Source: Pararhodobacter sp. SW119 (GTDB lineage: Bacteria; Pseudomonadota; Alphaproteobacteria; Rhodobacterales; Rhodobacteraceae). From it: DNA of 64,000 nt. This document shows, one piece after another, positions 1 through 64,000 of this stretch (position 1 is its first letter; each line of letters begins with the position of its first letter). Where the stretch lies: contig NZ_JADDJF010000014.1 in assembly GCF_017811755.1 (NCBI RefSeq), positions 1 through 64,000 on the forward strand, in the 5' to 3' direction. The translations under genes were made by a program, and so were the position numbers. Below the pieces are notes generated by a model, which was given only the letters and a program-made list of their open reading frames with translations, searched no databases and had not been told where the DNA came from.

Positions 1-1
1 C

Positions 2-1903
2 ACCGGCAGCCTGAGCATCTTTTTCGTGGTCTATCTGAATGTCGTTGCCATCCTTGCCTACAGGGCATCCGAAGAGATCGTCCCGATCATCCCCTACATC
101 ACATGGTTCTTCCCGCTGGTGGTGTTTCACCAGTTCACCAATTTTGACTTCCACAAGCGCGTGATCGGTCTGCTCGTCAGCTTGGGGCCGGTGCCGATCG
201 TGGCGTTTATGCTGGCGTATATGAAGGCCCCCCGCGCAGTTGAAGACGTGGGCGCGATCGCGTCGTTCCTGGTTAGCTTCTTCGCCTTCGTTCTGTTTGT
301 CGGTTTTTATGCTCGACACCGCGACGAGGAGGTTCTGCGCGCGGCCATGGCCGAAGAAGCGGAACGCAGCGCAGCGGTTCTGCGCGTGAGCGAGGAACGC
401 TTCAGGCTTCTTGGCCTTGCGACAAACGATCTCGTCTGGGACGCCGATCTGAAGTCAGGACGGACTTGGTGGAACGACCAATTGCTCGACACTTACGGCT
501 ATGACCCTAATGAGACCGAACCTGACCTGAGCGCTTGGGAAAGCTGGATTCACCCCGACGACCGCGACCGCGTGGTCGAAAGCCTTCAGTCCGTGATCGA
601 AGGCGGCGGCATCAACTGGACCAGCGAGTATCTGTTCGTCTGCGCGGATGGCCGACCTTTGGATGTCGTGGCCCGCGGCCTTGTTCTACGCGATGACTCG
701 GGTCAGCCGGTCAGGATCATCGGCAGCACGACCGATGTCACGGAACTGCGCGCTCTGGAGAAGAAGTTGCGCCATGCGCAGAAGCTGGAAGCAGTCGGAC
801 AGCTGACCGGCGGTATCGCCCACGATTTCAACAACCTCCTGACGATCATCGTGGGGAGTGCCGAGGCCCTCGCGGACACCCATGCCGACGACCCGAAAGC
901 CAGACGACTGGCCGAAGTCACGATGCAGGCCGCGGAACGCGGGGCGAACCTGACCAGTCAGCTGCTTTCCTTCGCACGCCGCCAGGCACTTGCGCCAACG
1001 CATCTCGCCCCGGGCAAGGTACTGACCGGGCTTGAGGGGCTCATAAGCCGCACGATCAATGAAGATATCGAGATCGAGATCCGTGCTGCTGCCGGTGTCT
1101 GGCCGATCGAGGTCGATCCGGGCCAACTCGAAAACGCAATCCTGAATCTCGTGATCAACGCCCGCGATGCCATGCCGGACGGCGGGCGACTGACGATCGG
1201 GGCGTCGAACGTAACGCTGATGGCAGATGACCTGCCAAGCGTCGAGGGGATCAAGGAGGGCCGGTATGTCATGATCTCGGTGACCGACAACGGCTGCGGC
1301 ATGCCGTCGGACGTCACGGAGCGGGCGTTCGAACCCTTCTTCACGACAAAGGAGACCGGCAAGGGGTCAGGGCTTGGTTTGTCGATGGTCTATGGGTTTG
1401 TTCAGCAGTCGAACGGCCACGCACGGATCTATTCGGAGCCCGGTGAAGGCACGTCAGTCAAGCTGTACTTCCCCGCTGTTGACATGAGAGAAGATCAGGA
1501 GTCCGCAACCGTGAACAATGCTGGATTGATCGGGGGAACAGAACGCATCCTCGTCGTCGAGGACGATGACATGGTTCGTAGGCATGTGGTCGCGCAACTC
1601 GGCAGCCTTGGCTACAATATCAAGGAAGCAGCTTCCGGGGCCGCCGCCCTCAAGATCATGGACGGTGGCAGTACCTTTGACCTGCTGTTCACCGACGTGG
1701 TGATGCCCGGCGGCATGAACGGGCGGCAGTTTGTTGACGCCGCGCTGCTCCGACAGCCCGAGTTGAACGTACTCTTCACTTCGGGCTACACCGAGGATGC
1801 GATCGTTCACCAGGGGCGGCTTGACCCCGGCGTGCATCTTCTGAGCAAACCCTACCGTCGCACAGATCTCGCCCTGAAGGTCAGGCACGTTCTGGAAGCA
1901 TAG
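2..1903 (+). CDS. Hybrid sensor histidine kinase with PAS and receiver domains (5' end cut by window)
   Basis: The reading frame is open to the window edge, so the true start lies upstream; the first start codon inside is a GTG at 26. Counting from there, residues about 1-95 are hydrophobic membrane segments. A PAS domain with PAC end (DVTELRAL) spans about 120-245. A HisKA domain follows with the phospho-accepting His266 in GGIAHDFNN, then an HATPase_c domain with N box (NLVINARDAMP), G1 (DNGCGMP) and G2 (GKGSGLGLSMVYG). A C-terminal receiver has the acidic pair EDDD and phospho-acceptor Asp557 in LFTDVVMPGG. The enzyme should autophosphorylate on His and pass phosphate to its own receiver at the inner membrane. 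The signal sensed is unknown. A decayed paralogue lies directly downstream on the other strand. Confidence 0.9.
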   Translation, partial: TGSLSIFFVVYLNVVAILAYRASEEIVPIIPYITWFFPLVVFHQFTNFDFHKRVIGLLVSLGPVPIVAFMLAYMKAPRAVEDVGAIASFLVSFFAFVLFVGFYARHRDEEVLRAAMAEEAERSAAVLRVSEERFRLLGLATNDLVWDADLKSGRTWWNDQLLDTYGYDPNETEPDLSAWESWIHPDDRDRVVESLQSVIEGGGINWTSEYLFVCADGRPLDVVARGLVLRDDSGQPVRIIGSTTDVTELRALEKKLRHAQKLEAVGQLTGGIAHDFNNLLTIIVGSAEALADTHADDPKARRLAEVTMQAAERGANLTSQLLSFARRQALAPTHLAPGKVLTGLEGLISRTINEDIEIEIRAAAGVWPIEVDPGQLENAILNLVINARDAMPDGGRLTIGASNVTLMADDLPSVEGIKEGRYVMISVTDNGCGMPSDVTERAFEPFFTTKETGKGSGLGLSMVYGFVQQSNGHARIYSEPGEGTSVKLYFPAVDMREDQESATVNNAGLIGGTERILVVEDDDMVRRHVVAQLGSLGYNIKEAASGAAALKIMDGGSTFDLLFTDVVMPGGMNGRQFVDAALLRQPELNVLFTSGYTEDAIVHQGRLDPGVHLLSKPYRRTDLALKVRHVLEA

Positions 1904-1932
1904 CTGCCGACGCTTCGACAATTGGAGCGTTC

Positions 1933-2620
1933 ATCCCACCAGGTAGGACGATGTCGGAAAACAGCAGATCAATGTCCGATCGTTCGCGCAAGATGTCCAG
2001 GGCTGGCGCGCCTTCCGAGGCGGCAAAAACCTTGTATCTCAGTGCCTCAAGCTGCGTCGTGAGCTGCTTCAGCAATGCATGATCATCCACGACAACCAGA
2101 ATGGTTTCCGTGCCGTGCTGCTCCGAGTCATCGTCAATTCCGGGCTCCTGCTTGCCAAAAAAACCTTGGGAAATACATTTTCACAGTCGTACCTTTTTTG
2201 GGCTCCGAAAAGATCTCGAAACGACCAGCCGACTGCTTGACGAATCCGTAGACCATGCTCAGGCCAAGACCACTGCCCTTGCCCACCTCCTTGGTGGTGT
2301 AGAACGGCTCAAAAACTCGGGCCAGCCTCGAATTGCTCATCTCACCGCCGTTGTCGGACACCGTCACGATAACATTCATGTTGTTCCGGGAGAGCCCCCG
2401 CAGACCTCAAGATAGCTGCGACCGACGGCTGAATTCCGTCGGCACCGTTCTGTGCGGGGGCAAAGACCCGCCACGCCTCGTTCATCGCGACGGTTGTGCC
2501 GGTTTCGTCCAGAATGGCCAGTTGCGCCGGCAGGGCATCGAGGATCGCGGCCTGTTGCCGCTCGGCCCGCTACATCCGGAGCAGTTCGGCCTGCACATCC
2601 GGAAACAGGTGAGAACGCCG
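1933..2620 (-). pseudogene. Decayed hybrid histidine kinase (PAS / HATPase / receiver fragments)
   Basis: Three pieces of one kinase lie in order on the minus strand. A PAS start (AAILDALPAQLAILDETG) is preceded in frame by an ELLRM-stop-RAERQQ stretch, so a nonsense codon sits at about 2570. Near 2385 the frame changes and jumps straight into the ATPase G1 region (TVSDNGGEMSN, then GKGSGLGLSMVYGF), so the rest of PAS, the phospho-His helix and the N box are deleted. A further one-base slip in a run of seven T (2158-2164) separates it from a receiver (VVVDDHALLKQL to LLFSDIVLPGGMN). The receiver is cut after its Asp-containing strand. The surviving parts closely resemble the intact kinase next door, so this looks like a duplicated or acquired paralogue that decayed. 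Confidence 0.75.
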
Positions 2621-2677
2621 GTTAGAAAGTCTGCCACGGGAGCGGCGGGATGATCCAGTCCGGTGGACTGTTTTCCC

Positions 2678-2824
2678 GACGATTGCAGCACAGAGATCAA
2701 GGATCTGCGCACAGAGTCACTGGCCCTCAAGGAAGTGGTCGCTGACCCGACCCTTGAGAACCGCATCTTGAAAAAAGCACGATCGGGGCTGGGGGCGACC
2801 AGGCCACACTCAAGGGCTCCTTAA
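2678..2824 (+). mobile_element. IS3-family OrfA C-terminal remnant
   Basis: A 48-codon open stretch reads EIKDLRTESLALKEVV, then ADPTLENRILKKA, before a stop at 2822-2824. This resembles the leucine-zipper tail of IS3-type OrfA proteins (LKxxVAxLTLENRLLKK). No N-terminal helix-turn-helix part, no OrfB with a DDE domain and no terminal inverted repeats could be found nearby, so it is a dead fragment. The call rests on a short motif only and could be wrong. Confidence 0.4.
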
Positions 2825-2962
2825 TCGCCGCCCGGCTATTCCGGGTGGACAGAGCGCGGGCTGCCAGATCGTTCGCCCTGATCAGCCGGATCAGATCGCG
2901 CTTCGGGCATCCAGCCCACACCAACGGTTCTGCCAGAACCTTGCTCGTAAGGCCGATACCCA

Positions 2963-3453
2963 ATGCCCGGACAATCCCTTATCGTAGGCAACCAGAGAAT
3001 TCTCGACGCCTTTCAGAAGGCGATCCAGAGTGCTGTCTGCGCATTGCTGCTCATCATTCTGGCAGCGGTTTCCGCCGGCGCGCAGGAGTCGCCGAGCTAC
3101 GACATCGAGTGGCGGGCAGGCGACGGAAGCTTGGCGACGGGAACGGTGGTGTTCAACGGGCTCAGCCCGTCATGCCACTTTTCATCTTGTCTGGACATCG
3201 AATCGTTCTCTCTCAGTGTTGACGGCGATCCCTTCTCAAAGGCTGATTTCTACGAATTCTATGTGGAGTTTAGAAATCTGCCACTCGATCCGGACGATAC
3301 GTCGAACCAGCTGAGCAACCTGCACGGTTTCACTTGCCGAGGATCTGAACCGGATCGTCACCGCATTCAATCGCAGTGCGACCCTGAAGGGAATTATCCC
3401 GGTAACACATCAGTCCCAATATCTTTTGTCTTCGTTGCCGGATCAGAGGCAAG
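2963..3453 (+). pseudogene. Exported hypothetical protein gene, interrupted by an IS1595-type element
   Basis: From ATG 2963 the frame encodes a short basic N-terminus, a hydrophobic signal segment (VCALLLIILAAVSAGAQ, cleavage likely after AGA) and about 120 residues of a polar secreted domain with three cysteines before the insertion point. The domain contains SYDIEWRAGDGSLATGTVVF and resembles small secreted proteins of marine Alphaproteobacteria, but I do not recognise the family. At 3454 the frame runs into transposase DNA and continues as an unrelated Arg/Pro-rich tail to a stop at 3763. The natural C-terminus is therefore missing. Whether a piece of the original 3' end survives elsewhere was not seen. 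Confidence 0.5.
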
Positions 3454-3471
3454 GGCCAAGATTTCTTGGCC
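3454..3471. repeat. Perfect inverted repeat at the edge of the IS1595-like remnant
   Basis: GGCCAAG-ATTT-CTTGGCC is a perfect 7-bp inverted repeat with a 4-nt loop. It sits exactly where the exported-protein frame stops making sense and immediately before the transposase coding region. It may be part of the element's left end or a hairpin limiting transposase expression. No matching copy was seen at the degraded right side. Confidence 0.45.
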
Positions 3472-3960
3472 ATGCCTCATCGACTCGTCAAACGCCCCGC
3501 CGACAACATCACTTTCGCCGAGAGCGAGAAGGTCGCGTCGGACGAAGCCACGTACCTCGCGCTTCTTGAGCGCCTGCGCTTCCCCAGCGGCATTCGCTGC
3601 GTTTCATGCGGTGCCTCCGAGGCTGCCGGGCAGTGGCGCCGCCGCTCGCGACCCGGTTTCTTCTCTTACGGTTCGTGCCGTCGTCAGTTCACACTCACCT
3701 CCGGCACGGCGATGCACCGCACCCGATTGCCTCGCGGTCAATGGCTTAGCGCCATCTGGCTGATCTTTGCCTCCAGCAAGGGCGTCTCGGCCCGCAAGTT
3801 GTCGGAGATGCGGGCATCACCTACAAGGTCGCGTGGCGCTTCTGCCATCGCATCCGCGCGATGATGACCCATGAAAGCGTCGTGCTGTCGGGAATCGTGG
3901 AGATGGATGAAATCGACGCCGCCGCACCGCCGCGCGCGTCACACCCAAAACCTAAATGGC
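3472..3960 (+). pseudogene. IS1595-family transposase, frameshifted and truncated
   Basis: The first frame (start ATG 3472, open from 3466) shows the zinc-ribbon region of IS1595 transposases: IRCVSCG, then FFSYGSCRRQFTLTSGTAMH, and the signature LPRGQWLSAIWLIFASSKGVSARKLSEM. One cysteine of the second CxxC pair is replaced (YGSC). Near 3810 a one-base deletion moves the reading to another frame, which continues GITYKVAWRFCHRIRAMM and VLSGIVEMDEID, including the first catalytic Asp region of the DDE domain. After about 3960 no further homology is recognisable, so the catalytic domain is lost. The element cannot be active on its own. Confidence 0.75.
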
Positions 3961-4164
3961 CCTGGTTTTGCGCCGCGCAATGGCTCGAGCCGCAGGTCGT
4001 TCAGGTCGAACGTCATTGGGAGACCTTCGGCCATGCCGGGCAACGCTGCAAGCGATACGTAGCGCTTGGCGGGCGGCAGATGGCAACAATTGCTGGTTCG
4101 AAGAAGCTGCATCACAGCGTCTCACAAGCTCCCCCGGCCAATATCATCGGATCACGCGGATCGA
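3961..4164. other. Degraded DNA after the transposase remnant, no gene recognised
   Basis: Open frames cross this stretch but none shows a recognisable domain, signal or start site. It probably contains decayed insertion-sequence DNA leading into the tandem repeat. Confidence 0.4.
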
Positions 4165-4226
4165 GCGCGAGGGCGCGAGGGCGCGAGGGCGCGAGGGCGC
4201 GAGGGCGCGAGGGCGCGAGGGCGCGA
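4165..4226. repeat. Tandem 8-bp repeat, seven perfect copies of GCGCGAGG plus a partial
   Basis: Seven identical GCGCGAGG units run from 4165 to 4220, followed by GCGCGA before the sequence changes to TCGATCGCC. Because 8 is not a multiple of 3, all frames stay open and give artefactual Ala-Arg-Gly-Glu peptides. Copy number is likely to vary by slippage. The array sits between the insertion-sequence graveyard and the 3' side of ectR. Confidence 0.95.
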
Positions 4227-4334
4227 TCGATCGCCTTGCGCTGCAAACGTCGCCATAAAGAATCTTATAATAACTTATGGTTACAGTCAATGTCGCAAGA
4301 GACGAATCAGTCAGGTGCGCACTCATTTGCCATA

Positions 4335-4348
4335 TTGGCAGCTGCCAA
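4335..4348. other. 14-bp perfect palindrome TTGGCAGCTGCCAA
   Basis: A perfect palindrome without a loop lies in an AT-richer stretch (about 4245-4350) downstream of ectR. It could be a protein-binding site or a remnant of an element end. No gene was seen between 4227 and 4413. Confidence 0.4.
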
Positions 4349-4413
4349 CAGCCTGACTGCCCAACGCTTCAACCGACACGACAAGCCGGTTTACCGCGAC
4401 CGGCCCTGCCCGG

Positions 4414-4938
4414 TCAGAACTCGCCGGGATAAAGCACCGCGCCGCGCTCCGCCTCTCCGGCGTCGAGCATCGTCGCCACGCGCTCCAGCGCCGCGACGAT
4501 CATCGCCTGCTCCCAGTCCTCCAGCGCCTCGAACGCGGCGGCGAAGCGTTGCTGCAGCGCATCCGGTGCCCGGCTCAGCGCATCCTGCCCCTTGTCGGTC
4601 AGCGCGATGATGGTCTGGCGGCGGTCCGCATGGCTGCGTTGACGTTCCACATGGCCCGCACGCTCCAGCTTGTCGATCATCGAGGTGATGGTCGCCGGCG
4701 CCACATGCATGCGCCGCGCGATAGCGCCGCCGGTGCTGGTGCCGGTTTCCGCCACGATCTGCGCCACGCGCAACTGCACCGGCGTCATCCCGGCGGCCTG
4801 CGCAAGTTCCTTGCCGTGCATCTCCGTCGCCCGAAGGATTCGGCGCAGGGCGATAAGGCAATAATCGATCCGCTCCATCGCGCGCCCAAGATCCTTCCGA
4901 ATGACGACACAATACCGTTCTGATGGCTGATTGGTCAA
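4414..4938 (-). CDS. ectR: MarR-family regulator of the ectoine operon (EctR type)
   Basis: This 174-residue protein has a MarR winged helix-turn-helix: recognition region STGGAIARRMHVAPATITSMIDKLE (about 67-91) and wing GHVERQRSHADRRQTIIALTDKG. It is transcribed divergently from ectA, the usual position of EctR, which in characterised halophiles represses ectABC at low salt. The ATG at 4938 gives a slightly long N-terminus; the in-frame Met at about residue 21 (MERIDYCLIALRRILRATEMHGKE) is an alternative start closer to the family length. The ectABC-regulating role is inferred from position and family, not from a demonstrated binding site. Confidence 0.85.
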   Translation of the reverse strand: MTNQPSERYCVVIRKDLGRAMERIDYCLIALRRILRATEMHGKELAQAAGMTPVQLRVAQIVAETGTSTGGAIARRMHVAPATITSMIDKLERAGHVERQRSHADRRQTIIALTDKGQDALSRAPDALQQRFAAAFEALEDWEQAMIVAALERVATMLDAGEAERGAVLYPGEF

Positions 4939-5022
4939 TCTACCTGTTCGACCGGGGAACCGCGCAGGATATTCCGAACTCGAAGCATTTTATTTCGCAA
5001 ATTTATCATTGTACTATGCATT

Positions 5023-5050
5023 TATCCCCACAGATCACGCCTGTGGGATA
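5023..5050. promoter_or_regulatory. Inverted repeat in the ectR-ectA divergent promoter region, candidate EctR operator
   Basis: TATCCCCACAG (5023-5033), a 7-nt spacer, and CTGTGGGATA (5041-5050) form a near-perfect inverted repeat with one extra C in the left arm. It lies in the 168-bp region between the divergent ectR and ectA genes, just upstream of a possible -35 element for ectA. MarR proteins bind such dyads as dimers, so it is the best operator candidate visible. It does not obviously match the AT-rich EctR1 site known from methylotrophs. Confidence 0.45.
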
Positions 5051-5079
5051 TTGCTTTTGAGCCGCCGATCCATTAGTTA
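5051..5079 (+). promoter_or_regulatory. Candidate sigma-70-type promoter for ectABC
   Basis: TTGCTT (5051-5056), 17 nt, then TAGTTA (5074-5079) is a weak but properly spaced -35/-10 pair, 27 nt before the ectA start. The left hexamer abuts the inverted repeat at 5023-5050, so a bound repressor would overlap polymerase. Other AT-rich hexamers upstream (for example TACTAT near 5012) could serve instead. Confidence 0.3.
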
Positions 5080-5106
5080 GTCTATCGAACCAAATAGGAT
5101 CGTGGC

Positions 5107-5637
5107 ATGAAGGATATGATCGAGACCCCCGCGTCGAAGGCGCCCAGTTTTCGCAAGCCCGCGCCCGAGGATGGCAGCAATGTATGGGCATTGATCCGTG
5201 CCTGCGAGCCGCTGGACGACAACAGCATGTACTGCAACCTGATCCAGTGCGATCACTTCGCGGACACCTGCATTCTGGCCGAACTGGACGGTGTGCCGGT
5301 GGGGTGGGTCTCGGGCTATCTTCTGCCTGACGCGCCCGACACGCTTTTTGTCTGGCAAGTCGCCGTCGCCAAGGAAGCGCGCGGACTGGGCCTGGCCAGC
5401 CAGATGCTGGACCGGCTTCTGTCGCGCGAGGACATGGCGGGCGTGCTGCACCTGAAGACCACGATCACCCGCGACAACAAGGCGAGTTGGGCCCTGTTCG
5501 GCAGCCTTGCCGAACGCCACGGCGGAAAGCTGACCGACGAGCCACACTACCGCAAGGATGACCATTTCGACGGCGAGCATGCCACCGAATACCTGGTCAG
5601 CATCCGCTTTCCCGCGCCGGTAGCCCGCGTCGCCTGA
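5107..5637 (+). CDS. ectA: L-2,4-diaminobutyrate acetyltransferase (EctA)
   Basis: This enzyme transfers an acetyl group from acetyl-CoA to diaminobutyrate, the second step of ectoine synthesis in the cytoplasm. The 176-residue protein is a GNAT-fold enzyme. The acetyl-CoA loop reads VAVAKEARGLGLASQML (about 83-100), and the family blocks SMYCNLIQCDHFADTC, TTITRDNKASWALF and HATEYLVSIR are present. It opens the biosynthetic operon with ectB 92 bp downstream. The ATG at 5107 has only a modest ribosome site (AGGATCG). Confidence 0.97.
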   Translation: MKDMIETPASKAPSFRKPAPEDGSNVWALIRACEPLDDNSMYCNLIQCDHFADTCILAELDGVPVGWVSGYLLPDAPDTLFVWQVAVAKEARGLGLASQMLDRLLSREDMAGVLHLKTTITRDNKASWALFGSLAERHGGKLTDEPHYRKDDHFDGEHATEYLVSIRFPAPVARVA

Positions 5638-5648
5638 GCGTCCGGTGA

Positions 5649-5671
5649 CCCGAGCGACATCTCGCTTCGGG
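5649..5671 (+). other. Intercistronic hairpin between ectA and ectB
   Basis: CCCGAGCG, a 6-nt loop, and CGCTTCGGG pair with one bulged T. There is no following T run, so this looks more like an RNA processing or stability element, or a weak attenuator, than a full terminator. Confidence 0.35.
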
Positions 5672-5729
5672 CGCTGAACGCGGCACTGCCGGCCACCGCC
5701 ACCGAACATTAACCACATCGAGGTACCCC

Positions 5730-7019
5730 ATGCCGACTGACATCTCAGCGGATACTGCCGTTTTCGACCGACGCGAAAGCGCCGCTCGCAGCTACTGCCG
5801 CAACTTTCCGACCGTCTTTACCAAGGCCAGCGGATCGATCCTGACCGACGCGCAGGGTCGCGACTACATCGACTTCCTGGCCGGCTGCTCGTCGCTCAAC
5901 TACGGGCACAACGACCCCGACATGAAGGCCGCGCTGATCGATCACATCAGCCGCGACGGCGTGACCCACGGGCTCGACATGTTCACCGACGCCAAGGCCG
6001 CGTTTCTGGAGACGTTCGAGCGCCTGATCCTGACCCCGCGCGGCATGGACTACAAGGTGATGATGACCGGCCCCACCGGCACCAACGCCGTCGAGGCCGC
6101 GATCAAGCTCGCGCGCAAGGTGACGGGGCGGCGCAACGTCGTGGCCTTCACCAACGCCTTCCACGGCATGACGATGGGCGCGCTGGCGCTGACCGGCAAT
6201 TCCGGCAAGCGTGAGGGCGCCGGCGGCGGCAGCCTGGCCGACGTCACCCACATGCCGTTCGAGAACGCGATGGGCGACAAGGACACGCTCGACTACATCG
6301 AATGGGTCCTCGACAACCCGTCCAGCGGGATGGACGACCCGGCCGCCTTCATCGTCGAGCCGGTGCAGGGCGAAGGCGGGCTGAACGCCGCCAGCGCCGA
6401 ATGGCTGCGCGGCATCCAGCGCCTGGCGCGCAAGCATGGCGCGCTCTTCATCATCGACGACATCCAGTCGGGCATCGGGCGCACCGGCCCCTATTTCAGC
6501 ATCGAAGGCATGGGGCTGGAGCCGGACATGATCACCCAGGCCAAGTCGTTCAGCGGCATGGGCCTGCCCTTCGCGGCGCTTCTGATCAAGCCCGAGCACG
6601 ACATCTGGAAGCCGGCCGAGCACAACGGCACCTTCCGCGGCAACAACCACGCCTTCGTCACCGCCCGCGTGGCGCTGGAGAAGTTCTGGTCGGACGACGC
6701 GTTTGAGAAGGACACGATCCGCAAGGGCGAGATGCTGCGCGACCGGCTGGCCGGCATCGCCGCGATGATCCCCGGCGCGACCCTCAAGGGCCGCGGCATG
6801 ATGCGCGGGATCGATGTCGGCAACGGCGATCTGGCCAGCGCCATCTGCGCCGACTGCTTCAAGGCCGGCCTGATCATCGAAACCTCGGGCGCGCATGATG
6901 AAGTCGTCAAGGTGCTCGCCCCCTTGACCACGTCCGACGAGATTCTGAACAAGGGTCTGGACATTCTGGAGGGCGCAGTCCGCGCCCAGGCCGGGAATGT
7001 TCCGATCGCAGCGGAGTAA
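5730..7019 (+). CDS. ectB: Diaminobutyrate--2-oxoglutarate transaminase (EctB)
   Basis: This 429-residue class III PLP aminotransferase makes diaminobutyrate from aspartate semialdehyde using glutamate as amino donor, the first step of ectoine synthesis. Visible signatures are GPTGTNAVEAAIKLAR and the PLP-binding aspartate in LFIIDDIQSGIGRTG. The Schiff-base lysine is Lys272 in ITQAKSFSGMG. The C-terminal family block KGRGMMRGIDVG is also present. Length matches the family. A GAGGTACCCC ribosome site precedes ATG 5730. The stop is separated from the ectC start by only 4 nt. Confidence 0.97.
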   Translation: MPTDISADTAVFDRRESAARSYCRNFPTVFTKASGSILTDAQGRDYIDFLAGCSSLNYGHNDPDMKAALIDHISRDGVTHGLDMFTDAKAAFLETFERLILTPRGMDYKVMMTGPTGTNAVEAAIKLARKVTGRRNVVAFTNAFHGMTMGALALTGNSGKREGAGGGSLADVTHMPFENAMGDKDTLDYIEWVLDNPSSGMDDPAAFIVEPVQGEGGLNAASAEWLRGIQRLARKHGALFIIDDIQSGIGRTGPYFSIEGMGLEPDMITQAKSFSGMGLPFAALLIKPEHDIWKPAEHNGTFRGNNHAFVTARVALEKFWSDDAFEKDTIRKGEMLRDRLAGIAAMIPGATLKGRGMMRGIDVGNGDLASAICADCFKAGLIIETSGAHDEVVKVLAPLTTSDEILNKGLDILEGAVRAQAGNVPIAAE

Positions 7020-7023
7020 CACC

Positions 7024-7407
7024 ATGATCGTCAGAGATTTCAACGAACTGAAGAACACCGACAAGGCCGTCAGCGACGCCCGCTGGACCAGCGTGCGGAT
7101 GCTGCTGGCCAACGATGGAATGGGCTTTTCCTTCCACATCACCACGCTGGAGGCCGGGTCCGAGCACCAGTTCCACTACAAGAACCACTTCGAGAGCGTC
7201 TACTGTATCTCGGGCAGCGGCAGCATCACCGAGGTGGACACCGGCAAGACCCATCAGATCAAGCCCGGCGTGATGTACGCGCTCGACCAGCATGACAAGC
7301 ACATCCTGCGCGCCGACGAGGAACTGGTCATGGCCTGCTGCTTCAATCCGCCGGTGACCGGGACCGAGGTTCACCAGGCAGACGGCAGCTACGCCGCCTC
7401 ATCCTGA
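7024..7407 (+). CDS. ectC: L-ectoine synthase (EctC)
   Basis: EctC closes the ring of N-acetyl-diaminobutyrate to give ectoine. The 127-residue protein is a single cupin: MIVRDFNELKNTDKAV at the start, the metal/substrate block EHQFHYKNHFESVYCISG, and the second cupin motif ALDQHDKHILRA. The start at 7024 is chosen over an in-frame upstream codon because it gives the conserved MIVR N-terminus and sits after the ectB stop with an AGCGGAG ribosome site. Confidence 0.97.
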   Translation: MIVRDFNELKNTDKAVSDARWTSVRMLLANDGMGFSFHITTLEAGSEHQFHYKNHFESVYCISGSGSITEVDTGKTHQIKPGVMYALDQHDKHILRADEELVMACCFNPPVTGTEVHQADGSYAASS

Positions 7408-7425
7408 ACCGAACGCGTCTGATTG

Positions 7426-7505
7426 CGTTGCAAGGCTGTGCGCGTCCGCGCGCACCGAAAGCCGCCGAGGCGCCCGTGAAGGGACCGCGGCGGTGCCTTG
7501 CAACG
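7426..7505 (+). repeat. 11-bp inverted repeat framing the ectC-ectD leader
   Basis: CGTTGCAAGGC (7426-7436) and GCCTTGCAACG (7495-7505) are perfect reverse complements separated by 58 nt of GC-rich sequence that can itself fold. The right arm ends 20 nt before the GTG start of the ectD remnant. It could be an RNA structure that limited ectD expression, or the ends of a small inserted cassette. Confidence 0.55.
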
Positions 7506-7524
7506 TTCCGAATGGAGAAAGCGA

Positions 7525-7852
7525 GTGACAATTCATCAGCCTATCCGACACGGCTCAGACGCCTACCCGACCCGCCAGCGCGTCCGCGAAGCCGTCCTGG
7601 ACCGCCAGGACCCGGTGCTCTGGGGCCATTGGAGCGATGCCGCCCGGCACGCTGATCTTCTTCGACTGCAACACGATGCACGCCTCGAACAGCAACATCA
7701 CGCCGTTCCCGCGCTCGAACGCCTTCTTCGTGTTCAACGCCATCTCGAACGCGTTGCAGGACCCGTTCGCGGCCGCCGCGCCGCATCCGCCGCATCTGGC
7801 CCTGCGCGACACACCCGCGGGCATCGTGCCCGAAACCGGCAGTCTGGCCTGA
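7525..7852 (+). pseudogene. ectD: Ectoine hydroxylase remnant with large internal deletion (ectD)
   Basis: EctD is a dioxygenase of about 300 residues that converts ectoine to 5-hydroxyectoine. Here the first 35 residues survive from GTG 7525, with a GGAGAA ribosome site: DAYPTRQRVREAVLDRQDP. At about 7624-7630 the sequence jumps, in another frame, to the family's C-terminal block: GTLIFFDCNTMHASNSNI, then PFPRSNAFFVFNAISN. Roughly two thirds of the protein is gone. The HxD iron-binding pair and the 2-oxoglutarate site lie in the missing part; only the distal iron His (CNTMH) remains. Its place between ectC and the aspartokinase is the normal ectD position, which supports the identity. Confidence 0.88.
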
Positions 7853-7875
7853 TCGCCAGCGCCTGAACATCAAAC

Positions 7876-7900
7876 GGCGGCGCGGAACCGACGCGCCGCC
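7876..7900 (+). terminator. GC-rich hairpin between the ectD remnant and ask_ect
   Basis: GGCGGCGCG, a 7-nt loop, and CGCGCCGCC pair perfectly over 9 bp. It lies just after the ectD remnant and 18 nt before ask_ect, without a T run. It may be a partial terminator or a stabilising intercistronic structure, lowering aspartokinase expression relative to ectABC. Confidence 0.45.
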
Positions 7901-7918
7901 CCTAGTGGACCTGATCCC

Positions 7919-9355
7919 ATGACCGACAATCCCACCGCCCACACCGTTGAAAAGATCGGCGGCACTTCGATGAGCCGCCTGAAGGAATTGCGCGACACGC
8001 TGCTCGTCGGCGATCGCAAGGGCGCAGACCTCTACAACCGGATCTTCGTGGTCTCGGCCTTCGGCGGGATCACCAACCTGCTGCTGGAGCACAAGAAGTC
8101 CGGCGAACCCGGCGTCTACGCCAGCTTCGTCACCGCCTCCGAAGGGCATACCTGGCTTGCCGCGCTCGACCGTGTCGGCGAGGCGATGCGCGAGGCGCAT
8201 CACGGCATCCTCGAGCATTCCGCCGATCTGTCGCAGGCCGATGAATTCGTCCGCGACCGGATCGAGGGGGCGCGCTCCTGCCTTTTCGACCTGCAACGGC
8301 TGTGCAGCTACGGCCATTTCCGGCTGACCCAGCACATGCTGGTTATCCGCGAACTGCTGTCGGGACTGGGCGAGGCGCATTCCGCCTTCGTCGCGACGCT
8401 GCTTCTGAACCGGGCCGGGGTCGCGGCACGCTGCGTCGACCTGAGCGGCTGGCGCGACGAACGCGAACTGAACCTCGACGAAAGGCTTCGCGCCGGCTTC
8501 GAAGGGATCGACCTGACCGCCGAACTGCCGATCGTGACCGGCTACGCGCAATGCACCGAGGGGCTGATGGCCGAATACGACCGCGGCTATTCCGAGGTCA
8601 CCTTCTCGCGCCTCGCCGCACTGACCGGCGCCGCCGAGGCGATCATCCACAAGGAATTCCACCTTTCCTCGGCCGACCCGGGCCTTGTCGGGGCAGACGC
8701 GGTGCGCAAGCTGGGCCACACCAACTATGACGTCGCGGACCAGCTCGCCAACCTCGGGATGGAGGCGATCCACCCCCAGGCGGCAAAGACCCTGCGCCAG
8801 GCGGGCGTGCCGCTGCGCGTGACCAACGCGTTCGAACCGCATGACCCGGGCACGCTGATCGACGATGCACCGGCGGACAAGCCCGGAACCGAGATTGTCA
8901 CCGGCCTGCCGGTCATCGCACTGGAACTGTTCGAACCCGAGATGGTGGGCGTCAAGGGCTACGATTCGACGATCCTCGAGATCCTGAAGCGGCACGACGC
9001 CTTCATCGTCTCGAAGACCTCGAACGCCAACACCATCACGCACCATCTGGATGTCTCGCTCAAGGTCGCGCGCCGCATCGAACGCGACCTGCAACGCAGC
9101 TACCCGTCGGCACAGGTCACCGCGCGCTCGGCCGCCATCGCCTCGGCCATCGGCCGCGATCTGAGCGACCAGCGCGTGCTTCTGCGCGGGCTTCAGGCGC
9201 TGGAGGCCGCGGAAATCCCGATCCTCGCCGCGCAGCAGCCCAGCCGCAATGTCGACGTGCAGTTCCTGCTCAACCGCGATGACCTGAACCGCGCCATCAT
9301 CGCGCTGCACGCCGAACTGATCGAGACGCCCAAGGCCCAGCGCATCGCCGCCTGA
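7919..9355 (+). CDS. ask_ect: Ectoine-specific aspartate kinase (Ask_Ect)
   Basis: This enzyme phosphorylates aspartate to feed aspartate semialdehyde into ectoine synthesis. The 478-residue protein starts with the kinase motif KIGGTSMSRL. It carries the substrate-site region NRIFVVSAFGGITNLLLEHK and FSRLAALTGAAEAIIHKEFHLSSADP, followed by C-terminal ACT regions (VGVKGYDSTILEIL; VDVQFLLNRDDLNRAIIALH). Ask_Ect enzymes are a separate branch linked to ect operons and usually less sensitive to lysine/threonine feedback; that property is family knowledge. It is on the same strand as ectABC, 66 bp after the ectD remnant. Confidence 0.95.
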   Translation: MTDNPTAHTVEKIGGTSMSRLKELRDTLLVGDRKGADLYNRIFVVSAFGGITNLLLEHKKSGEPGVYASFVTASEGHTWLAALDRVGEAMREAHHGILEHSADLSQADEFVRDRIEGARSCLFDLQRLCSYGHFRLTQHMLVIRELLSGLGEAHSAFVATLLLNRAGVAARCVDLSGWRDERELNLDERLRAGFEGIDLTAELPIVTGYAQCTEGLMAEYDRGYSEVTFSRLAALTGAAEAIIHKEFHLSSADPGLVGADAVRKLGHTNYDVADQLANLGMEAIHPQAAKTLRQAGVPLRVTNAFEPHDPGTLIDDAPADKPGTEIVTGLPVIALELFEPEMVGVKGYDSTILEILKRHDAFIVSKTSNANTITHHLDVSLKVARRIERDLQRSYPSAQVTARSAAIASAIGRDLSDQRVLLRGLQALEAAEIPILAAQQPSRNVDVQFLLNRDDLNRAIIALHAELIETPKAQRIAA

Positions 9356-9375
9356 GCGTGGCGGGGTGGGACGCC

Positions 9376-9394
9376 GGGGGCGGTGAAAGCCCCC
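9376..9394 (+). terminator. Hairpin after ask_ect
   Basis: GGGGGC, loop GGTGAAA, GCCCCC forms a compact GC stem 20 nt after the ask_ect stop. There is no T run, so it is at best a factor-assisted terminator of the ectoine operon. Confidence 0.4.
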
Positions 9395-9419
9395 CGCGCC
9401 CGCCCTGGCGGGCAAATCT

Positions 9420-9474
9420 GCCAGCCGGGTGCCATACGCTTGCCATACACTTGCCATACACTTGCCAGCACCCG
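9420..9474 (+). repeat. 11-bp phased repeat array, locus A
   Basis: Five consecutive 11-bp units begin with GCC: GCCAGCCGGGT, GCCATACGCTT, GCCATACACTT, GCCATACACTT, GCCAGCACCCG. The outer units form an inverted repeat (CGGGTGC at 9426-9432, GCACCCG at 9468-9474). The array lies between the convergent ask_ect and OYE genes. Related arrays occur at 31186, 36733, 50824 and 58304. Confidence 0.9.
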
Positions 9475-9604
9475 AAATCGCCCTGCCGGGCCGGGGTCGC
9501 GTCCTCCTGAACGGCGCCCCAACGCCCTCCTCCGGCGCGCGGGCCAAAAGTTTCATTGCGGTTAACCGAAGAGATTTATGATTTCATATCAGAGCCTTGG
9601 CGAA

Positions 9605-9622
9605 GTGCGCAAATTTGCGCAC
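9605..9622. promoter_or_regulatory. 18-bp perfect palindrome downstream of the OYE gene
   Basis: GTGCGCAAATTTGCGCAC is a loop-free perfect palindrome, 20 nt beyond the OYE stop codon. It has the form of a dimeric repressor operator or a structural site. The rest of 9475-9642 holds no gene that I can support. Confidence 0.5.
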
Positions 9623-9642
9623 CCCGCCTCTGAGCCGCCCGA

Positions 9643-10854
9643 TCAACCACGCTCCTGCGCGATCCCGATCCGCTCGCGCGCCGCCAGCCACCACCCATAG
9701 GACGGCGGCCAAAGCGCCCAGTCCTCATCCGCCCCCAGATCCCGCGCCGCATGCAACACCCAATGCGGATCAAAAAGCGCCTCCCGCCCGATCGCTACCA
9801 GATCAGCCTCGCCGCGCGCGATAATCCCTTCAGCCTGCGCCCCGTCCAGGATCACCCCCACCGCCATCGTCGGCACGCCGGTTTCCCGCCGGATCGCCGC
9901 CGCGTAGGGCACCTGAAAGCCGCGCTTCAGACCGGTTCGCTTGGCCGCGGCGCCGGACATCGAAGTCGCCCCGCGGATCCCCCCGGACGAGCAGTCGATC
10001 AGATCGACGCCCCGGCGGTGCAACTCCCGCGTCAGCCGGCAGCTGTCCTCGATCGTCCAGCCGTCGAACGGCTCCTCGATATCGGCGCGCCAGTCGACAC
10101 AGGAAATCCGGAAGAAGATCGCCTTCCCCTCAGGCCAGTTCGCGCGCAAGGTTTCGGCGATCTCCAGCAGCAGGCGCATCCGCCCGTCGATATCGGCGCC
10201 GTATCCGTCCGTCCGCCGGTTCGCAACCGGCGACAAGAAGCTGTGCAGCAGGTAGCCGTGCGCAGCATGGATATCGATCACGTCGAACCCCGCCGAATCA
10301 GCACGCCGCGCGGCCGCGCCATAGGCGGCAATCACCGCCTCAATGTCGTCCAGCGTCATCTCGCGCGTCAGGTGCCAACCGGGCGCCGAGCGATCCGCGC
10401 TGCTGCTGAGCGGAACCCAGGCGGGCTCCCCCCGCGCAGCCTCGACCTCGGTCAGTGGGCCAAACCCCTCCCACGGGCGCTGTCGCGCCGCCTTCGGCCC
10501 GGCATGGTGCAACTGCGCCGCCGGCACCGCACCCGCCGAGCGCACGAAATCGGTGATCCGGCGCAGCGGCGCGATGTGATCGTCCGACCAGATGCCCAGA
10601 TCGCCCCAGGTCGCGCGCCCGACCGGATCGACGATCAGCCCCTCGGTCACGACGCAACCGAAGCCGCCCACGGCGAACTTGCCCAGATGTTGCAGATGCC
10701 AGTCGTTCGCCAACCCGTCGGGCGTCGCCTGATAGACCTGCATCGGCGACAGCACAACCCGGTTGCGAAAACTCACGTCGCGAAGCCGGAACGGGCTGAG
10801 CAGTCGCGGCCCGCTGGGTTGGGGCATTTCCTCAAGTTTATGAACGCTACTCAT
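9643..10854 (-). CDS. Old Yellow Enzyme family NADH:flavin oxidoreductase (YqjM-like)
   Basis: This is a cytoplasmic FMN enzyme that reduces activated C=C bonds with NAD(P)H. The 403-residue TIM barrel begins LLSPFRLRDVSFRNRVVLSPMQVY and carries the substrate histidine block QLHHAGPKAARQRPW (HAGRKA in YqjM). It also has FDVIDIHAAHGYLLHSFLSP and the C-terminal phosphate-binding region MAVGVILDGAQAEGIIARGEADLVAIGREAL. The start at 10854 gives a 17-residue lead; the Met at MPQPSG is an alternative. It is the last gene of the long minus-strand catabolic cluster, 33 bp after the gamma-glutamyltransferase-like gene. Confidence 0.9.
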   Translation of the reverse strand: MSSVHKLEEMPQPSGPRLLSPFRLRDVSFRNRVVLSPMQVYQATPDGLANDWHLQHLGKFAVGGFGCVVTEGLIVDPVGRATWGDLGIWSDDHIAPLRRITDFVRSAGAVPAAQLHHAGPKAARQRPWEGFGPLTEVEAARGEPAWVPLSSSADRSAPGWHLTREMTLDDIEAVIAAYGAAARRADSAGFDVIDIHAAHGYLLHSFLSPVANRRTDGYGADIDGRMRLLLEIAETLRANWPEGKAIFFRISCVDWRADIEEPFDGWTIEDSCRLTRELHRRGVDLIDCSSGGIRGATSMSGAAAKRTGLKRGFQVPYAAAIRRETGVPTMAVGVILDGAQAEGIIARGEADLVAIGREALFDPHWVLHAARDLGADEDWALWPPSYGWWLAARERIGIAQERG

Positions 10855-10887
10855 TTCAGTGTCTTTTCCTTTTCTGCTTGGCTCGGC

Positions 10888-12474
10888 TCAGCGCAGCAAG
10901 TCGACCGCATCCTCGGCAATCGCGTCCCCCCAGGGGGTCATGATCTCGGTGCAGCCGGTATTCGTTTCGCCCTCACGCATGACCCCGGCCGGCACCGCGA
11001 ACGCGTAGGGAAAGACCGACCGCTTTGCGGTCACGACGGGGCCTTGGTCCTTCAGCGCGTTCAGGATGTCGTCGGAAAGCGCTTCGTCCGCGATCACCGT
11101 GCCGCCGCCGGAATTGTCGATCCGCGGCTGATGGAAGGCCGCTTCGATACCCATCCCGAAATCCATCACCGACGAGACGAGATTGGCGACCGCCGGCATG
11201 ATCTTGCGCCCGCCGGACGCGCCAAAGGCAAAGCGCTTGCCGCGCGTCTCGCCGATGACGGGGCAGACATTCATCAGGCAGCCCTTTGCGGGGGCCAGCG
11301 AGTTGGGTCGCCCCGGCTCGGGGTCGAACCACATGATCCCGTTGTTCAGAAGCAACCCGGTCGACGGCGAGACGACATGCGAACCGAAGATCGACAGCAG
11401 CGTCTGCGTCACGGCGACCATGTTCCCGTGGCGATCCACGACACTGAAATGGGTGGTCGAGGTCGGCGCGCCCTCAGGGTCGGGCCGGTCGCCGGCCTCT
11501 GCCAAGCGGCGCTCGTACGCGCGGCCGAGGGCATTTGAAAGCGCTGCAAAGCTCTGCGGGCCAGGCGCAGGACCCGGGGTGAACGCATGCTCCATTTCGC
11601 CTAGCGCGATAGCCAGATCCGCGCCGGCAGACAGACCCGCGGGCGCGTAGACCGTCCCCCCGCGATAGGGCACCTCGATCGTCGGCGTCAGGCGCGCGCG
11701 ATAGGACGCGAGGTCCGCCGCGGCAATCCGGCTACCCTTCGCCCCAAGATCAGTAACCAGCGCGGCCGCAATATCGCCCTCGTAGAAATCGCGCGGCCCA
11801 GCCTCGGCCAGTCGTTCCAGCGTCGCGGCCATCTGCCGCTGGTCCAGCCGCGCATCCGACAGCGCCGTCCAGCCGGACACGTTCGGCCATTGGCCATCGA
11901 TCAGGAACAGCGCCGCGGCATCGGGATCGCGGGCCAGATTGCGCGTGGCCGAGGCGATCACCAGCGACGCATACCAGTCGATGAGCATTCCTTCGCGCGC
12001 CATGGCCGCCGCCGGCAACACCAGATCCTTCCAAGGCATGGTGCCGAAGGCCTGGTGTGCGACGGACATCCCGTCCACCGTGCCTGGCACCGCGACCGCC
12101 AGCGCGCCGAACACGTTGCGATCCTCCTCGACCTTGGTCCAAGGAAAGAGGTCGGACGCCGTGCCGGACGGATCGAGCGGATAGTCCGACAGCTGCAACC
12201 CTTTCGGCGACCGCATGCCGAACTGGACGGTATGCGCCTGCCCGGTCTCGGCCCGCCAGATCGTCATCATCCCGCCCCCCATCGGCCCGCTCATCCACGG
12301 CTCCACTACGCCGATGGCGAAGGACGTGGCGATAGCGGCGTCAATGGCGTCACCCCCGGCGCGCAGCACCTCGGCTCCAACCATGGCGGCACGCTTGTGC
12401 TGCGCGGCGACGATCCCGCCCGCACTGGGCACGACCGCCTTTCGCACGATCTGGCTGGTCGAGAAATTGTCCAT
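10888..12474 (-). CDS. Gamma-glutamyltransferase-like Ntn hydrolase
   Basis: Members self-cleave before a catalytic threonine and hydrolyse or transfer gamma-glutamyl or acyl groups. The 528-residue protein has the alpha-subunit block RAGGDAIDAAIATSFAIGVVEPWMSG. The cleavage site is Thr340 in STTHFSVVDRHGNMVAVTQTL, and the oxyanion/loop region is GRPNSLAPAKGCLMNVCP. No signal peptide is visible, unlike secreted GGTs, so it is probably cytoplasmic and may act on an imported amide. Its place beside an oxoprolinase-type gene pair fits gamma-glutamyl or lactam-type substrates, but the true substrate is unknown. Confidence 0.88.
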   Translation of the reverse strand: MDNFSTSQIVRKAVVPSAGGIVAAQHKRAAMVGAEVLRAGGDAIDAAIATSFAIGVVEPWMSGPMGGGMMTIWRAETGQAHTVQFGMRSPKGLQLSDYPLDPSGTASDLFPWTKVEEDRNVFGALAVAVPGTVDGMSVAHQAFGTMPWKDLVLPAAAMAREGMLIDWYASLVIASATRNLARDPDAAALFLIDGQWPNVSGWTALSDARLDQRQMAATLERLAEAGPRDFYEGDIAAALVTDLGAKGSRIAAADLASYRARLTPTIEVPYRGGTVYAPAGLSAGADLAIALGEMEHAFTPGPAPGPQSFAALSNALGRAYERRLAEAGDRPDPEGAPTSTTHFSVVDRHGNMVAVTQTLLSIFGSHVVSPSTGLLLNNGIMWFDPEPGRPNSLAPAKGCLMNVCPVIGETRGKRFAFGASGGRKIMPAVANLVSSVMDFGMGIEAAFHQPRIDNSGGGTVIADEALSDDILNALKDQGPVVTAKRSVFPYAFAVPAGVMREGETNTGCTEIMTPWGDAIAEDAVDLLR

Positions 12475-12498
12475 CGGCTTTCCTTTCGTGATAATTGT

Positions 12499-13731
12499 TC
12501 AGGGGCGGTGGAACGCAAGAAGCGCTGCGGATACCAGCGGCGCCAGCCCCGCAAAGACGAGCCCGGCGGCATACCCGTCGCCCCCGGCAAAGAAGAGTTG
12601 CGCGACAAGCGGGCTGACGACGAAGGCGCTGAACAGGACGAAGGTGCCCGCAGCGGTCACCTCCCCCACCTGGCCCTCAGGGGCGGAGGCCGCCAGCAGC
12701 GACAGGAAAACCCCATTCCACGAAACCACCGTGATCCCAGCCAGGGCCGAAAGCGACGCGATCCGCGCAGGCGCGCTGCCAGGGCCCAACGTGGCAATCA
12801 GCAGCATGGTGCCGCCCGAGGCGACGCACAGAAAGGCCAGCACCGCGCGCTCGCGCGCGATCCGGTCAGAGAGCCAGCCCAGAAAGACCCGCCCGACGAT
12901 CCCCAATCCCTGCAGCAGCGCGAAGGCCAGGCCCGCGGCGGCAAGCGAGTAGCCGACATGATCGGTCAGGACGACCGGGAAATAGGCGAAAAGAACCCCC
13001 TGCGCGATGCCGAGACCGAGACCCGCATAGGTGATCAGCCGCAGCCTCGGGTCGCCGAGGATCATCCGGAACAGTCGCAAGGGCGCGCTCATCAGTTCGG
13101 TAAGCCGGGGCAAGGCGGCCTGTCGCAGCGGCCCCTCGACCCGCGCCAGTGCCCCGCTCCAGAACCCCAGCAGCATCGACGCTGAAAGCGCGATGGCCGC
13201 CGCGAGCCAGAGCGCGGCGGAAAGCCCAAAACTCATCGCCACAACCGGGAGGATCAGCCCCGCGGCCAGCCCGCCGACCGGAACGCCCGCCTGCTTGATC
13301 GAAAACGCAAGGCCCCGCCGCCGCGCCGGCACGATCCGCATCAGAAGGTCGCTGCCCGCCGGCGCCGAAGGCCCATAGCCCACACCGATGAGCAGCGCAC
13401 CCAGCAGGATCAGCCCCCAGCTCCCCGAAAGGCAGAGAAGCACGGCCAAAGCGGTCAGGATCGCCCCGCCCTGAAGCTGGCGCTGCGCGCTGATTCCCGC
13501 GACAAAGGCCGGCCCCCACAGGAAGTAGAGCATGCTGCCGAGGCTCGTTGCCGCCGCCATCTGCCCCGCCGCCGCCGGCGCGATCCCGGCAGCCAGCGTC
13601 AAGGGAAGCCCGAACAGCGGCAGCGTCCGGGTCATCAGCGCCAGCACCGACTGAATGGCCGTGATGATGGCCACAAGCGCGCGCCAGTCGGGGCGTAGGG
13701 CGTCGGAAATTTCTCCGCCGGCTGGCCTCAA
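12499..13731 (-). CDS. MFS transporter
   Basis: This 410-residue protein has about twelve hydrophobic segments and the MFS inter-helix motif GLGWLSDRIARERAV in the second half (seen as FLGWLSDRIARERAVL). The segment MRIVPARRRGLAFSIKQAGVPVGGLAAGLILP lies at the middle loop and is typical of the CynX/NarK-like Rhodobacteraceae carriers. It starts one base after the SDR gene ends, so it is co-transcribed with the catabolic cluster. Import or export of the pathway substrate or a product is an inference. Confidence 0.85.
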   Translation of the reverse strand: MRPAGGEISDALRPDWRALVAIITAIQSVLALMTRTLPLFGLPLTLAAGIAPAAAGQMAAATSLGSMLYFLWGPAFVAGISAQRQLQGGAILTALAVLLCLSGSWGLILLGALLIGVGYGPSAPAGSDLLMRIVPARRRGLAFSIKQAGVPVGGLAAGLILPVVAMSFGLSAALWLAAAIALSASMLLGFWSGALARVEGPLRQAALPRLTELMSAPLRLFRMILGDPRLRLITYAGLGLGIAQGVLFAYFPVVLTDHVGYSLAAAGLAFALLQGLGIVGRVFLGWLSDRIARERAVLAFLCVASGGTMLLIATLGPGSAPARIASLSALAGITVVSWNGVFLSLLAASAPEGQVGEVTAAGTFVLFSAFVVSPLVAQLFFAGGDGYAAGLVFAGLAPLVSAALLAFHRP

Positions 13732-13732
13732 T

Positions 13733-14476
13733 TCATATCATCCACTGGAAACCGTCAATCTTGATGTCCTGTCCGGTCAGAAAGCAGGGCTCCGAGAGAC
13801 CGAGGAACGCCACCACCTGCGCCACATCGGCCGGCGTGCCCACCCGCCCCGCGGCGATCCCGCGGACCAGTTCGGCCTCGCGGGCGCGGATCAGGTCGTT
13901 GCTACGCTCGGTCTTGATCACCCCGGGGCATATCGCGTTGACAAGGATTTCGGGGCCAAGCTCCTTCGCCAGCGCCCGCGTCATCCCCAGAAGCCCGGCC
14001 TTCGCTGCTGCATACGAGAACTTGCTCACCGCGCCGGTAACCCCCCCGGTATGGGCGTTGAGCGAGGACATGTTGATGATCCTTCCCGCCCCCGCCGCCT
14101 TCATGTGCGGCGCGGCCGCATGCGTGTAGTTGAAGGCCCCCTTCAGGTTGATCGCGATGGTTCGGTCGAATTCCGCTTCCGTGATCTCCAGCAGGGGCTT
14201 GGCGTTCGACTTTCCGGCGTTGTTGAACAGGATGTCGATGCGGCCCCAGTGCGACATGACGTCCGCCACCACTTCAGCGGCGCGCGCGTGATCGGCGACA
14301 TCGGCCTCATAGGTCAGCGCCTTGCGACCCAGCGCCTCGATCTCGGCCCGGGTGCGGGCCAGATCCTCGGGGATCAGATCGACCAGTGCTAAATCCACAC
14401 CCCGCGCGGCGAGTTCCAGCGCGGTGCCGCGACCGATGCCCCGCCCCCCTCCGGTCACGATTGCGGTCTTAGTCAT
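13733..14476 (-). CDS. Short-chain dehydrogenase/reductase
   Basis: This 247-residue classical SDR has the NAD(P)-binding TGGGRGIG at the N-terminus, LFNNAGKS after strand 4, catalytic Ser in NMSSLNAH, and the YAAAK catalytic pair. The C-terminal block is CPGVIKTERSNDL. It resembles 3-oxoacyl-ACP reductase/glucose dehydrogenase-type enzymes, but the substrate cannot be read from sequence. The start overlaps the ABC ATPase stop by 4 bp (ATGA), showing translational coupling. Confidence 0.9.
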   Translation of the reverse strand: MTKTAIVTGGGRGIGRGTALELAARGVDLALVDLIPEDLARTRAEIEALGRKALTYEADVADHARAAEVVADVMSHWGRIDILFNNAGKSNAKPLLEITEAEFDRTIAINLKGAFNYTHAAAPHMKAAGAGRIINMSSLNAHTGGVTGAVSKFSYAAAKAGLLGMTRALAKELGPEILVNAICPGVIKTERSNDLIRAREAELVRGIAAGRVGTPADVAQVVAFLGLSEPCFLTGQDIKIDGFQWMI

Positions 14477-15474
14477 TGGGCACTCTCCTTCGTCCGCGGG
14501 GGCGACACCTCACCTGCAAAATGACACGCGGCGGCATGCGCGCCATGCGAGCGGAGCGGCGGATCCTCCGCCAGGCACAGCGGTTGAACATGGGGGCAGC
14601 GGCTCTGGAACCGGCAGCCCTGCGGCAGGCGGCTCGCGTCGGGCGGCTCGCCCTTCAACCAGAAATTCTCGGTCACTCGCGGGCCGTTGATGCGCGGGAT
14701 CGCCGCCAGCAGCGACTGGGTGTAGGGATGCTGCGGGTTGTTGAAGATGTCTTCGGTCCGCCCGATCTCGACGATCCGGCCAAGGTACATCACCGCGACC
14801 CGGTGGCACATCATCTGCACCACCGACAGGTCGTGGCTGATGAACATGTAGGTCAGGTCGAACTTTTCGCGCAGGTCGCGGAACAGGTTCAGCACCGTCG
14901 CCTGCACCGAGACATCCAGCCCGGCCGTCGGTTCGTCCAGAATCACGACCCGGGGGTTGAGCATCAGGATGCGCGCAAGTCCGACCCGGCGCTGCTGTCC
15001 CCCGGAAATCTCGTGCGGAAAAAGGTCGAGATGGCTCTTCGGCAACCCGACCGAGGCGAGGACCTCGCTGACCTTTTCCTTGCGCGCCTTCCCGCCCAGA
15101 TCGGTGTGGATGATCAGCGGCTCCTCCAGCGACCGGCCAATGCGCCAGCGCGGATCGAGCGACGCGCCCGGATCCTGATACGCGTATTGCAGGCGGCTTC
15201 GCTGAGCGCGCGCCTGCTTCGGGGACTGGCCCGCGACGTTGTTGCCCTCGAACACGATATCGCCCGAGTCGGGCTGCTGGATGCCCATCACGGTCTTGCC
15301 CAGCGTGGACTTTCCGCACCCGCTTTCACCGACCAGGCCCAGGATCTCGCCATCGCCCAGATCGAAGGTGACATCGTCGACGGCCGCGATCTCGCCGACC
15401 TTGCGACCGAACGCGGCGCGAATGGGAAACCGGACATTGAGGTTGCGGACAGTCAGGATCGGGGGGCGGGTCAT
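14473..15474 (-). CDS. Peptide/opine-type ABC transporter ATP-binding protein (DppF/OppF type)
   Basis: This is the second ATPase of a family-5 solute importer. It contains Walker [17 protein letters not shown], signature SGGQQRRVGLARIL, Walker B VVILDEPTAGLDVS, and the C-terminal oligopeptide/dipeptide ABC domain with the cysteine cluster GCRFQSRCPHVQPLC. I chose the ATG at 15474 ([14 protein letters not shown]), which overlaps the upstream ATPase stop by 4 bp, rather than earlier in-frame codons that would overlap that gene by 140 bp. Confidence 0.93.
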   Translation of the reverse strand: MTRPPILTVRNLNVRFPIRAAFGRKVGEIAAVDDVTFDLGDGEILGLVGESGCGKSTLGKTVMGIQQPDSGDIVFEGNNVAGQSPKQARAQRSRLQYAYQDPGASLDPRWRIGRSLEEPLIIHTDLGGKARKEKVSEVLASVGLPKSHLDLFPHEISGGQQRRVGLARILMLNPRVVILDEPTAGLDVSVQATVLNLFRDLREKFDLTYMFISHDLSVVQMMCHRVAVMYLGRIVEIGRTEDIFNNPQHPYTQSLLAAIPRINGPRVTENFWLKGEPPDASRLPQGCRFQSRCPHVQPLCLAEDPPLRSHGAHAAACHFAGEVSPPRTKESAQ

Positions 15475-16529
15475 GCGCGCTTCTCCTTCCGGTCGGACTC
15501 TGGGGCGGTCAGCGGATGATAGCATCGCGCCACATGCCCGGCGGCGAAGCGCGTCGGTTCCGGGCGGATGGTGCACCGTTCCGTCGCCCTGTCGCAGCGG
15601 GTGATGAACCGGCATCCCGCTGGCGGTGCATAGAAGTTCGGCAATTCCCCCGGGATGCCGGTCATGCTGCCCCCCGCATCCGGCCGGCTTGCCAGCAACT
15701 TCGCGGTATAGGGATGCGCCGGCGCGTTGAAGAAGCTGCCGACCGGCGCGGCTTCGACCTCCTGCCCTGCGTACATGACGGTGATCGCATCGCAGATCTC
15801 GTAGGCCGATCCAAGGTCATGGGTGGTCAGCATCACCGCGACGCCGCGATCGGACGCCAGCTTGCGCAGGACCCCCAGGATCTGCGCCTGGATCGTCACG
15901 TCCAGCGCCGTCGTCGGCTCATCCGCGATGATCAGTTCCGGTTCGGGCAGCAGCGCCATCGCGATCATCAATCGCTGACGCTGGCCGCCCGAAACCTCGT
16001 GCGGGTACTTCTTCAGGATCTGCGCGGGCTGAGGCAATTGCACCTCGTCCAGCGTTTCCATCACCTTCTCGCGGTCCGCCTTGCGCGCGGCGCGCGGATA
16101 GGGCCGCAACAGCGTCGGCCAGTAAGACCGCTCATCGGGGTCGCGGAGCGGCGACTTCCACTTCATCAGATCGTCGATCTGCTCGCCGATGGTCAGCACC
16201 GGGTTGAGGCTGGTGAACGGATCCTGCGGGATGAAGGTCACCTTGCGCCCGCGCACCCGGTTCTGTCGGCCCACTTCGGCCGGCTCGTGCGAAAGCATGT
16301 CGATATCGCGCAACCGGATCGCCCCGCCGCGGATCTGCAGCCCGTTGCGGGGCAGCACGCCCAGAACCGCCCGGGCAAGCGTCGTCTTGCCGCAGCCGCT
16401 TTCGCCCACCAGCCCCATGATCTCGCCGGGCTGGATGGTGACGTTCACCCCGTCCAGGATATGCGCGAAGCCGCCATCGCCCCGAAACCCCAGGCTCAGC
16501 CCGTCGACCTTCAATAGCGGTTGGCTCAT
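15471..16529 (-). CDS. Peptide/opine-type ABC transporter ATP-binding protein (DppD/OppD type)
   Basis: This is the first ATPase of the importer: Walker [17 protein letters not shown], signature [16 protein letters not shown], Walker [15 protein letters not shown], and the C-terminal Cys-rich peptide-transport domain ([14 protein letters not shown]). The start at 16529 ([10 protein letters not shown]) overlaps the DppC-type permease stop in an ATGA. An extra segment of about 30 residues lies between the Q-loop and the signature ([19 protein letters not shown]). Confidence 0.93.
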
Positions 16530-17371
16530 TTTCCACCTCGGCGGCGTGTCTTCGGGTCGAGGATGTCGCGCAGGCCATCGCCCAGCAGGTTGAACCCCAT
16601 CACCACAAGGAAGATCGCGATCCCCGGCGCCGTGGCGTACCACCAGGCCTCGGGCAGATACTCGCGCGATTCCGAGATCATGCGCCCCCATTCCGGGGTC
16701 GGCGGCGGCGCGCCCAGACCCAGAAAGCCCAGTGCGGCCGCGGTCAGGATCGTCGCCCCCATCCCGATGGAAGTACGCACGATGATCGCCGACGCCGTAT
16801 TCGGCAGGATATGCAACACGATCACCCGGAAGTCCGACGCCCCCAGCGCAATCGCGGCTTCGACAAAGGTCTGGTTCTTCAACGCACGCGTCTCGGCGTA
16901 GACCAGTCGCGCCCAGAACGGCCAATAGGTCAGCGACAGGGCAAGGATGACATTCTCCAGACTCGGCCCAAGGGTCTGCGCAATCGCAATCGCCAGGACG
17001 ATCTGCGGCACGGCCAGAAACACGTCCGAGGTCCGCATCAGGAACCCGCCGAGAAAGCCGCCATAGTACCCGGCCAGAAGCCCGATCGGCACACCGATGA
17101 TGACCGCCACGCCGACCGCGATGACGGCGATGGTGATCGTGATGCGGGCGCCGAACAGGATCCGGCTGAAGATGTCGCTGCCCATCCTGTCGGTGCCAAA
17201 AAGGTTTTCGGCGCTCGGGGGTTGCAGGCGATTCATCAGATGAAAGGTGTTCACATCCCCCGGATGCGGCGCGATCCACGGCGCCAGTATCGCCACCGCG
17301 ACGAGGAAAAGGATGATCCCTGAGCCGAAGGTGGCGGCCCGATCGGTCAGCAGGATACGGATCGCTTTCAT
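16526..17371 (-). CDS. ABC transporter permease (DppC/OppC type)
   Basis: This 281-residue inner-membrane permease has an N-terminal transmembrane helix, a periplasmic loop (HLMNRLQPPSAENLFGTDRMGSD) and a five-helix core. The EAA loop is VEAAIALGASDFRVIVLHILPN. It ends GLRDILDPKTRRR, the usual DppC C-terminus. It overlaps both neighbouring transporter genes by 4 bp. Confidence 0.93.
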   Translation of the reverse strand: MKAIRILLTDRAATFGSGIILFLVAVAILAPWIAPHPGDVNTFHLMNRLQPPSAENLFGTDRMGSDIFSRILFGARITITIAVIAVGVAVIIGVPIGLLAGYYGGFLGGFLMRTSDVFLAVPQIVLAIAIAQTLGPSLENVILALSLTYWPFWARLVYAETRALKNQTFVEAAIALGASDFRVIVLHILPNTASAIIVRTSIGMGATILTAAALGFLGLGAPPPTPEWGRMISESREYLPEAWWYATAPGIAIFLVVMGFNLLGDGLRDILDPKTRRRGGK

Positions 17372-18372
17372 TTCACCATCCTCGGGTCGATGAATGTGTG
17401 GACGATATCGACGAGCAGGTTGATCCCGATGAAGACGACGCCGACAAGTATCGAAAAGCCGAGGATCGCTTTCGTGTCGGACTGAAGGATCGACTGGACC
17501 GCATATGTACCGAGCCCCGGCCAGTCGAACACCGCTTCGACGACGACCGCCCCCGCGAAGAGCGTGCCAAAGATCAGCCCGATCTGCGTCACGGTCGAGA
17601 TCAGCGCGTTGCGCAGGACATACTTCCAGACCACCAGCGCGCGCGGAAAGCCCATTGCGGTCTCATAGAGCACATAGTTGCTGTTGATCACCTCCAGCAC
17701 GCCCGCGCGCGTGAAGCGCAAAAGCGTCGCCGCGGCCGGCAAGGCCAGCGTGAGGGTCGGCAATATCAGGTGCCACATCGCGGATCGCAAACTGGCCCAG
17801 TCGCCGGTGATGACACTGTCGATCAGCAGGAAGCCCGTGATCCGTTCGGGTCCGAAACCTGCTATCCGGCCATTCAGCGGCATCCAGCCCAGTCGCGTCG
17901 AGAAGAAGAGCTGCAGCTCGATCGCGAACCAGAAACTCGCCACGGCAAGGCCTGAGACGGAAATGACCCGCAGCGTCTGATCGACCCAGGTATTCGCCCG
18001 GATCGCCGAGATCACGCCAAACGGAACGCCGATGAGGATGGCGAGCGTGATCGACACCAGCGTCAGTTCCATCGTCGCCGGCAGACGGCGCAACAGATCG
18101 TCCGAAATCTCGCGCTGGGTATAGAGGCTCCGCCCCATATCACCCGAAAGCAGGTCACGGACATAGATGAAGAACTGCACGTAAATCGGTTCGTCGAGGC
18201 CAAGCTGCGCGCGCAGGATGGCCAGCTGCGCCTCGGTCGCATTCTCGCCGGCGATGATCCGCGCCGGATCGGTGGGCACGACATTGGCGATCAGGAACAC
18301 CACCAGCAGCAACCCGAAGAGCGTCGGAATGAACCAGACGAAGCGCGAAAGTATGATTTCCAGGCGGCGCAT
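17368..18372 (-). CDS. ABC transporter permease (DppB/OppB type)
   Basis: This 334-residue inner-membrane permease has a first helix (FVWFIPTLFGLLLVVFLIANVVPTDP), a long periplasmic domain and the coupling region YETAMGFPRALVVWKYVLRNALI. The C-terminus GINLLVDIVHTFIDPRM is typical of DppB. It pairs with the DppC-type protein encoded next and lies 85 bp after the binding-protein gene. Confidence 0.93.
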   Translation of the reverse strand: MRRLEIILSRFVWFIPTLFGLLLVVFLIANVVPTDPARIIAGENATEAQLAILRAQLGLDEPIYVQFFIYVRDLLSGDMGRSLYTQREISDDLLRRLPATMELTLVSITLAILIGVPFGVISAIRANTWVDQTLRVISVSGLAVASFWFAIELQLFFSTRLGWMPLNGRIAGFGPERITGFLLIDSVITGDWASLRSAMWHLILPTLTLALPAAATLLRFTRAGVLEVINSNYVLYETAMGFPRALVVWKYVLRNALISTVTQIGLIFGTLFAGAVVVEAVFDWPGLGTYAVQSILQSDTKAILGFSILVGVVFIGINLLVDIVHTFIDPRMVK

Positions 18373-18457
18373 AGGCGTTCCTCAGGAAGCGGACAGGTTG
18401 GAAAGCGGCTCCCGTGGCGCGCGGCGCGCCACGGGAGATGGTCGTAGACCGGTCAAC

Positions 18458-19999
18458 TCAGTCCTCGAAATAGGCCCAGCGCATGTCTTGGCCGTTGCCG
18501 ACCGGGCTGAAGCGCACGCCCTGCAGGCGGCTCGAATACGGCCCGAACCACTTGGTGTTGTAGATCCAGATGCCGGCGGCATCCTCGTAGATGATACGCG
18601 TCGCCTCTTCATAAAGCTCGGCACGGCGGGCCTGATCCGTCTCGACAAGCGCCTCTTCCAGAAGCTCGTTCGACTCCGGATTGTGGTAGGCAGACGCGTT
18701 GCGGGTCGGCGCGTAACGCGATCCGTAAAGCTCGCCTACCCAGTTGTTGGGATCGGCATAGTAGGTGCTCTTCCACAGCGGGACCATGTCGTACATGGTG
18801 TCCGGGTCCTGCATGTTGCTGCTGACCACCGGCCAGGGCGCGCTCTCGATCTCGACATTGATCCCCAGCTGGGCCAGCCCGTTCTGCAGCAGCGCCGCGG
18901 CCTGTTCGGTTTCGCTGAAACCGGCAAGCGTGCCGATGCGCAGCGTGCGGATCGGCCCCTCGACCAGTTCCAGATACTCGCGCGCCTTGTCCAGGTCGTA
19001 GGTGTAGGGCTCGACGTCCGGCACGCCCCAGAGGTTGTTGGGGTTGATCGTCGGGTTGCGCGCCACGGTCCCCTGCATGATGCCGTTGATGTAGCCATCG
19101 TAATCGAAGGCATGCGCCAGCACCTTGCGGAAGTTCAGGTCGTCCATCGGCTCGCGGCCGTTGTGTACCGCGAAGTAGAAGACGCGCATCGACTCCTCTT
19201 CGAAGATCTGGACCGCGTCCGACGCCCGAAGCCGCTGCACCTGATCCGGTGCCAGATAGCCGTCCAGCCCGTGATAGTCGCCGCGCATCAGCCCCTGGAT
19301 ACGGGTGTTCGTCTCCAGGACGGTGCGGAACTCGATCTCATCGAGGTAGTTCTCGCCCCAACCGGCGAAATGGTCGGCGAACCGCGTCCCGATGAACCCC
19401 AGCGCCGGGTCATAGCGCGTCAGCGTGAAGGACCCGCTGCCCGCGACGTTCTCGGTCAGGAAAGCCTGCCCCCAGTCGCCGTCGACCTCGTTTTCCTTCA
19501 CCAGTTCCGAATTCAGCACCAGCAGGTCCGCAACGAACGATCCGAACAGCGCCGAGGGCTCCTTGAGCGTGAAGGCGACGGTGTGCTCGTCGACCGCGAC
19601 GGTGTTGCCGGGGTCGAGGACCGGCAGGAACAGCGCCGCCGAACCGCGCGCAATCGCCAGCATGCGTTCGACCGAATAGACGACGTCCTCGGCGGTCATC
19701 ATCCGGCCGTCATGGAACGGCACGTCGTCGCGCAGGGTGAAGGTCCAGGTCAGCCCGTCCTCGGACACCTCGTGCCCCGTCGCCAGCCACGGGATCAGTT
19801 CCGGCGGGTTGTCGACCCAGCGATAAAGCCCGTCGTAGAAGTTCAGCCGCGACGCCACGCGCGCCACGTCGAAAACCGTATGCGGGTCCAGCGTGTCGTA
19901 GGACGAGTTGTTGGCGTGGACATACCGGCTTTGCGCCACAGCGCCCGAGGAGACCCCGAGGGCTAAAGCCACGGATAACGCAAGCAATCTGGATTTCAT
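18458..19999 (-). CDS. Periplasmic solute-binding protein, family 5 (peptide/opine type)
   Basis: This 513-residue secreted protein has a signal peptide MKSRLLALSVALALGVSSGAVA. It carries the SBP_bac_5 signature region (WTFTLRDDVPFHDGRMMTAEDVVYSVERM) and the C-terminal ligand-domain blocks expected of DppA/OppA-like proteins. The start at 19999 is fixed by the signal peptide and an AGAGGAATGGAAAG ribosome site. Family-5 proteins bind peptides, opines, nickel or other small amides, so the ligand cannot be named. It lies in front of the importer genes and should deliver the cluster's substrate. Confidence 0.93.
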   Translation of the reverse strand: MKSRLLALSVALALGVSSGAVAQSRYVHANNSSYDTLDPHTVFDVARVASRLNFYDGLYRWVDNPPELIPWLATGHEVSEDGLTWTFTLRDDVPFHDGRMMTAEDVVYSVERMLAIARGSAALFLPVLDPGNTVAVDEHTVAFTLKEPSALFGSFVADLLVLNSELVKENEVDGDWGQAFLTENVAGSGSFTLTRYDPALGFIGTRFADHFAGWGENYLDEIEFRTVLETNTRIQGLMRGDYHGLDGYLAPDQVQRLRASDAVQIFEEESMRVFYFAVHNGREPMDDLNFRKVLAHAFDYDGYINGIMQGTVARNPTINPNNLWGVPDVEPYTYDLDKAREYLELVEGPIRTLRIGTLAGFSETEQAAALLQNGLAQLGINVEIESAPWPVVSSNMQDPDTMYDMVPLWKSTYYADPNNWVGELYGSRYAPTRNASAYHNPESNELLEEALVETDQARRAELYEEATRIIYEDAAGIWIYNTKWFGPYSSRLQGVRFSPVGNGQDMRWAYFED

Positions 20000-20073
20000 C
20001 TTTCCATTCCTCTCTATTTGGTTCGGTGTTTTCTTGTTCTTTGTTGGAACGCCGTGCGGACACGACTTCCAGG

Positions 20074-20967
20074 TCAGTCTCCATTGGCGCGCGCATGCGC
20101 GGCAATTTCCGCGTGGGTCGCGAACCACACGTCGCCCTTGTCCTTGATGCGCTCGATCAGCGCCTCCAGGATCCACATGCGCGAGCGGTAGCCGATGACA
20201 TGCGGATGCATCGTCAACTGGAAGATGCCCCCTTCGGCATAGGCGCTCTCGAATTCGCGACAGAAGATGTCGAAGACAGCCTCCGGTGGCGTGTAGGGGC
20301 GCAAAGCCGAGAACCGGTTCATGTTGAAATAGACCGCATCGTCGCGGATCCATTCCACCGGCAATTCGACGACGCCCGTCTCCTGCCCGTCGAGCAGCAG
20401 TTCATGACAGTCGACATCGGCCATGAGCGAGCTGTCATAGGCCAGCCCCATGTCGCGCGTGATCTCCAGCGTGATGTCCGAAAAATCCCAGGACGGCGTG
20501 CGGATGCCGACCGGACGGACCCCGGCGATCTGCTCCAGCGTGTCGGCCGATCGCATCTGCAGGTCGCGTTCGACGACCGGCGGCAGGATCGAGTTGCGCT
20601 CGTGGATCCAGCCGTGAATGCCGACCTCGTGCCCGTCGGCGACGAACCCGCGCACCTCGTCCGGGTACAGCATCGCCACCACCGCCGGCACATAGCAACT
20701 GGTGCGGATATCGTGCTTGCGCATCAGCGCCATGATCCGCGGAATCCCCTGCCGGTTGCCGTACTGCCCGCGGCTCATGGCGCCAATCGACTTGCCGCCG
20801 TCGCGCAACTCATTGGTTTCGTGATCCACGTCGAACGACAGCCCGACCGCGCACCGCGCCCCGCCGGGCCAGCTAGACGGGCGGTAGCTGCGGCCGGCGC
20901 GCACGCGCTCGACCTTGGCCCGCCATTCCGCCTCGCTCCATTCCCAGGGGTTCTGCTCGTCCGTCAT
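20074..20967 (-). CDS. CE4/NodB-type polysaccharide deacetylase-like amidohydrolase
   Basis: This 297-residue cytoplasmic protein has no signal peptide. It has the NodB metal-binding motifs: acidic motif 1 in LSFDVDHETN, His motif 2 in GIHGWIHERN (H-x3-H) and motif 3 RTPSWDFS, plus a late His in LTMHPHVIGY. Cytoplasmic members related to PuuE allantoinase and cyclic-imide hydrolases open ring amides, which fits its place between an oxoprolinase-type pair and an importer better than polysaccharide deacetylation. That substrate assignment is inference. Confidence 0.85.
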   Translation of the reverse strand: MTDEQNPWEWSEAEWRAKVERVRAGRSYRPSSWPGGARCAVGLSFDVDHETNELRDGGKSIGAMSRGQYGNRQGIPRIMALMRKHDIRTSCYVPAVVAMLYPDEVRGFVADGHEVGIHGWIHERNSILPPVVERDLQMRSADTLEQIAGVRPVGIRTPSWDFSDITLEITRDMGLAYDSSLMADVDCHELLLDGQETGVVELPVEWIRDDAVYFNMNRFSALRPYTPPEAVFDIFCREFESAYAEGGIFQLTMHPHVIGYRSRMWILEALIERIKDKGDVWFATHAEIAAHARANGD

Positions 20968-21007
20968 TCGATATCCTTTCGGCTGCTCCGGGATCGGAAG
21001 GGGTGGG

Positions 21008-21763
21008 CTACGGAAACGGGTGGCCGGTCACCGGCAGCACCTGCCCGGTGATCCAGCCCGCATGTTGCGACGCCAGGAAAAGCGCCGCCGCGGCAATATC
21101 CTGCGGCTCGCCCAGCCGGCGCATGGCGATGCCCTCGACCATGCGCTTCTGCCCTTCGGCGCCGTAGGATTGCCATTGACGCTCGTAGTCGGGGCTGGTG
21201 CGCAGGAAACCGGGCGCGATCGAGTTGCAGGTGATCCCAAAAGGCCCCAGTTCCAGCGCCAGCTGCCGGGTCAGGCCGATAAGCCCATGCTTGGCAGAAC
21301 AATAGGCCTGGATGCCGGTCAGGCTCGGCCGCAGCCCCGCCCCCGAGGAGATGGTGACGATCCGCCCCCTGCCCCGCGCCTTCATCCCCGGAATCGCGCT
21401 GCGCAGCACATGCAGCGCCGATAACACGTTCCCCTCGTAGATCTGCATCCAGTCGTCGTCGCTGATCTCCTCGATCGGTCGCGGCTTCTGGCCGCGCACG
21501 CCTCCCGCGGCATGGACGATCACATCGGGCGCCATCTGCGCCATCGCCGACTGCACCGCCCCCTCGTCCGCCAGATCCAGCGTCAGGCAACGCAGCGTGG
21601 CACCGTCGTGGGCCTCCGATAGTTCAGCCAGCCCGTCGCCCAGAATGTCGACGGCGGTGACCGCGGCCCCCGCGTCCAGAAAGGCGCCGACGATCCCGGT
21701 GCCGATCCCGCGCGCGGCACCGGTGACCACGACCTTCTGGCCCGTGAAGTCGAGTGCGATCAT
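21008..21763 (-). CDS. Short-chain dehydrogenase/reductase
   Basis: This 251-residue classical SDR has cofactor motif TGAARGIG, DVI-HAAGG in the NNAG position (altered), catalytic Ser in TISSGAG and the YCSAK pair. The C-terminal region ends GWITGQVLPVTG. The NNAG motif is replaced by HAAG, an uncommon variant. Its start overlaps the hydantoinase B gene by 4 bp (ATGA), so the two are translationally coupled. Confidence 0.88.
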   Translation of the reverse strand: MIALDFTGQKVVVTGAARGIGTGIVGAFLDAGAAVTAVDILGDGLAELSEAHDGATLRCLTLDLADEGAVQSAMAQMAPDVIVHAAGGVRGQKPRPIEEISDDDWMQIYEGNVLSALHVLRSAIPGMKARGRGRIVTISSGAGLRPSLTGIQAYCSAKHGLIGLTRQLALELGPFGITCNSIAPGFLRTSPDYERQWQSYGAEGQKRMVEGIAMRRLGEPQDIAAAALFLASQHAGWITGQVLPVTGHPFP

Positions 21764-23766
21764 TCCGCAGCCTCGGGCAACTTGCGGGGCTGGTTCGGCA
21801 GCCGTTCCAGCACCGTCGAAAGCGCCGCGCGCACTTCGCTGCCATCGCCGCGCCGGTCGCTCTCCGGCAGGGCGGCAACGTGCTTGAAGACGCTGCGCTT
21901 GACGAAATGGCGCCAGTTCACCGGGACCGCCGCCAGTGCCTCGGTCAGCGCGGCGTAGTTCGCGTCGGTCCAGACCGACTCGAACTCGATCCGGCTTCCG
22001 TTGTAGGAATAGACCGCGTCGGTATCCGCCGCCGGTCGCGCGGCGCGCAGCGCCTCGGTCGCGGCGGTATCGACCGCGCCATCCCGAATGACGACGCCGT
22101 ATTCCGCCTCCGCCGCCGCGACGCCAACCGTGCCGCGCGCCACGTCCTGCGCGACAAGCTCGACCGGCCGGGTCAGCGGATCGCCATAGCCCGCCCCGCC
22201 GCCGGATGTCAGCGTGAAGACATCGCCCGGATCCAGCACGATCACATCGGTATTGCCCAGATCGAAGACCTCGCCCGTCGCCGTCTTGCGCGTAAAGCTC
22301 GACGTCTGCCCGGCCTTGCCCCCGCTGCCACCCCAGGCGGCAAAGATCGAGCGGTCGCGGTTTCGTGCGGTCACCACACTGTCGGGCGCGAAGACCTCGA
22401 CCTCCAGCACGGTGGCAAGCCCGCCGCGCGCCCAGCCCGCCCCGCCGCTGTCGCTGACCAGTCCGTAGCGGCGCAGCTTGATCGGCACCTCGACCTCGTT
22501 GATCTCGACCGGCGTGTTCTTCAGGAACGAGCTGTTCGCCCCCGACCCGTCCGAGCCATCGCCAAAGGCCGACCCGCCCGCGCCGCCCACGACCGGATCG
22601 ATCGAGGCCATGGCGATCTTGCCGGTGCGGTTGTCGAAGGTCTTCACGTTGACGATGCCACCGCCCCCCGCCGGCCCGACCGGCAGCCGGTCGCGCGCCG
22701 CGGCATGGAACGCGCCCATGACCAGCCCCTGAAGCCGGTTGCAGGTCAGCGATCGCATGCCCACCGCGGCCGGCGCCTGCGGGTTCAGGATCGTCCCCTC
22801 GGGCACGACGCAGTCGACCGCCCGCAGGATACCGCCATTCAGCGGCACGCTCGGGTCCAGCGTGTAGATGCAGTAATTATAGCCAACCATCAGCAGGATA
22901 TGCCGCGGGTTGCCCCCCGTCGGCATGTTCAGCGCCGACTGCAGCTGCGGGTCCGAGCCGGTGAAATCCATCTCCGCCCGGTCGCCCTTGACGCGCAGGG
23001 TCACTTCCAGCCGCACCGGCAGGCCGTTCGGCCCGTCCTCGTCCAAGTAGTCGACGAACCGGTAATCCCCGTCCTTGAGCCCCGCGATGACCTGCCGCGC
23101 GCGCGCCTCGCCCACGTCCAGCAGATCCTGGATTCCGTCGCGGACGACATCGACGCCGAACTTGCGGATCATCTCGTGGACCTTCCGCTCGCCGGTGTTC
23201 ACCGCCGCGATCTGCGCCTTCAGGTCGCCCCAGTTCTGATCCGGCATGCGCACGTTCAGCATCATCGTCTCGACCAGCTGGCTGTTCAGCACGCCCCCGG
23301 TGTAAAGCTTCGTCGGCTTGAACCGGATGCCCTCCTGATGGACCTCGGTATTCGCCCGCGACAGCGAGGCCGGCACCGCGCCGCCCATGTCGGTATTGTG
23401 GATATGGCCGACCGCGAAGGCGATGATCTCGCCTTCCCAGAAGATCGGCTTCCAGATGTGCATGTCCGGCGTATGGGTACAGACGAACCCGCTATAGGGG
23501 TCGTTGGTGACGCAGATGTCGCCCTCTTCGTAATTGTCGATCAGGCTTATGGCCCCGGCATAATCAAGCCCGATGAACCAGGTCGCCCCCAGATCGCGCG
23601 GGCTGGCAAAGGTCATGCCCTGCGGCGTGACCAGCCCGGTGGTGAAATCCTCGGTCTCCTTCACGAAGGTCGAATGCGCGGTCCGGAACAGCGTGTAGGC
23701 CATGCTCTCGGCGACAGCCTGCGCGTGGTTCTCCAGAACCTTGAGGGTGACGGGATCAATGCGCAT
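21760..23766 (-). CDS. hyuB: Hydantoinase B/oxoprolinase family subunit
   Basis: This 668-residue protein matches the length and blocks of HyuB-type subunits: an N-terminal MRIDPVTLKVLENHAQAVAESMAYTLFR, metal/active-site region NDPYSGFVCTHTPDMHIW, and the Gly-rich LTSGGGAGYGDPLTRP near the C-terminus. With HyuA it forms an ATP-dependent ring-opening amidase. Relatives act on hydantoins, 5-oxoproline, caprolactam or carboxylate aromatic ketones. Its first 11 bp overlap the hyuA end. Confidence 0.93.
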   Translation of the reverse strand: MRIDPVTLKVLENHAQAVAESMAYTLFRTAHSTFVKETEDFTTGLVTPQGMTFASPRDLGATWFIGLDYAGAISLIDNYEEGDICVTNDPYSGFVCTHTPDMHIWKPIFWEGEIIAFAVGHIHNTDMGGAVPASLSRANTEVHQEGIRFKPTKLYTGGVLNSQLVETMMLNVRMPDQNWGDLKAQIAAVNTGERKVHEMIRKFGVDVVRDGIQDLLDVGEARARQVIAGLKDGDYRFVDYLDEDGPNGLPVRLEVTLRVKGDRAEMDFTGSDPQLQSALNMPTGGNPRHILLMVGYNYCIYTLDPSVPLNGGILRAVDCVVPEGTILNPQAPAAVGMRSLTCNRLQGLVMGAFHAAARDRLPVGPAGGGGIVNVKTFDNRTGKIAMASIDPVVGGAGGSAFGDGSDGSGANSSFLKNTPVEINEVEVPIKLRRYGLVSDSGGAGWARGGLATVLEVEVFAPDSVVTARNRDRSIFAAWGGSGGKAGQTSSFTRKTATGEVFDLGNTDVIVLDPGDVFTLTSGGGAGYGDPLTRPVELVAQDVARGTVGVAAAEAEYGVVIRDGAVDTAATEALRAARPAADTDAVYSYNGSRIEFESVWTDANYAALTEALAAVPVNWRHFVKRSVFKHVAALPESDRRGDGSEVRAALSTVLERLPNQPRKLPEAAE

Positions 23767-25810
23767 GGCGGTCTCCGCGGGTCAGGATCAGGTTTCCGAA
23801 CGCATCCACCCGGCCGGTGAACCCTTCGGGAACAATGGTCGTGGTGTCGTTCTGCGCGATGACGCAGGGACAGCGCGGTCGCGCCCCCGGCGTCAGCATC
23901 TCGCGCGCGTAAAGGCCGATCTGCTGCGGCCGTCCGTCCAGATAGACATCCATCATCCGCGACGGCGCCACCTCGCGGTCGTGGACCTCGCTTTCCGGCA
24001 GGCTCGGCTTGGCCGAATGTCCGGTCACCACCATGTTGATCGCGATGATCTGGATTGGCGCGCCGTCGTCGGCATGCCCGTAGAGGCGCATATGCTCATC
24101 GTAGAACGCGCGGGTAATTGCCGCCAGATCGCCCGCCGCCAAGGCCTCGGGATCCAGCGCCACCTCAATCTCGAAGCTCTGCCCGCGATAGCGCATCTCG
24201 GCCGAGGGCATCAGCACCGGCTGGCCACTATATTTCTGCGCCTCGACGATCCACTCCAACGCCCGCGTCGACAGCTCCGCCACCGTTTCGCGGATGCGCG
24301 AAATATTTTCCGGCGCCAGATCGAAATACGCGGTCGAGGTGAAATCGTTGCGGATATCCGCGGTCAGCCCGCCCAACGCCGACAGCACCCCCGGCACCGG
24401 CGGCACGATCACCTCAGTCATGCCCAGCTCGCGCGCGAGGAAACAGCCCATCATCGGCCCCCCGCCGCCAAAGGCCATGAGGGTGAATTCCTGCTCGCCG
24501 ATGCCCCGCCGCGAACAGAGCTTGCTGACCTCGCGGTACATCCCCGAAACGGCGATGCCGATGATCCCTTCGGCTGTTTCCTCGACGCTGCGGCCCAGCT
24601 TCTCGGCCAGTGGACGGATCGCCTCGACCGCCTTGCCACGGTCGATGCTGACCATCCCGTAACCGACCGCGCCCAGGTCGATCAGACCCAGCGCCACGAA
24701 GGCATCGGTGATCGTCGCTTCGACGCCGCCGCGCCCGTAGGCGGCCGGCCCGGGGGTCGAGCCCGCGCTTTCGGGACCGACGCGCAACAGCCCGGCACCG
24801 TCGATCCGCGCGATGGAGCCGCCGCCCTCGCCGATCGACGTCACCGAAACCGTGGGCACGAAGATCGGGAAATCACCGATGTATTCGGCGGTGCCGAAGC
24901 CCGGCGCGCCGTCCTGGATGATGGCGACATCCGCGCTGGTGCCCCCGATATCGAGGCTCAGCACCTTGTCCGCCCCGGCCAGCCGGGCGACATAGGCCGC
25001 CCCCATGACCCCCGCCGCGGTCCCCGACAGCAGCATGTCGACGCAGGCGGTCTTGCCCAGTTCCGCCGACATCACGCCGCCGTTCGATTTGGTGATCATC
25101 GCCTCGGGCGTGACCCCGATCCGGCGCAATGCGCCCTGCAGCGCGTCCAGGTAGCCGGCGACGCGCGGCTGCACATAGCCGTGGATCACCGCGGTCGAGG
25201 TGCGCTCGTACTCGCGGATGATCGGCCGGATCTGGTGCGAGCAATAGACGTGCAGTTCCGGCGCGATCTCGGCGATATACGCCGCCGCCTCCGCCTCGTG
25301 CTGCGGGTTGCGATAGGAATGCAGGAATGAAATCACGATGCCTTCGCCCCCGACCATGCGCACCCGTGCGATGGCATCGCGCAGGCTGTCCAGATCCAGC
25401 GGCTCGTCGACGCTTCCATCCGCGCGCAGCCGTTCGCGCACGCCGAATACCCGGTCGCGCGTCACCAGAGGCTCGGGTCGGACCGAGAAAAGGTCATAGG
25501 GATCGGGCATCTTCAGCCGCGCGAGTTCCAGCACATCGCTGAAATGCTCGGTGGTCAGCAGGCACAGCCGGATCCCCTTGCGCATGATGATCGAATTGAT
25601 CCCGACCGTCGTGCCATGCGTGAAGTAGGAGATCTGCGAAGGCGCAATTCCGACCCGCTCCTCCAGCGCGCGCAGCCCGTCGATCACTTCCTGACCGGGA
25701 GTATCCGGGGTGGACAGGACCTTTACAGTCTCGATTTGTCCGCTTTCCTCGTCGAAGGCGCAGAAATCCGCAAAAGTCCCGCCAATATCCACGCCAACGC
25801 GGTAGGCCAT
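23756..25810 (-). CDS. hyuA: Hydantoinase/oxoprolinase family subunit A
   Basis: This 684-residue ATP-binding subunit has the acetate/hexokinase-type phosphate motif VDIGGTFADFCAFDEESG at the N-terminus and the second phosphate motif SLDIGGTSADVAII at about residue 285. Further blocks are FTHGTTVGINSIIMR and MAFGGGGPMMG. It would phosphorylate the ring amide so that HyuB can hydrolyse it. The gene follows directly after the IclR regulator gene (adjacent bases), so the regulator heads the operon. Confidence 0.93.
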   Translation of the reverse strand: MAYRVGVDIGGTFADFCAFDEESGQIETVKVLSTPDTPGQEVIDGLRALEERVGIAPSQISYFTHGTTVGINSIIMRKGIRLCLLTTEHFSDVLELARLKMPDPYDLFSVRPEPLVTRDRVFGVRERLRADGSVDEPLDLDSLRDAIARVRMVGGEGIVISFLHSYRNPQHEAEAAAYIAEIAPELHVYCSHQIRPIIREYERTSTAVIHGYVQPRVAGYLDALQGALRRIGVTPEAMITKSNGGVMSAELGKTACVDMLLSGTAAGVMGAAYVARLAGADKVLSLDIGGTSADVAIIQDGAPGFGTAEYIGDFPIFVPTVSVTSIGEGGGSIARIDGAGLLRVGPESAGSTPGPAAYGRGGVEATITDAFVALGLIDLGAVGYGMVSIDRGKAVEAIRPLAEKLGRSVEETAEGIIGIAVSGMYREVSKLCSRRGIGEQEFTLMAFGGGGPMMGCFLARELGMTEVIVPPVPGVLSALGGLTADIRNDFTSTAYFDLAPENISRIRETVAELSTRALEWIVEAQKYSGQPVLMPSAEMRYRGQSFEIEVALDPEALAAGDLAAITRAFYDEHMRLYGHADDGAPIQIIAINMVVTGHSAKPSLPESEVHDREVAPSRMMDVYLDGRPQQIGLYAREMLTPGARPRCPCVIAQNDTTTIVPEGFTGRVDAFGNLILTRGDRHAH

Positions 25811-26587
25811 TCAGTTCCCCTGGTTCTCTTCGGGTTGATATCCAAGCCGCGCGCTCAACTCCGCCGCGGCCTTGAGGACGCAAGACAGCATCTCGTCTTT
25901 CCTGAGCGCGTAGCGCTGGGCCACCGTCGCGATGTCGAGCACGGCGATCACCTTGCCGGTCCGGTCGCGCACCGGCGCGGCAATACCGCAGCCGCCCAGC
26001 GCGTATTCTTCCTCGATCGTCCCGTAGCCCCGCTCCCGAATAGACTCGAGCGTCCGGCGGATCGCCTGCTCGTCGGTCAGGGTCAGGGGCGTGATCTGAC
26101 GCAATTCGGTGCGCGCGAAATAGACATCGATCTCTGCGGGTTCGGAATAGGCCAGAAGCACGCGCCCCATGACCGACGCATAGGCCGGTACGGTTGCCCG
26201 GCTGCCGCTGTCGTAACGGATCGGGTGCGTGCTCACGACCTTGTGGACATGCTTCGCATCGAGGTTCTTGTCGCGCACGCAGAGAAACAGCGTCTCGCCG
26301 GATTCGTCGCGCGCGGCCGTCATGATCGGCATGGCGTGCCGCTTCAGTAGCGTCTCGAACCCGCCGACCCAGTTGAAGCCGTCGCGGAACGCCGCGACCA
26401 GCTCATAGTGGTCGCTCTTGTCGCGCATCACGTAGCCGCGTTCGACCAGCGTGTTGAGCAGCGCGTGCGCGCTGCTCTTGGGATAACCCAATTCCTTGAC
26501 GATCGTCACGAAACGCGTCGGCTCGGCCTGCATCGACAGCAGTTCGAGCAGCTCCAGAACCCGCGCGGCTGACTTGACTTCGTTCAT
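25811..26587 (-). CDS. IclR-family transcriptional regulator
   Basis: This 258-residue protein has an N-terminal winged helix (AARVLELLELLSMQAEPTRFVTIVKELGYPKSSAHALLNTL) and a C-terminal IclR effector domain with GCGIAAPVRDRTGKVIAVLDIA. The stop touches the hyuA start, so it is the first gene of the catabolic operon and probably controls it and itself. A nested inverted repeat just upstream of the start is a likely binding site. Confidence 0.93.
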   Translation of the reverse strand: MNEVKSAARVLELLELLSMQAEPTRFVTIVKELGYPKSSAHALLNTLVERGYVMRDKSDHYELVAAFRDGFNWVGGFETLLKRHAMPIMTAARDESGETLFLCVRDKNLDAKHVHKVVSTHPIRYDSGSRATVPAYASVMGRVLLAYSEPAEIDVYFARTELRQITPLTLTDEQAIRRTLESIRERGYGTIEEEYALGGCGIAAPVRDRTGKVIAVLDIATVAQRYALRKDEMLSCVLKAAAELSARLGYQPEENQGN

Positions 26588-26600
26588 ATATGTGAACTTT

Positions 26601-26630
26601 GTTCTGACATGAGTTCAGAATGTCAGGAAC
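26601..26630 (-). promoter_or_regulatory. Nested inverted repeats upstream of the IclR gene, candidate autoregulatory operator
   Basis: GTTCTGACAT (26601-26610) and ATGTCAGGAAC (26620-26630) pair with one extra G. Nested inside is TTCTGA-N7-TCAGAA (26602-26607 and 26615-26620). The site is 14 nt before the IclR start codon on the minus strand. IclR-type dimers bind such dyads, so autoregulation of the catabolic operon is likely. Confidence 0.55.
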
Positions 26631-26957
26631 TGGGCACAAGTCAACACGTTTCGCGGCCCCAAGTGACGCCGCGTCACGAAACGCCTCGATCCTCAGCATC
26701 CACCGACGATTTTCGCGCCCAAGCCCGCCGCGACCGCCCTTGAAACAGGCAGTTCCCGCCGGAAACTCCCGGCCGCGCGGGCCCCGAACGACAGAATCGC
26801 AACCGCGCGCCGGGCCTCCCCGCCTGCCGGCAAAGGGCACCGACGCTGCCACGACAGCGCCTGCAAACCAGGTTAAAATCCGGTTAACAGAAAAATCTTT
26901 TCCGTTCCGAATCAATGATCTGAAGATAAGTCCACGCGTGGACCGCGACCCGCCCGG
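26631..26957. other. Intergenic stretch upstream of the IclR gene, no gene seen
   Basis: An open frame runs through this stretch into the next gene's antisense, but its composition and lack of any domain or ribosome site argue against coding. An AT-richer part at 26870-26930 (AAAATCCGGTTAACAGAAAAATC) may hold a promoter or the downstream end of the FAD oxidoreductase transcript. Confidence 0.4.
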
Positions 26958-28244
26958 TCAGCCCGCGGCCACGTCCCGCGAGTCGCACCAGCGGTACCAC
27001 GGCAAGATCAGCCGGGCTGTGCGCGACACGATGGGATGGAACGGCACGCGCGGCACCGGAACCGGCGCCAGTGCCAACTCGGCGTCCGGCACGTCGCAGA
27101 CCGCATCCGCCACGACCTCGGCCATCGCGCAGGCGAGTGCCAGACCCCGTCCGTTGCACCCGATCCACGTCACCAGCCCGTCGGGCGTGCGGTGCAGATG
27201 CGGCAGCCGGTCGACCGTCATCGCGATGCGCCCCGCCCAGAAATACGGCACATCAATCGCGCCCAGATCCGGAAACGTATCGGCGATCCGCTGCCGCACC
27301 CGCGCCGGCAACCGCCGCCCCGCCAAAGCCTGGACCGCCAGCGCCCCGCCCGACACCAGCCTGCCGTCGCGATCCTTGCGCATGTAGTGCAAATCGAACC
27401 GCGTGTCCGAAAAGGCGTGCCCCTGCGGCAGGATCGCCGCCCCGCGCGCACCCAGCGGCGCGGTCGCCGCCTGGTACGAGGTCACCGGCACGATCGACCT
27501 GCGCAACCCGGGCCAGAGGTCGCCGGTATGCGCCGCGGTCGCCAAGACCACCTTCCGCGCCAGAACCCGGCCCTCGGGCGTATCGACCTGCCACCCCGAC
27601 GCGCTCCGCGTCAGACGCAAGGCCGGGCTCTGCTCGTGCACGACCACCCCGGCACCGGTCGCCGCCCGCGCCAGACCCAGCGTGAAGGCATAGGGATTGA
27701 TATGCCCACCCTGCGAATTCTCCCATCCGCCCGGATAGACCGAGGTGCCCAGCCGCGCCGCCATCTCGGGCGCATCAAGCGCGGCGGCGGGCACCCCCGC
27801 CTGCGCCCATTGCCGGGCCAGCCCCTGCACGCGGCGCAGACGGCCGGGACTGTGGGCCGGTTGCAACCAGCCGGCCTGCACCGCGTCGCAATCGATGTCG
27901 TGACGCCGGACCAGATCGAACAGCCGATCCGCCGCGCCGGACAGAAGGCGCAGGAACCGTTCGCCCAAAGCCTCGACGATCGCTTCCGGGCCGTGCCGCG
28001 TCAGGGCGGAGATCACCTGCCCGTTGGCCCGGCCTGAAGCGCCCGCACCCACCGTCGCGGCTTCAAGCACCGTCACACTACGCCCACGGCGCGCAAGCTC
28101 CAGCGCCGTGCAAAGGCCCGAGATCCCGGCCCCGATGACCGCCACATCGCTGATCCGATCGCCGACAAGCGCCGGGGCCGAGAACCGCTCTCGCGACAAC
28201 TCGCGCCAAAGCGCGGCGGGCGGCTCTTGCGGCCATTCGCTCAT
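26958..28244 (-). CDS. FAD-dependent oxidoreductase (DAO/PuuB-like)
   Basis: This 428-residue protein has the dinucleotide-binding motif VAVIGAGISGLCTALELARRG near residue 35 and the GASGRANGQV loop typical of the gamma-glutamylputrescine oxidase/glycine oxidase group. The C-terminal FAD block is GCNGRGLALACAMAEVVAD. The start at 28244 (MSEWPQEPP) is used because it overlaps the glyoxalase-like gene stop in an ATGA. It probably oxidises an amine or amino acid; the substrate is unknown. Confidence 0.9.
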   Translation of the reverse strand: MSEWPQEPPAALWRELSRERFSAPALVGDRISDVAVIGAGISGLCTALELARRGRSVTVLEAATVGAGASGRANGQVISALTRHGPEAIVEALGERFLRLLSGAADRLFDLVRRHDIDCDAVQAGWLQPAHSPGRLRRVQGLARQWAQAGVPAAALDAPEMAARLGTSVYPGGWENSQGGHINPYAFTLGLARAATGAGVVVHEQSPALRLTRSASGWQVDTPEGRVLARKVVLATAAHTGDLWPGLRRSIVPVTSYQAATAPLGARGAAILPQGHAFSDTRFDLHYMRKDRDGRLVSGGALAVQALAGRRLPARVRQRIADTFPDLGAIDVPYFWAGRIAMTVDRLPHLHRTPDGLVTWIGCNGRGLALACAMAEVVADAVCDVPDAELALAPVPVPRVPFHPIVSRTARLILPWYRWCDSRDVAAG

Positions 28245-28924
28245 CCCGCAACCGCCTTCAGGACCAGCCCGCAACTTCCCGCCAGAGCGTCAGTCTCGAC
28301 CCCCACGCCGTTCGACGCGAAAAGCAGGCGCAACCGATCCGCCCCCTCCTCGACCGAAATATCTGCCGGCTCGGCCGTCGCCAAGGGCCGCAACGCCGCG
28401 ATGCCCGGCAACGCCGCGCCGACGATACGCCGCGCCCCGTTGGGATGCGCCAGCGCCGCGGGCGTCCAGAACAGCTCGGGCGTGTGGTGCTGGCAGAACA
28501 GGCACAGCAGGCCCGGCGTTTCGCTTCGGGCGATGCGAATGACCGAGAACCGCAATTCATCCGACCCGACGCGCCGCGCGAACCGACGGATCGGATCGTG
28601 CGCAAGCCCGTGTCGCGACAGGGCCTCGGCGCTGGCCTCGATGCCGTCGCTGCGCAGCGCGACGCCGCGCAGCCCCGGCCCCGCGTCGCGCAACGCCCGC
28701 CACCCCGCATTCGCCTCGGTCGGCTCCACCACGCCCATCAGTTCGATGTAGCTGTTCTCGAACACGATGCAGCTGTTGGCCGTCCCCAGGCCGGAGTCGT
28801 GATACGAAATCGGCGACGCGACAAACCCCGCGCCGATCCACGCGTCGCGCGCCGCCTGCAGATCCCGCACCGGGATCACGAAATGATCGATGGGCAGGGA
28901 CATCGCGTCGCTCATGCGCTGCAT
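28241..28924 (-). CDS. Glyoxalase-like (VOC superfamily) domain protein
   Basis: The start gives IDHFVIPVRDLQAARDAWIGAGF, the first beta-alpha unit of a glyoxalase-like domain. It is followed by CIVFENSYIELMGV with the metal-position Glu, and later LRGVALRSDGIEASAEAL. The protein is about 227 residues. ATG 28924 follows a GGGGTGAG ribosome site; Met codons at 28915 and 28903 are alternatives. It is coupled between two FAD oxidoreductase genes, which suggests work on the same metabolite. Confidence 0.8.
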   Translation of the reverse strand: MQRMSDAMSLPIDHFVIPVRDLQAARDAWIGAGFVASPISYHDSGLGTANSCIVFENSYIELMGVVEPTEANAGWRALRDAGPGLRGVALRSDGIEASAEALSRHGLAHDPIRRFARRVGSDELRFSVIRIARSETPGLLCLFCQHHTPELFWTPAALAHPNGARRIVGAALPGIAALRPLATAEPADISVEEGADRLRLLFASNGVGVETDALAGSCGLVLKAVAG

Positions 28925-28928
28925 CCGC

Positions 28929-30248
28929 TCACCCCGCCGTTCCGGTCCTGCGGGCGCCGCTGCCCAGCCGGAACCTGTCCTGTGCGGAAAGCCATGCGTA
29001 GACGCCCGGCATGAACCACGCATATCCATTGAAGAACGGCACGGCAGCCGGCGCGCGAAAATCCAGCGCGCTTTCTCCGGCGTCGCCGCCCAGGATCTGC
29101 CAGGCCACCTTCTGGCCCGCCCACCGCGCCCAGACCACCCCGGACCCGCAATACCCGGTCGCATAGCGCCGGCCCGAATGCGAAAAGATGCGGGGCACCA
29201 TGTCGCGGTTCATCGCGACATGCCCGTACCAGCTGTGCGAAATCGGAACGTCCGACAGTTCGGGCCAGATTCGCACCAGTTCGCGCCGCAGATGGGCGGT
29301 GGACCAGCCGGGATCACCCGAGGTCGCCCCGTCTCGCCCGCCGAAAAGAATGCGCCGTCCGTCCGGGCTCGGTCGATAATAGTAGCTCAGCTTGCGCGTA
29401 TCGCCCAACATCATCCGTTTCGGAACCAGGCGCTGCATCATATCGGCAGGCAGTTCTGCCGTCGCGATGATCCGGCTGCGCACCGGTACCAGCCGACGCC
29501 GCAGCCATCTGTCGGCGCCATCGGTGTAGCCATTGGTGCCCATCATGACATGCCGCGCCGTGACCTGACCCCTGCTGGTGGCCAGGACGTGCCCGTCGCC
29601 GCGCTGCTCCAGCCCCTGTACAGCCGTCCGCGGATGCACCGTCGCCCCCGTGTCCAGGGCCAAACGCAGCATCCCGGCATGCAGCTTCGCGGGATTGAGC
29701 CCGCCGATATCCATTCGGACGTTGCCGCCGCAATACAGATCCGTCCCGATATAGGCGCGGACCTCGGCGCGACTGACCGGATGGGCCTCGATCCCGAAAC
29801 GCTCGCGCAACGCGTCGGCATCACGCGCCAGCCTGTCGGCATCCGCCGGTGTCAGCGCCCCGCCGAAGCGCCCGGTCAGCGCGAAATCGCACTCCAGCTT
29901 CTCCTCGCTCAGGAAGCGGTAGAGATCCTCGCGCGCAAAGCGGCTTTCCTCGAGGATCGCCTGCGCCCTTTCCGGTCCGAACCGCCGCGTCATCTGCGCA
30001 AGGCTCAGGCGCAGGTTGCCGCTGGTGATGCCCCCGTTTCGCGTCGACGCCCCTTCGCCGGGCCGCATGCGGTCGAGCACCGCCACGCTCTGCCCGGCGC
30101 GCGCCAGAGTTATCGCCGCCGAAAGCCCGGTATAGCCCGCGCCGACAATCGCGACGTCCACGCGCCCCGGAGGGGTTGCTTCAGGGAGTTCCGGCAGCGC
30201 CTGGGTCGTCCACCAATAGGGCTGATCCGAGGGATCGGGGGAGTTCAT
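28929..30248 (-). CDS. FAD-dependent oxidoreductase (DAO/PuuB-like)
   Basis: This 439-residue protein begins with an aromatic lead (QPYWWTTQALPELP), then the FAD motif [21 protein letters not shown], the GASTRNGGITSGNL loop and a C-terminal YCGSGVVWARWAGQKVAW. This order fits the gamma-glutamylputrescine oxidase-like group. It heads a three-gene operon with the glyoxalase-like protein and a second FAD enzyme, and it is divergent from the ModE-like regulator. Confidence 0.9.
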   Translation of the reverse strand: MNSPDPSDQPYWWTTQALPELPEATPPGRVDVAIVGAGYTGLSAAITLARAGQSVAVLDRMRPGEGASTRNGGITSGNLRLSLAQMTRRFGPERAQAILEESRFAREDLYRFLSEEKLECDFALTGRFGGALTPADADRLARDADALRERFGIEAHPVSRAEVRAYIGTDLYCGGNVRMDIGGLNPAKLHAGMLRLALDTGATVHPRTAVQGLEQRGDGHVLATSRGQVTARHVMMGTNGYTDGADRWLRRRLVPVRSRIIATAELPADMMQRLVPKRMMLGDTRKLSYYYRPSPDGRRILFGGRDGATSGDPGWSTAHLRRELVRIWPELSDVPISHSWYGHVAMNRDMVPRIFSHSGRRYATGYCGSGVVWARWAGQKVAWQILGGDAGESALDFRAPAAVPFFNGYAWFMPGVYAWLSAQDRFRLGSGARRTGTAG

Positions 30249-30592
30249 GATTTGTGGCCCTTCATGCTAGAACGCGACGACGCGACGAACGCTGCGCGGT
30301 AGAACGGATTTCTGCGGTCACGTTGAACCCGGGTATTCGGGCAGTTTCAAGCCCTCGGGTTCGAACGATCGTCAGGACCTTCCTAAGGGCCCTCTTACCG
30401 ACAGCAGGAAGCAAGCGGCGACGTAGGTTCCATCAGAATGCGTGCACCGCGGCCAAAACTTCGTCGAGGCGCCGGATCGAAGGCCATCTCTCACGGGGCC
30501 CCCCGAACCCGCCCTCGGAGGCACCGTCCCGTGCGCCAACCCGCGCCGTCTGGCATCTTGTGTTTCGCGCGCGTTCGCAGGAACATCGCGGC
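30249..30592. other. Divergent intergenic region between the FAD oxidoreductase operon and a ModE-like gene
   Basis: No coding region is supported here. Several long frames cross it, but they are GC-driven. It should contain promoters for the divergent genes; no clear hexamer pair or operator stood out. Confidence 0.4.
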
Positions 30593-30964
30593 ATGCCTCG
30601 GAATTTTCCACGCCCCCGACTGCGGATACGGATCGCCTTCGGCGAGGACGAGATGATCGGTCCGGGCAAGGCCGAATTGCTGGAAGGCATCGACCGGTGC
30701 GGGTCAATCGCAGCGGCGGGGCGCGAAATGGGCATGAGCTACAAACGCGCCTGGGAACTCGTCGGCACCCTCAACGCGATGTTCCGTGACCCGCTGGTCG
30801 AAAGCACGCGCGGCGGCCGGCGCGGCGGCGGCGCGATACTGACCCCGGCCGGGCGCGAGGTTCTGAGCATTTACAGAACCTTCGAAGCCAAGGCGGCAGA
30901 GGCCGGCGCACCCTGCATCGACAATCTGCAATCAAGGTTGCGCGCAGTCACCGACAGATCATAG
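30593..30964 (+). CDS. ModE-like winged helix-turn-helix regulator
   Basis: This 123-residue single-domain protein shows the ModE/LysR-type helix-turn-helix GPGKAELLEGIDRCGSIAAAGREMGMSYKRAWELVGTLNAMF, followed by the wing STRGGRRGGGAILTPAGREVLSIYRTFE. It lacks the molybdate-binding (MOP) domains of full ModE. Such short proteins in Alphaproteobacteria are often linked to molybdenum or sulfur metabolism, but nothing nearby confirms that. It is divergent from the FAD oxidoreductase operon. Confidence 0.8.
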   Translation: MPRNFPRPRLRIRIAFGEDEMIGPGKAELLEGIDRCGSIAAAGREMGMSYKRAWELVGTLNAMFRDPLVESTRGGRRGGGAILTPAGREVLSIYRTFEAKAAEAGAPCIDNLQSRLRAVTDRS

Positions 30965-31496
30965 CGCTCGCCCGCCCGACTTCCGCGTGACCATCCGCCA
31001 GAACCGACTCGGATTTCGCTTCCACGGGACGGGTGCGGTCAGGGCCACCGAAGATACCAGCGCGCGCTTCCGCTTACGCGACACGCCCCTGTTCCGGCGC
31101 CCGGCCGCCGCGGCCCGCAACCGCCGGGGGGCTCGCCGCCCCAAGCGCGAAACCTTGACGATTCATGGCCGCACCGCTCGAAACTGCCATACGCTTGCCA
31201 TACGCTTGCCATACGCCTGCCAGCCACTTTCTGGCAGGCACAAATCTCGCAATATCAGCCGCATAAGGCCTCTCATGCCCGCCCCGGCCGAAACCCCGGA
31301 CGCGCCACGGCAAGCTTTTCTTAACCACCCCACCCGCTCGCGCATATAACCCGCAAGCGCGGGCAAGGACCCGGCGGCATGATCCGCAAAACGCCTTGGA
31401 TGCATGTCGGGAATACCAGCGAAGCCGATCTTCTAGCGTCGGCGCATCGCCTGAGACGACATCGCCGCCAATCCAGAACACCGATCCGTGGAAAGA
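30965..31496. other. Long intergenic region, no protein gene seen
   Basis: This 530-bp stretch between the ModE-like gene and the tRNA contains 11-bp array locus B (31186-31239) and otherwise no frame with recognisable content. A short hairpin (GCGCGGGCAAG region near 31355) may end upstream transcription. Confidence 0.45.
31186..31239 (+). repeat. 11-bp phased repeat array, locus B
   Basis: Units are GCCATACGCTT (31186), GCCATACGCTT (31197), GCCATACGCCT (31208) and GCCAGCCACTT (31219). The array closes with a perfect 9-bp inverted repeat, GCCTGCCAG (31215-31223) and CTGGCAGGC (31231-31239), so its end can fold into a hairpin. Confidence 0.9.
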
Positions 31497-31573
31497 TGGC
31501 GCACCCGAAGAGATTCGAACTCCTGACCCCCAGATTCGTAGTCTGGTGCTCTATCCAGCTGAGCTACGGGTGC
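31497..31573 (-). tRNA. tRNA-Arg (anticodon ACG)
   Basis: Read on the minus strand, the acceptor stem GCACCCG pairs with CGGGTGC, and the CCA end is encoded (31497-31499). The D arm has AGCTCAGCTGGATAGAGC, the anticodon stem-loop is CCAGA-CTACGAA-TCTGG, and the T arm carries GTTCGAATC. The ACG anticodon, read as ICG after editing, decodes CGU/CGC/CGA, the main arginine codons in this window. Confidence 0.97.
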
Positions 31574-31673
31574 GTCGGAGGGCGGGATAACCCTTGTCGC
31601 TCGCGGATGCAAGGGGCCAGGCGGGGAAACGATCCCCGAAAGCGCCCCCTGCGTCAAGCGTGCAAGTGCCCTG

Positions 31674-33035
31674 TCAGCCGGGCTCCGGGGCGCCGCCCGA
31701 CGCTTGGCGTGCCGCGACGCCGGCGCTTTCGACCTTCACCGTTGAATCCAGCACGCGCAGTTCGCGCTGCGGGAAAGGAATGGTGATCCCATGCGCCTGG
31801 AAGGCGTCCCAGAGCGCCAGGTAGACCGCGCCGCGCACGCCGGCCAAGCCCTCGTGCGCGTCGCGGATCCAGAAACGCAGCACGAAATTGATCGCGCTGT
31901 CTCCGAAATCGGTGATGTGGCACCGCACCTCGCGGTCGGCCAGGACGCGCGGCACGCCGGTTGCCGCTTCGACCGCGATCCGGCGCACCTGATGCGGATC
32001 GTCGGCATAGGAAGTGCCGAAGTGCAGGTCGATGCGTACAAATTCGTCCGAATGCGACCAGTTGACCACCTGCCCCGTGACCAGATCCTCGTTCGGAATC
32101 AGGTATTCGCGTCCGTCGCGCGTGACGACCGAGACGTATCGCGCCCCCAACTCGTTGATCCAGCCGAACGTTTCGCCCAGGCTGATGACGTCGCCCGGCT
32201 TGATCGACTTGTCCAGCAGGATGATGACACCCGACACAAGGTTCGACACCACCTTCTGCAAGCCGAAACCGATGCCCAGCCCGATCGCGCCGGACAGGAC
32301 CGCAAGGCCCGTCAGGTCGAATCCGATGGCGCGCAGGCCGATGACGATCGCGATGCCGAAGAAGCTCAGTTGCACGGCCTTGACCGAAAGGACCCGCATC
32401 GAGGGCGAAAAATCCTCATTCGTCGTGATGCGGCGGATCAACGCCTGCGTCAGCGCGCGTGCGACGAACAGCAGGATGCCGGTTACGATCAGACCTTTCA
32501 GCACCCCAAGTGCAGAAAGGCGGAAATCGTCGAAGGTGACCGCGATCGAGTCGAGAAACGCCGCCGCCCCGTCGAGGAAGCCGAGGTAATGCAGCGCGAT
32601 GTATGTCCAGGCCAACCAGGTGATCGCGCGGCGCAGCGGCCGGTTGCGGATGAATTGCGCCGCAAATCCCACCGCCACCCAGGCGGTCGCGATCGTCGCC
32701 CAGAGGCCGATGAGAAAACTGCGCGACGGCCAGGTGACCTGCTGCATGACCGCCCAGACGAGCCAGGCCAGCAGCACGAAGATCGCGCCGCGCATCCGAC
32801 TCGACACGATGACCGCAAGTCGCAGCCGCCATTTCGGCCAGCCCTCGCGGCTGCGCACCCAAGCCTCCAGCCGGTGGCGCGCCGCCAGCCCCAGCAGATG
32901 CGCGACCGCGAACAGCACCCCGAGGATCGCCAACTGATAGAGCCGCCAGGGTAGCAGCATCGAACGAACAAAGATCTCGATCTGCCCGATCAGGCCCGCG
33001 CCCGCGTCCAGAATCCCCTGATCGATCAGCTCCAT
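31674..33035 (-). CDS. MscS-family mechanosensitive channel
   Basis: The protein is about 453 residues, with several N-terminal transmembrane segments. The pore and domain signature GLAVLSGAIGLGIGFGLQKVVSNLVSGVIILLDKSIKPGDVI is at about 255-295, and the cytosolic block GRYVSVVTRDGREYLIPNEDLVTGQVVNWSH (seen as GARYVS...) follows. It opens on membrane tension during osmotic downshock, a natural partner physiologically to ectoine accumulation. I chose ATG 33035 (MELIDQG), matching the usual N-terminus of the group; an upstream ATG at 33077 is possible. Confidence 0.9.
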   Translation of the reverse strand: MELIDQGILDAGAGLIGQIEIFVRSMLLPWRLYQLAILGVLFAVAHLLGLAARHRLEAWVRSREGWPKWRLRLAVIVSSRMRGAIFVLLAWLVWAVMQQVTWPSRSFLIGLWATIATAWVAVGFAAQFIRNRPLRRAITWLAWTYIALHYLGFLDGAAAFLDSIAVTFDDFRLSALGVLKGLIVTGILLFVARALTQALIRRITTNEDFSPSMRVLSVKAVQLSFFGIAIVIGLRAIGFDLTGLAVLSGAIGLGIGFGLQKVVSNLVSGVIILLDKSIKPGDVISLGETFGWINELGARYVSVVTRDGREYLIPNEDLVTGQVVNWSHSDEFVRIDLHFGTSYADDPHQVRRIAVEAATGVPRVLADREVRCHITDFGDSAINFVLRFWIRDAHEGLAGVRGAVYLALWDAFQAHGITIPFPQRELRVLDSTVKVESAGVAARQASGGAPEPG

Positions 33036-33091
33036 TCCCGCGTCCGTTCCTGGCCCGAAGGTCACCTTAGCATGCACTCAGCGTCTCACAA

Positions 33092-33120
33092 GCGCAGGCC
33101 CTTCGCGGGCCGCGCTGCGC
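33092..33120 (-). terminator. GC-rich hairpin after the lipoprotein gene
   Basis: GCGCAG...CTGCGC encloses GGCCC-TTCGC-GGGCC. It lies 24-52 nt downstream of the lipoprotein stop on the minus strand. A short T-containing tract (TTGTGAG) follows on that strand, so it is a plausible terminator before the MscS gene. Confidence 0.5.
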
Positions 33121-33143
33121 CATTTGTCCGCTGACGGAAGGTG

Positions 33144-33713
33144 CTAGCCGGACGTGACCCGTCGCAGAAGCCGCTGACCGGGAATGCCGGCGCCCAGGAT
33201 CTGCTCGCGCGCGGCGCGCGCGAAGGCGCGCAGCAGGTCGCGGTAGAACCCCTCTGCGGTGGTGACGCTCGCGCGGGCCAGGGCGCCGGTGCGGGTCGCC
33301 GCGGCGGCGCCGGCCTCGACCTGCACCGGGTATGCCGCCAGCAGCCTGCCCGAGGCATCGAGCAGCCGCACGGTGCCCTGCAGCCGCGACTGGTCGCGCC
33401 CGAAGGCGGTGCGCAGGCTGCTGGCCATGTTCAGACGGGCCAACTCGACCGACATGACCACCCCGTCGGGACGCATGCGGTCGGCGAACTCCTGACGCAG
33501 CGCACCGGTCAGATCGGGACCCAGGCGCGTCGCGGACTCCGCGGCCAGCGCGCTTTCGAAGGCGGTGCCGGTCGTGACCACCTCGATGCGCGTGATCCCC
33601 AGGGCCGCCCGCGCCTCGCGGCTCAGCGGGTTGGTATAGGGCTGCGGCGCGCAAGCCCCCAGCGCCCCGGACCCGAGCATCAGAAGGAGCGTCCGTCGTT
33701 GCATGTGCTGCAT
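33144..33713 (-). CDS. Predicted outer-membrane lipoprotein, DUF-type, unknown function
   Basis: This 189-residue protein starts with a lipoprotein signal MQHMQRRTLLLMLGSGALGACAP; the lipobox LGAC predicts lipidation of its cysteine. The mature part (ITRIEVVTTGTAFESALAAESATRLGPDLTGALRQEF) looks like a small alpha/beta periplasmic domain, similar in style to Rhodobacteraceae envelope proteins of unknown role. The start at 33713 follows GAGGAGAAGTGAT, a good ribosome site. Confidence 0.75.
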   Translation of the reverse strand: MQHMQRRTLLLMLGSGALGACAPQPYTNPLSREARAALGITRIEVVTTGTAFESALAAESATRLGPDLTGALRQEFADRMRPDGVVMSVELARLNMASSLRTAFGRDQSRLQGTVRLLDASGRLLAAYPVQVEAGAAAATRTGALARASVTTAEGFYRDLLRAFARAAREQILGAGIPGQRLLRRVTSG

Positions 33714-34123
33714 ATCACTTCTCCTCGTTTCTTCGCCGCTTCGGGTCGCCCCCACAGGGCGCCAGCAGGCGCGGGCCATCAAAGGCAGCGCAGAGCGGTC
33801 TTTGATGACCTAGCCCCCGATGTGTCCGCAGACAAATCCTGGCTCCCGCATGCAGGGACCGGCATCGCTTGCGGTTCCGGGCATCCGGCCATCCGCCGAT
33901 CCGCCTTTCGCGCCGCCTGCCCAAGCCCGAGGACGGTTGTCAGACCGCCGCTTTCGGCGTATCACCTGATCCATGAAACGCTTCTTCGACATCACCGATC
34001 ACGCCCGGCTGCCGCAGCGTTTCTGCCGCGAAGGCCGTTCGGTCCTGTCGCACCTCGGCTGACCCGCCGCCGCCGGCCGCGCGCCGGTTCGTCTCGCCAC
34101 ACTTTCCAGGACTGGACAGAGCC
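33714..34123. other. Intergenic region upstream of leuC, nothing firm
   Basis: This region of about 410 bp should contain the leuC promoter. A 29-codon frame (33973-34062, [15 protein letters not shown]...) lacks a ribosome site and is not enriched in leucine codons, so I do not call it a leader peptide. Confidence 0.4.
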
Positions 34124-35548
34124 ATGACCGCTCCGACAACGCTGTATGACAAGATATGGGATGCCCATCTGGTGGAAAACGCCGCCGACGGCACTGCCCT
34201 TCTCTATATCGACCGCCATTTGGTGCACGAGGTGACCAGCCCGCAGGCCTTCGAAGGTCTGCGCCTTGCCGGCCGCACGGTCCGCTGCCCCGAAAAGACC
34301 ATCGCCGTGCCCGATCACAACGTGCCCACCACCGAAGGCCGCGAAAAGGGCATCGAGAACGAGGAATCGCGCATCCAGGTCGACGAACTCGACAAGAACG
34401 CCCGCGACTTCGGCATCCACTACTATCCGGTCAGCGACATTCGCCAGGGGATCGTCCACATCATCGGCCCCGAACAGGGCTGGACCCTGCCGGGCATGAC
34501 CATCGTCTGCGGCGACAGCCACACTGCGACGCACGGCGCCTTCGGCGCGCTGGCCCACGGCATCGGCACTTCCGAGGTCGAGCATGTGCTCGCCACGCAG
34601 ACGCTGATCCAGCGCAAGGCCAAGAACATGAAGGTCGAGATCTCGGGCAAGCTGCCACCCTGGGTCACGGCCAAGGACATCACGCTTTCGGTCATCGGCG
34701 CCACCGGCACCGCCGGCGGCACCGGCCACGTGATCGAATACTGCGGCGAGGCGATCCGCGAGCTTTCGATGGAGGGCCGCATGACCGTCTGCAACATGGC
34801 GATCGAGGGCGGCGCCCGCGCCGGCCTGATCGCGCCCGACGAAAAGACCTTCGCCTACGTCAAGGGCCGCCCGCACGCCCCCAAGGGCGCGGCATGGGAG
34901 GCCGCGATGGCGTGGTGGAAGACGCTGAAATCTGACGACGGCGCGCACTGGGACAAGGTCGTCACCATCCGCGCCGAGGATATCGCGCCGGTCGTCACCT
35001 GGGGCACCTCGCCGGAGGATGTGCTGCCCATCACCGCCGATGTCCCGGACCCCGCCAGCTTTCCCGGCGGCAAGGCGGGCGCGGCGAAGCGCTCGCTCGA
35101 CTACATGGGATTGAAGCCCGGCATGAAACTGACCGACATCGCCATCGACGCGGTCTTCATCGGGTCCTGCACCAATGGCCGGATCGAGGATTTGCGCGCC
35201 GCCGCGGGGGTGCTGCGCGGCCGCCGGCTCGCACCGGGCGTGCGCGGCATGGTCGTCCCCGGCTCGGGCCTCGTACGCGCCCAGGCCGAGGAGGAGGGGC
35301 TGGCTCAGGTCTTCCTCGACGCAGGCTTCGAATGGCGGCTCGCCGGCTGCTCGATGTGCCTCGGCATGAACCCCGACCAGCTCGCACCGGGCGAGCGCTG
35401 CGCCGCCACCTCGAACCGCAACTTCGAGGGACGGATGGGCCGCGGTGGGCGCACCCATCTGATGTCGCCGGTGATGGCCGCCGCAGCCGGCGTGACCGGC
35501 CGGCTGACCGACATCCGCGAGCTGATGACGGCCCCCGCGGACGCCTGA
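34124..35548 (+). CDS. leuC: 3-isopropylmalate dehydratase large subunit (LeuC)
   Basis: LeuC isomerises 2-isopropylmalate to 3-isopropylmalate in leucine synthesis, with LeuD. This 474-residue aconitase-type protein starts [17 protein letters not shown]. The Fe-S cysteines are visible in [11 protein letters not shown] and [12 protein letters not shown]. The catalytic regions [32 protein letters not shown] and [20 protein letters not shown] are intact. leuD lies 1.3 kb downstream, with an exported-protein gene between. Confidence 0.97.
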
Positions 35549-35555
35549 TTGCAAT

Positions 35556-35589
35556 GGCGCCGGGGCAGGAACCCTGCCGCCCCGGCGCC
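35556..35589 (+). terminator. Strong GC hairpin after leuC
   Basis: GGCGCCGGGGC (35556-35566) pairs perfectly with GCCCCGGCGCC (35579-35589), with a 12-nt loop that can add three pairs (AGG/CCT). It starts 8 nt after the leuC stop. No T run follows. It may end leuC transcription before the exported-protein gene. Confidence 0.55.
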
Positions 35590-35862
35590 CCACTTCCATC
35601 TGGTCAGGTGATTCGCCATACCATCGGAAACGGCGCGCGTAGCCCTCAGGAAGACGGCGATTTGCAACTTCTGCCCGGCAGGCGTGATCCCGCCGCCCAG
35701 CCCCTCTACCGACGGTTGAAGAAGCGGCCCGCAAGGCCAATTTATCCCGGCGATCGGCAAGAATATGTTGGCCTGAAGGCCCGATTTCCGTTAACTTTTC
35801 CTTAATCGGTGGCGTCGGCTGTTTCGGCGGCATACCGAGGAACAGTATTGGGAGTATTGAAC

Positions 35863-36615
35863 GTGAAACATACAAGATTGCTTGCCGCTACGGCGGTCGC
35901 TGCGCTGGTCAGCACGAGCGCGATGGCAACCCCCGTATCCCTCGACACAATATTGGGAGATTGGGTGAACGTTACCGGCGATGGCGGCGGAACCGTGATC
36001 AACAACGGTGACCCGCTCAGCACGATCCGCTGGCCCGATCATGACGGAAACCAGTCCGGGTATGATTTCGAAGCGGTTCCCACCCCGCTGGCGGGTATCA
36101 TTCCTCCCGATCGGCCGTGGACCAGTGGCCCCTTCCTGATCGGCACTTTCACCCACCTCAACCAGCCGATTCCGACCGGGTCTGCGATCGCCAGCGTCGA
36201 CCTTCAACTGACGCTGGCCGGCACGGTCGACGGCATGCCGTTCTCGCTGTCGCCCTCTTGGCGCTTCGACCACAACGAGACCCCGAACACGTCACCATGC
36301 GAGCAACCCGCTGGATCGGATCCCGTGTCGACGATCTGTGACGACTTCGTCGACGTCTCGCTCGCTGCCGGGTCCGGGTCGACGACTTTGACCGTTGGGT
36401 TGGACAGGTACACGTTCTCGCTGCTGGGCTTCAGCACCGATGGCGGGACGACGATCAAGAACTTCTTCCAGTCGCCCGAAGGCGGTAATAACCCGGCGGG
36501 GCTGTATGCCCAGTTGTCGGTTGTTCCGATCCCGCTGCCTGCCGCTGCCTGGCTCCTGCTGGGTGGTCTGGGCGCGCTCGGTCTGACGGCGCATCGCCGC
36601 CGCAAGTCGGCCTGA
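35863..36615 (+). CDS. VPLPA-CTERM sorted exported protein, probable choice-of-anchor type
   Basis: From GTG 35863 (GGGAG ribosome site) the protein has a signal peptide MKHTRLLAATAVAALVSTSAMA. A beta-rich domain of about 190 residues contains FRFDHNETPNT-like SWRFDHNETPNTSPCEQP. The C-terminal sorting signal is VPIPLPAAAWLLLGGLGAL followed by the basic tail RRRKSA. The VPLPA-CTERM signal means it is handled by an exosortase-type enzyme and displayed or released at the cell surface; no exosortase is in this window. The domain resembles the 'choice-of-anchor' group, a tentative match. It interrupts the leuC-leuD pair. Confidence 0.8.
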   Translation: MKHTRLLAATAVAALVSTSAMATPVSLDTILGDWVNVTGDGGGTVINNGDPLSTIRWPDHDGNQSGYDFEAVPTPLAGIIPPDRPWTSGPFLIGTFTHLNQPIPTGSAIASVDLQLTLAGTVDGMPFSLSPSWRFDHNETPNTSPCEQPAGSDPVSTICDDFVDVSLAAGSGSTTLTVGLDRYTFSLLGFSTDGGTTIKNFFQSPEGGNNPAGLYAQLSVVPIPLPAAAWLLLGGLGALGLTAHRRRKSA

Positions 36616-36642
36616 TCCGGCTCTGACGTACCGAATGTCGAA

Positions 36643-36662
36643 GGCCCCGCGAAAGCGGGGCC
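36643..36662 (+). terminator. Rho-independent terminator after the VPLPA-CTERM gene
   Basis: GGCCCCGC, tetraloop GAAA, GCGGGGCC, then TTTGCATTT. The stem is perfect over 8 bp, with a stable GNRA loop and a partial T tract, 28 nt after the stop codon. Confidence 0.88.
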
Positions 36663-36732
36663 TTTGCATTTCGCCGCTGCCTTGCACTACGTCAGGCTCT
36701 TGCGTCCCGCCCCCTGCCGGGTTGCGGTGTCT

Positions 36733-36795
36733 GCCATCAGGTGCCATACATCTGCCATACGCTTGCCATACGCTTGCCATACGCTTTCTGGCACC
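36733..36795 (+). repeat. 11-bp phased repeat array, locus C
   Basis: GCCATCAGGT (10 nt) is followed by GCCATACATCT (36743) and three perfect GCCATACGCTT units (36754, 36765, 36776). The array is bracketed by GGTGCCA (36740-36746) and TGGCACC (36789-36795), an inverted repeat. It lies between the terminator and leuD, ending 39 nt before the leuD start. Confidence 0.9.
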
Positions 36796-36833
36796 GGTTT
36801 GGCGCGCCCACTCAGACGACGCAGGGTACCGGA

Positions 36834-37439
36834 ATGGACAAGTTCACACAGCTGACCGGGATCGCGGCACCGATGCCGCTGGTCAATATCGACACCGACA
36901 TGATCATCCCAAAACAGTATCTGAAGACGATCAAGCGCACCGGTCTCGGCATCCATCTCTTCGACGAGATGCGCTACACTCTGGACGGCGCGGAAACCCC
37001 TGACTTCATTCTGAATCAGCCCGCCTATCGCGAGGCGGAGATCCTGATCGCCGGCGACAATTTCGGCTGTGGATCCAGCCGGGAACACGCGCCCTGGGCA
37101 CTGCTGGATTTCGGTATCCGCTGCGTGATCAGCACCTCCTTCGCCGATATCTTCTACAACAACTGTTTCAAGAACGGCATCCTGCCCGTCGTCCTGCCAC
37201 AAGAAGCGGTCGACATCCTGATGGACGACGCCAGCAAGGGCGCCAACGCCCGCATCAGCGTCGACCTCGAGACACAGACCGTCACCTCGTCCGATGGTCA
37301 GGTTTTCGAATTCGAAGTCGACCCCTTCAAGAAACATTGCTTGATGAACGGGCTCGACGATATCGGCCTCACGCTGGAAAAAGTGTCGGCAATTGATGCT
37401 TTCGAGGCGACCGCCCAAACCCGATTCCCCTGGGCATGA
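36834..37439 (+). CDS. leuD: 3-isopropylmalate dehydratase small subunit (LeuD)
   Basis: This 201-residue partner of LeuC carries the swivel-domain blocks [70 protein letters not shown] (seen in order) and the C-terminal [23 protein letters not shown]. The ATG at 36834 is used rather than an upstream frame that reads through the repeat array, because [15 protein letters not shown] is the family N-terminus. Confidence 0.97.
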
Positions 37440-37582
37440 CCCCGGAAACCGCGGAAAAAGACGGGGTCCTGACCGGTAAACCCCGGAATTTTCGCCAATT
37501 TTGATCCAAAGACCGCAAGAATTTCGCTCGCGCCACCGCCCCCGAATCGCCTAGCTCTTGGGCGACGGAACACCGGTGGAAC

Positions 37583-38533
37583 ATGAGCTTCGAATTCCGC
37601 GCCGCCCATCGCCCCTTCTCGCCCATAACCGCAAAGCCGGTCGTGGGCTCCGTTCTCGTGAAGCCAGGAACGGCCGAACAGAACCCCGAACCGCATGTGT
37701 TCCGCGGTCCAGGCTTGCCCGGGGCGCTCGCCCGCGGGATGGCGATCGCGGGACTGGTCTTGCTTCCGGCGTTGGTGATCCCTGGGATTCCCCCCGAAAC
37801 CGCGCATCTCGTCGTCCTCTTGGCGCTCTTCGCGGCCGCACTGACCGCCTACGAATACGCCTCGCCCTATCCGGGCCTGCTCGAGTTTCGCTTCGGCGCG
37901 CCCTACAACCGTACGCGCTTCCTGCTGATCGGGATTGCAGCCGCACTCCTGGCGCTGCTTCAACGGCATGAGACCGATCCCGGCGCGCTGAGTGGCGTCG
38001 TTGCCACGCTCGCAGCGATTTGCGGTGACCTGCTCGCAGGCGCCCCAAGCCCGGTCGCCCTGCTGGCCCAAGCGCTTCCAGACAGTGTCTCCGATGCGCA
38101 GCGTGATCTGGTCCGCGATGGTGCGGCACTGATCCTGATGTTCAGCATTTGCGTGATCGCGCTCTTCGGTAGCGCGATGCACCTGGGTTGCTGGCCGCAT
38201 GGTGGGCGGCCCTTCAACGTCTGGATCAACCTGCCCACCTTCGAACCCACCGCCGGCCGCGATGTGGTCGCACGCCTGCGCCGGCAATCATCGTTCAGCC
38301 TGATTCTGGGCTGTGCCCTGCCCTTCCTCACCCCGGGCTTGATCTTGGCCTCGACCATCCTCATGCAACCGGTTAGCCTGACCTCGCCGCTGGGCTTTGT
38401 CTGGGGGATCGTGTTGTGGGCTTACGTTTCCAGCGCCTTGATCATGCGCGGCATGGCGATGGCGCGTATCGCGCAGATGATCGAGGAACGCCGCACGCGC
38501 ATCGGCATCGCATTGTCCGACACCGACGCCTGA
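37583..38533 (+). CDS. Multi-pass membrane protein of unknown function
   Basis: This 316-residue protein has a polar N-terminus of about 45 residues and then six or so hydrophobic segments (for example AIAGLVLLPALVIPGIPP, LLIGIAAALLALLQ, LILGCALPFLTPGLILAST). No domain is recognised. It is translationally coupled to the next gene by an overlapping CTGA, so the two products probably act together at the inner membrane. Confidence 0.75.
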   Translation: MSFEFRAAHRPFSPITAKPVVGSVLVKPGTAEQNPEPHVFRGPGLPGALARGMAIAGLVLLPALVIPGIPPETAHLVVLLALFAAALTAYEYASPYPGLLEFRFGAPYNRTRFLLIGIAAALLALLQRHETDPGALSGVVATLAAICGDLLAGAPSPVALLAQALPDSVSDAQRDLVRDGAALILMFSICVIALFGSAMHLGCWPHGGRPFNVWINLPTFEPTAGRDVVARLRRQSSFSLILGCALPFLTPGLILASTILMQPVSLTSPLGFVWGIVLWAYVSSALIMRGMAMARIAQMIEERRTRIGIALSDTDA

Positions 38534-39564
38534 TCCGCATCGCGGCAAGCGTCGTTGCGCTCCTGCTGGCTTCCCCCGGCCTGTCGCATGCGGAGTCATT
38601 GCGACTTGCGGTTCTGAACTCCGGACTGGGGCGGGATGGACCCGGGCTCCTCCTGCGTGACATCCGGCGCGACGCCCCCGATGTTCTTGCCGTCCGCGAC
38701 CTGATCGCAGCGGCAAGACCCGACGTCCTGTTGCTGCTGCGCATCGACTACGATCTGGACGGTGTCGCACTCGGCGCGTTCGCCGAGCGCCTGGCAGAGG
38801 CCGGTCATCCGATGCCCCATCGCTTTGCAATTCGCCCCAACAGCGGCCTCGCCACCGGGTTGGACCTTGATGGCGACGGACGCCTCGGCACGCCCGACGA
38901 CGCGCAGGGCTACGGGCGTTTTGCGGGCGCCGGCGGAATGGCGATCCTGTCCCGGCTTCCGTTCGACGACGCGGGGGTGCGCGATCACTCCGGGTTTCTC
39001 TGGCGCGACCTACCTGGCGCCCTCTTGCCCGAGCATCAGGGAAGGAACTTTCCATCGGAAGAGGTCTTCGCCATTCAGCGCCTTTCATCGACCGGACACT
39101 GGCAAGTGCCCATCGTCACTCCCGCCGGTACACGCCTCTCATTGCTGGCCTGGCACGCCGGCCCACCCGTTTTCGGCGGCCCGCACGCGCGCAACCGCCG
39201 ACGAAACCATGACGAGACCGCCTTCTGGCACCACCTTCTGGACGACGCGCTGCCGATGCCACCCCCGGACCGCCCCTTCGTGGTCATCGGCAATGCGAAC
39301 CTCGACCCCTCAGTGGGCGACGGGATCCACGCCGCCATCCGCAACCTGCTCGCGCATCCGGCGCTGCAGGACCCCGCCCCCACCGGAACGCGCCCCGGCG
39401 CCGACGGGGCGGATCGGACGACCGCCTACTGGCCGCGGGGACCCGGGGCGATGCGGGTCAGCTACATCCTACCGTCGCGCGATCTGCAGGTGCTCGATTC
39501 CGGGACCATCTGGCCTGACGAAGGGCGGCATGCTCTGGTCTGGGTCGACATCGCCCTGCCCTAA
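38530..39564 (+). CDS. Endonuclease/exonuclease/phosphatase-fold exported protein, apparent CTG start
   Basis: This is an EEP-superfamily protein: NSGLGRDGPGLLLRDI, DVLLLLRIDYDLDG (altered acidic motif), FAGAGGMAILSRLPF, VVIGNANLDPSVGDG (the D-N-DxN-like motif reads GNANLD) and an end block ALVWVDI. A clear signal peptide (IRIAASVVALLLASPGLSHA) begins at the overlap with the upstream stop, where the only codon is CTG (38530). No ATG, GTG or TTG lies in frame between it and GTG 38416, deep in the upstream gene. The active-site acids are altered from nuclease consensus, so activity is doubtful. It is convergent with the TspO-like gene. Confidence 0.75.
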   Translation: MIRIAASVVALLLASPGLSHAESLRLAVLNSGLGRDGPGLLLRDIRRDAPDVLAVRDLIAAARPDVLLLLRIDYDLDGVALGAFAERLAEAGHPMPHRFAIRPNSGLATGLDLDGDGRLGTPDDAQGYGRFAGAGGMAILSRLPFDDAGVRDHSGFLWRDLPGALLPEHQGRNFPSEEVFAIQRLSSTGHWQVPIVTPAGTRLSLLAWHAGPPVFGGPHARNRRRNHDETAFWHHLLDDALPMPPPDRPFVVIGNANLDPSVGDGIHAAIRNLLAHPALQDPAPTGTRPGADGADRTTAYWPRGPGAMRVSYILPSRDLQVLDSGTIWPDEGRHALVWVDIALP

Positions 39565-39570
39565 CCGGGA

Positions 39571-40296
39571 TCAGCCACGCCGAAACCGTTGCCGCCACCA
39601 GAGCCCCGCAAGAACCGCAGCGCCGATCACTGCCAGAACGGCGATTTCGGCGTGGCGTTCCATGTTGGCAACCGCGATGCCGACAAATCCCCAGCCGGCC
39701 GCGAAAGCGTAGCCGCCCCCCGGCGCCAGCCACAGGTAGATGGCAACGGCAAAGGCCGCGGCCAGCGGCAGGCAAACCAGCGCCGCCAGCCATCCCGACG
39801 CGAACAATCCATAGCCCGCCAGCACCAACCCGAGTGAGACGAAACTCGCCGCGGTCAGCCAGCCGGCAAAGAGCCCTATTGGCGCCCGCGCGAACCAGAA
39901 GTCCCGCACGGGCGCGCGCGCCAGCGCTAGGATCGAAAGGACCAGCATCGCCCAGATCATCACCGTCGCCAGGATCGGGCTCTGCACAGCCACCCAGAGC
40001 CAGCCCGCCCCCAGCACCAGCGCGCCGATCAGGGGCAGGCGATGCGCGTCCCAATCGGGCGCGTCGGCCCGTTGCAGCAGGCCGAAACCGGCACCGATGA
40101 TCAGCCACAGGTAGATCAGCCCCCAGATGGCAAAGGCGTAGCCCGCGGGCTGTATCGGCGGGCGCGGCTCGCCATAGGGCATCTGATCGGTCCGATAGCC
40201 CTGAAAGTCCGGCGCCAGGTACGAAAACAGTATGAACGCGACTGCCGCGGCCAGCACTAGGATCGCGCGCATGCGGGCGCCGTCTGTGTCGGACAT
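39571..40296 (-). CDS. TspO/MBR-like tryptophan-rich membrane protein
   Basis: This protein of about 241 residues has seven or more hydrophobic segments. PPIQPAGYAFAIWGLIYLWLIIGAG is a variant of the TspO helix-1/loop pattern, followed by many Trp-rich helices. TspO proteins bind porphyrins and sense oxygen or stress; this long variant is common in Rhodobacteraceae and its role is unproven. ATG 40296 follows GAGGAAGATTG and overlaps the upstream dehydrogenase stop (TGATG). Confidence 0.75.
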   Translation of the reverse strand: MSDTDGARMRAILVLAAAVAFILFSYLAPDFQGYRTDQMPYGEPRPPIQPAGYAFAIWGLIYLWLIIGAGFGLLQRADAPDWDAHRLPLIGALVLGAGWLWVAVQSPILATVMIWAMLVLSILALARAPVRDFWFARAPIGLFAGWLTAASFVSLGLVLAGYGLFASGWLAALVCLPLAAAFAVAIYLWLAPGGGYAFAAGWGFVGIAVANMERHAEIAVLAVIGAAVLAGLWWRQRFRRG

Positions 40297-41450
40297 CAAT
40301 CTTCCTCGTTGTCAGGAACCAGACGCAGCAATGGTGCCGAATCGTCGTCCGCAATCAGGTAGATATAGCCGTCTTCAGGGCCGACCGCGACATCGCGGAT
40401 GCGCCATCCCTGCCCGTCCAGCACACGGATCGGCGCGCTCACCTCGTGCCCGTCGACGGCAAAGACCCCAAGATATCGATGGAAGAGGTTGCCGACCAGC
40501 AGATGCCCGCGCCATTCGGGAAACGCCTCGCCCTCGTACCAGGCCATGCCGGAAGGGGGGAAGTGATCGCTCCGCCCCGGGGCCCAGTGAAAGACCGGCG
40601 CGATGAAGCCATCGCCGGGTTCGTGCGGCTGCGCAAAGGGCTCGCCCGTACGGTAGTCGACACCGAAGGCGGCCAGCGGCCAACCGAAGTTGCCGCCGCG
40701 TTCGACCACGTTGATTTCGTCGCCACCGGCCTCGCCATGTTCGGCCACCCAGATCTCGCCCGTCTCGGGGTTGCGCGCCATGGCCTGGATGTTCCGGTGA
40801 CCATAGGACCAGATGGCCTCGGCCACGCCTTCCTGTCCGACCAGAGGATTGTCCGCGGGGATCTCGCCTTCCAGCGTCAGCCGGATGACCGAGCCGTTCT
40901 CGCTGGAGAGATCCTGCGCGATATGCTCGGGTCCGAAATCCTTCTGATTGCGGTCGCCCAGTCCGACAAAGACATGCCCATCGGCAAAGACGATGCGGGA
41001 TCCGTAATGCGCCTGGCTGTCCATGGCGGGGCTGACGACATGAAGCACCTCCAAATCGCTCAAGGCACCGCCGGCGCGGTCCAGCCGCGCGCGTCCCAGA
41101 TGCGTGGTGGTCCGCCCGCCTTCGGTCGCGCCGCTCCAAGTCATGTAGAGCAACTGGGTCTCGGCGAAATCCGGCGCCGGGACGATGTCCAGCAACCCGC
41201 CCTGGCCGCGCGTATCGACCTCGGGCGCGCCCGCGATCTCGACGATCTCGCCGCTCTCGGCCTCGTAGATCATCACCTTCCCGCGCCGGCCGGTCATAAT
41301 CAGGTCACTGCTGCCGGGCAGGATATTCAGCGCCCACGGATTCTCCAGCCCTTCGGCCAGCACCTCCACCGCATATCCGTTCTCGGCCTCGGCCGCGGCC
41401 GAAAAACCCAACGCCAGCGCGCCAATTGCCAGACTCGATACAATGCGCAT
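40296..41450 (-). CDS. PQQ-dependent aldose sugar dehydrogenase (YliI/Asd type)
   Basis: This 384-residue periplasmic beta-propeller has a signal peptide MRIVSSLAIGALALGFSAAAEA. Visible blocks are GLENPWALNILP, AHYGSRIVFADGHVFVGLGDR (catalytic His region) and WSYGHRNIQAMARNPETGEIWVAEHGEAGGDEINVVERGGNFGWP (seen in order). It would oxidise aldoses using PQQ made or imported by the cell. It shares an operon with the TspO-like gene. Confidence 0.9.
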   Translation of the reverse strand: MRIVSSLAIGALALGFSAAAEAENGYAVEVLAEGLENPWALNILPGSSDLIMTGRRGKVMIYEAESGEIVEIAGAPEVDTRGQGGLLDIVPAPDFAETQLLYMTWSGATEGGRTTTHLGRARLDRAGGALSDLEVLHVVSPAMDSQAHYGSRIVFADGHVFVGLGDRNQKDFGPEHIAQDLSSENGSVIRLTLEGEIPADNPLVGQEGVAEAIWSYGHRNIQAMARNPETGEIWVAEHGEAGGDEINVVERGGNFGWPLAAFGVDYRTGEPFAQPHEPGDGFIAPVFHWAPGRSDHFPPSGMAWYEGEAFPEWRGHLLVGNLFHRYLGVFAVDGHEVSAPIRVLDGQGWRIRDVAVGPEDGYIYLIADDDSAPLLRLVPDNEED

Positions 41451-41532
41451 TCCAATCCTCCTCGATGACTGTCTCCAGGATCAATTTGGGGCGGAAGGCT
41501 TCCGAATTCAAATCGCGTCGGCGTAACAACGA

Positions 41533-41565
41533 AAGCGGCCTTCCGGGTTTGCCGGAAGGCCGCTT
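41533..41565 (-). terminator. Rho-independent terminator of the LuxR gene
   Basis: A 14-bp perfect stem (AAGCGGCCTTCCGG / CCGGAAGGCCGCTT) has a 5-nt loop. On the minus strand it is followed by TCGTTGTT, fitting termination of the luxR-type gene before the dehydrogenase promoter. Confidence 0.88.
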
Positions 41566-41662
41566 CTCAATGTCGAACTGGAACACGCCTCTCAATGGGT
41601 CCAGTTAGCTTGCGGGAACGTGAACGAACAACTGTCAGATTTCACAGGTGCAAAGCCAAAGT

Positions 41663-42400
41663 TCATACACCCAGAAGCTGTAACTGCACCGCCTTGACGA
41701 TGGCTTCGGTGCGATTGCGCGCCTCCAACTTGCGCCGCGCGTTCTCGAAATGAAAGCGCACCGTCCGGACCGAGATCGCGGCCGCCTGCGCGATCTCGTC
41801 ATCGCTCTGACCCCGGCGCGCCGCGGTCAGGACCTCGCGCTCGCGCAGCGACAGCCGCGGCAGCGCGACGTCGCCTTCGGTGGCGTGCAGCGCGCGCATC
41901 CTGTCGTGCGCGTGCCAGACCAGGAACTGCAGCACGACGCGCGCGCGCGGATCCGGGTCTGGACCCGGCCCGCAGACACATCCGATGCCGCGATAGCCCT
42001 GCGCGCCGTAGATCGGTATCGCCAGGCCGTTGGACCGCCCGATCCGCGCAGCCGCGTCCAGCAGGGTCACCTCCTCGGCGGACGGAACGAAACCCGCATA
42101 CCCCGCGCGTATCTCGGACAGCGACATCGGAACCGAATTGAGTTGCACCGCCCGCTGGACCGGATCGTGCGGCCCCATTTGCCCGGCGATGTACATCTCG
42201 GTCCATTCCGTCGGCCAGTTGCTGACGGTAAAGGCGCCGGGATAGGGGTCGTCGGGGGGCGGGCACGCCCCGATCGCGTAGGTGTTCATCTCGAACGGAC
42301 GCATCGCCCGCAAGAGCGCATCACCGACCGCCCGGCAACTGCGAAGCCCCCCGATCTCGAGGGGAAAGCCAAACAGATCCGGTGTCAGCCTCTGATTCAA
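41663..42400 (-). CDS. LuxR-family regulator with autoinducer-binding domain (LuxR solo)
   Basis: The protein has an N-terminal autoinducer-binding-type domain (NTYAIGACPPPDDPYPG, NWPTEWTEMYIAGQMGPHDPVQRAV, then GLAIPIYGAQGYRGIGCVCG) and a C-terminal GerE helix-turn-helix (LSLREREVLTAARRGQSDDEIAQAAAISVRTVRFHFENARRKL). No luxI-type synthase is in the window. I chose TTG 42400 (NQRLTPDLFGFPLEIGG), giving 245 residues, the usual LuxR size; the frame continues upstream to 42508 with unlikely Arg-rich sequence. Confidence 0.82.
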   Translation of the reverse strand: MNQRLTPDLFGFPLEIGGLRSCRAVGDALLRAMRPFEMNTYAIGACPPPDDPYPGAFTVSNWPTEWTEMYIAGQMGPHDPVQRAVQLNSVPMSLSEIRAGYAGFVPSAEEVTLLDAAARIGRSNGLAIPIYGAQGYRGIGCVCGPGPDPDPRARVVLQFLVWHAHDRMRALHATEGDVALPRLSLREREVLTAARRGQSDDEIAQAAAISVRTVRFHFENARRKLEARNRTEAIVKAVQLQLLGV

Positions 42401-42527
42401 TCGCTTGACCTGTGCCGCCCGCGTGCAGTGTACTCCGATCTCGGCATACCGGGAACGGGGATTTATCTGCCGGCGGGTTAGGCGCGAAAACGGGCGCCGG
42501 AACGGCAAAAACAGGGCGAGGACGGAA

Positions 42528-44444
42528 TCAGGTCGCCCCGCGCCCGCGTTCGGCCACGGGTTGGTTTATATCCGCTTCCCGCACTGCCAGATCGCGTCGA
42601 CTCCAGTAAAGCGCATCGGCAACTGCCTGGTCGCCATCGCCGGTCGCCACGGCCTTGCGCAGCGCGTGCAAGGCACGCGCCAGTTCGAACCCCGACAACC
42701 CCGCCTCGACCGAGGCGAAGACCTTGTCGTGCCGCGTCGGCTGCAACTCGCCGGTGATCGACAGTTCCTCGTGCAACTTCTCGCCCGGCCGCAACCCGAT
42801 CACGGCAATCTCGATATCGCCTTCCGGGTTCGATCGATCGCGCACCGAATAGCCCGAGGTTTCGATCACCTGCCGCGCCAGATCCGCGATCCGTACCGGG
42901 CGCCCCATGTCTAGGACGAAGATCTCGCCCCCCTTTGCGATCGTTCCCGCCCACAGGACAAGCCGCGTGGCCTCTTGCGCCGTCATGAAGTAGCGGGTGA
43001 TTTCGGGGTGGGTCAGGGTTACCGGACCGCCGCGCAGGATCTGTTCGCGAAACCGCGGGATCACCGAGCCCGACGAGCCCAGCACGTTGCCGAAGCGCAC
43101 GGTAGCAAAGACGGTGCGCGGCGACTCGCGCGCCAGGTCGGCGACGATCAGTTCGGCCAGCCGCTTGGTCGCGCCCATCACGCCGACCGGGCGCACCGCC
43201 TTGTCCGACGATACCAGGATGAACCGCTCGACCCCGAAATCGAGCGCCTCGCGCGCCAGCGTGTTGGTACCCAGCACGTTGTTGGTGACCCCGGCCAACG
43301 GATTGGCCTCGACCATCGGGACATGCTTGTAGGCCGCCGCATGCAGCACGACCTCGATCTGGTGAAGCTCCAGCACATGGCGGACCTGCCGGCGGTCGGT
43401 GATCGTGCCCAGGACCGGAACGATCGTGCAATCCAGTTTCCCCGCCAGCGCGCGCAACTCGCTTTCGATCGAGTAGAGCGCGAATTCCGACAACTCCATC
43501 AGCACCAGCCGCGCCGGCCGGCAGTTCAGCACCTGCCGACAAAGCTCGGACCCGATGGAACCGCCGGCACCGGTGATCAGGACCGAGCGCCCGCGATAGC
43601 CTTCGCAACCGCTCCCCAGTTGGTCACCCAGATGCGTCCGCCCCAGCAGCGTCGTGGGCAGCACCGGGGCCAGTTGCGCGACGATCTCCTCCTCCCCGAT
43701 CAACTGCGAGAACGAGGGCACGCTCTGCACTTCAACCTCCAGGTCGGCGATCCGGCGCGCGATCTGCGCCTGCCGCGGCGAGTTGAGCGAGGGCATGGCC
43801 AGGATCACGCGGTCGATTTCCAGATCGGCGATCAGCGCCGCCAGCTTCTGCGGCGGATGCACCCGCAGCCCGGCAACGGTCAAACCGTGCAGCACGGCGT
43901 TGTCGTCGACGAAGGCTTGCGGACGGATCGTCGCATGCGTGCGCAGCGCAAGCGCAAGCTGCATGCCAGTCGTGCCAGCGCCGTAGATTAACACTCGGGT
44001 CATCGGCTGACCGCCGCGGTAGACCCGCATCAGGACATGCAGCAGCACCAGTCGGCATGCGGCGCTCAGGAAAAGGAAGTTTAGCCCGAAGATCACGGGC
44101 CCGGTGGTCAGCAGAATCGTTCCCGGCCGACCGTTCAGCAGCGACAGCAGAACGGTCAGAACCGCGGCGAGGATTGCGCTGCGCCCCATCGCGGACATCT
44201 CGTAGGATTTCATCTGGATGCGCGGCAGTCCTAGCGCCACCGACAGCGCCGCGCAGGACGCCATCATCAGCGCGATCGCCAGCCAGTTGTCCAGAAGCCA
44301 TGTCGGCGAAAGGCCGCTCCCGTACTGAAGCACCGCCGTCGAAAGCATCGACATCGGCACAAGCACGACATCGAGGGCGAGGATGATCGCCTGTTTCTGC
44401 GGCCGCGAAAGCCATTTGACGAAACCGAGCATTCGCTGCCCCAT
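42528..44444 (-). CDS. CapD/WbpM-type nucleoside-diphosphate-sugar epimerase/dehydratase
   Basis: This 638-residue inner-membrane enzyme has four N-terminal transmembrane helices, a CoA-binding-like Rossmann domain (VLIYGAGTTGMQLALAL) and the catalytic extended-SDR domain with GAGGSIGSELCRQ. The active-site region is SSDKAVRPVGVMGATKR, where Met replaces the usual Tyr, as is normal in this group, and RPGEKLHEEL follows. It makes modified UDP-sugars for polysaccharide or glycan synthesis. It lies upstream of the LuxR gene on the same strand. Confidence 0.93.
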   Translation of the reverse strand: MGQRMLGFVKWLSRPQKQAIILALDVVLVPMSMLSTAVLQYGSGLSPTWLLDNWLAIALMMASCAALSVALGLPRIQMKSYEMSAMGRSAILAAVLTVLLSLLNGRPGTILLTTGPVIFGLNFLFLSAACRLVLLHVLMRVYRGGQPMTRVLIYGAGTTGMQLALALRTHATIRPQAFVDDNAVLHGLTVAGLRVHPPQKLAALIADLEIDRVILAMPSLNSPRQAQIARRIADLEVEVQSVPSFSQLIGEEEIVAQLAPVLPTTLLGRTHLGDQLGSGCEGYRGRSVLITGAGGSIGSELCRQVLNCRPARLVLMELSEFALYSIESELRALAGKLDCTIVPVLGTITDRRQVRHVLELHQIEVVLHAAAYKHVPMVEANPLAGVTNNVLGTNTLAREALDFGVERFILVSSDKAVRPVGVMGATKRLAELIVADLARESPRTVFATVRFGNVLGSSGSVIPRFREQILRGGPVTLTHPEITRYFMTAQEATRLVLWAGTIAKGGEIFVLDMGRPVRIADLARQVIETSGYSVRDRSNPEGDIEIAVIGLRPGEKLHEELSITGELQPTRHDKVFASVEAGLSGFELARALHALRKAVATGDGDQAVADALYWSRRDLAVREADINQPVAERGRGAT

Positions 44445-44675
44445 TCACCGAACGCCGCTTGCCTGGGTGCAACCACCGATCACGCGGCGCCGAAGCCCCG
44501 AACGCCCGTGGAAACCGGCTCGCGTTTCCTACCTGTGCGACGCAGCATTACGCAACCCAGCCGGGCTGGGCAAGCAAGCGTTCACGCTAAAGGCGATCTT
44601 TCGCGGATCCTCGCCAAAAGAAGCAGCGCCGTCGGGCGCTCCTGTCCATCCCGTTGGCACCACGCCGATCCCGGG

Positions 44676-45071
44676 TTATCCCTCGGGCATGAACGAGGAG
44701 TGGTGCAGGATGATCTCCCAGCCCTCGCCCTTTCCCTGGTGGACGAAACTGAAGCGGACATCGACCTCGGGCCGACCCTCCTGCGCGGTCATCGTGAAGC
44801 GGTAGATGCCCGCGTGCAGGATCACCCCGCCCGCGCGCTGGACCGAGCTCTCCAGCACCTGGCATTCCGGCCCGTTCTCGAGGAAAGCCCGAAAGTACTC
44901 GACGATCTCCGCGGGCGTGCGACGGATCTCCCGGGACAGCGTCGGCAGCAGGATCGCCTCGGGCGCATAGAGCGCGGCCAGCTTCTCCGCGTCCCGGCTT
45001 CTCAGCGCTTCCGCCCAAGGTTTGATAAGCGCGGCTGATGACGGCAACTTGAGAATCGCGTCGGACGTCAT
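44676..45071 (-). CDS. NTF2-like (SnoaL/DUF4440-type) small protein
   Basis: This 131-residue protein has the fold pattern of a cone-shaped NTF2-like domain: PWAEALRSRDAEKLAALYAPEAILLPT, EIVEYFRAFLENGP, then strands ending VRFSFVHQGKGEGWEIILHHSSFMPEG. Members serve as small enzymes or ligand-binding proteins. The 231 bp between it and the CapD start hold no gene. Confidence 0.75.
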   Translation of the reverse strand: MTSDAILKLPSSAALIKPWAEALRSRDAEKLAALYAPEAILLPTLSREIRRTPAEIVEYFRAFLENGPECQVLESSVQRAGGVILHAGIYRFTMTAQEGRPEVDVRFSFVHQGKGEGWEIILHHSSFMPEG

Positions 45072-45365
45072 CGTGCCTCCCTCAGGCGCCGGGGTTGTGA
45101 AGCAGTTACCGGCTCTCGCCCCCCGTTTCCAGACTTGATTGAAAGGCGAACACGATATACCTTTTCACAACCATTGTTAATTTTGGTTGCATTTTCGGTT
45201 GCAGACCCTGAGTGTTGAAATCAACCGGCAGTAGAGAGAGGCGGTCGCTTCAGCCGACGTCTAACAGTCGACTCGAATGCGAGAGTTATAAGGTAGTTGC
45301 CGCAAGACTTTGTTAGGTGCCGCCCAGCAGGCTCCTGCGCGGGGTAGATCTATCGAGGTGTGGGT
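45072..45365. other. AT-richer divergent intergenic region
   Basis: About 290 bp contains an AT-rich tract near 45155-45210 with two direct GGTTGCA copies (ATTTTGGTTGCATTTTCGGTTGCAG). It should hold the promoters of the two divergent genes, and an RNA gene cannot be excluded. No protein gene seen. Confidence 0.4.
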
Positions 45366-45746
45366 GTGAGGACATTAGTCGACTTGCGTCATCATGAGCG
45401 CGTCGTGATTGACACGACGCGGCTTGACCGGCTTTTTCAGAGCATGGGTCAGCGTGGCGCAGAAGAATTTGTCATGGACCGTGTCGAGGACATCTCGGAA
45501 CGGCTGGCCGATATCGAGTGGCGCTATCGCCAGGGGTCGTTGACCGAACTTGCGCGCGAAGCGCAAATCGTCTCGCGGCTCAGCAGCGAGATCGGACTGA
45601 TCTCGCTTGCGCGCGTCGTGCGCGACCTGGGCATTTCCGCCGATCGGGGCGACATGATCGCCTTTCGCGCCGTCTGGCAACGTCTGGTACGGATCGGCGA
45701 TCGGTCGCTCGCCCAGGTCTGGGAAGTTCCGGGGCTTTCGCTCTGA
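45366..45746 (+). CDS. Hpt-like helical protein lacking the phospho-histidine
   Basis: From GTG 45366 (GAGG ribosome site 7 nt upstream) the protein is about 126 residues. The stretch LAREAQIVSRLSSEIGLISLARVVRDLGISADRGD aligns by eye with the Hpt helix pair (AHxLKGxxxxIGxxxL...LExxxRxGD), but Gln stands where the phosphorylated His should be and Ser-Arg replace Lys-Gly. If related, it would be a non-catalytic phosphorelay scaffold or inhibitor. Function unknown otherwise. Confidence 0.7.
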   Translation: MRTLVDLRHHERVVIDTTRLDRLFQSMGQRGAEEFVMDRVEDISERLADIEWRYRQGSLTELAREAQIVSRLSSEIGLISLARVVRDLGISADRGDMIAFRAVWQRLVRIGDRSLAQVWEVPGLSL

Positions 45747-45747
45747 C

Positions 45748-45763
45748 CGGGCGCACGCGCCCG
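45748..45763 (+). terminator. Rho-independent terminator after the Hpt-like gene
   Basis: CGGGCG, tetraloop CACG, CGCCCG, then ATTTTCTTT. A compact stem with a T-rich tail, directly after the stop codon. Confidence 0.88.
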
Positions 45764-45824
45764 ATTTTCTTTCCCCTGGCGATCCTCTAGGTTCCGCGCG
45801 ACTCTTCCTCGACGCGAGCCTGAC

Positions 45825-47222
45825 ATGCCGATCGAACCTGACTTCGCTGACGGCGATTCCGCCGCCCTGCCCCTGCATGCCCTGCGCGCAGAGGACCTTG
45901 CGGACTGGCGCCAGGCGCTGCCCGACGCCGCCCGCGACTGGGTCGACGCCGCCGGGTTTTCCGCCCGGATCGGACAGGTCGTGCTGGTGCCGGACGGTTC
46001 GGGCAAACTCGTCATGGCGGCCGCGGGCCTGGGGGATGCGGCCGCGCGGCGGCGCACCCGCTTTGCCCTGGCGGCGGCGCGGGCCAAACTGCCCGCCCGC
46101 GACTTTCGTCTCGACTGCCGGCTCACCGACGACGATCTTGACGAGCAGGTGCTGGGCTGGCTGCTCGCCGGCTATCGCTTCGACCGCTATCGCAAGGACA
46201 AGCCCCCTGCGCGCGCGCAACTCGTCGCGCCCGCGGGCGTCGATACCGTGCGCCTCGCCCGCATCGCCCAGGCCGAGGCGCTGACCCGCGATCTGATCAA
46301 CACACCCGCCGCCGACCTGGGGCCGGAGGAGCTGGAAACCGCGATGCGTGATCTGGCCGCGACGCATGGTGCCGACCTCACCGCAACAACCGGCTACGCC
46401 CTGCTCGGGGCCAACCTGCCCCTGATCCATGCCGTCGGCCGAGCCTCGCCCCGCGCGCCGCGCCTGCTGGACCTGCGCTGGGGCACCGACGGCCCGCGGC
46501 TGACGCTGGTCGGCAAGGGCGTCTGTTTCGACACCGGCGGGCTGAACCTGAAACCCGGCGCCTCGATGGGGCTAATGAAGAAGGACATGGGCGGCGCGGC
46601 GACGGTGCTTGGGCTCGCGCAGATGATCATGGCCACCGGCTGGAAGGTCCGGCTGCGCGTGCTGGTCCCGGCGGTCGAGAATGCGGTTGCCGGCGTGGCC
46701 TTCCGCCCCGGCGACATCCTGACCGCGCGGGACGGCCAGACGGTCGAGGTAAACAACACCGACGCCGAAGGCCGCCTCGTGCTCGCCGATGCGCTGGCGC
46801 TGGCGGACGAGGAGGCCCCGGACGCGATCATCTGCATGGCGACCCTGACCGGCGCCGCGCGGGTGGCGCTGGGGCCGGACCTGCCGCCGCTCTACACCGA
46901 TGACGAACCCCTCGCCGCCGCCCTTGCTCGCGCCGCAGCCGCGGTGCGCGATCCGGTCTGGCGCATGCCCTTTCACGATCCTTACGAGCCGTTGATCGAA
47001 CCCGGCATTGCCGATTTGGACAACGCCCCCTCGGGCGGCATGGCGGGTTCGATCACCGCCGCGCTCTTCCTGCGCCGGTTCGTCCGCGCCACGCCGCGTT
47101 TCGCGCATTTCGACATCTACGGCTGGCAACAAAAGGACGCCCCGGCCCGCCCCAAAGGCGGCGTGGGCCAGGGCGCTCGCGCGCTCTTCGCGGCCCTGCC
47201 CAGCGTGCTGAATCTGTCATGA
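45825..47222 (+). CDS. M17-family leucyl aminopeptidase
   Basis: This 465-residue cytoplasmic enzyme removes N-terminal residues from peptides. The two-metal active site is visible: VGKGVCFDTGGLNLKPGASMGLMKKDMGGAA (Lys and Asp ligands) and VNNTDAEGRLVLADAL, the M17 signature. The N-terminal domain is short, as in many alphaproteobacterial copies. The last 4 bp overlap the NlpC/P60 gene, so both peptidases are coupled. Confidence 0.95.
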   Translation: MPIEPDFADGDSAALPLHALRAEDLADWRQALPDAARDWVDAAGFSARIGQVVLVPDGSGKLVMAAAGLGDAAARRRTRFALAAARAKLPARDFRLDCRLTDDDLDEQVLGWLLAGYRFDRYRKDKPPARAQLVAPAGVDTVRLARIAQAEALTRDLINTPAADLGPEELETAMRDLAATHGADLTATTGYALLGANLPLIHAVGRASPRAPRLLDLRWGTDGPRLTLVGKGVCFDTGGLNLKPGASMGLMKKDMGGAATVLGLAQMIMATGWKVRLRVLVPAVENAVAGVAFRPGDILTARDGQTVEVNNTDAEGRLVLADALALADEEAPDAIICMATLTGAARVALGPDLPPLYTDDEPLAAALARAAAAVRDPVWRMPFHDPYEPLIEPGIADLDNAPSGGMAGSITAALFLRRFVRATPRFAHFDIYGWQQKDAPARPKGGVGQGARALFAALPSVLNLS

Positions 47223-48058
47223 GCGCCCTGTCCCCCGACCGCCGCTTCCGACGCGCCACCGACCGCGTCGCGCATGACAGCCTGCGCGGCCGGATCGACG
47301 CGCGCGCCTTCACCGCCGGCCGCGCGGCGCGCATCGCCGCGCCGCTGGTCGATCTTTGCGCCGCACCAGGCGGCGCGCGCGACCGGCAGCTTCTGCTCGG
47401 CACCGGCTTCACCGTGCTCGAGGAACGCGATGGCCACGCCTTCGGGTTCGAGGCACGCCACGGCTACTGCGGCTGGCTGAGCGCCGACGCGCTGGCCGAC
47501 CCGCTGCCGCCCACGCACTGGCTCGCGGTCCCGGCCAGCCACCTCTACCCCGGCCCCGACCTGAAACTGCACGAGATCGCGCCGCTCTCGATGGGCGCGG
47601 AAGTGGCGGTCGAGGGGCAGGAGAACGGCTTTGCCCGCACCGCCGACGGCTGGATCTTCGCCCGTCACCTGCGGCCACTGGACGACCGGGCGGACGATCC
47701 GGTCGCCGTCGCCCGCGGCTTCCTCGGCACACCCTACCTCTGGGGCGGCAACAGCCATGCCGGCATCGACTGCTCGGGCCTGGTGCAGACCGCGCGCGCC
47801 GCCTGCGGCCTGCCCTGCCCGCCCGACAGCGACCTGCAGCGCGCCCTGCCCGGAACCGACATCGCCCCGGACGCCGAACGGCCGGGCGATCTGATCTTCT
47901 GGAAGGGGCATGTCGCGATGGTCAGCGCGCCAGACCGGATCGTCCACGCCAACGCCTATCATCTGGCGACGGTCGAGGAGCCGCTGGCAGCCACCATCGC
48001 GCGGATCGAGGCCGCCGGCAGCGGCCCCGTCCTGCGCCGCCTGCGCCCGGCCGACTGA
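47219..48058 (+). CDS. NlpC/P60-family cysteine peptidase with SH3-like N-terminus
   Basis: This 279-residue protein has two SH3-like segments (about 55-150) and a C-terminal NlpC/P60 domain: catalytic Cys in GIDCSGLVQTA, His in GHVAMVSAPDRIVHANAYH. The pair suggests hydrolysis of peptidoglycan-derived peptides, with the coupled M17 aminopeptidase finishing the job. No signal peptide is seen, so it probably acts in the cytoplasm on recycled muropeptides. Confidence 0.9.
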   Translation: MSALSPDRRFRRATDRVAHDSLRGRIDARAFTAGRAARIAAPLVDLCAAPGGARDRQLLLGTGFTVLEERDGHAFGFEARHGYCGWLSADALADPLPPTHWLAVPASHLYPGPDLKLHEIAPLSMGAEVAVEGQENGFARTADGWIFARHLRPLDDRADDPVAVARGFLGTPYLWGGNSHAGIDCSGLVQTARAACGLPCPPDSDLQRALPGTDIAPDAERPGDLIFWKGHVAMVSAPDRIVHANAYHLATVEEPLAATIARIEAAGSGPVLRRLRPAD

Positions 48059-48076
48059 CCGACCGGGCGCGACCGC

Positions 48077-48568
48077 TCAGTCCTGCTTGCCGTGGGAATG
48101 CCCGTGCGAATGCGAATGGCCATGCCCCCCGGGCTGGCGTTCGTTGTCCACGGTCACCGGCACGGTCCGCTCGGCCCCGTCCTCGAACACGAAGGTCACC
48201 TCGATCGTGTCGCCTTGGGCGAAGGGCCGGGTCAGGCCCAGGAACATTACATGGTCGCCGCCGCGATCCAGAACGCGCACGCCTTCGGCCGGCAGCGGAA
48301 TTCCCGCGTCGATCTCGACCATGCGCATGACGCCCCGATCGTCCTCCTGATGGGTGTGCAACTCGGTCCGCGCCGCAGCATTGAACCGGACCGCGACGAC
48401 ATGGCAATCGCGGCTGCCGGTATTGTGCAGGCTCATGAAGGCCGCGCCGGCCTGCGCCATCGCGCCCGTGGCGCGGGCATAGGCGTCGCGCACCTCGAAC
48501 CCGTCGCAGGCAAGGGCGGGAGCCGCAAACAGCGCCGCCGCGGCGGCAAGCGAGAAATTTCGAAACAT
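48077..48568 (-). CDS. PCu(A)C-family periplasmic copper chaperone with His-rich tail
   Basis: This 163-residue protein has a signal peptide MFRNFSLAAAAALFAAPALA and the PCuAC copper site blocks TELHTHQEDDRGVMRMVE and GGDHVMFLGLTRPF. An added tail, GGHGHSHSHGHSHGKQD, should bind extra copper. Members load Cu into cytochrome oxidase. It is downstream of a DUF2946-like gene on the same strand. Confidence 0.9.
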   Translation of the reverse strand: MFRNFSLAAAAALFAAPALACDGFEVRDAYARATGAMAQAGAAFMSLHNTGSRDCHVVAVRFNAAARTELHTHQEDDRGVMRMVEIDAGIPLPAEGVRVLDRGGDHVMFLGLTRPFAQGDTIEVTFVFEDGAERTVPVTVDNERQPGGHGHSHSHGHSHGKQD

Positions 48569-48606
48569 CGTGGTCTCCGGTCTCTGAAAAGGTCTGAAGG
48601 CAGGCG

Positions 48607-48957
48607 TCAGACCTTTCCGGGCGGCCCCCTCGGCGGGTATGGACGCAGCGGCAGACGCGCGGGCGCGGGCCGGGCGCGGCGGTCGAAATCCACCGCCACC
48701 AGCCGCACCGCCGGCCCCGGCAGCGCGCCGGTCTCGCCGGTCAGCCCGGCCATCGGCGGGGTGCACTCCGGACAGGGCAGCACCGGTCCGGTCGGACGCC
48801 CCTCGGCATCCAGGCTGACCGTCACCATCCCGTAGCCGGTGCACAGGACAACGGCGTCCACCGGCCGCGCCTGATGCCGCGCCAGCGCCATGGTCACGCT
48901 GGCCAGCGACAGGACCAGCACCAGGAAACTCAGCGTGAGGGCGCGCGCAATCCGCAT
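48607..48957 (-). CDS. DUF2946-like small exported protein with CxxC
   Basis: This 116-residue protein has an N-terminal signal or membrane helix (ALTLSFLVLVLSLASVTMALA), then VVLCTGYGMVTVSLDAEG and PCPECTPPM. Small cysteine-bearing proteins of this kind often sit next to copper or TonB genes; pairing with the PCuAC gene 38 bp downstream suggests a role in copper handling. The family match is tentative. Confidence 0.65.
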   Translation of the reverse strand: MRIARALTLSFLVLVLSLASVTMALARHQARPVDAVVLCTGYGMVTVSLDAEGRPTGPVLPCPECTPPMAGLTGETGALPGPAVRLVAVDFDRRARPAPARLPLRPYPPRGPPGKV

Positions 48958-49005
48958 GCGTTTTCCTAGCGCCCGGCGGTGGCGAACGAAAGCGCCATCG
49001 GCGCC

Positions 49006-49635
49006 TCAGCCCTGCGACCAGATCCGCGGGATCATCGCCTTGATCCGCCCCACATGCCCCTCGGGCGCGGTGAGCGCATCCTCGGTCAGCGCCCGCGCGG
49101 CGGCGGGCAGATCCTCGGCCGGGCACAGCCGGTCGACCAGCCCCCAGGCGAGCGCCTCCTCGGCGGCGATCTTCGCGCCGCCCATCAGCAGAACCCGCGC
49201 CCGCCCCGGCCCGACCAGCGCCGCCAGCCGCGCCGGGTCCGAGGGCTGCGGCAGATAGCCCAGCTTCATCACCGGGTAGAAGAACCGCGCGCCCGGCACC
49301 GCCAGCCGGATGTCGCAGGCCAGCGCCATCCCGAAGGCGCCGCCGGCCAGCGTGCCGTTCAGCGCGGCGATGGTCAGGCAGGGCAGCGCGGCGATCCGGG
49401 CCGACAGCGCCTCCCAGGCCGGGTCGGTCGCCAGCCCCGCCCGCGCCTCGTCGAGGTCCGCCCCGGCGCTGAAGACGCCCCCCGCCCCGGTCAGGATCAC
49501 CGCCCGCGCCCGGCCTTCGGCCGCCTCCAGATGCTCCAGCAGCGCGCCCAGCATGGCGCGGGTCAGCGAATTGGCCTTCTCGGGCCGGTCGATGGTCAGG
49601 GTCCAGACCGCGCCGTCGACCGCCCGCCGGATCAT
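49006..49635 (-). CDS. Crotonase-fold (enoyl-CoA hydratase/isomerase-like) protein
   Basis: This protein of about 209 residues, short for the family (usually about 255), begins MIRRAVDGAVWTLTIDRPEKANSL and has the oxyanion loops GGVFSAGADLDE and GTLAGGAFGMALACD. Both glutamates used by enoyl-CoA hydratase are absent: Gly stands in the GGAFGMALACD block and Val/Met in FYPVMKLGYLP. It is therefore unlikely to be a standard hydratase. The start overlaps the SDR stop (ATGA). Confidence 0.85.
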   Translation of the reverse strand: MIRRAVDGAVWTLTIDRPEKANSLTRAMLGALLEHLEAAEGRARAVILTGAGGVFSAGADLDEARAGLATDPAWEALSARIAALPCLTIAALNGTLAGGAFGMALACDIRLAVPGARFFYPVMKLGYLPQPSDPARLAALVGPGRARVLLMGGAKIAAEEALAWGLVDRLCPAEDLPAAARALTEDALTAPEGHVGRIKAMIPRIWSQG

Positions 49636-50399
49636 CCGGGCAGCCCCAGCCGCTGCCGGATCGACGCCTCGCGCAGCGACACCTCGGCGCCGCGCCAGTC
49701 GTCGGCGTCCGCGCTGCACATCCACAACAGCGCCCGCGCCGGCCATTCGGGCGGCACATGCATCGACCAGTCGAGCTGGCTCACCGGATTGACGCCCGAC
49801 GCCCGGATCGCCGCCTGCATCCCGGTCGCCACCGTGCCGGGCGACAGGCTGAGCACGCGCACCACGTCGCCCGCCTCCAGATGCGCCGCGCGCGTCAGCA
49901 TCATCGCCCCGGCCTTCGACGCGCAGTAGCCGCTCCAACCCTCCAGCGGGTTGTAGGCCGCACCCGACCCGACGGTCAGGATCGTCCCGCCGCCGGCCGC
50001 GCGCATCACCGGCAGCGCCGCGCGCATGCCGTAGAAGACGCCGTTCAGGTTGACGTCGATCTGTCGCGCCCAGGCGGCGGGGTCGGCCTCCTCGATCCGC
50101 ACGATCGGGTCGATGGTGCCGGCGTTGTTGATCAGCACATCAAGCCCGCCGTGACGCGCCACCATCGCCTTGACTGCCGCGTCGACCGCGCCGGCCTCGG
50201 ACACGTCGCAGACCAGCAGTTCGGCGCCGGTTTCCTCGGCCACCGCCTCCAACTCCCGGCTCGGCCGGCCGGCGAGACCCAGCTTCGCGCCCTTGTCGGC
50301 GAATAGCCGCGCCGCCGCCGCGCCGATCCCCTTGCTGGCCCCGGTGATCAGCACCGCCTTGCCCGCCACCGCGCCTTCCCACTCCGTCTGCGTCGCCAT
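49632..50399 (-). CDS. Short-chain dehydrogenase/reductase
   Basis: This 255-residue classical SDR has TGASKGIG, LINNAGTID, catalytic Ser in TVGSGAAY and the YCASK pair. The segment GTVATGMQAAIRASGVNPVSQLDW after it forms the substrate loop. It is coupled to the crotonase-like gene, so the two probably act in one CoA-ester or hydroxyacid pathway. Confidence 0.9.
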   Translation of the reverse strand: MATQTEWEGAVAGKAVLITGASKGIGAAAARLFADKGAKLGLAGRPSRELEAVAEETGAELLVCDVSEAGAVDAAVKAMVARHGGLDVLINNAGTIDPIVRIEEADPAAWARQIDVNLNGVFYGMRAALPVMRAAGGGTILTVGSGAAYNPLEGWSGYCASKAGAMMLTRAAHLEAGDVVRVLSLSPGTVATGMQAAIRASGVNPVSQLDWSMHVPPEWPARALLWMCSADADDWRGAEVSLREASIRQRLGLPG

Positions 50400-50926
50400 C
50401 CCGGCCTCCCGTTATCCCTGCGCCCAGACCTAGCCCCGCGTCCCGCCAAAGACCAGACACGCCGCCGACGTCAACCGCCCGAATTCGGCGCCCGGGGGCA
50501 AGGCCGCCGACGCGCACGCTATTCCCCGACCGCAGGAACGTGCCCCGGATGTTCTCCCGCCCCTCGTCAGGCTGTGCGCGTTCCGCGCACGAACCTTCCT
50601 CGCGTTGGGCCGGGCGCCGCGCGCTACGCGCGCGGCGAAAAGAGGCTCCGCCGCCAATGGTGGGCCGCCCCTACCGCCATCCGGCATTTTTCTGTCCGAA
50701 AATATCCCGGGGGGTGAATTGGCGCAGCCAAGAGGGGGGCAGCGCCCCCCTTCCGCGCCCCGGCAATGTCCCGAAACCCGCGGGCGCAATCCCTGCCAAA
50801 TCCCTGCCGCAGCGTTCGGAACTGCCATACGTTTGCCATACGCTTGCCAGCCGCTTGCCATACGCCCGCCAGCACCCTGCCGGCGGCCGGAATGCGGCCG
50901 GAACGGCACCGTCCCAACCCCCGCGC
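50400..50926. other. Long intergenic region with repeat array, no protein gene
   Basis: Between the SDR gene and agmatinase there is a 527-bp GC-rich stretch. It contains array locus D and no supported gene. The sequence around 50560-50700 has imperfect GC hairpins (GCGCACG / CGTTGGGC region) that look structural. Confidence 0.45.
50824..50889 (+). repeat. 11-bp phased repeat array, locus D
   Basis: Six units in exact phase: GCCATACGTTT (50824), GCCATACGCTT (50835), GCCAGCCGCTT (50846), GCCATACGCCC (50857), GCCAGCACCCT (50868) and GCCGGCGGCCG (50879). Two more degenerate GCC units precede it out of phase (50795-50816). It lies downstream of the agmatinase gene. Confidence 0.88.
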
Positions 50927-51892
50927 TCACCCCCCGCGACGGGTCCAGCCGTAGATGCAAAGCAGCTCCATCGCCACATGCGCCCCGGCGATCGCGGTCA
51001 CCCCGGTGGTGTCATAGGGCGGCGACACCTCGACGACATCGCCCCCCTTCAGGTCGATCCCGGCCAGCCCGCGCAGGATCGCCGCCGCCTGCCAGCTGGC
51101 CAGCCCCCCCCAGACCGGCGTGCCGGTTCCTGGTGCGAAGGCCGGGTCCAATGCATCGATATCGAAGGTGATGTAGCAGGGCCCGTCCCCCACGATCTCG
51201 CGGATGCGCGCCGCCACCGCCTCGGGGCCGGCGCGGTGAACCTCGGGCGCGTCGATGACGTTGAAGCCCAGGTAATCATCACATTCCGTCCGGATACCGA
51301 CCTGGACCGAATGCGCCGCATCGACATGGCCCTGCTTCACCGCCTTGTACATCATCGTGCCGTGGTCGATCCGCGTCAGGTCGTCGTCGGCCCAGAGGTC
51401 GGAATGCGCGTCGAACTGGATCACGCGCATCGCCCCGTGCCGCTCGGCATGGGCCTGCAACACTGGCAACGTCAGGTAATGATCGCCGCCCAGCATCAGC
51501 ATGCCCGCGCCGCTCTGCAGGATCGTCGCCGCATGCGCGTGCAGCGCGGCCGGAAAATCCGCGACGCGCGCGTAATCGAAGGCCAGATCGCCGTAATCCA
51601 CCACATCCAGTTCTGAAAGCGGGTCATATCCCCAGCCATAGGGCGGATCGAAGGGTTGCAGACAGGACGCCTCGCGGATCGCCCGCGGCCCGAAGCGCGT
51701 GCCGGGCCGATGCGTGACCGCCTGGTCGAACGGGACCCCGGTGACCGCCAGATCCACCCCGGCCAGGTCCTTGGTATAGCGCCGCCGCAAAAAACTGACC
51801 GCGCCGCCGAAGGCATTCTCATGCGCCAGCCCGCGGCGGTCCTTGCGCGTGAAGGCCAGATCGACCTGCGTTCCTGCATCTTCCAGCGCCAT
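50927..51892 (-). CDS. speB: Agmatinase (ureohydrolase family)
   Basis: This 321-residue arginase-fold enzyme should hydrolyse agmatine, or a related guanidino compound, to putrescine and urea. The manganese sites are visible: LGGDHYLTLP, IQFDAHSDLW and FDIDALDPAFAPGTGTPVWGGL. The DAHSD variant is typical of agmatinase. Other ureohydrolases (guanidinobutyrase, proclavaminate hydrolase) cannot be ruled out. Confidence 0.9.
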   Translation of the reverse strand: MALEDAGTQVDLAFTRKDRRGLAHENAFGGAVSFLRRRYTKDLAGVDLAVTGVPFDQAVTHRPGTRFGPRAIREASCLQPFDPPYGWGYDPLSELDVVDYGDLAFDYARVADFPAALHAHAATILQSGAGMLMLGGDHYLTLPVLQAHAERHGAMRVIQFDAHSDLWADDDLTRIDHGTMMYKAVKQGHVDAAHSVQVGIRTECDDYLGFNVIDAPEVHRAGPEAVAARIREIVGDGPCYITFDIDALDPAFAPGTGTPVWGGLASWQAAAILRGLAGIDLKGGDVVEVSPPYDTTGVTAIAGAHVAMELLCIYGWTRRGG

Positions 51893-51956
51893 CCGGCGTC
51901 TCCTTCACTCTGAACGGGACGGGATATGGTCAAATCCCGGGTCGGGTGCAACCGAG

Positions 51957-52856
51957 CTATTCCAGCCGCGCCGGAAAACCCGGGGCACGCAGATCGGTGC
52001 CCAGCAGATCCTCCATCAGCTTGACGATCTGCGTCGACTGCGCCTGCCCGCCATAGGCCGCGCGCCCGCGGCGGAAGGTCTGCTCGGTCAGCGCCGCCAG
52101 ATCCAGCGGCACCTCGAACTCGCGGGCGAATTCCATCGCGAAGCGCAGGTCCTTCAGCGCCAGGTCCATCGTGAATCCGACGTCGTAGCTGCCGTTGAGG
52201 ATCAGCTGCCCCTCGGTCTCATGCACGAAACTCGTCCCCGAAGACGCCGCGATCGCCTGCCAGGCCCGCCCCAGATCCAGCCCGCCGCGGCGCGCCAGCA
52301 TCAGCGCCTCGCCGCAGGACAGAAGGTGGATGAAGGCCAGCATGTTGGTGATCACCTTGATCAGCGACGCAGACCCCATCGGCCCCATCTCGATCACCTG
52401 CCCGCCCATCGCCTCAAGGGCCGGGCGGTGGCGCGCGATCAGCGCCTCATTGCCGCCGACCAGCACGGTGATCTCGCCCCGCGCGGCCAGATGAACGCCG
52501 CCGGTGACCGGCGCCTCCAGCACGCCCAGCCCCGCCGCCTGCGCACGCGCCGCCAGCGCCATCAACTCCGCCCGGCCCAGGGTCGACATCTCGATCCAGT
52601 CCATGCCGGGCCGCACCGCCGGCAGCACCGCGTCCAGCACCGCGGCAGAGGCCTCGGGCGACGGCAGGCAGGTGATCACCGCGTCGACCCCGGCGGCCAG
52701 CGCCGCGGGGCTCTCGGCCCAGCGGGCGCCCTGCGCCTCTAGCCCGGCGCGCGCCGTTTCCGCCCGGTCGTGCACCAGGGGCGCAAACCCCGCGCGCGCC
52801 AGCGACCCCGCCAGCGCCGCCCCCAGATTGCCCAGCCCGATCACCCCGTAATTCAT
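51957..52856 (-). CDS. 3-hydroxyisobutyrate dehydrogenase family oxidoreductase
   Basis: This 299-residue protein starts MNYGVIGLGNLGAALAGSLARAGF (GxGxxG cofactor motif). It has APVTGGVHLAARGEITVLVGG, the substrate-site block DAPVSGG-type, and the catalytic Lys region GSASLIKVITNMLAFIHLLSCGEALMLA. Members reduce or oxidise beta-hydroxyacids. Start 52856 is chosen over an upstream frame with unlikely N-terminal sequence. It is divergent from the FAD oxidoreductase gene. Confidence 0.9.
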   Translation of the reverse strand: MNYGVIGLGNLGAALAGSLARAGFAPLVHDRAETARAGLEAQGARWAESPAALAAGVDAVITCLPSPEASAAVLDAVLPAVRPGMDWIEMSTLGRAELMALAARAQAAGLGVLEAPVTGGVHLAARGEITVLVGGNEALIARHRPALEAMGGQVIEMGPMGSASLIKVITNMLAFIHLLSCGEALMLARRGGLDLGRAWQAIAASSGTSFVHETEGQLILNGSYDVGFTMDLALKDLRFAMEFAREFEVPLDLAALTEQTFRRGRAAYGGQAQSTQIVKLMEDLLGTDLRAPGFPARLE

Positions 52857-52953
52857 CGCCGCCTTCCTTTGCGTCCCGCCTTCATTGCGCGCCGGCAGGC
52901 TTGCACCTATCAAATCCGAAAGGAAGCGAAATTCCCAACCGACGGAGCCGCGC

Positions 52954-54270
52954 ATGGCACGCCTCTACGATGCTTCCGCCTTTGACGCCGCGGTCTGGAC
53001 CGGCAGCCACTGGGCAGCCACGGCCCCGCCGCTTGCCCCCTTCGACCCGCTGCCCGGTGACGCGCGCGCGGACGTCGCCATCGTGGGCGCAGGCTACGCG
53101 GGCCTGAACGCCGCGCTCGAACTGGCCGAACGGCACAACGTGGCCGTGACGGTGCTGGAGGCCGCGCAGCCCGTCTGGGGCGCATCCGGGCGCAACGGCG
53201 GCTTTGCCTGCAAGGGCGGCGCCCCGCTGTCCGAGCCGGCGATGCGCCGCCACCACGGCGCGGAGGCCGCGCAGGAATGGGCGGCCTTCGAACGCGACGC
53301 GGTCGACCGGGTGCGTGACAACCTCAACCGCTACGCCATCGACGCCGATCCGGGGCCGGAGGGCGAGCTTTGCCTCGCCCATTCCGCCCGTGCCGCGCGG
53401 CGCCTGACGGCCGAGGCCGGGCCGGGCGACGAATGGCTGCCCCCCGAAGCGCTTCAGGAACGCGGGCTGCACGCCGCAGGGTCGCACGGCGGCCTCTTCC
53501 GCCCCCTCGGCTTCCCGATCCACCCGCTGAACTACGCCCGCGGCCTGGCGCGGGCGGCCCATTCGGCCGGCGCTCGCATCCACGGCGACAGCGCGGTCAC
53601 CGCGCTCTCAAGGGACGGCAGCGACTGGGTTCTCCAGACCGTCCGCGGCCGACTGACCGCGCCGCGCGTCCTGATCGCGACGAACGGCTACAGCGACGAG
53701 GCGCTGACCCCCTTTCTCGGCGGCCGCATCCTGCCCGTGCTCTCGGCGATCCTCGTCACCCGCCCCCTGAGCGCGAAGGAACTGGCCGCGCAGGGCTGGA
53801 CCAGCCGGATCATGGCCTATGACAGCCGCCGGCTGCTGCATTACTTCCGGCTTCTGCCCTGCGGGCGGTTCCTGTTCGGCGGTCGCGGGGGCACCTCCGC
53901 CGCGCCCGCGGCGCTGGCGGCCTTCCACACCCCGCTGCGCGCCGAGATGGAGGCGATGTTTCCCGGCTTCGCCGCCGCCGGGACCGAGCAGTACTGGTCG
54001 GGCCTCGTCTGCCTTACCGGCAGTGGCACGCCGTTCTGCGGCGAAGTCCCCGGCGCGCCGGGGCTTTTCGCCACCCTCGGCTGGCACGGCAACGGCGTCG
54101 CGGCCGCATCCGAAGGGGGCCGCCGGATTGCCGCCGCGCTGGTCGGCGGCGAAAACCGCGCGCCGGCCGTCACGCGGACCCCGCCGCGGCGGTTTCCCCT
54201 GCCCGCCCTGCGCCGTCCCGCGCTGCGCGCCGGCATGGCGCTGGCGCGCCTTCTGGACCGACTGGGCTGA
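52954..54270 (+). CDS. FAD-dependent oxidoreductase (DAO/PuuB-like)
   Basis: This 438-residue protein starts [20 protein letters not shown] and has the FAD motif [20 protein letters not shown], the [16 protein letters not shown] loop and C-terminal [21 protein letters not shown]. It is the third protein of the gamma-glutamylputrescine oxidase-like group in this window. Agmatinase lies 1.1 kb away, so oxidation of putrescine-derived amines is an attractive but untested idea. Confidence 0.9.
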
Positions 54271-54332
54271 GCCCGCCCTTGCCGCCTGAGGCCGGCTGCA
54301 CTAAGCATTCCCCATCCGATCGAGGGGAAGAC

Positions 54333-55118
54333 ATGCGCATTCTGGTCACCAACGACGACGGCATCAACGCGCCCGGGCTGAAGGTGCTCGAGGAAATCGC
54401 CGCCGAAATCGCGGGGCCGAAGGGCGAGGTCTGGGTGGTCGCGCCCGCCTTCGAGCAGTCGGGCGTGGCGCACAAGATCAGCTACACGCATCCGATGATG
54501 ATCGCCAAGCTCGACTCGCGGCGCTACGCCGCCGAAGGCTCGCCCGCCGATTGCGTGCTGGCCGGCTATTACGAGGTGCTTCAGGGGGCCAAGCCCGACC
54601 TCGTGCTGTCGGGCGTGAACCGGGGCAACAACTCGGCGGAAAATGCGCTTTATTCCGGCACCTTGGGCGGCGCAATGGAGGCAGCACTTCAAGGCTTGCC
54701 CGCCATCGCGCTCTCGCAATACATGGGCCCGAAGACCGAGGACATGTCCGATCCGTTCGAGCCTGCCATCGCCCACGGCACCGCGCTGGTGCGCGCGCTT
54801 CTCGACAAGGGGTTGTGGGACGCGGGCGACTACCGGCTGTTCTACAACGTCAACTTCCCACCGGTCCCCGCGACCGAGGTGAAGGGGATGAAGGTCGCCG
54901 CGCAAGGCTATAGAAAAGATACATTTTTCGGGGTCGAACCGCATATTTCGCCATCGGGTCGCAAGTTCCTGTGGATCAAGGGCGGCCCGCAGCACCTGCC
55001 CACCGCCGAAGGCACCGATGCCGCGGCCAATCTCGACGGCTGGATCTCGGTCACGCCGATGCGCGCGGACCTGACCGCGCATGACGCGCTCGACGCGCTG
55101 AGGGAGCGGCTGGAATGA
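54333..55118 (+). CDS. surE: 5'/3'-nucleotidase SurE
   Basis: This 261-residue metal-dependent phosphatase of nucleotides and polyphosphate carries [19 protein letters not shown] (metal Asp pair and nucleophile region), [18 protein letters not shown] (SGxSxS-like motif) and [26 protein letters not shown] 54333 follows a GAGGGGAAG ribosome site. It overlaps pcm by 4 bp, the usual stationary-phase survival pair. Confidence 0.96.
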
Positions 55119-55780
55119 CCCCCGAACCCGACGACCCCGAACCCGACCGCGCCGAACGGATCATGCGTTTCATCTACACGCTGCGCTCGCGCGGGGTGAC
55201 CGACCCGCGCGTGCTCAGGGCGATGGAGGCGATCGATCGCGGCGCCTTCGTGCGCGGCATCTTCGCCGAACGCGCCTACGAGGACATGCCGCTGCCCATC
55301 GCCTGCGGCCAGACGATCAGCCAGCCCACCGTCGTCGCATTGATGTCCGAGGCGCTGGAGGTCGGCGACCGCGACAAGGTGCTCGAGGTCGGCACCGGAT
55401 CGGGCTATCAGGCCGCGATCCTCAGCAAGCTCGCGCGCCGCGTCTACACGGTCGAACGCCACCGCCGGCTCGTGAAGGAAGCGCGCGAGATCTTCGACAA
55501 GCTCGGCCTGTCGAACATCACGGCACTCGCCGTCGACGGCTCCTTCGGCCTGCCCGAACAGGCCCCCTTCGACCGCATCCTCGTCACCGCCGCCGCCGAG
55601 GACCCCCCCGGCCCGCTGCTTCAGCAACTGCGCATCGGCGGCATCATGGTGCTGCCTGTCGGCCAGTCGGACTCGGTGCAGAACCTGATCAAGGTCCGCC
55701 GCCTCGAAAGCGGTTTCGACTACGAGGAGTTGCGCCCGGTCCGCTTCGTGCCGCTGCTCGAAGGCATGGGTCAGGACTGA
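55115..55780 (+). CDS. pcm: Protein-L-isoaspartate O-methyltransferase (Pcm)
   Basis: This 221-residue enzyme starts repair of damaged isoaspartyl residues in proteins, using S-adenosylmethionine. Motifs are [16 protein letters not shown], the cofactor loop [16 protein letters not shown] and [30 protein letters not shown] (seen in order). It is coupled to surE. Confidence 0.96.
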
Positions 55781-55927
55781 CGGCCCCCTCTTGAGTGGTT
55801 GATTTCAGGTTAACAAAAAAACCGATTCCTTTTCTGCTCAAAGCGTTACGCGATTGCTCAAGCTTGAGCATCCACCCCTGTCACGGCCTGATCCGCCCGA
55901 CATCGGTCATCAGACGCCCCCGCGCCC

Positions 55928-56368
55928 TCAGTTCGCCAGCGCCGGCCAGTTGGCATCGGCCTCGGCGATGAAGCCCGGAATGTCGCGCTCCCACCGGCGC
56001 TGGATGCGGGCGTCGAAGTTCAGGTAAAGCCGGCCGTCGACGATGCGCCAGGCGGTGGGGTCGATCGGCGCCGTGTATCCCTGCGCCACCGCCCAGGCAC
56101 AGTACCCGCCGTATTGCGGCGCGAAGGCCTCGGGATCGTCCAGGAACGCCGCGCGGTTGGCCGCGCTGGCAAAGTGCCACCGCGCCCCGGCCCAATCGGC
56201 GGCATGCTCGGCCCGCCCGCGCACCGGCGCGCCTTCGGTGAAATAGGCGACCGGATCGTAGCCGCGCAACGCGACCCCCTCGTCGGTGAAGATGCTCTGC
56301 GCCCGCGCCAACGGCGGCACAAGCGTCACGGCCAGCGCGGTCAGGATAAGGCTGCGGCGGGTCGGCAT
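55928..56368 (-). CDS. YHS-domain exported protein
   Basis: This protein of about 146 residues begins with a twin-arginine-like signal MPTRRSLILTALAVTLVPPLARAQ. The YHS domain reads GVALRGYDPVAYFTEGAPVRG, then WHFASAANRAAFLDDPEAFAPQYGGYCAWAVAQG. It ends in a heme-protein-like RIQRRWERDIPGFIAEADANWPAL. YHS domains bind metals, often in the periplasm. It is divergent from ettA across 150 bp. Confidence 0.88.
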   Translation of the reverse strand: MPTRRSLILTALAVTLVPPLARAQSIFTDEGVALRGYDPVAYFTEGAPVRGRAEHAADWAGARWHFASAANRAAFLDDPEAFAPQYGGYCAWAVAQGYTAPIDPTAWRIVDGRLYLNFDARIQRRWERDIPGFIAEADANWPALAN

Positions 56369-56519
56369 GGAAATCTCCCTTCGTTGGTGACTGTCCCCGG
56401 TTCGCCGCACCACCAGACCGCGTTACGGCCGGTCGGCACACGACCGCGTGAGCGGTCCACCTTGAATCACCCGCGCCTCGGCTGTAGTCAGGGCGCAATC
56501 CCAGACATCGGAGCGATTC

Positions 56520-58175
<1,656 letters not shown>

Positions 58176-58303
58176 CGCCAGCCGGCCCACCTTGGCTGCG
58201 GGGAGCCGGGCGAGGGGTCGGGCGGGGCGCGGCCGGCGGGCGGAATCCGGCCCGGGCGGCGGCGTTTGCGGTGCGGCGAAGGTGGGCCGGAGGCGGGCTG
58301 GCG

Positions 58304-58358
58304 AGGGTTCTGGCAGGCGTATGGCAAGTGGCTGGCAAGCGTATGGCAAGCGTATGGC
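58304..58358 (-). repeat. 11-bp phased repeat array, locus E (minus strand)
   Basis: Read on the minus strand the units are GCCATACGCTT (58358-58348), GCCATACGCTT (58347-58337), GCCAGCCACTT (58336-58326), GCCATACGCCT (58325-58315) and GCCAGAACCCT (58314-58304), all in 11-bp phase. It is the only array in the window in this orientation. It lies in the 340-bp gap between ettA and the repeat-built membrane protein; no gene was seen in that gap. Confidence 0.9.
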
Positions 58359-58516
58359 AGTAACGAACGGTCCGGTCAGGCGCGGTTAACCGACAGGCGG
58401 TGTCCGAGTCCCTCGCCAGGCCCGTGATTTTCCGGCAGGACGACGCCGCCAAGCCCTTCGCCCGGGCCTTCGCATGGCATCTTCCCGAACCGGAGGCGGG
58501 CGGCTAGAGTCCGGCG

Positions 58517-60538
58517 ATGCACACCCGCCGCCTGCACGACTGGAACCCCCTGCCGGCCGAGCGCAAGCTGGCCGAGCGCGTCGGCACCGGCCTGACTGCC
58601 GTAATCGGCGACGGCACCCTGCCCCCTGAGAACCCGCCCGAGGACCGCAAAATCCGCGCCAGCTTCCTGCGCGCCCTGATCTTGAATCAGATCCCCGACT
58701 GCCCGGTCCACGAGAAGGGGGTGCGGGTGGCGGGGGCGTTCGTCCAGGGGGACGGTTATGAGCAAGACGAGACCCGCGGGCTGGATCTGGAAGGATGCGA
58801 TGTACCTTACAACCTCGCGCTGGTCGCCTGCCGCTTTTCCAACCTTCTGCTGCTGCGCAGCACCAGCCTACGCAATCTCTATCTCCACGGCTCCTCGCTA
58901 GGCGCCGGATTGGGCGGCGACCAACTGAAAGTGAAGGGCAGCGTATTGCTGCGTGGACTGGTGGCCCAGGGTGCAGTGCGGCTGCTGGGTGCGAAGCTAG
59001 GCGCGGACCTCGACTGTAACGGCGCGCGGCTGACAGCGGGCGCAGACGGCCACGCCCTCGCCGCAGACCGCTTGGAAGCGACGGGCGGAGTATTCTTGCG
59101 CGAATTGGTGGCGCAAGGGGCGATTCGGCTGTTGGGAGCGACGTTGGGAGGAAACCTAGATTGCAAGGGCGCCCGGCTCACGGCGGAGAAGGAAGGCAGC
59201 GCGCTGCAAGCAGACGACCTTAAAGCGCACGGGAGCGTATTCCTGCGGGAACTCGTAGCGCAGGGGGAAGTGCGGCTAGTCGGGGCGAAGCTGGGCGGAG
59301 TTGTCGACTGCGAGGGCGCGCGGCTAACAGCAGTCGCGGACGGCAACGCTCTCCAAGCCGATGAATTGGAAGCGAAAGGCATATTTCTGCGTGGCCTAAT
59401 TGCGCAGGGAGCGGTGCGGTTTTCAGGGGCGAAGCTGGGTGGGAACCTAGTTTGCGATGGCGCGCGGCTAACGGCGGGAAAGAATGGCAAAGCGCTGCAA
59501 GCAGACGATCTAGATGTGAAGGGCAGCGTATTGCTGCCCGGACTGGTGGCGCAGGGTGAGGTTTGGCTTGTCGGGGCAAATGTGGGCCAAGACCTAGCCT
59601 GCACGGGCATGCGGCTGACGGCTGACGCGGGGGGGACGGCGCTGCAATTACAAAGCGCCCGCGTTGCCGGGGGATTCCTACTTCGCGATGGAACCAAAAT
59701 ATCAGGCGGGGTCGATTTGACCGGTGGAGAGATCGGGCTTTTCGCTGACAACCTCGCCTCATGGCCACAGCGGAAAGGAGACCTGCTCCTAGACCGTTGT
59801 CGGTACGGCGCCTTCAGCGGGCTTGGGACGCCCGTGGATGCCGCGTCCCGCATCGCTTGGCTTTCGCTTCAGGACGGACGCCGGTGGGGAGCGGACTTCT
59901 GGCCGCAGCCATGGGAGGAATGCGCGCGGGTGTTGCGCGAGATGGGGCATGGAGCAGCGGCACGTGACATCCTGATCGAGAAGGAGAAGCGGCAACGGGC
60001 TTCGCAGCGGGCGCGTGTATTGCGGGATGTCGAGAGTTACGGTTCGCCGCGCTTCGTTTGGTTCTGGATGTGGCTCTGGGACATGATCATCGCCGGAACG
60101 GTGCGTTACGGGCGGATGCCACTTCTGGCGGTGGTGTGGCTTCTGTTGCCGCTGACCCTCGGCTTCGGCGTTTTCTGGGCCGCTCAGGCGCAGGACGCGA
60201 TCAAGCCGAACCTTCCGCAGATTCAGCGCGCGCCAGAGTGGATTGATTGCGCCGAAGGTGGCACGCGGGCCGCCACTCATGTCAGCCAGTCGAGTTGTTT
60301 TCTGGCACAACCGGAGGCACGCGCCTATCCCCGCTTCAACGCCCTGGTTTATTCGGCGGACACGTTGATCCCGGTCGTGTCGCTTGAAATGCAAGCGTAC
60401 TGGATACCCGACGACCGCAAGCGATACGGTGCTTTCGCACGTGGATATCTTTGGGTGCACATCGCCCTCGGCTGGGCGCTTTCGCTGCTGGCGGTTGCGG
60501 GGTTCTCGGGGTTGATCAAGACGGACAACACGAAGTGA
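58517..60538 (+). CDS. Repeat-built beta-solenoid-like membrane protein, unknown function
   Basis: This 673-residue protein has about 150 residues of non-repeated N-terminus, then five to six copies of a 40-41-residue unit (about 150-385), such as VLLRGLVAQGAVRLLGAKLG-ADLDCNGARLTA and LRELVAQGAIRLLGATLG-GNLDCKGARLTA. These are rich in Leu, Gly and Ala, like a parallel beta-solenoid. After a linker come three or four transmembrane helices (WMWLWDMIIAGTVRYG, LLAVVWLLLPLTLGFGVFW, YLWVHIALGWALSLLAVAGFSGLI) and the block NALVYSADTLIPVVSLEMQAYW, seen in actinobacterial 'membrane-associated oxidoreductase'-annotated proteins. Third-codon bases are more mixed (TTG, GAT, TGT) than in neighbours, hinting at transfer. 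Its stop overlaps ybgC (GTGA). Confidence 0.8.
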   Translation: MHTRRLHDWNPLPAERKLAERVGTGLTAVIGDGTLPPENPPEDRKIRASFLRALILNQIPDCPVHEKGVRVAGAFVQGDGYEQDETRGLDLEGCDVPYNLALVACRFSNLLLLRSTSLRNLYLHGSSLGAGLGGDQLKVKGSVLLRGLVAQGAVRLLGAKLGADLDCNGARLTAGADGHALAADRLEATGGVFLRELVAQGAIRLLGATLGGNLDCKGARLTAEKEGSALQADDLKAHGSVFLRELVAQGEVRLVGAKLGGVVDCEGARLTAVADGNALQADELEAKGIFLRGLIAQGAVRFSGAKLGGNLVCDGARLTAGKNGKALQADDLDVKGSVLLPGLVAQGEVWLVGANVGQDLACTGMRLTADAGGTALQLQSARVAGGFLLRDGTKISGGVDLTGGEIGLFADNLASWPQRKGDLLLDRCRYGAFSGLGTPVDAASRIAWLSLQDGRRWGADFWPQPWEECARVLREMGHGAAARDILIEKEKRQRASQRARVLRDVESYGSPRFVWFWMWLWDMIIAGTVRYGRMPLLAVVWLLLPLTLGFGVFWAAQAQDAIKPNLPQIQRAPEWIDCAEGGTRAATHVSQSSCFLAQPEARAYPRFNALVYSADTLIPVVSLEMQAYWIPDDRKRYGAFARGYLWVHIALGWALSLLAVAGFSGLIKTDNTK

Positions 60539-60927
60539 CCCATCGCTTCGACACCCGGGTGTTCTACGAGGACACCGACATGGCGGGCATTGTCTATCAC
60601 GCCAACTACCTGAAGTTCATCGAGCGGGCGCGCTCGGACTGGGTGGCGGGGTTGGGCATCGATCAGCGGGCGATGCTGGCGCGCGGGGAGGTCTTTGCGG
60701 TGCACCGGATCGAGGCGGCGTTCCACCTGCCGGCGCGGTTCGACGACCGGCTGGTGGTGGAGAGCCTGGCGGTGCAGGCCGGCGCGGCGCGGCTGGTGCT
60801 GGATCAGCGCGTGCTGCGCGGCGAGGCGTGCCTCTTCGACGCGCGGGTGACGCTGGTCTGCCTGGGCCCCGGGGGCCGGCCCCGGCGGTTGCCGGCGGGG
60901 CTGGCGGGGCTGGTGCCGCCGGGCTGA
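60535..60927 (+). CDS. ybgC: Tol-Pal-associated acyl-CoA thioesterase (YbgC)
   Basis: This 130-residue hotdog-fold thioesterase starts with THRFDTRVFYEDTDMAGIVYHANYLKFIERARSDWV, which has the catalytic Asp of the YEDTDxxGxVYHANYLxxxERAR signature. It is always next to tol genes, as here. GTG 60535 overlaps the upstream stop as GTGA. Confidence 0.93.
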   Translation: MTHRFDTRVFYEDTDMAGIVYHANYLKFIERARSDWVAGLGIDQRAMLARGEVFAVHRIEAAFHLPARFDDRLVVESLAVQAGAARLVLDQRVLRGEACLFDARVTLVCLGPGGRPRRLPAGLAGLVPPG

Positions 60928-61098
60928 GGCATGGCCGGGACGGCGCGGGCCGCGGCGGGGCCGGAACGGGGGTGAGGCGCGCGGGTCACATTCGCGTGGT
61001 CATGTTGGTCTTGGCTTTGAAACGGGGTAGGATCGGCGCTAATGAGCGCGGCTTCGAGCAAGGCCGCCATGCGAGCGGGCAAAACGAACGGGCAGGAC

Positions 61099-61794
61099 AT
61101 GGATCAGCAGACCATCGCTTTGGCCAGCGACATCGACTTTTCGCTGTGGGCGCTTTTCGCGCGCGCAACCTTCACCGTTCAGGTGGTGATGATCATCCTG
61201 ATCCTCGCCTCGTTCTGGTCCTGGGCGATCATCATCCAGAAGCACATCGTCTTCCGCCGGGCCAAGGGCGAATCCGAGGTCTTCGACGCGGCCTTCTGGT
61301 CGGGCGAGCCGCTGGACGAGCTTTATCAGCGCGTCGGCCCCGCGCCGGGCACGGGACCCGAGCGGGTGTTCGCCTCGGGCATGGCGGAATGGCAACGCTC
61401 CCACCGGCAGGACGGGGCGCTGATCCCGGGGGCGGCGCAGCGCATCGACCGCTCGATGGACGTGGCGATCGACCGCGAATCGCGCGAGCTGAACCGGGGG
61501 CTGACGTTCCTCGCCTCGGTCGGGTCGGCGAGCCCGTTCATCGGTCTTTTCGGCACGGTCTGGGGCATCAAGCACGCGTTCGAGGAGATCGCGCTGCAGC
61601 AGTCCACGAACCTGGCGGTGGTGGCGCCGGGCATCGCCGAGGCGCTGCTGGCGACCGGGCTGGGGCTGCTGGCGGCGATTCCGGCGACGATCTTCTACAA
61701 CAAGCTGTCGGATGACAGCGACGAGATATCGTCGGGCTACGAGCAGTTCGCCGACGAGTTCGGCACGCTGCTGTCGCGCAACCTGGACGGCTGA
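61099..61794 (+). CDS. tolQ: Tol-Pal system protein TolQ
   Basis: TolQ is the inner-membrane proton-channel subunit of the Tol-Pal envelope machine. This 231-residue protein has three transmembrane regions (TFTVQVVMIILILASFWSWAIIIQ; FIGLFGTVWGIKHAFE; EALLATGLGLLAAIPATIFYN). I chose ATG 61099 (MDQQTIALASDIDFSLWALF), which matches the family; ATG 61042 with an AGGA site is a longer alternative. Confidence 0.94.
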   Translation: MDQQTIALASDIDFSLWALFARATFTVQVVMIILILASFWSWAIIIQKHIVFRRAKGESEVFDAAFWSGEPLDELYQRVGPAPGTGPERVFASGMAEWQRSHRQDGALIPGAAQRIDRSMDVAIDRESRELNRGLTFLASVGSASPFIGLFGTVWGIKHAFEEIALQQSTNLAVVAPGIAEALLATGLGLLAAIPATIFYNKLSDDSDEISSGYEQFADEFGTLLSRNLDG

Positions 61795-61795
61795 G

Positions 61796-62272
61796 ATGAG
61801 TGCGCAGCTGATCAAGCGGCAGGGGGGCACGGGGACGCGGCGCCGGCGCGCGCGGGCCGGTGCGCGGATGTCCGAGATCAACGTGACGCCCTTTGTCGAC
61901 GTGATGCTGGTGCTGCTGATCATCTTCATGGTGGCCGCGCCGATGCTGGCCACCGGCGTGCCGATCGAGCTGCCGCGCAGCGCCGCGGGCGCGCTGCCGG
62001 GCGAGCAGGAGGAACCGCTGACGATCACGCTGGCCGGCGATGGCAGCATCCAGATCCAGTCCACCGAGGTGGCCGCCGAGGACCTGGTCCCGCAGCTGCG
62101 CGCGATCGCCGCCGAGCGGGCGGGCGACCGGGTGTTCCTGCGCGCCGACGGGGCGATCCCCTATGCGCGGGTGGTGCAGGTGATGGGCGCGCTGAATGCC
62201 GGCGGCTTTCGCAACATCGGTCTGGTGACCGAAACCGGCGGTCCCGATTTCGGCGCCGGCCGGCTGGATTGA
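61796..62272 (+). CDS. tolR: Tol-Pal system protein TolR
   Basis: This 158-residue partner of TolQ has a basic N-terminus, one transmembrane helix with its proton-carrying Asp (INVTPFVDVMLVLLIIFMVAAPM) and a periplasmic ExbD/TolR domain (DGAIPYARVVQVMGALNAGGFRNIGLVTE). ATG 61796 is one base after the tolQ stop. Confidence 0.95.
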   Translation: MSAQLIKRQGGTGTRRRRARAGARMSEINVTPFVDVMLVLLIIFMVAAPMLATGVPIELPRSAAGALPGEQEEPLTITLAGDGSIQIQSTEVAAEDLVPQLRAIAAERAGDRVFLRADGAIPYARVVQVMGALNAGGFRNIGLVTETGGPDFGAGRLD

Positions 62273-62282
62273 GGGCGGCGCG

Positions 62283-63455
62283 ATGGCGCTCCTCGAGCAG
62301 ATGCACACGGGCCACAAGGCGTCGGCCGTGATGCACGGCGGGTTGATCCTGTGGGTGGCGGTGTTCGGGCTGATCAGCGCGCCCAGCCGCGACCGCAGCC
62401 CGCCGGTCGCCGACGTGGCGCTGCTGTCGGCCGAGGAATTCGCCGCGCTGAGCGCGCCGCGGGCGCCGGCCCCCGACGCCGCCACGCCCGCGCCGGAACC
62501 CGCGCCCGCGCCGCCCCCGGCAGCGGAAGCGCCGATCGCCGCACCGCCCCCCGCCGCCCCGCCGCCGTCGCCCCCCGCCGAGACCGGCGAGGAGACACCG
62601 CCGCAGGCCGCCGTGCGCGCGCCCGAGCCGACGCCGGACGCAAGCCTGCGCCCGGTCCAGCGCCCGGCCGAGCGCGTGGCGCCCGAGGCCGCGCCCGCAC
62701 CGGACCCCGAGACCCAGGTCGGACCGCGCGACCAGGCCGCGCTGGTCCCCGACCCCGAGGCCGCACCCAGCGAGGCCCCGCCCGCGCAGGACGCGACCGC
62801 GCCCGAGGCGGCGGCGACCGAGACCGTGACCGAGGCGACCGAGATCGACGAGGAGGCCGCGCCGCAGCGCACCGCCACCGCGCCCGAGGTCAGCCTGCGC
62901 CCGCTGCGCCGCCCGGCCCGACCGACGCCCGCCCCGCCCCCGCCGCAGGAGACCGAGATCGCGCGCGCCACGCCGCCGGCCGAGACGCCCACGCCGGACC
63001 CGGCCCCACCCCAGCCGCAACCCGAGCCCACACCGCAACCCGAACCCGAGCCGCAGCCCGAGAGCACCGGCCCCAGCGGCGATGCGGTGATGGACGCGCT
63101 GAGTCAGGCGCTGGCGGGTGGCGGCAGCACCTCGGGGATGACGGCCGGCGATATCGAAGGCCTGCGCCTTGATATCGAACGTTGCTGGAACGTTGGGCTG
63201 CTGTCGCTGGACGCCCAGCAGTCGATTGTGACCATCGGGTTCGAAATGACGCCGGATGCGCGCCCAATCGAGAACTCGATCCAACTGGTCGATGCCGAGG
63301 GCGGCAGCGTCGCGGGACAGCGTCAGGCCTTCGACACTGGACGGCGCGCCATCATCGAATGCGGCGTCAACGGCTATGGATTGCCCAGTGCCCTCTACGA
63401 TCAATGGCGCGAGATCGAGATCACCTTCAACCCAGCGAGGATGAGTAACCGATGA
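62283..63455 (+). CDS. tolA: Tol-Pal system protein TolA
   Basis: This 390-residue trans-periplasmic linker has an N-terminal membrane helix (SAVMHGGLILWVAVFGLISAPS). A long Ala/Pro/Glu-rich arm (about 60-285) has repeated PEPxP and RPxxRP elements. The C-terminal TonB-like domain reads DIEGLRLDIERCWNVGLLSLDAQQSIVTIGFEM (seen in parts). The arm is proline-rich rather than the helical lysine/alanine type of enterobacteria, as is usual in Rhodobacterales. Confidence 0.92.
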   Translation: MALLEQMHTGHKASAVMHGGLILWVAVFGLISAPSRDRSPPVADVALLSAEEFAALSAPRAPAPDAATPAPEPAPAPPPAAEAPIAAPPPAAPPPSPPAETGEETPPQAAVRAPEPTPDASLRPVQRPAERVAPEAAPAPDPETQVGPRDQAALVPDPEAAPSEAPPAQDATAPEAAATETVTEATEIDEEAAPQRTATAPEVSLRPLRRPARPTPAPPPPQETEIARATPPAETPTPDPAPPQPQPEPTPQPEPEPQPESTGPSGDAVMDALSQALAGGGSTSGMTAGDIEGLRLDIERCWNVGLLSLDAQQSIVTIGFEMTPDARPIENSIQLVDAEGGSVAGQRQAFDTGRRAIIECGVNGYGLPSALYDQWREIEITFNPARMSNR

Positions 63456-64000
63456 TGGACCTGACCCGCCCCCCCCTTGCCGCCGGGCTTCTGGCACTCG
63501 TCGCGCTTGCGCTTTCTCCGGCGATGGCCCCGGCGCAGTCCGGCCCGCTGCGCATCGAGGTGACCGAGGGCGTGATCGCCCCCGTGCCCTATGCGATCCC
63601 CGATTTCGTGGCCGAGAACGCCCCGGCGGATCAATACGCCGCCGGGATCGCGCGGGTCGTGGCCAGCAACCTGTCCGGCACGGGCCTTCTGCGCGAGATC
63701 GGACGCGAGGCGCATGTCGGGCGGATCACCAGCTTCGACAGCCCGGTGCAGTTTTCCGACTGGCGGGCGATCAACGCGCAGGCGCTGATCACCGGTGCAG
63801 CGCGGCTGGACGGGGAGCAGTTGCGCGTGAAGTTCCGCCTCTTCGACGTTGTGTCCGGCCAGCAAATGGGCGACGGGCTGCAGCTGGACGGCACTACCGG
63901 CAACTGGCGCCGCATGGCGCATCGGGTGTCGGACGCGATCTATACCCGGCTGACCGGCGAGGGCGGATATTTCGACAGCCGCGTGGTCTTCGTCGCAGAA
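63452..64000 (+). CDS. tolB: Tol-Pal system protein TolB (3' end cut by window)
   Basis: From ATG 63452, overlapping the tolA stop (ATGA), 183 codons run to the window edge without a stop. The protein has a signal peptide (LLALVALALSPAMAPAQ) and the TolB N-terminal domain: PDFVAENAPADQYAAGIARVVASNLSGTGLLREI, then DSPVQFSDWRAINAQALITG, and RMAHRVSDAIYTRLTGEGGYFD. TolB is a periplasmic beta-propeller that links Tol proteins to Pal; the propeller lies beyond the window. Confidence 0.95.
   Translation, partial: MMDLTRPPLAAGLLALVALALSPAMAPAQSGPLRIEVTEGVIAPVPYAIPDFVAENAPADQYAAGIARVVASNLSGTGLLREIGREAHVGRITSFDSPVQFSDWRAINAQALITGAARLDGEQLRVKFRLFDVVSGQQMGDGLQLDGTTGNWRRMAHRVSDAIYTRLTGEGGYFDSRVVFVAE

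Follow-up and report, generated by a model that had tools for sequence, protein, structure and literature searches.

Ectoine hydroxylase (EctD; TIGR02408, PhyH superfamily), which converts the osmotic-stress protectant ectoine into hydroxyectoine, is encoded in alphaproteobacterial ectABC-D-ask_ect operons, and an ectR-ABCD-ask_ect cluster has been described in Acidiphilium (PMC7824335). It is established for the family that the enzyme requires an HxD...H triad and the fold around it, and structural work on it has been described (PMC3979721). In a published survey, ectD was present in 314 of 510 predicted ectoine producers (62%; Czech et al., PMC5924519); ectoine-only producers carry ectABC-ask_ect without it. 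In the window, the whole 64,000-nucleotide stretch of Pararhodobacter sp. SW119 DNA analysed here, ectD occupies the same operon place, between intact ectC and ask_ect, with its first 40 and last 70 residues recognisable. Whereas the EctD genes of two sets of related operons (G004/L014 and L090/L107) are intact, here about 600 bp of catalytic core is gone and the two ends lie out of frame (Table 1). We conclude, with a probability of roughly 0.92, that ectD is here a unitary pseudogene, disabled by a deletion while the rest of the ect operon stayed whole, leaving no ectoine hydroxylase and an expected output of ectoine without 5-hydroxyectoine, as in ectoine-only producers.

Table 1 The ect operon of the window and the parts of its ectD remnant
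Feature	Position	Strand	Evidence
MarR-family regulator (EctR-like position), divergent from ectA	4414..4938	-	PF01047 E 1e-13
ectA, diaminobutyrate acetyltransferase, intact	5107..5637	+	TIGR02406 182.8 bits, cut-off 120.6
ectB, diaminobutyrate transaminase, intact	5730..7019	+	TIGR02407 594.4 bits, cut-off 552.2
ectC, ectoine synthase, intact	7024..7407	+	PF06339 E 1.7e-59, positions 1-125 of 127
Shine-Dalgarno-like GGAGAAAGCG and GTG start of ectD remnant	7512..7527	+	aligned with GGAGAAAGCGC-ATG in L002/L014
ectD 5' remnant, codons 1 to about 40	7525..7646	+	58% identity to L014 EctD residues 1-40, E 5.3e-10 (match 7525-7644)
Deletion junction	7637..7646	+	alignment; about 602 bp lost relative to L014
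ectD 3' remnant, codons 240-309 and stop	7640..7852	+	other frame than 5' remnant; TIGR02408 E 4.8e-21; 76% identical to L014
Fused frame-shifted ORF from ectD start	7525..7866	+	part of ORF 7498-7866
ask_ect, specialised aspartokinase, intact	7919..9355	+	NF006614 666.9 bits, cut-off 536

A first-pass annotation, made from the letters of the window, had described ectD as reduced to its two ends, and both ends indeed matched EctD. When the intact L014 protein was searched against the strain's own genome, its residues 238-309 aligned with 7634-7849 (74% identity, E = 6.3e-30) and its first 40 residues with the 5' piece, which is thus somewhat longer than the 35 residues originally proposed; the proposed C-terminal piece of about 70 residues agrees with codons 240-309. 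The C-terminal fragment (7637-7849, forward strand) scored 75.3 bits against TIGR02408 (profile positions 218-273 of 277), far below the curated whole-protein cut-off of 336.5 bits. A single reading frame of about 300 codons is absent, the fragments occupying two frames. From the start codon to codon 240 there are 717 nt in L014 and 115 nt here, so that 602 bp are missing and, as 602 mod 3 = 2, the frame is shifted at the join. The out-of-frame join of the first-pass annotation therefore stands, at about 7637-7646 instead of 7624-7630. Its retained ribosome site also stands, the Shine-Dalgarno-like element being common to the remnant and the intact gene; the retained start is GTG where the L014 counterpart has ATG. 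The catalytic core had been described as lost together with its HxD iron ligands; the HxD part of the iron-binding facial triad does fall in the deleted stretch, but the distal iron-ligating His of the TMH motif is still encoded in the 3' remnant. Because neither fragment can provide the complete triad and its fold, hydroxyectoine synthesis should be absent, a prediction from sequence that we regard as sound.

As initially annotated, ectA, ectB, ectC and ask_ect are intact, with full-length family matches that all exceed curated cut-offs, and ectABC and ask_ect are under purifying selection. We infer that ask_ect continues to be expressed.

To place the loss, we compared the locus with its relatives. 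The nearest relative found, a member of the same genus (G004), carries a complete ectD between ectC and ask, with a product scoring 361 bits, and its sequence at the ect locus is identical to that of the metagenome-assembled genome Rhodobacteraceae bacterium HLUCCA12 (L014); the marR-ectA-ectB-ectC-ectD-ask order is shared with the window. A second operon, in L090/L107, also has an intact ectD between ectC and ask. In a tree of EctB and EctC, the window was sister to L014 (support 86), and these two joined the ectD-less operons of three Paracoccus species, P. halophilus, P. marinaquae and P. isoporae, in a five-member clade (support 99). The remnant thus has ectD homology at both ends and is syntenic with an intact orthologue. 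Since that orthologue occurs in the same genus, the gene was once present and then lost, and since both ends remain in place, loss in the lineage of the window is the simple reading. Among the other members of the genus none had the same deletion: ectD is complete in G004, and the other carriers of ectC lack it between ectC and ask. The nearest Paracoccus operons (L011-L013), the closest ectD-less relatives, showed no recognisable ectD traces in their short ectC-ask spacers; unlike in those, the scar of the lost gene persists here. The locus thereby offers one tree-placed example of a hydroxyectoine producer becoming an ectoine-only producer by an in-place internal deletion, while the downstream gene for the aspartokinase that supplies the precursor stayed intact.

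The operon itself may have a mobile history. Genes for a MobA/VirD2-like relaxase and a MobC/NikA-like protein adjoin the ect operon in HLUCCA12 (L014 1735-3473), homology between the window and L014 is restricted to the marR-to-ask block, and other genus members carry distant ect versions, which together suggests that the operon moved horizontally. L014 and L011-L013 have a homologue of the MarR regulator in the corresponding position.

Under the proposed mechanism, an ancestral ectA-ectB-ectC-ectD-ask_ect operon would have lost about codons 41-239 of ectD, a stretch of 602 bp when measured against the nearest intact orthologue. The join shifts the frame, and with the deleted stretch went the HxD iron ligands and almost all of the double-stranded beta-helix. 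Illegitimate recombination, or recombination across a short homology, is the most likely cause, without an insertion element. If, as is usual, the lost gene coded for ...AAP at one breakpoint and ...GPPG at the other, a microhomology of 5-6 bp (CCGCCC) would have been available at the junction, a reconstruction rather than something seen. No large direct repeat was found at the two breakpoints of the intact orthologue in L014, and long repeats were rejected as a cause. An insertion sequence was likewise rejected, as the junction carries none and an IS1595-like fragment is some 4 kb away on the upstream side. That fragment (3466-3861), upstream of the ect operon, has a weak, below-cut-off match to the zinc ribbon of IS1595-type transposases.

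Sequence change within the remnant is consistent with a gene out of use for some time. With L090 as the sole outgroup and few changes over 110 codons, amino-acid changes in the C-terminal fragment numbered 9 private to the window and 0 private to L014, compared with 52:44 for the genes on either side (Fisher p = 0.0096), and the N- and C-terminal fragments together had 13:2 (p = 0.023). Relative to L014, pN/pS was 0.30 for the C-terminal fragment and 0.45 for the N-terminal fragment, a part of EctD that evolves fast in intact genes too, and 0.11-0.20 for ectA, ectB, ectC and ask. Two of the C-terminal substitutions are R291H, at a column invariant across 15 intact EctDs, and G260S, at a nearly invariant one. 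The excess of private changes fits relaxed constraint since the loss. As the C-terminal fragment has neither indel nor stop compared with L014, the loss postdates the divergence from that lineage, which fits an event that left time enough for some decay but not for erosion. The deletion had first been called recent; this holds in that it followed the L014 split and little has decayed since, within the limit that relaxed constraint is already visible. As gene losses go, this one is ordinary and fairly young.

Two other explanations would give the locus a different meaning. The genome is a 4.5-Mb draft (192 contigs, 100% complete; the ect operon is on contig C46), in which a collapsed or chimeric junction is conceivable, and the real genome could hold a complete ectD from which the assembler dropped about 600 bp. 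We consider this very unlikely, given that the two breakpoints of the intact orthologue share no direct repeat long enough for collapse, that the missing ectD core was found on no other contig and that the remnant carries excess amino-acid changes, one at an invariant column, as expected of a gene already out of use. Nor does another copy appear to supply the function. The first-pass annotation had called for a genome search for a second ectD, and across the 192 contigs neither TIGR02408 nor the full-length EctD sequence revealed one, nor did PhyH (PF05721) pick out a further gene; the sole additional match of the protein search, on contig C189, was weak (E = 0.015, 29% identity over 88 residues) and was rejected. 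Within the limits of the draft assembly, therefore, no intact copy was found elsewhere, as a unitary pseudogene implies.

The remnant could instead be retained for a function, either as a small protein (the 114-residue frame-shifted ORF or the 71-codon C-terminal fragment from ATG 7637) or by keeping translation going towards ask_ect. The fused frame is open from GTG 7525 to a stop at 7866, 53 nt ahead of ask, which could let ribosomes travel along most of the mRNA, and the lack of indels or stops in the C-terminal fragment would be expected as well were it still in use. We nevertheless regard retention as extremely improbable: the fused ORF has no family match in NCBIfam or Pfam, the remnant changes faster than its neighbours, stops are few in GC-rich DNA, so that an open frame of such length means little, and many related operons manage without ectD there, with an ectC-ask gap of only about 30-180 bp. 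Translation through the fused frame may still cover most of the messenger, which is speculation on our part; the deletion pseudogene remains our preferred reading.

Absence of ectD is common in the family, and pseudogenes formed by deletion are familiar. Among 395 family genomes, 128 had ectC, and about 15 of these had ectD: 14 with full-score matches and one, G237, with the gene in two abutting frames (contig C385, 3484-4291; profile positions 2-182 and 180-271). G237 is a 75% complete draft, and its split is either a frameshift or a sequencing error. It is a doubtful proposition that the family's dominant ectD-less ectABC-ask operons arose partly by repeated, independent in-place deletions of ectD, with the fusion here kept open-framed for ask_ect translation. 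Our literature search, mainly at title and abstract level, found no published report of this particular deletion. Loci of this kind also carry a practical warning, as automatic annotation may label the 3' fragment an ectoine hydroxylase.

Several structured or repeated elements accompany the operon. A GC-rich stem-loop lies directly before ask_ect in the window (7875-7900), in L014 (7760-7785) and in the L011-L013 spacers, its sequence differing, and is thus present with or without ectD in the operon. Folding of four of these gave z-scores of -2.45 for the window, -2.70 for L014, -2.41 for L013 and just -1.10 for L012, with L011 assessed by sequence only; the element may act in processing or attenuation. 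The stretch separating ectC from the ectD remnant contains, at 7425-7506, a long inverted repeat (CGTTGCAAGGC ... GCCTTGCAACG) with two further hairpins inside it (folding z -2.95). At 4165-4226, a perfect 8-bp tandem repeat, GCGCGAGG, is present in 7.8 copies.
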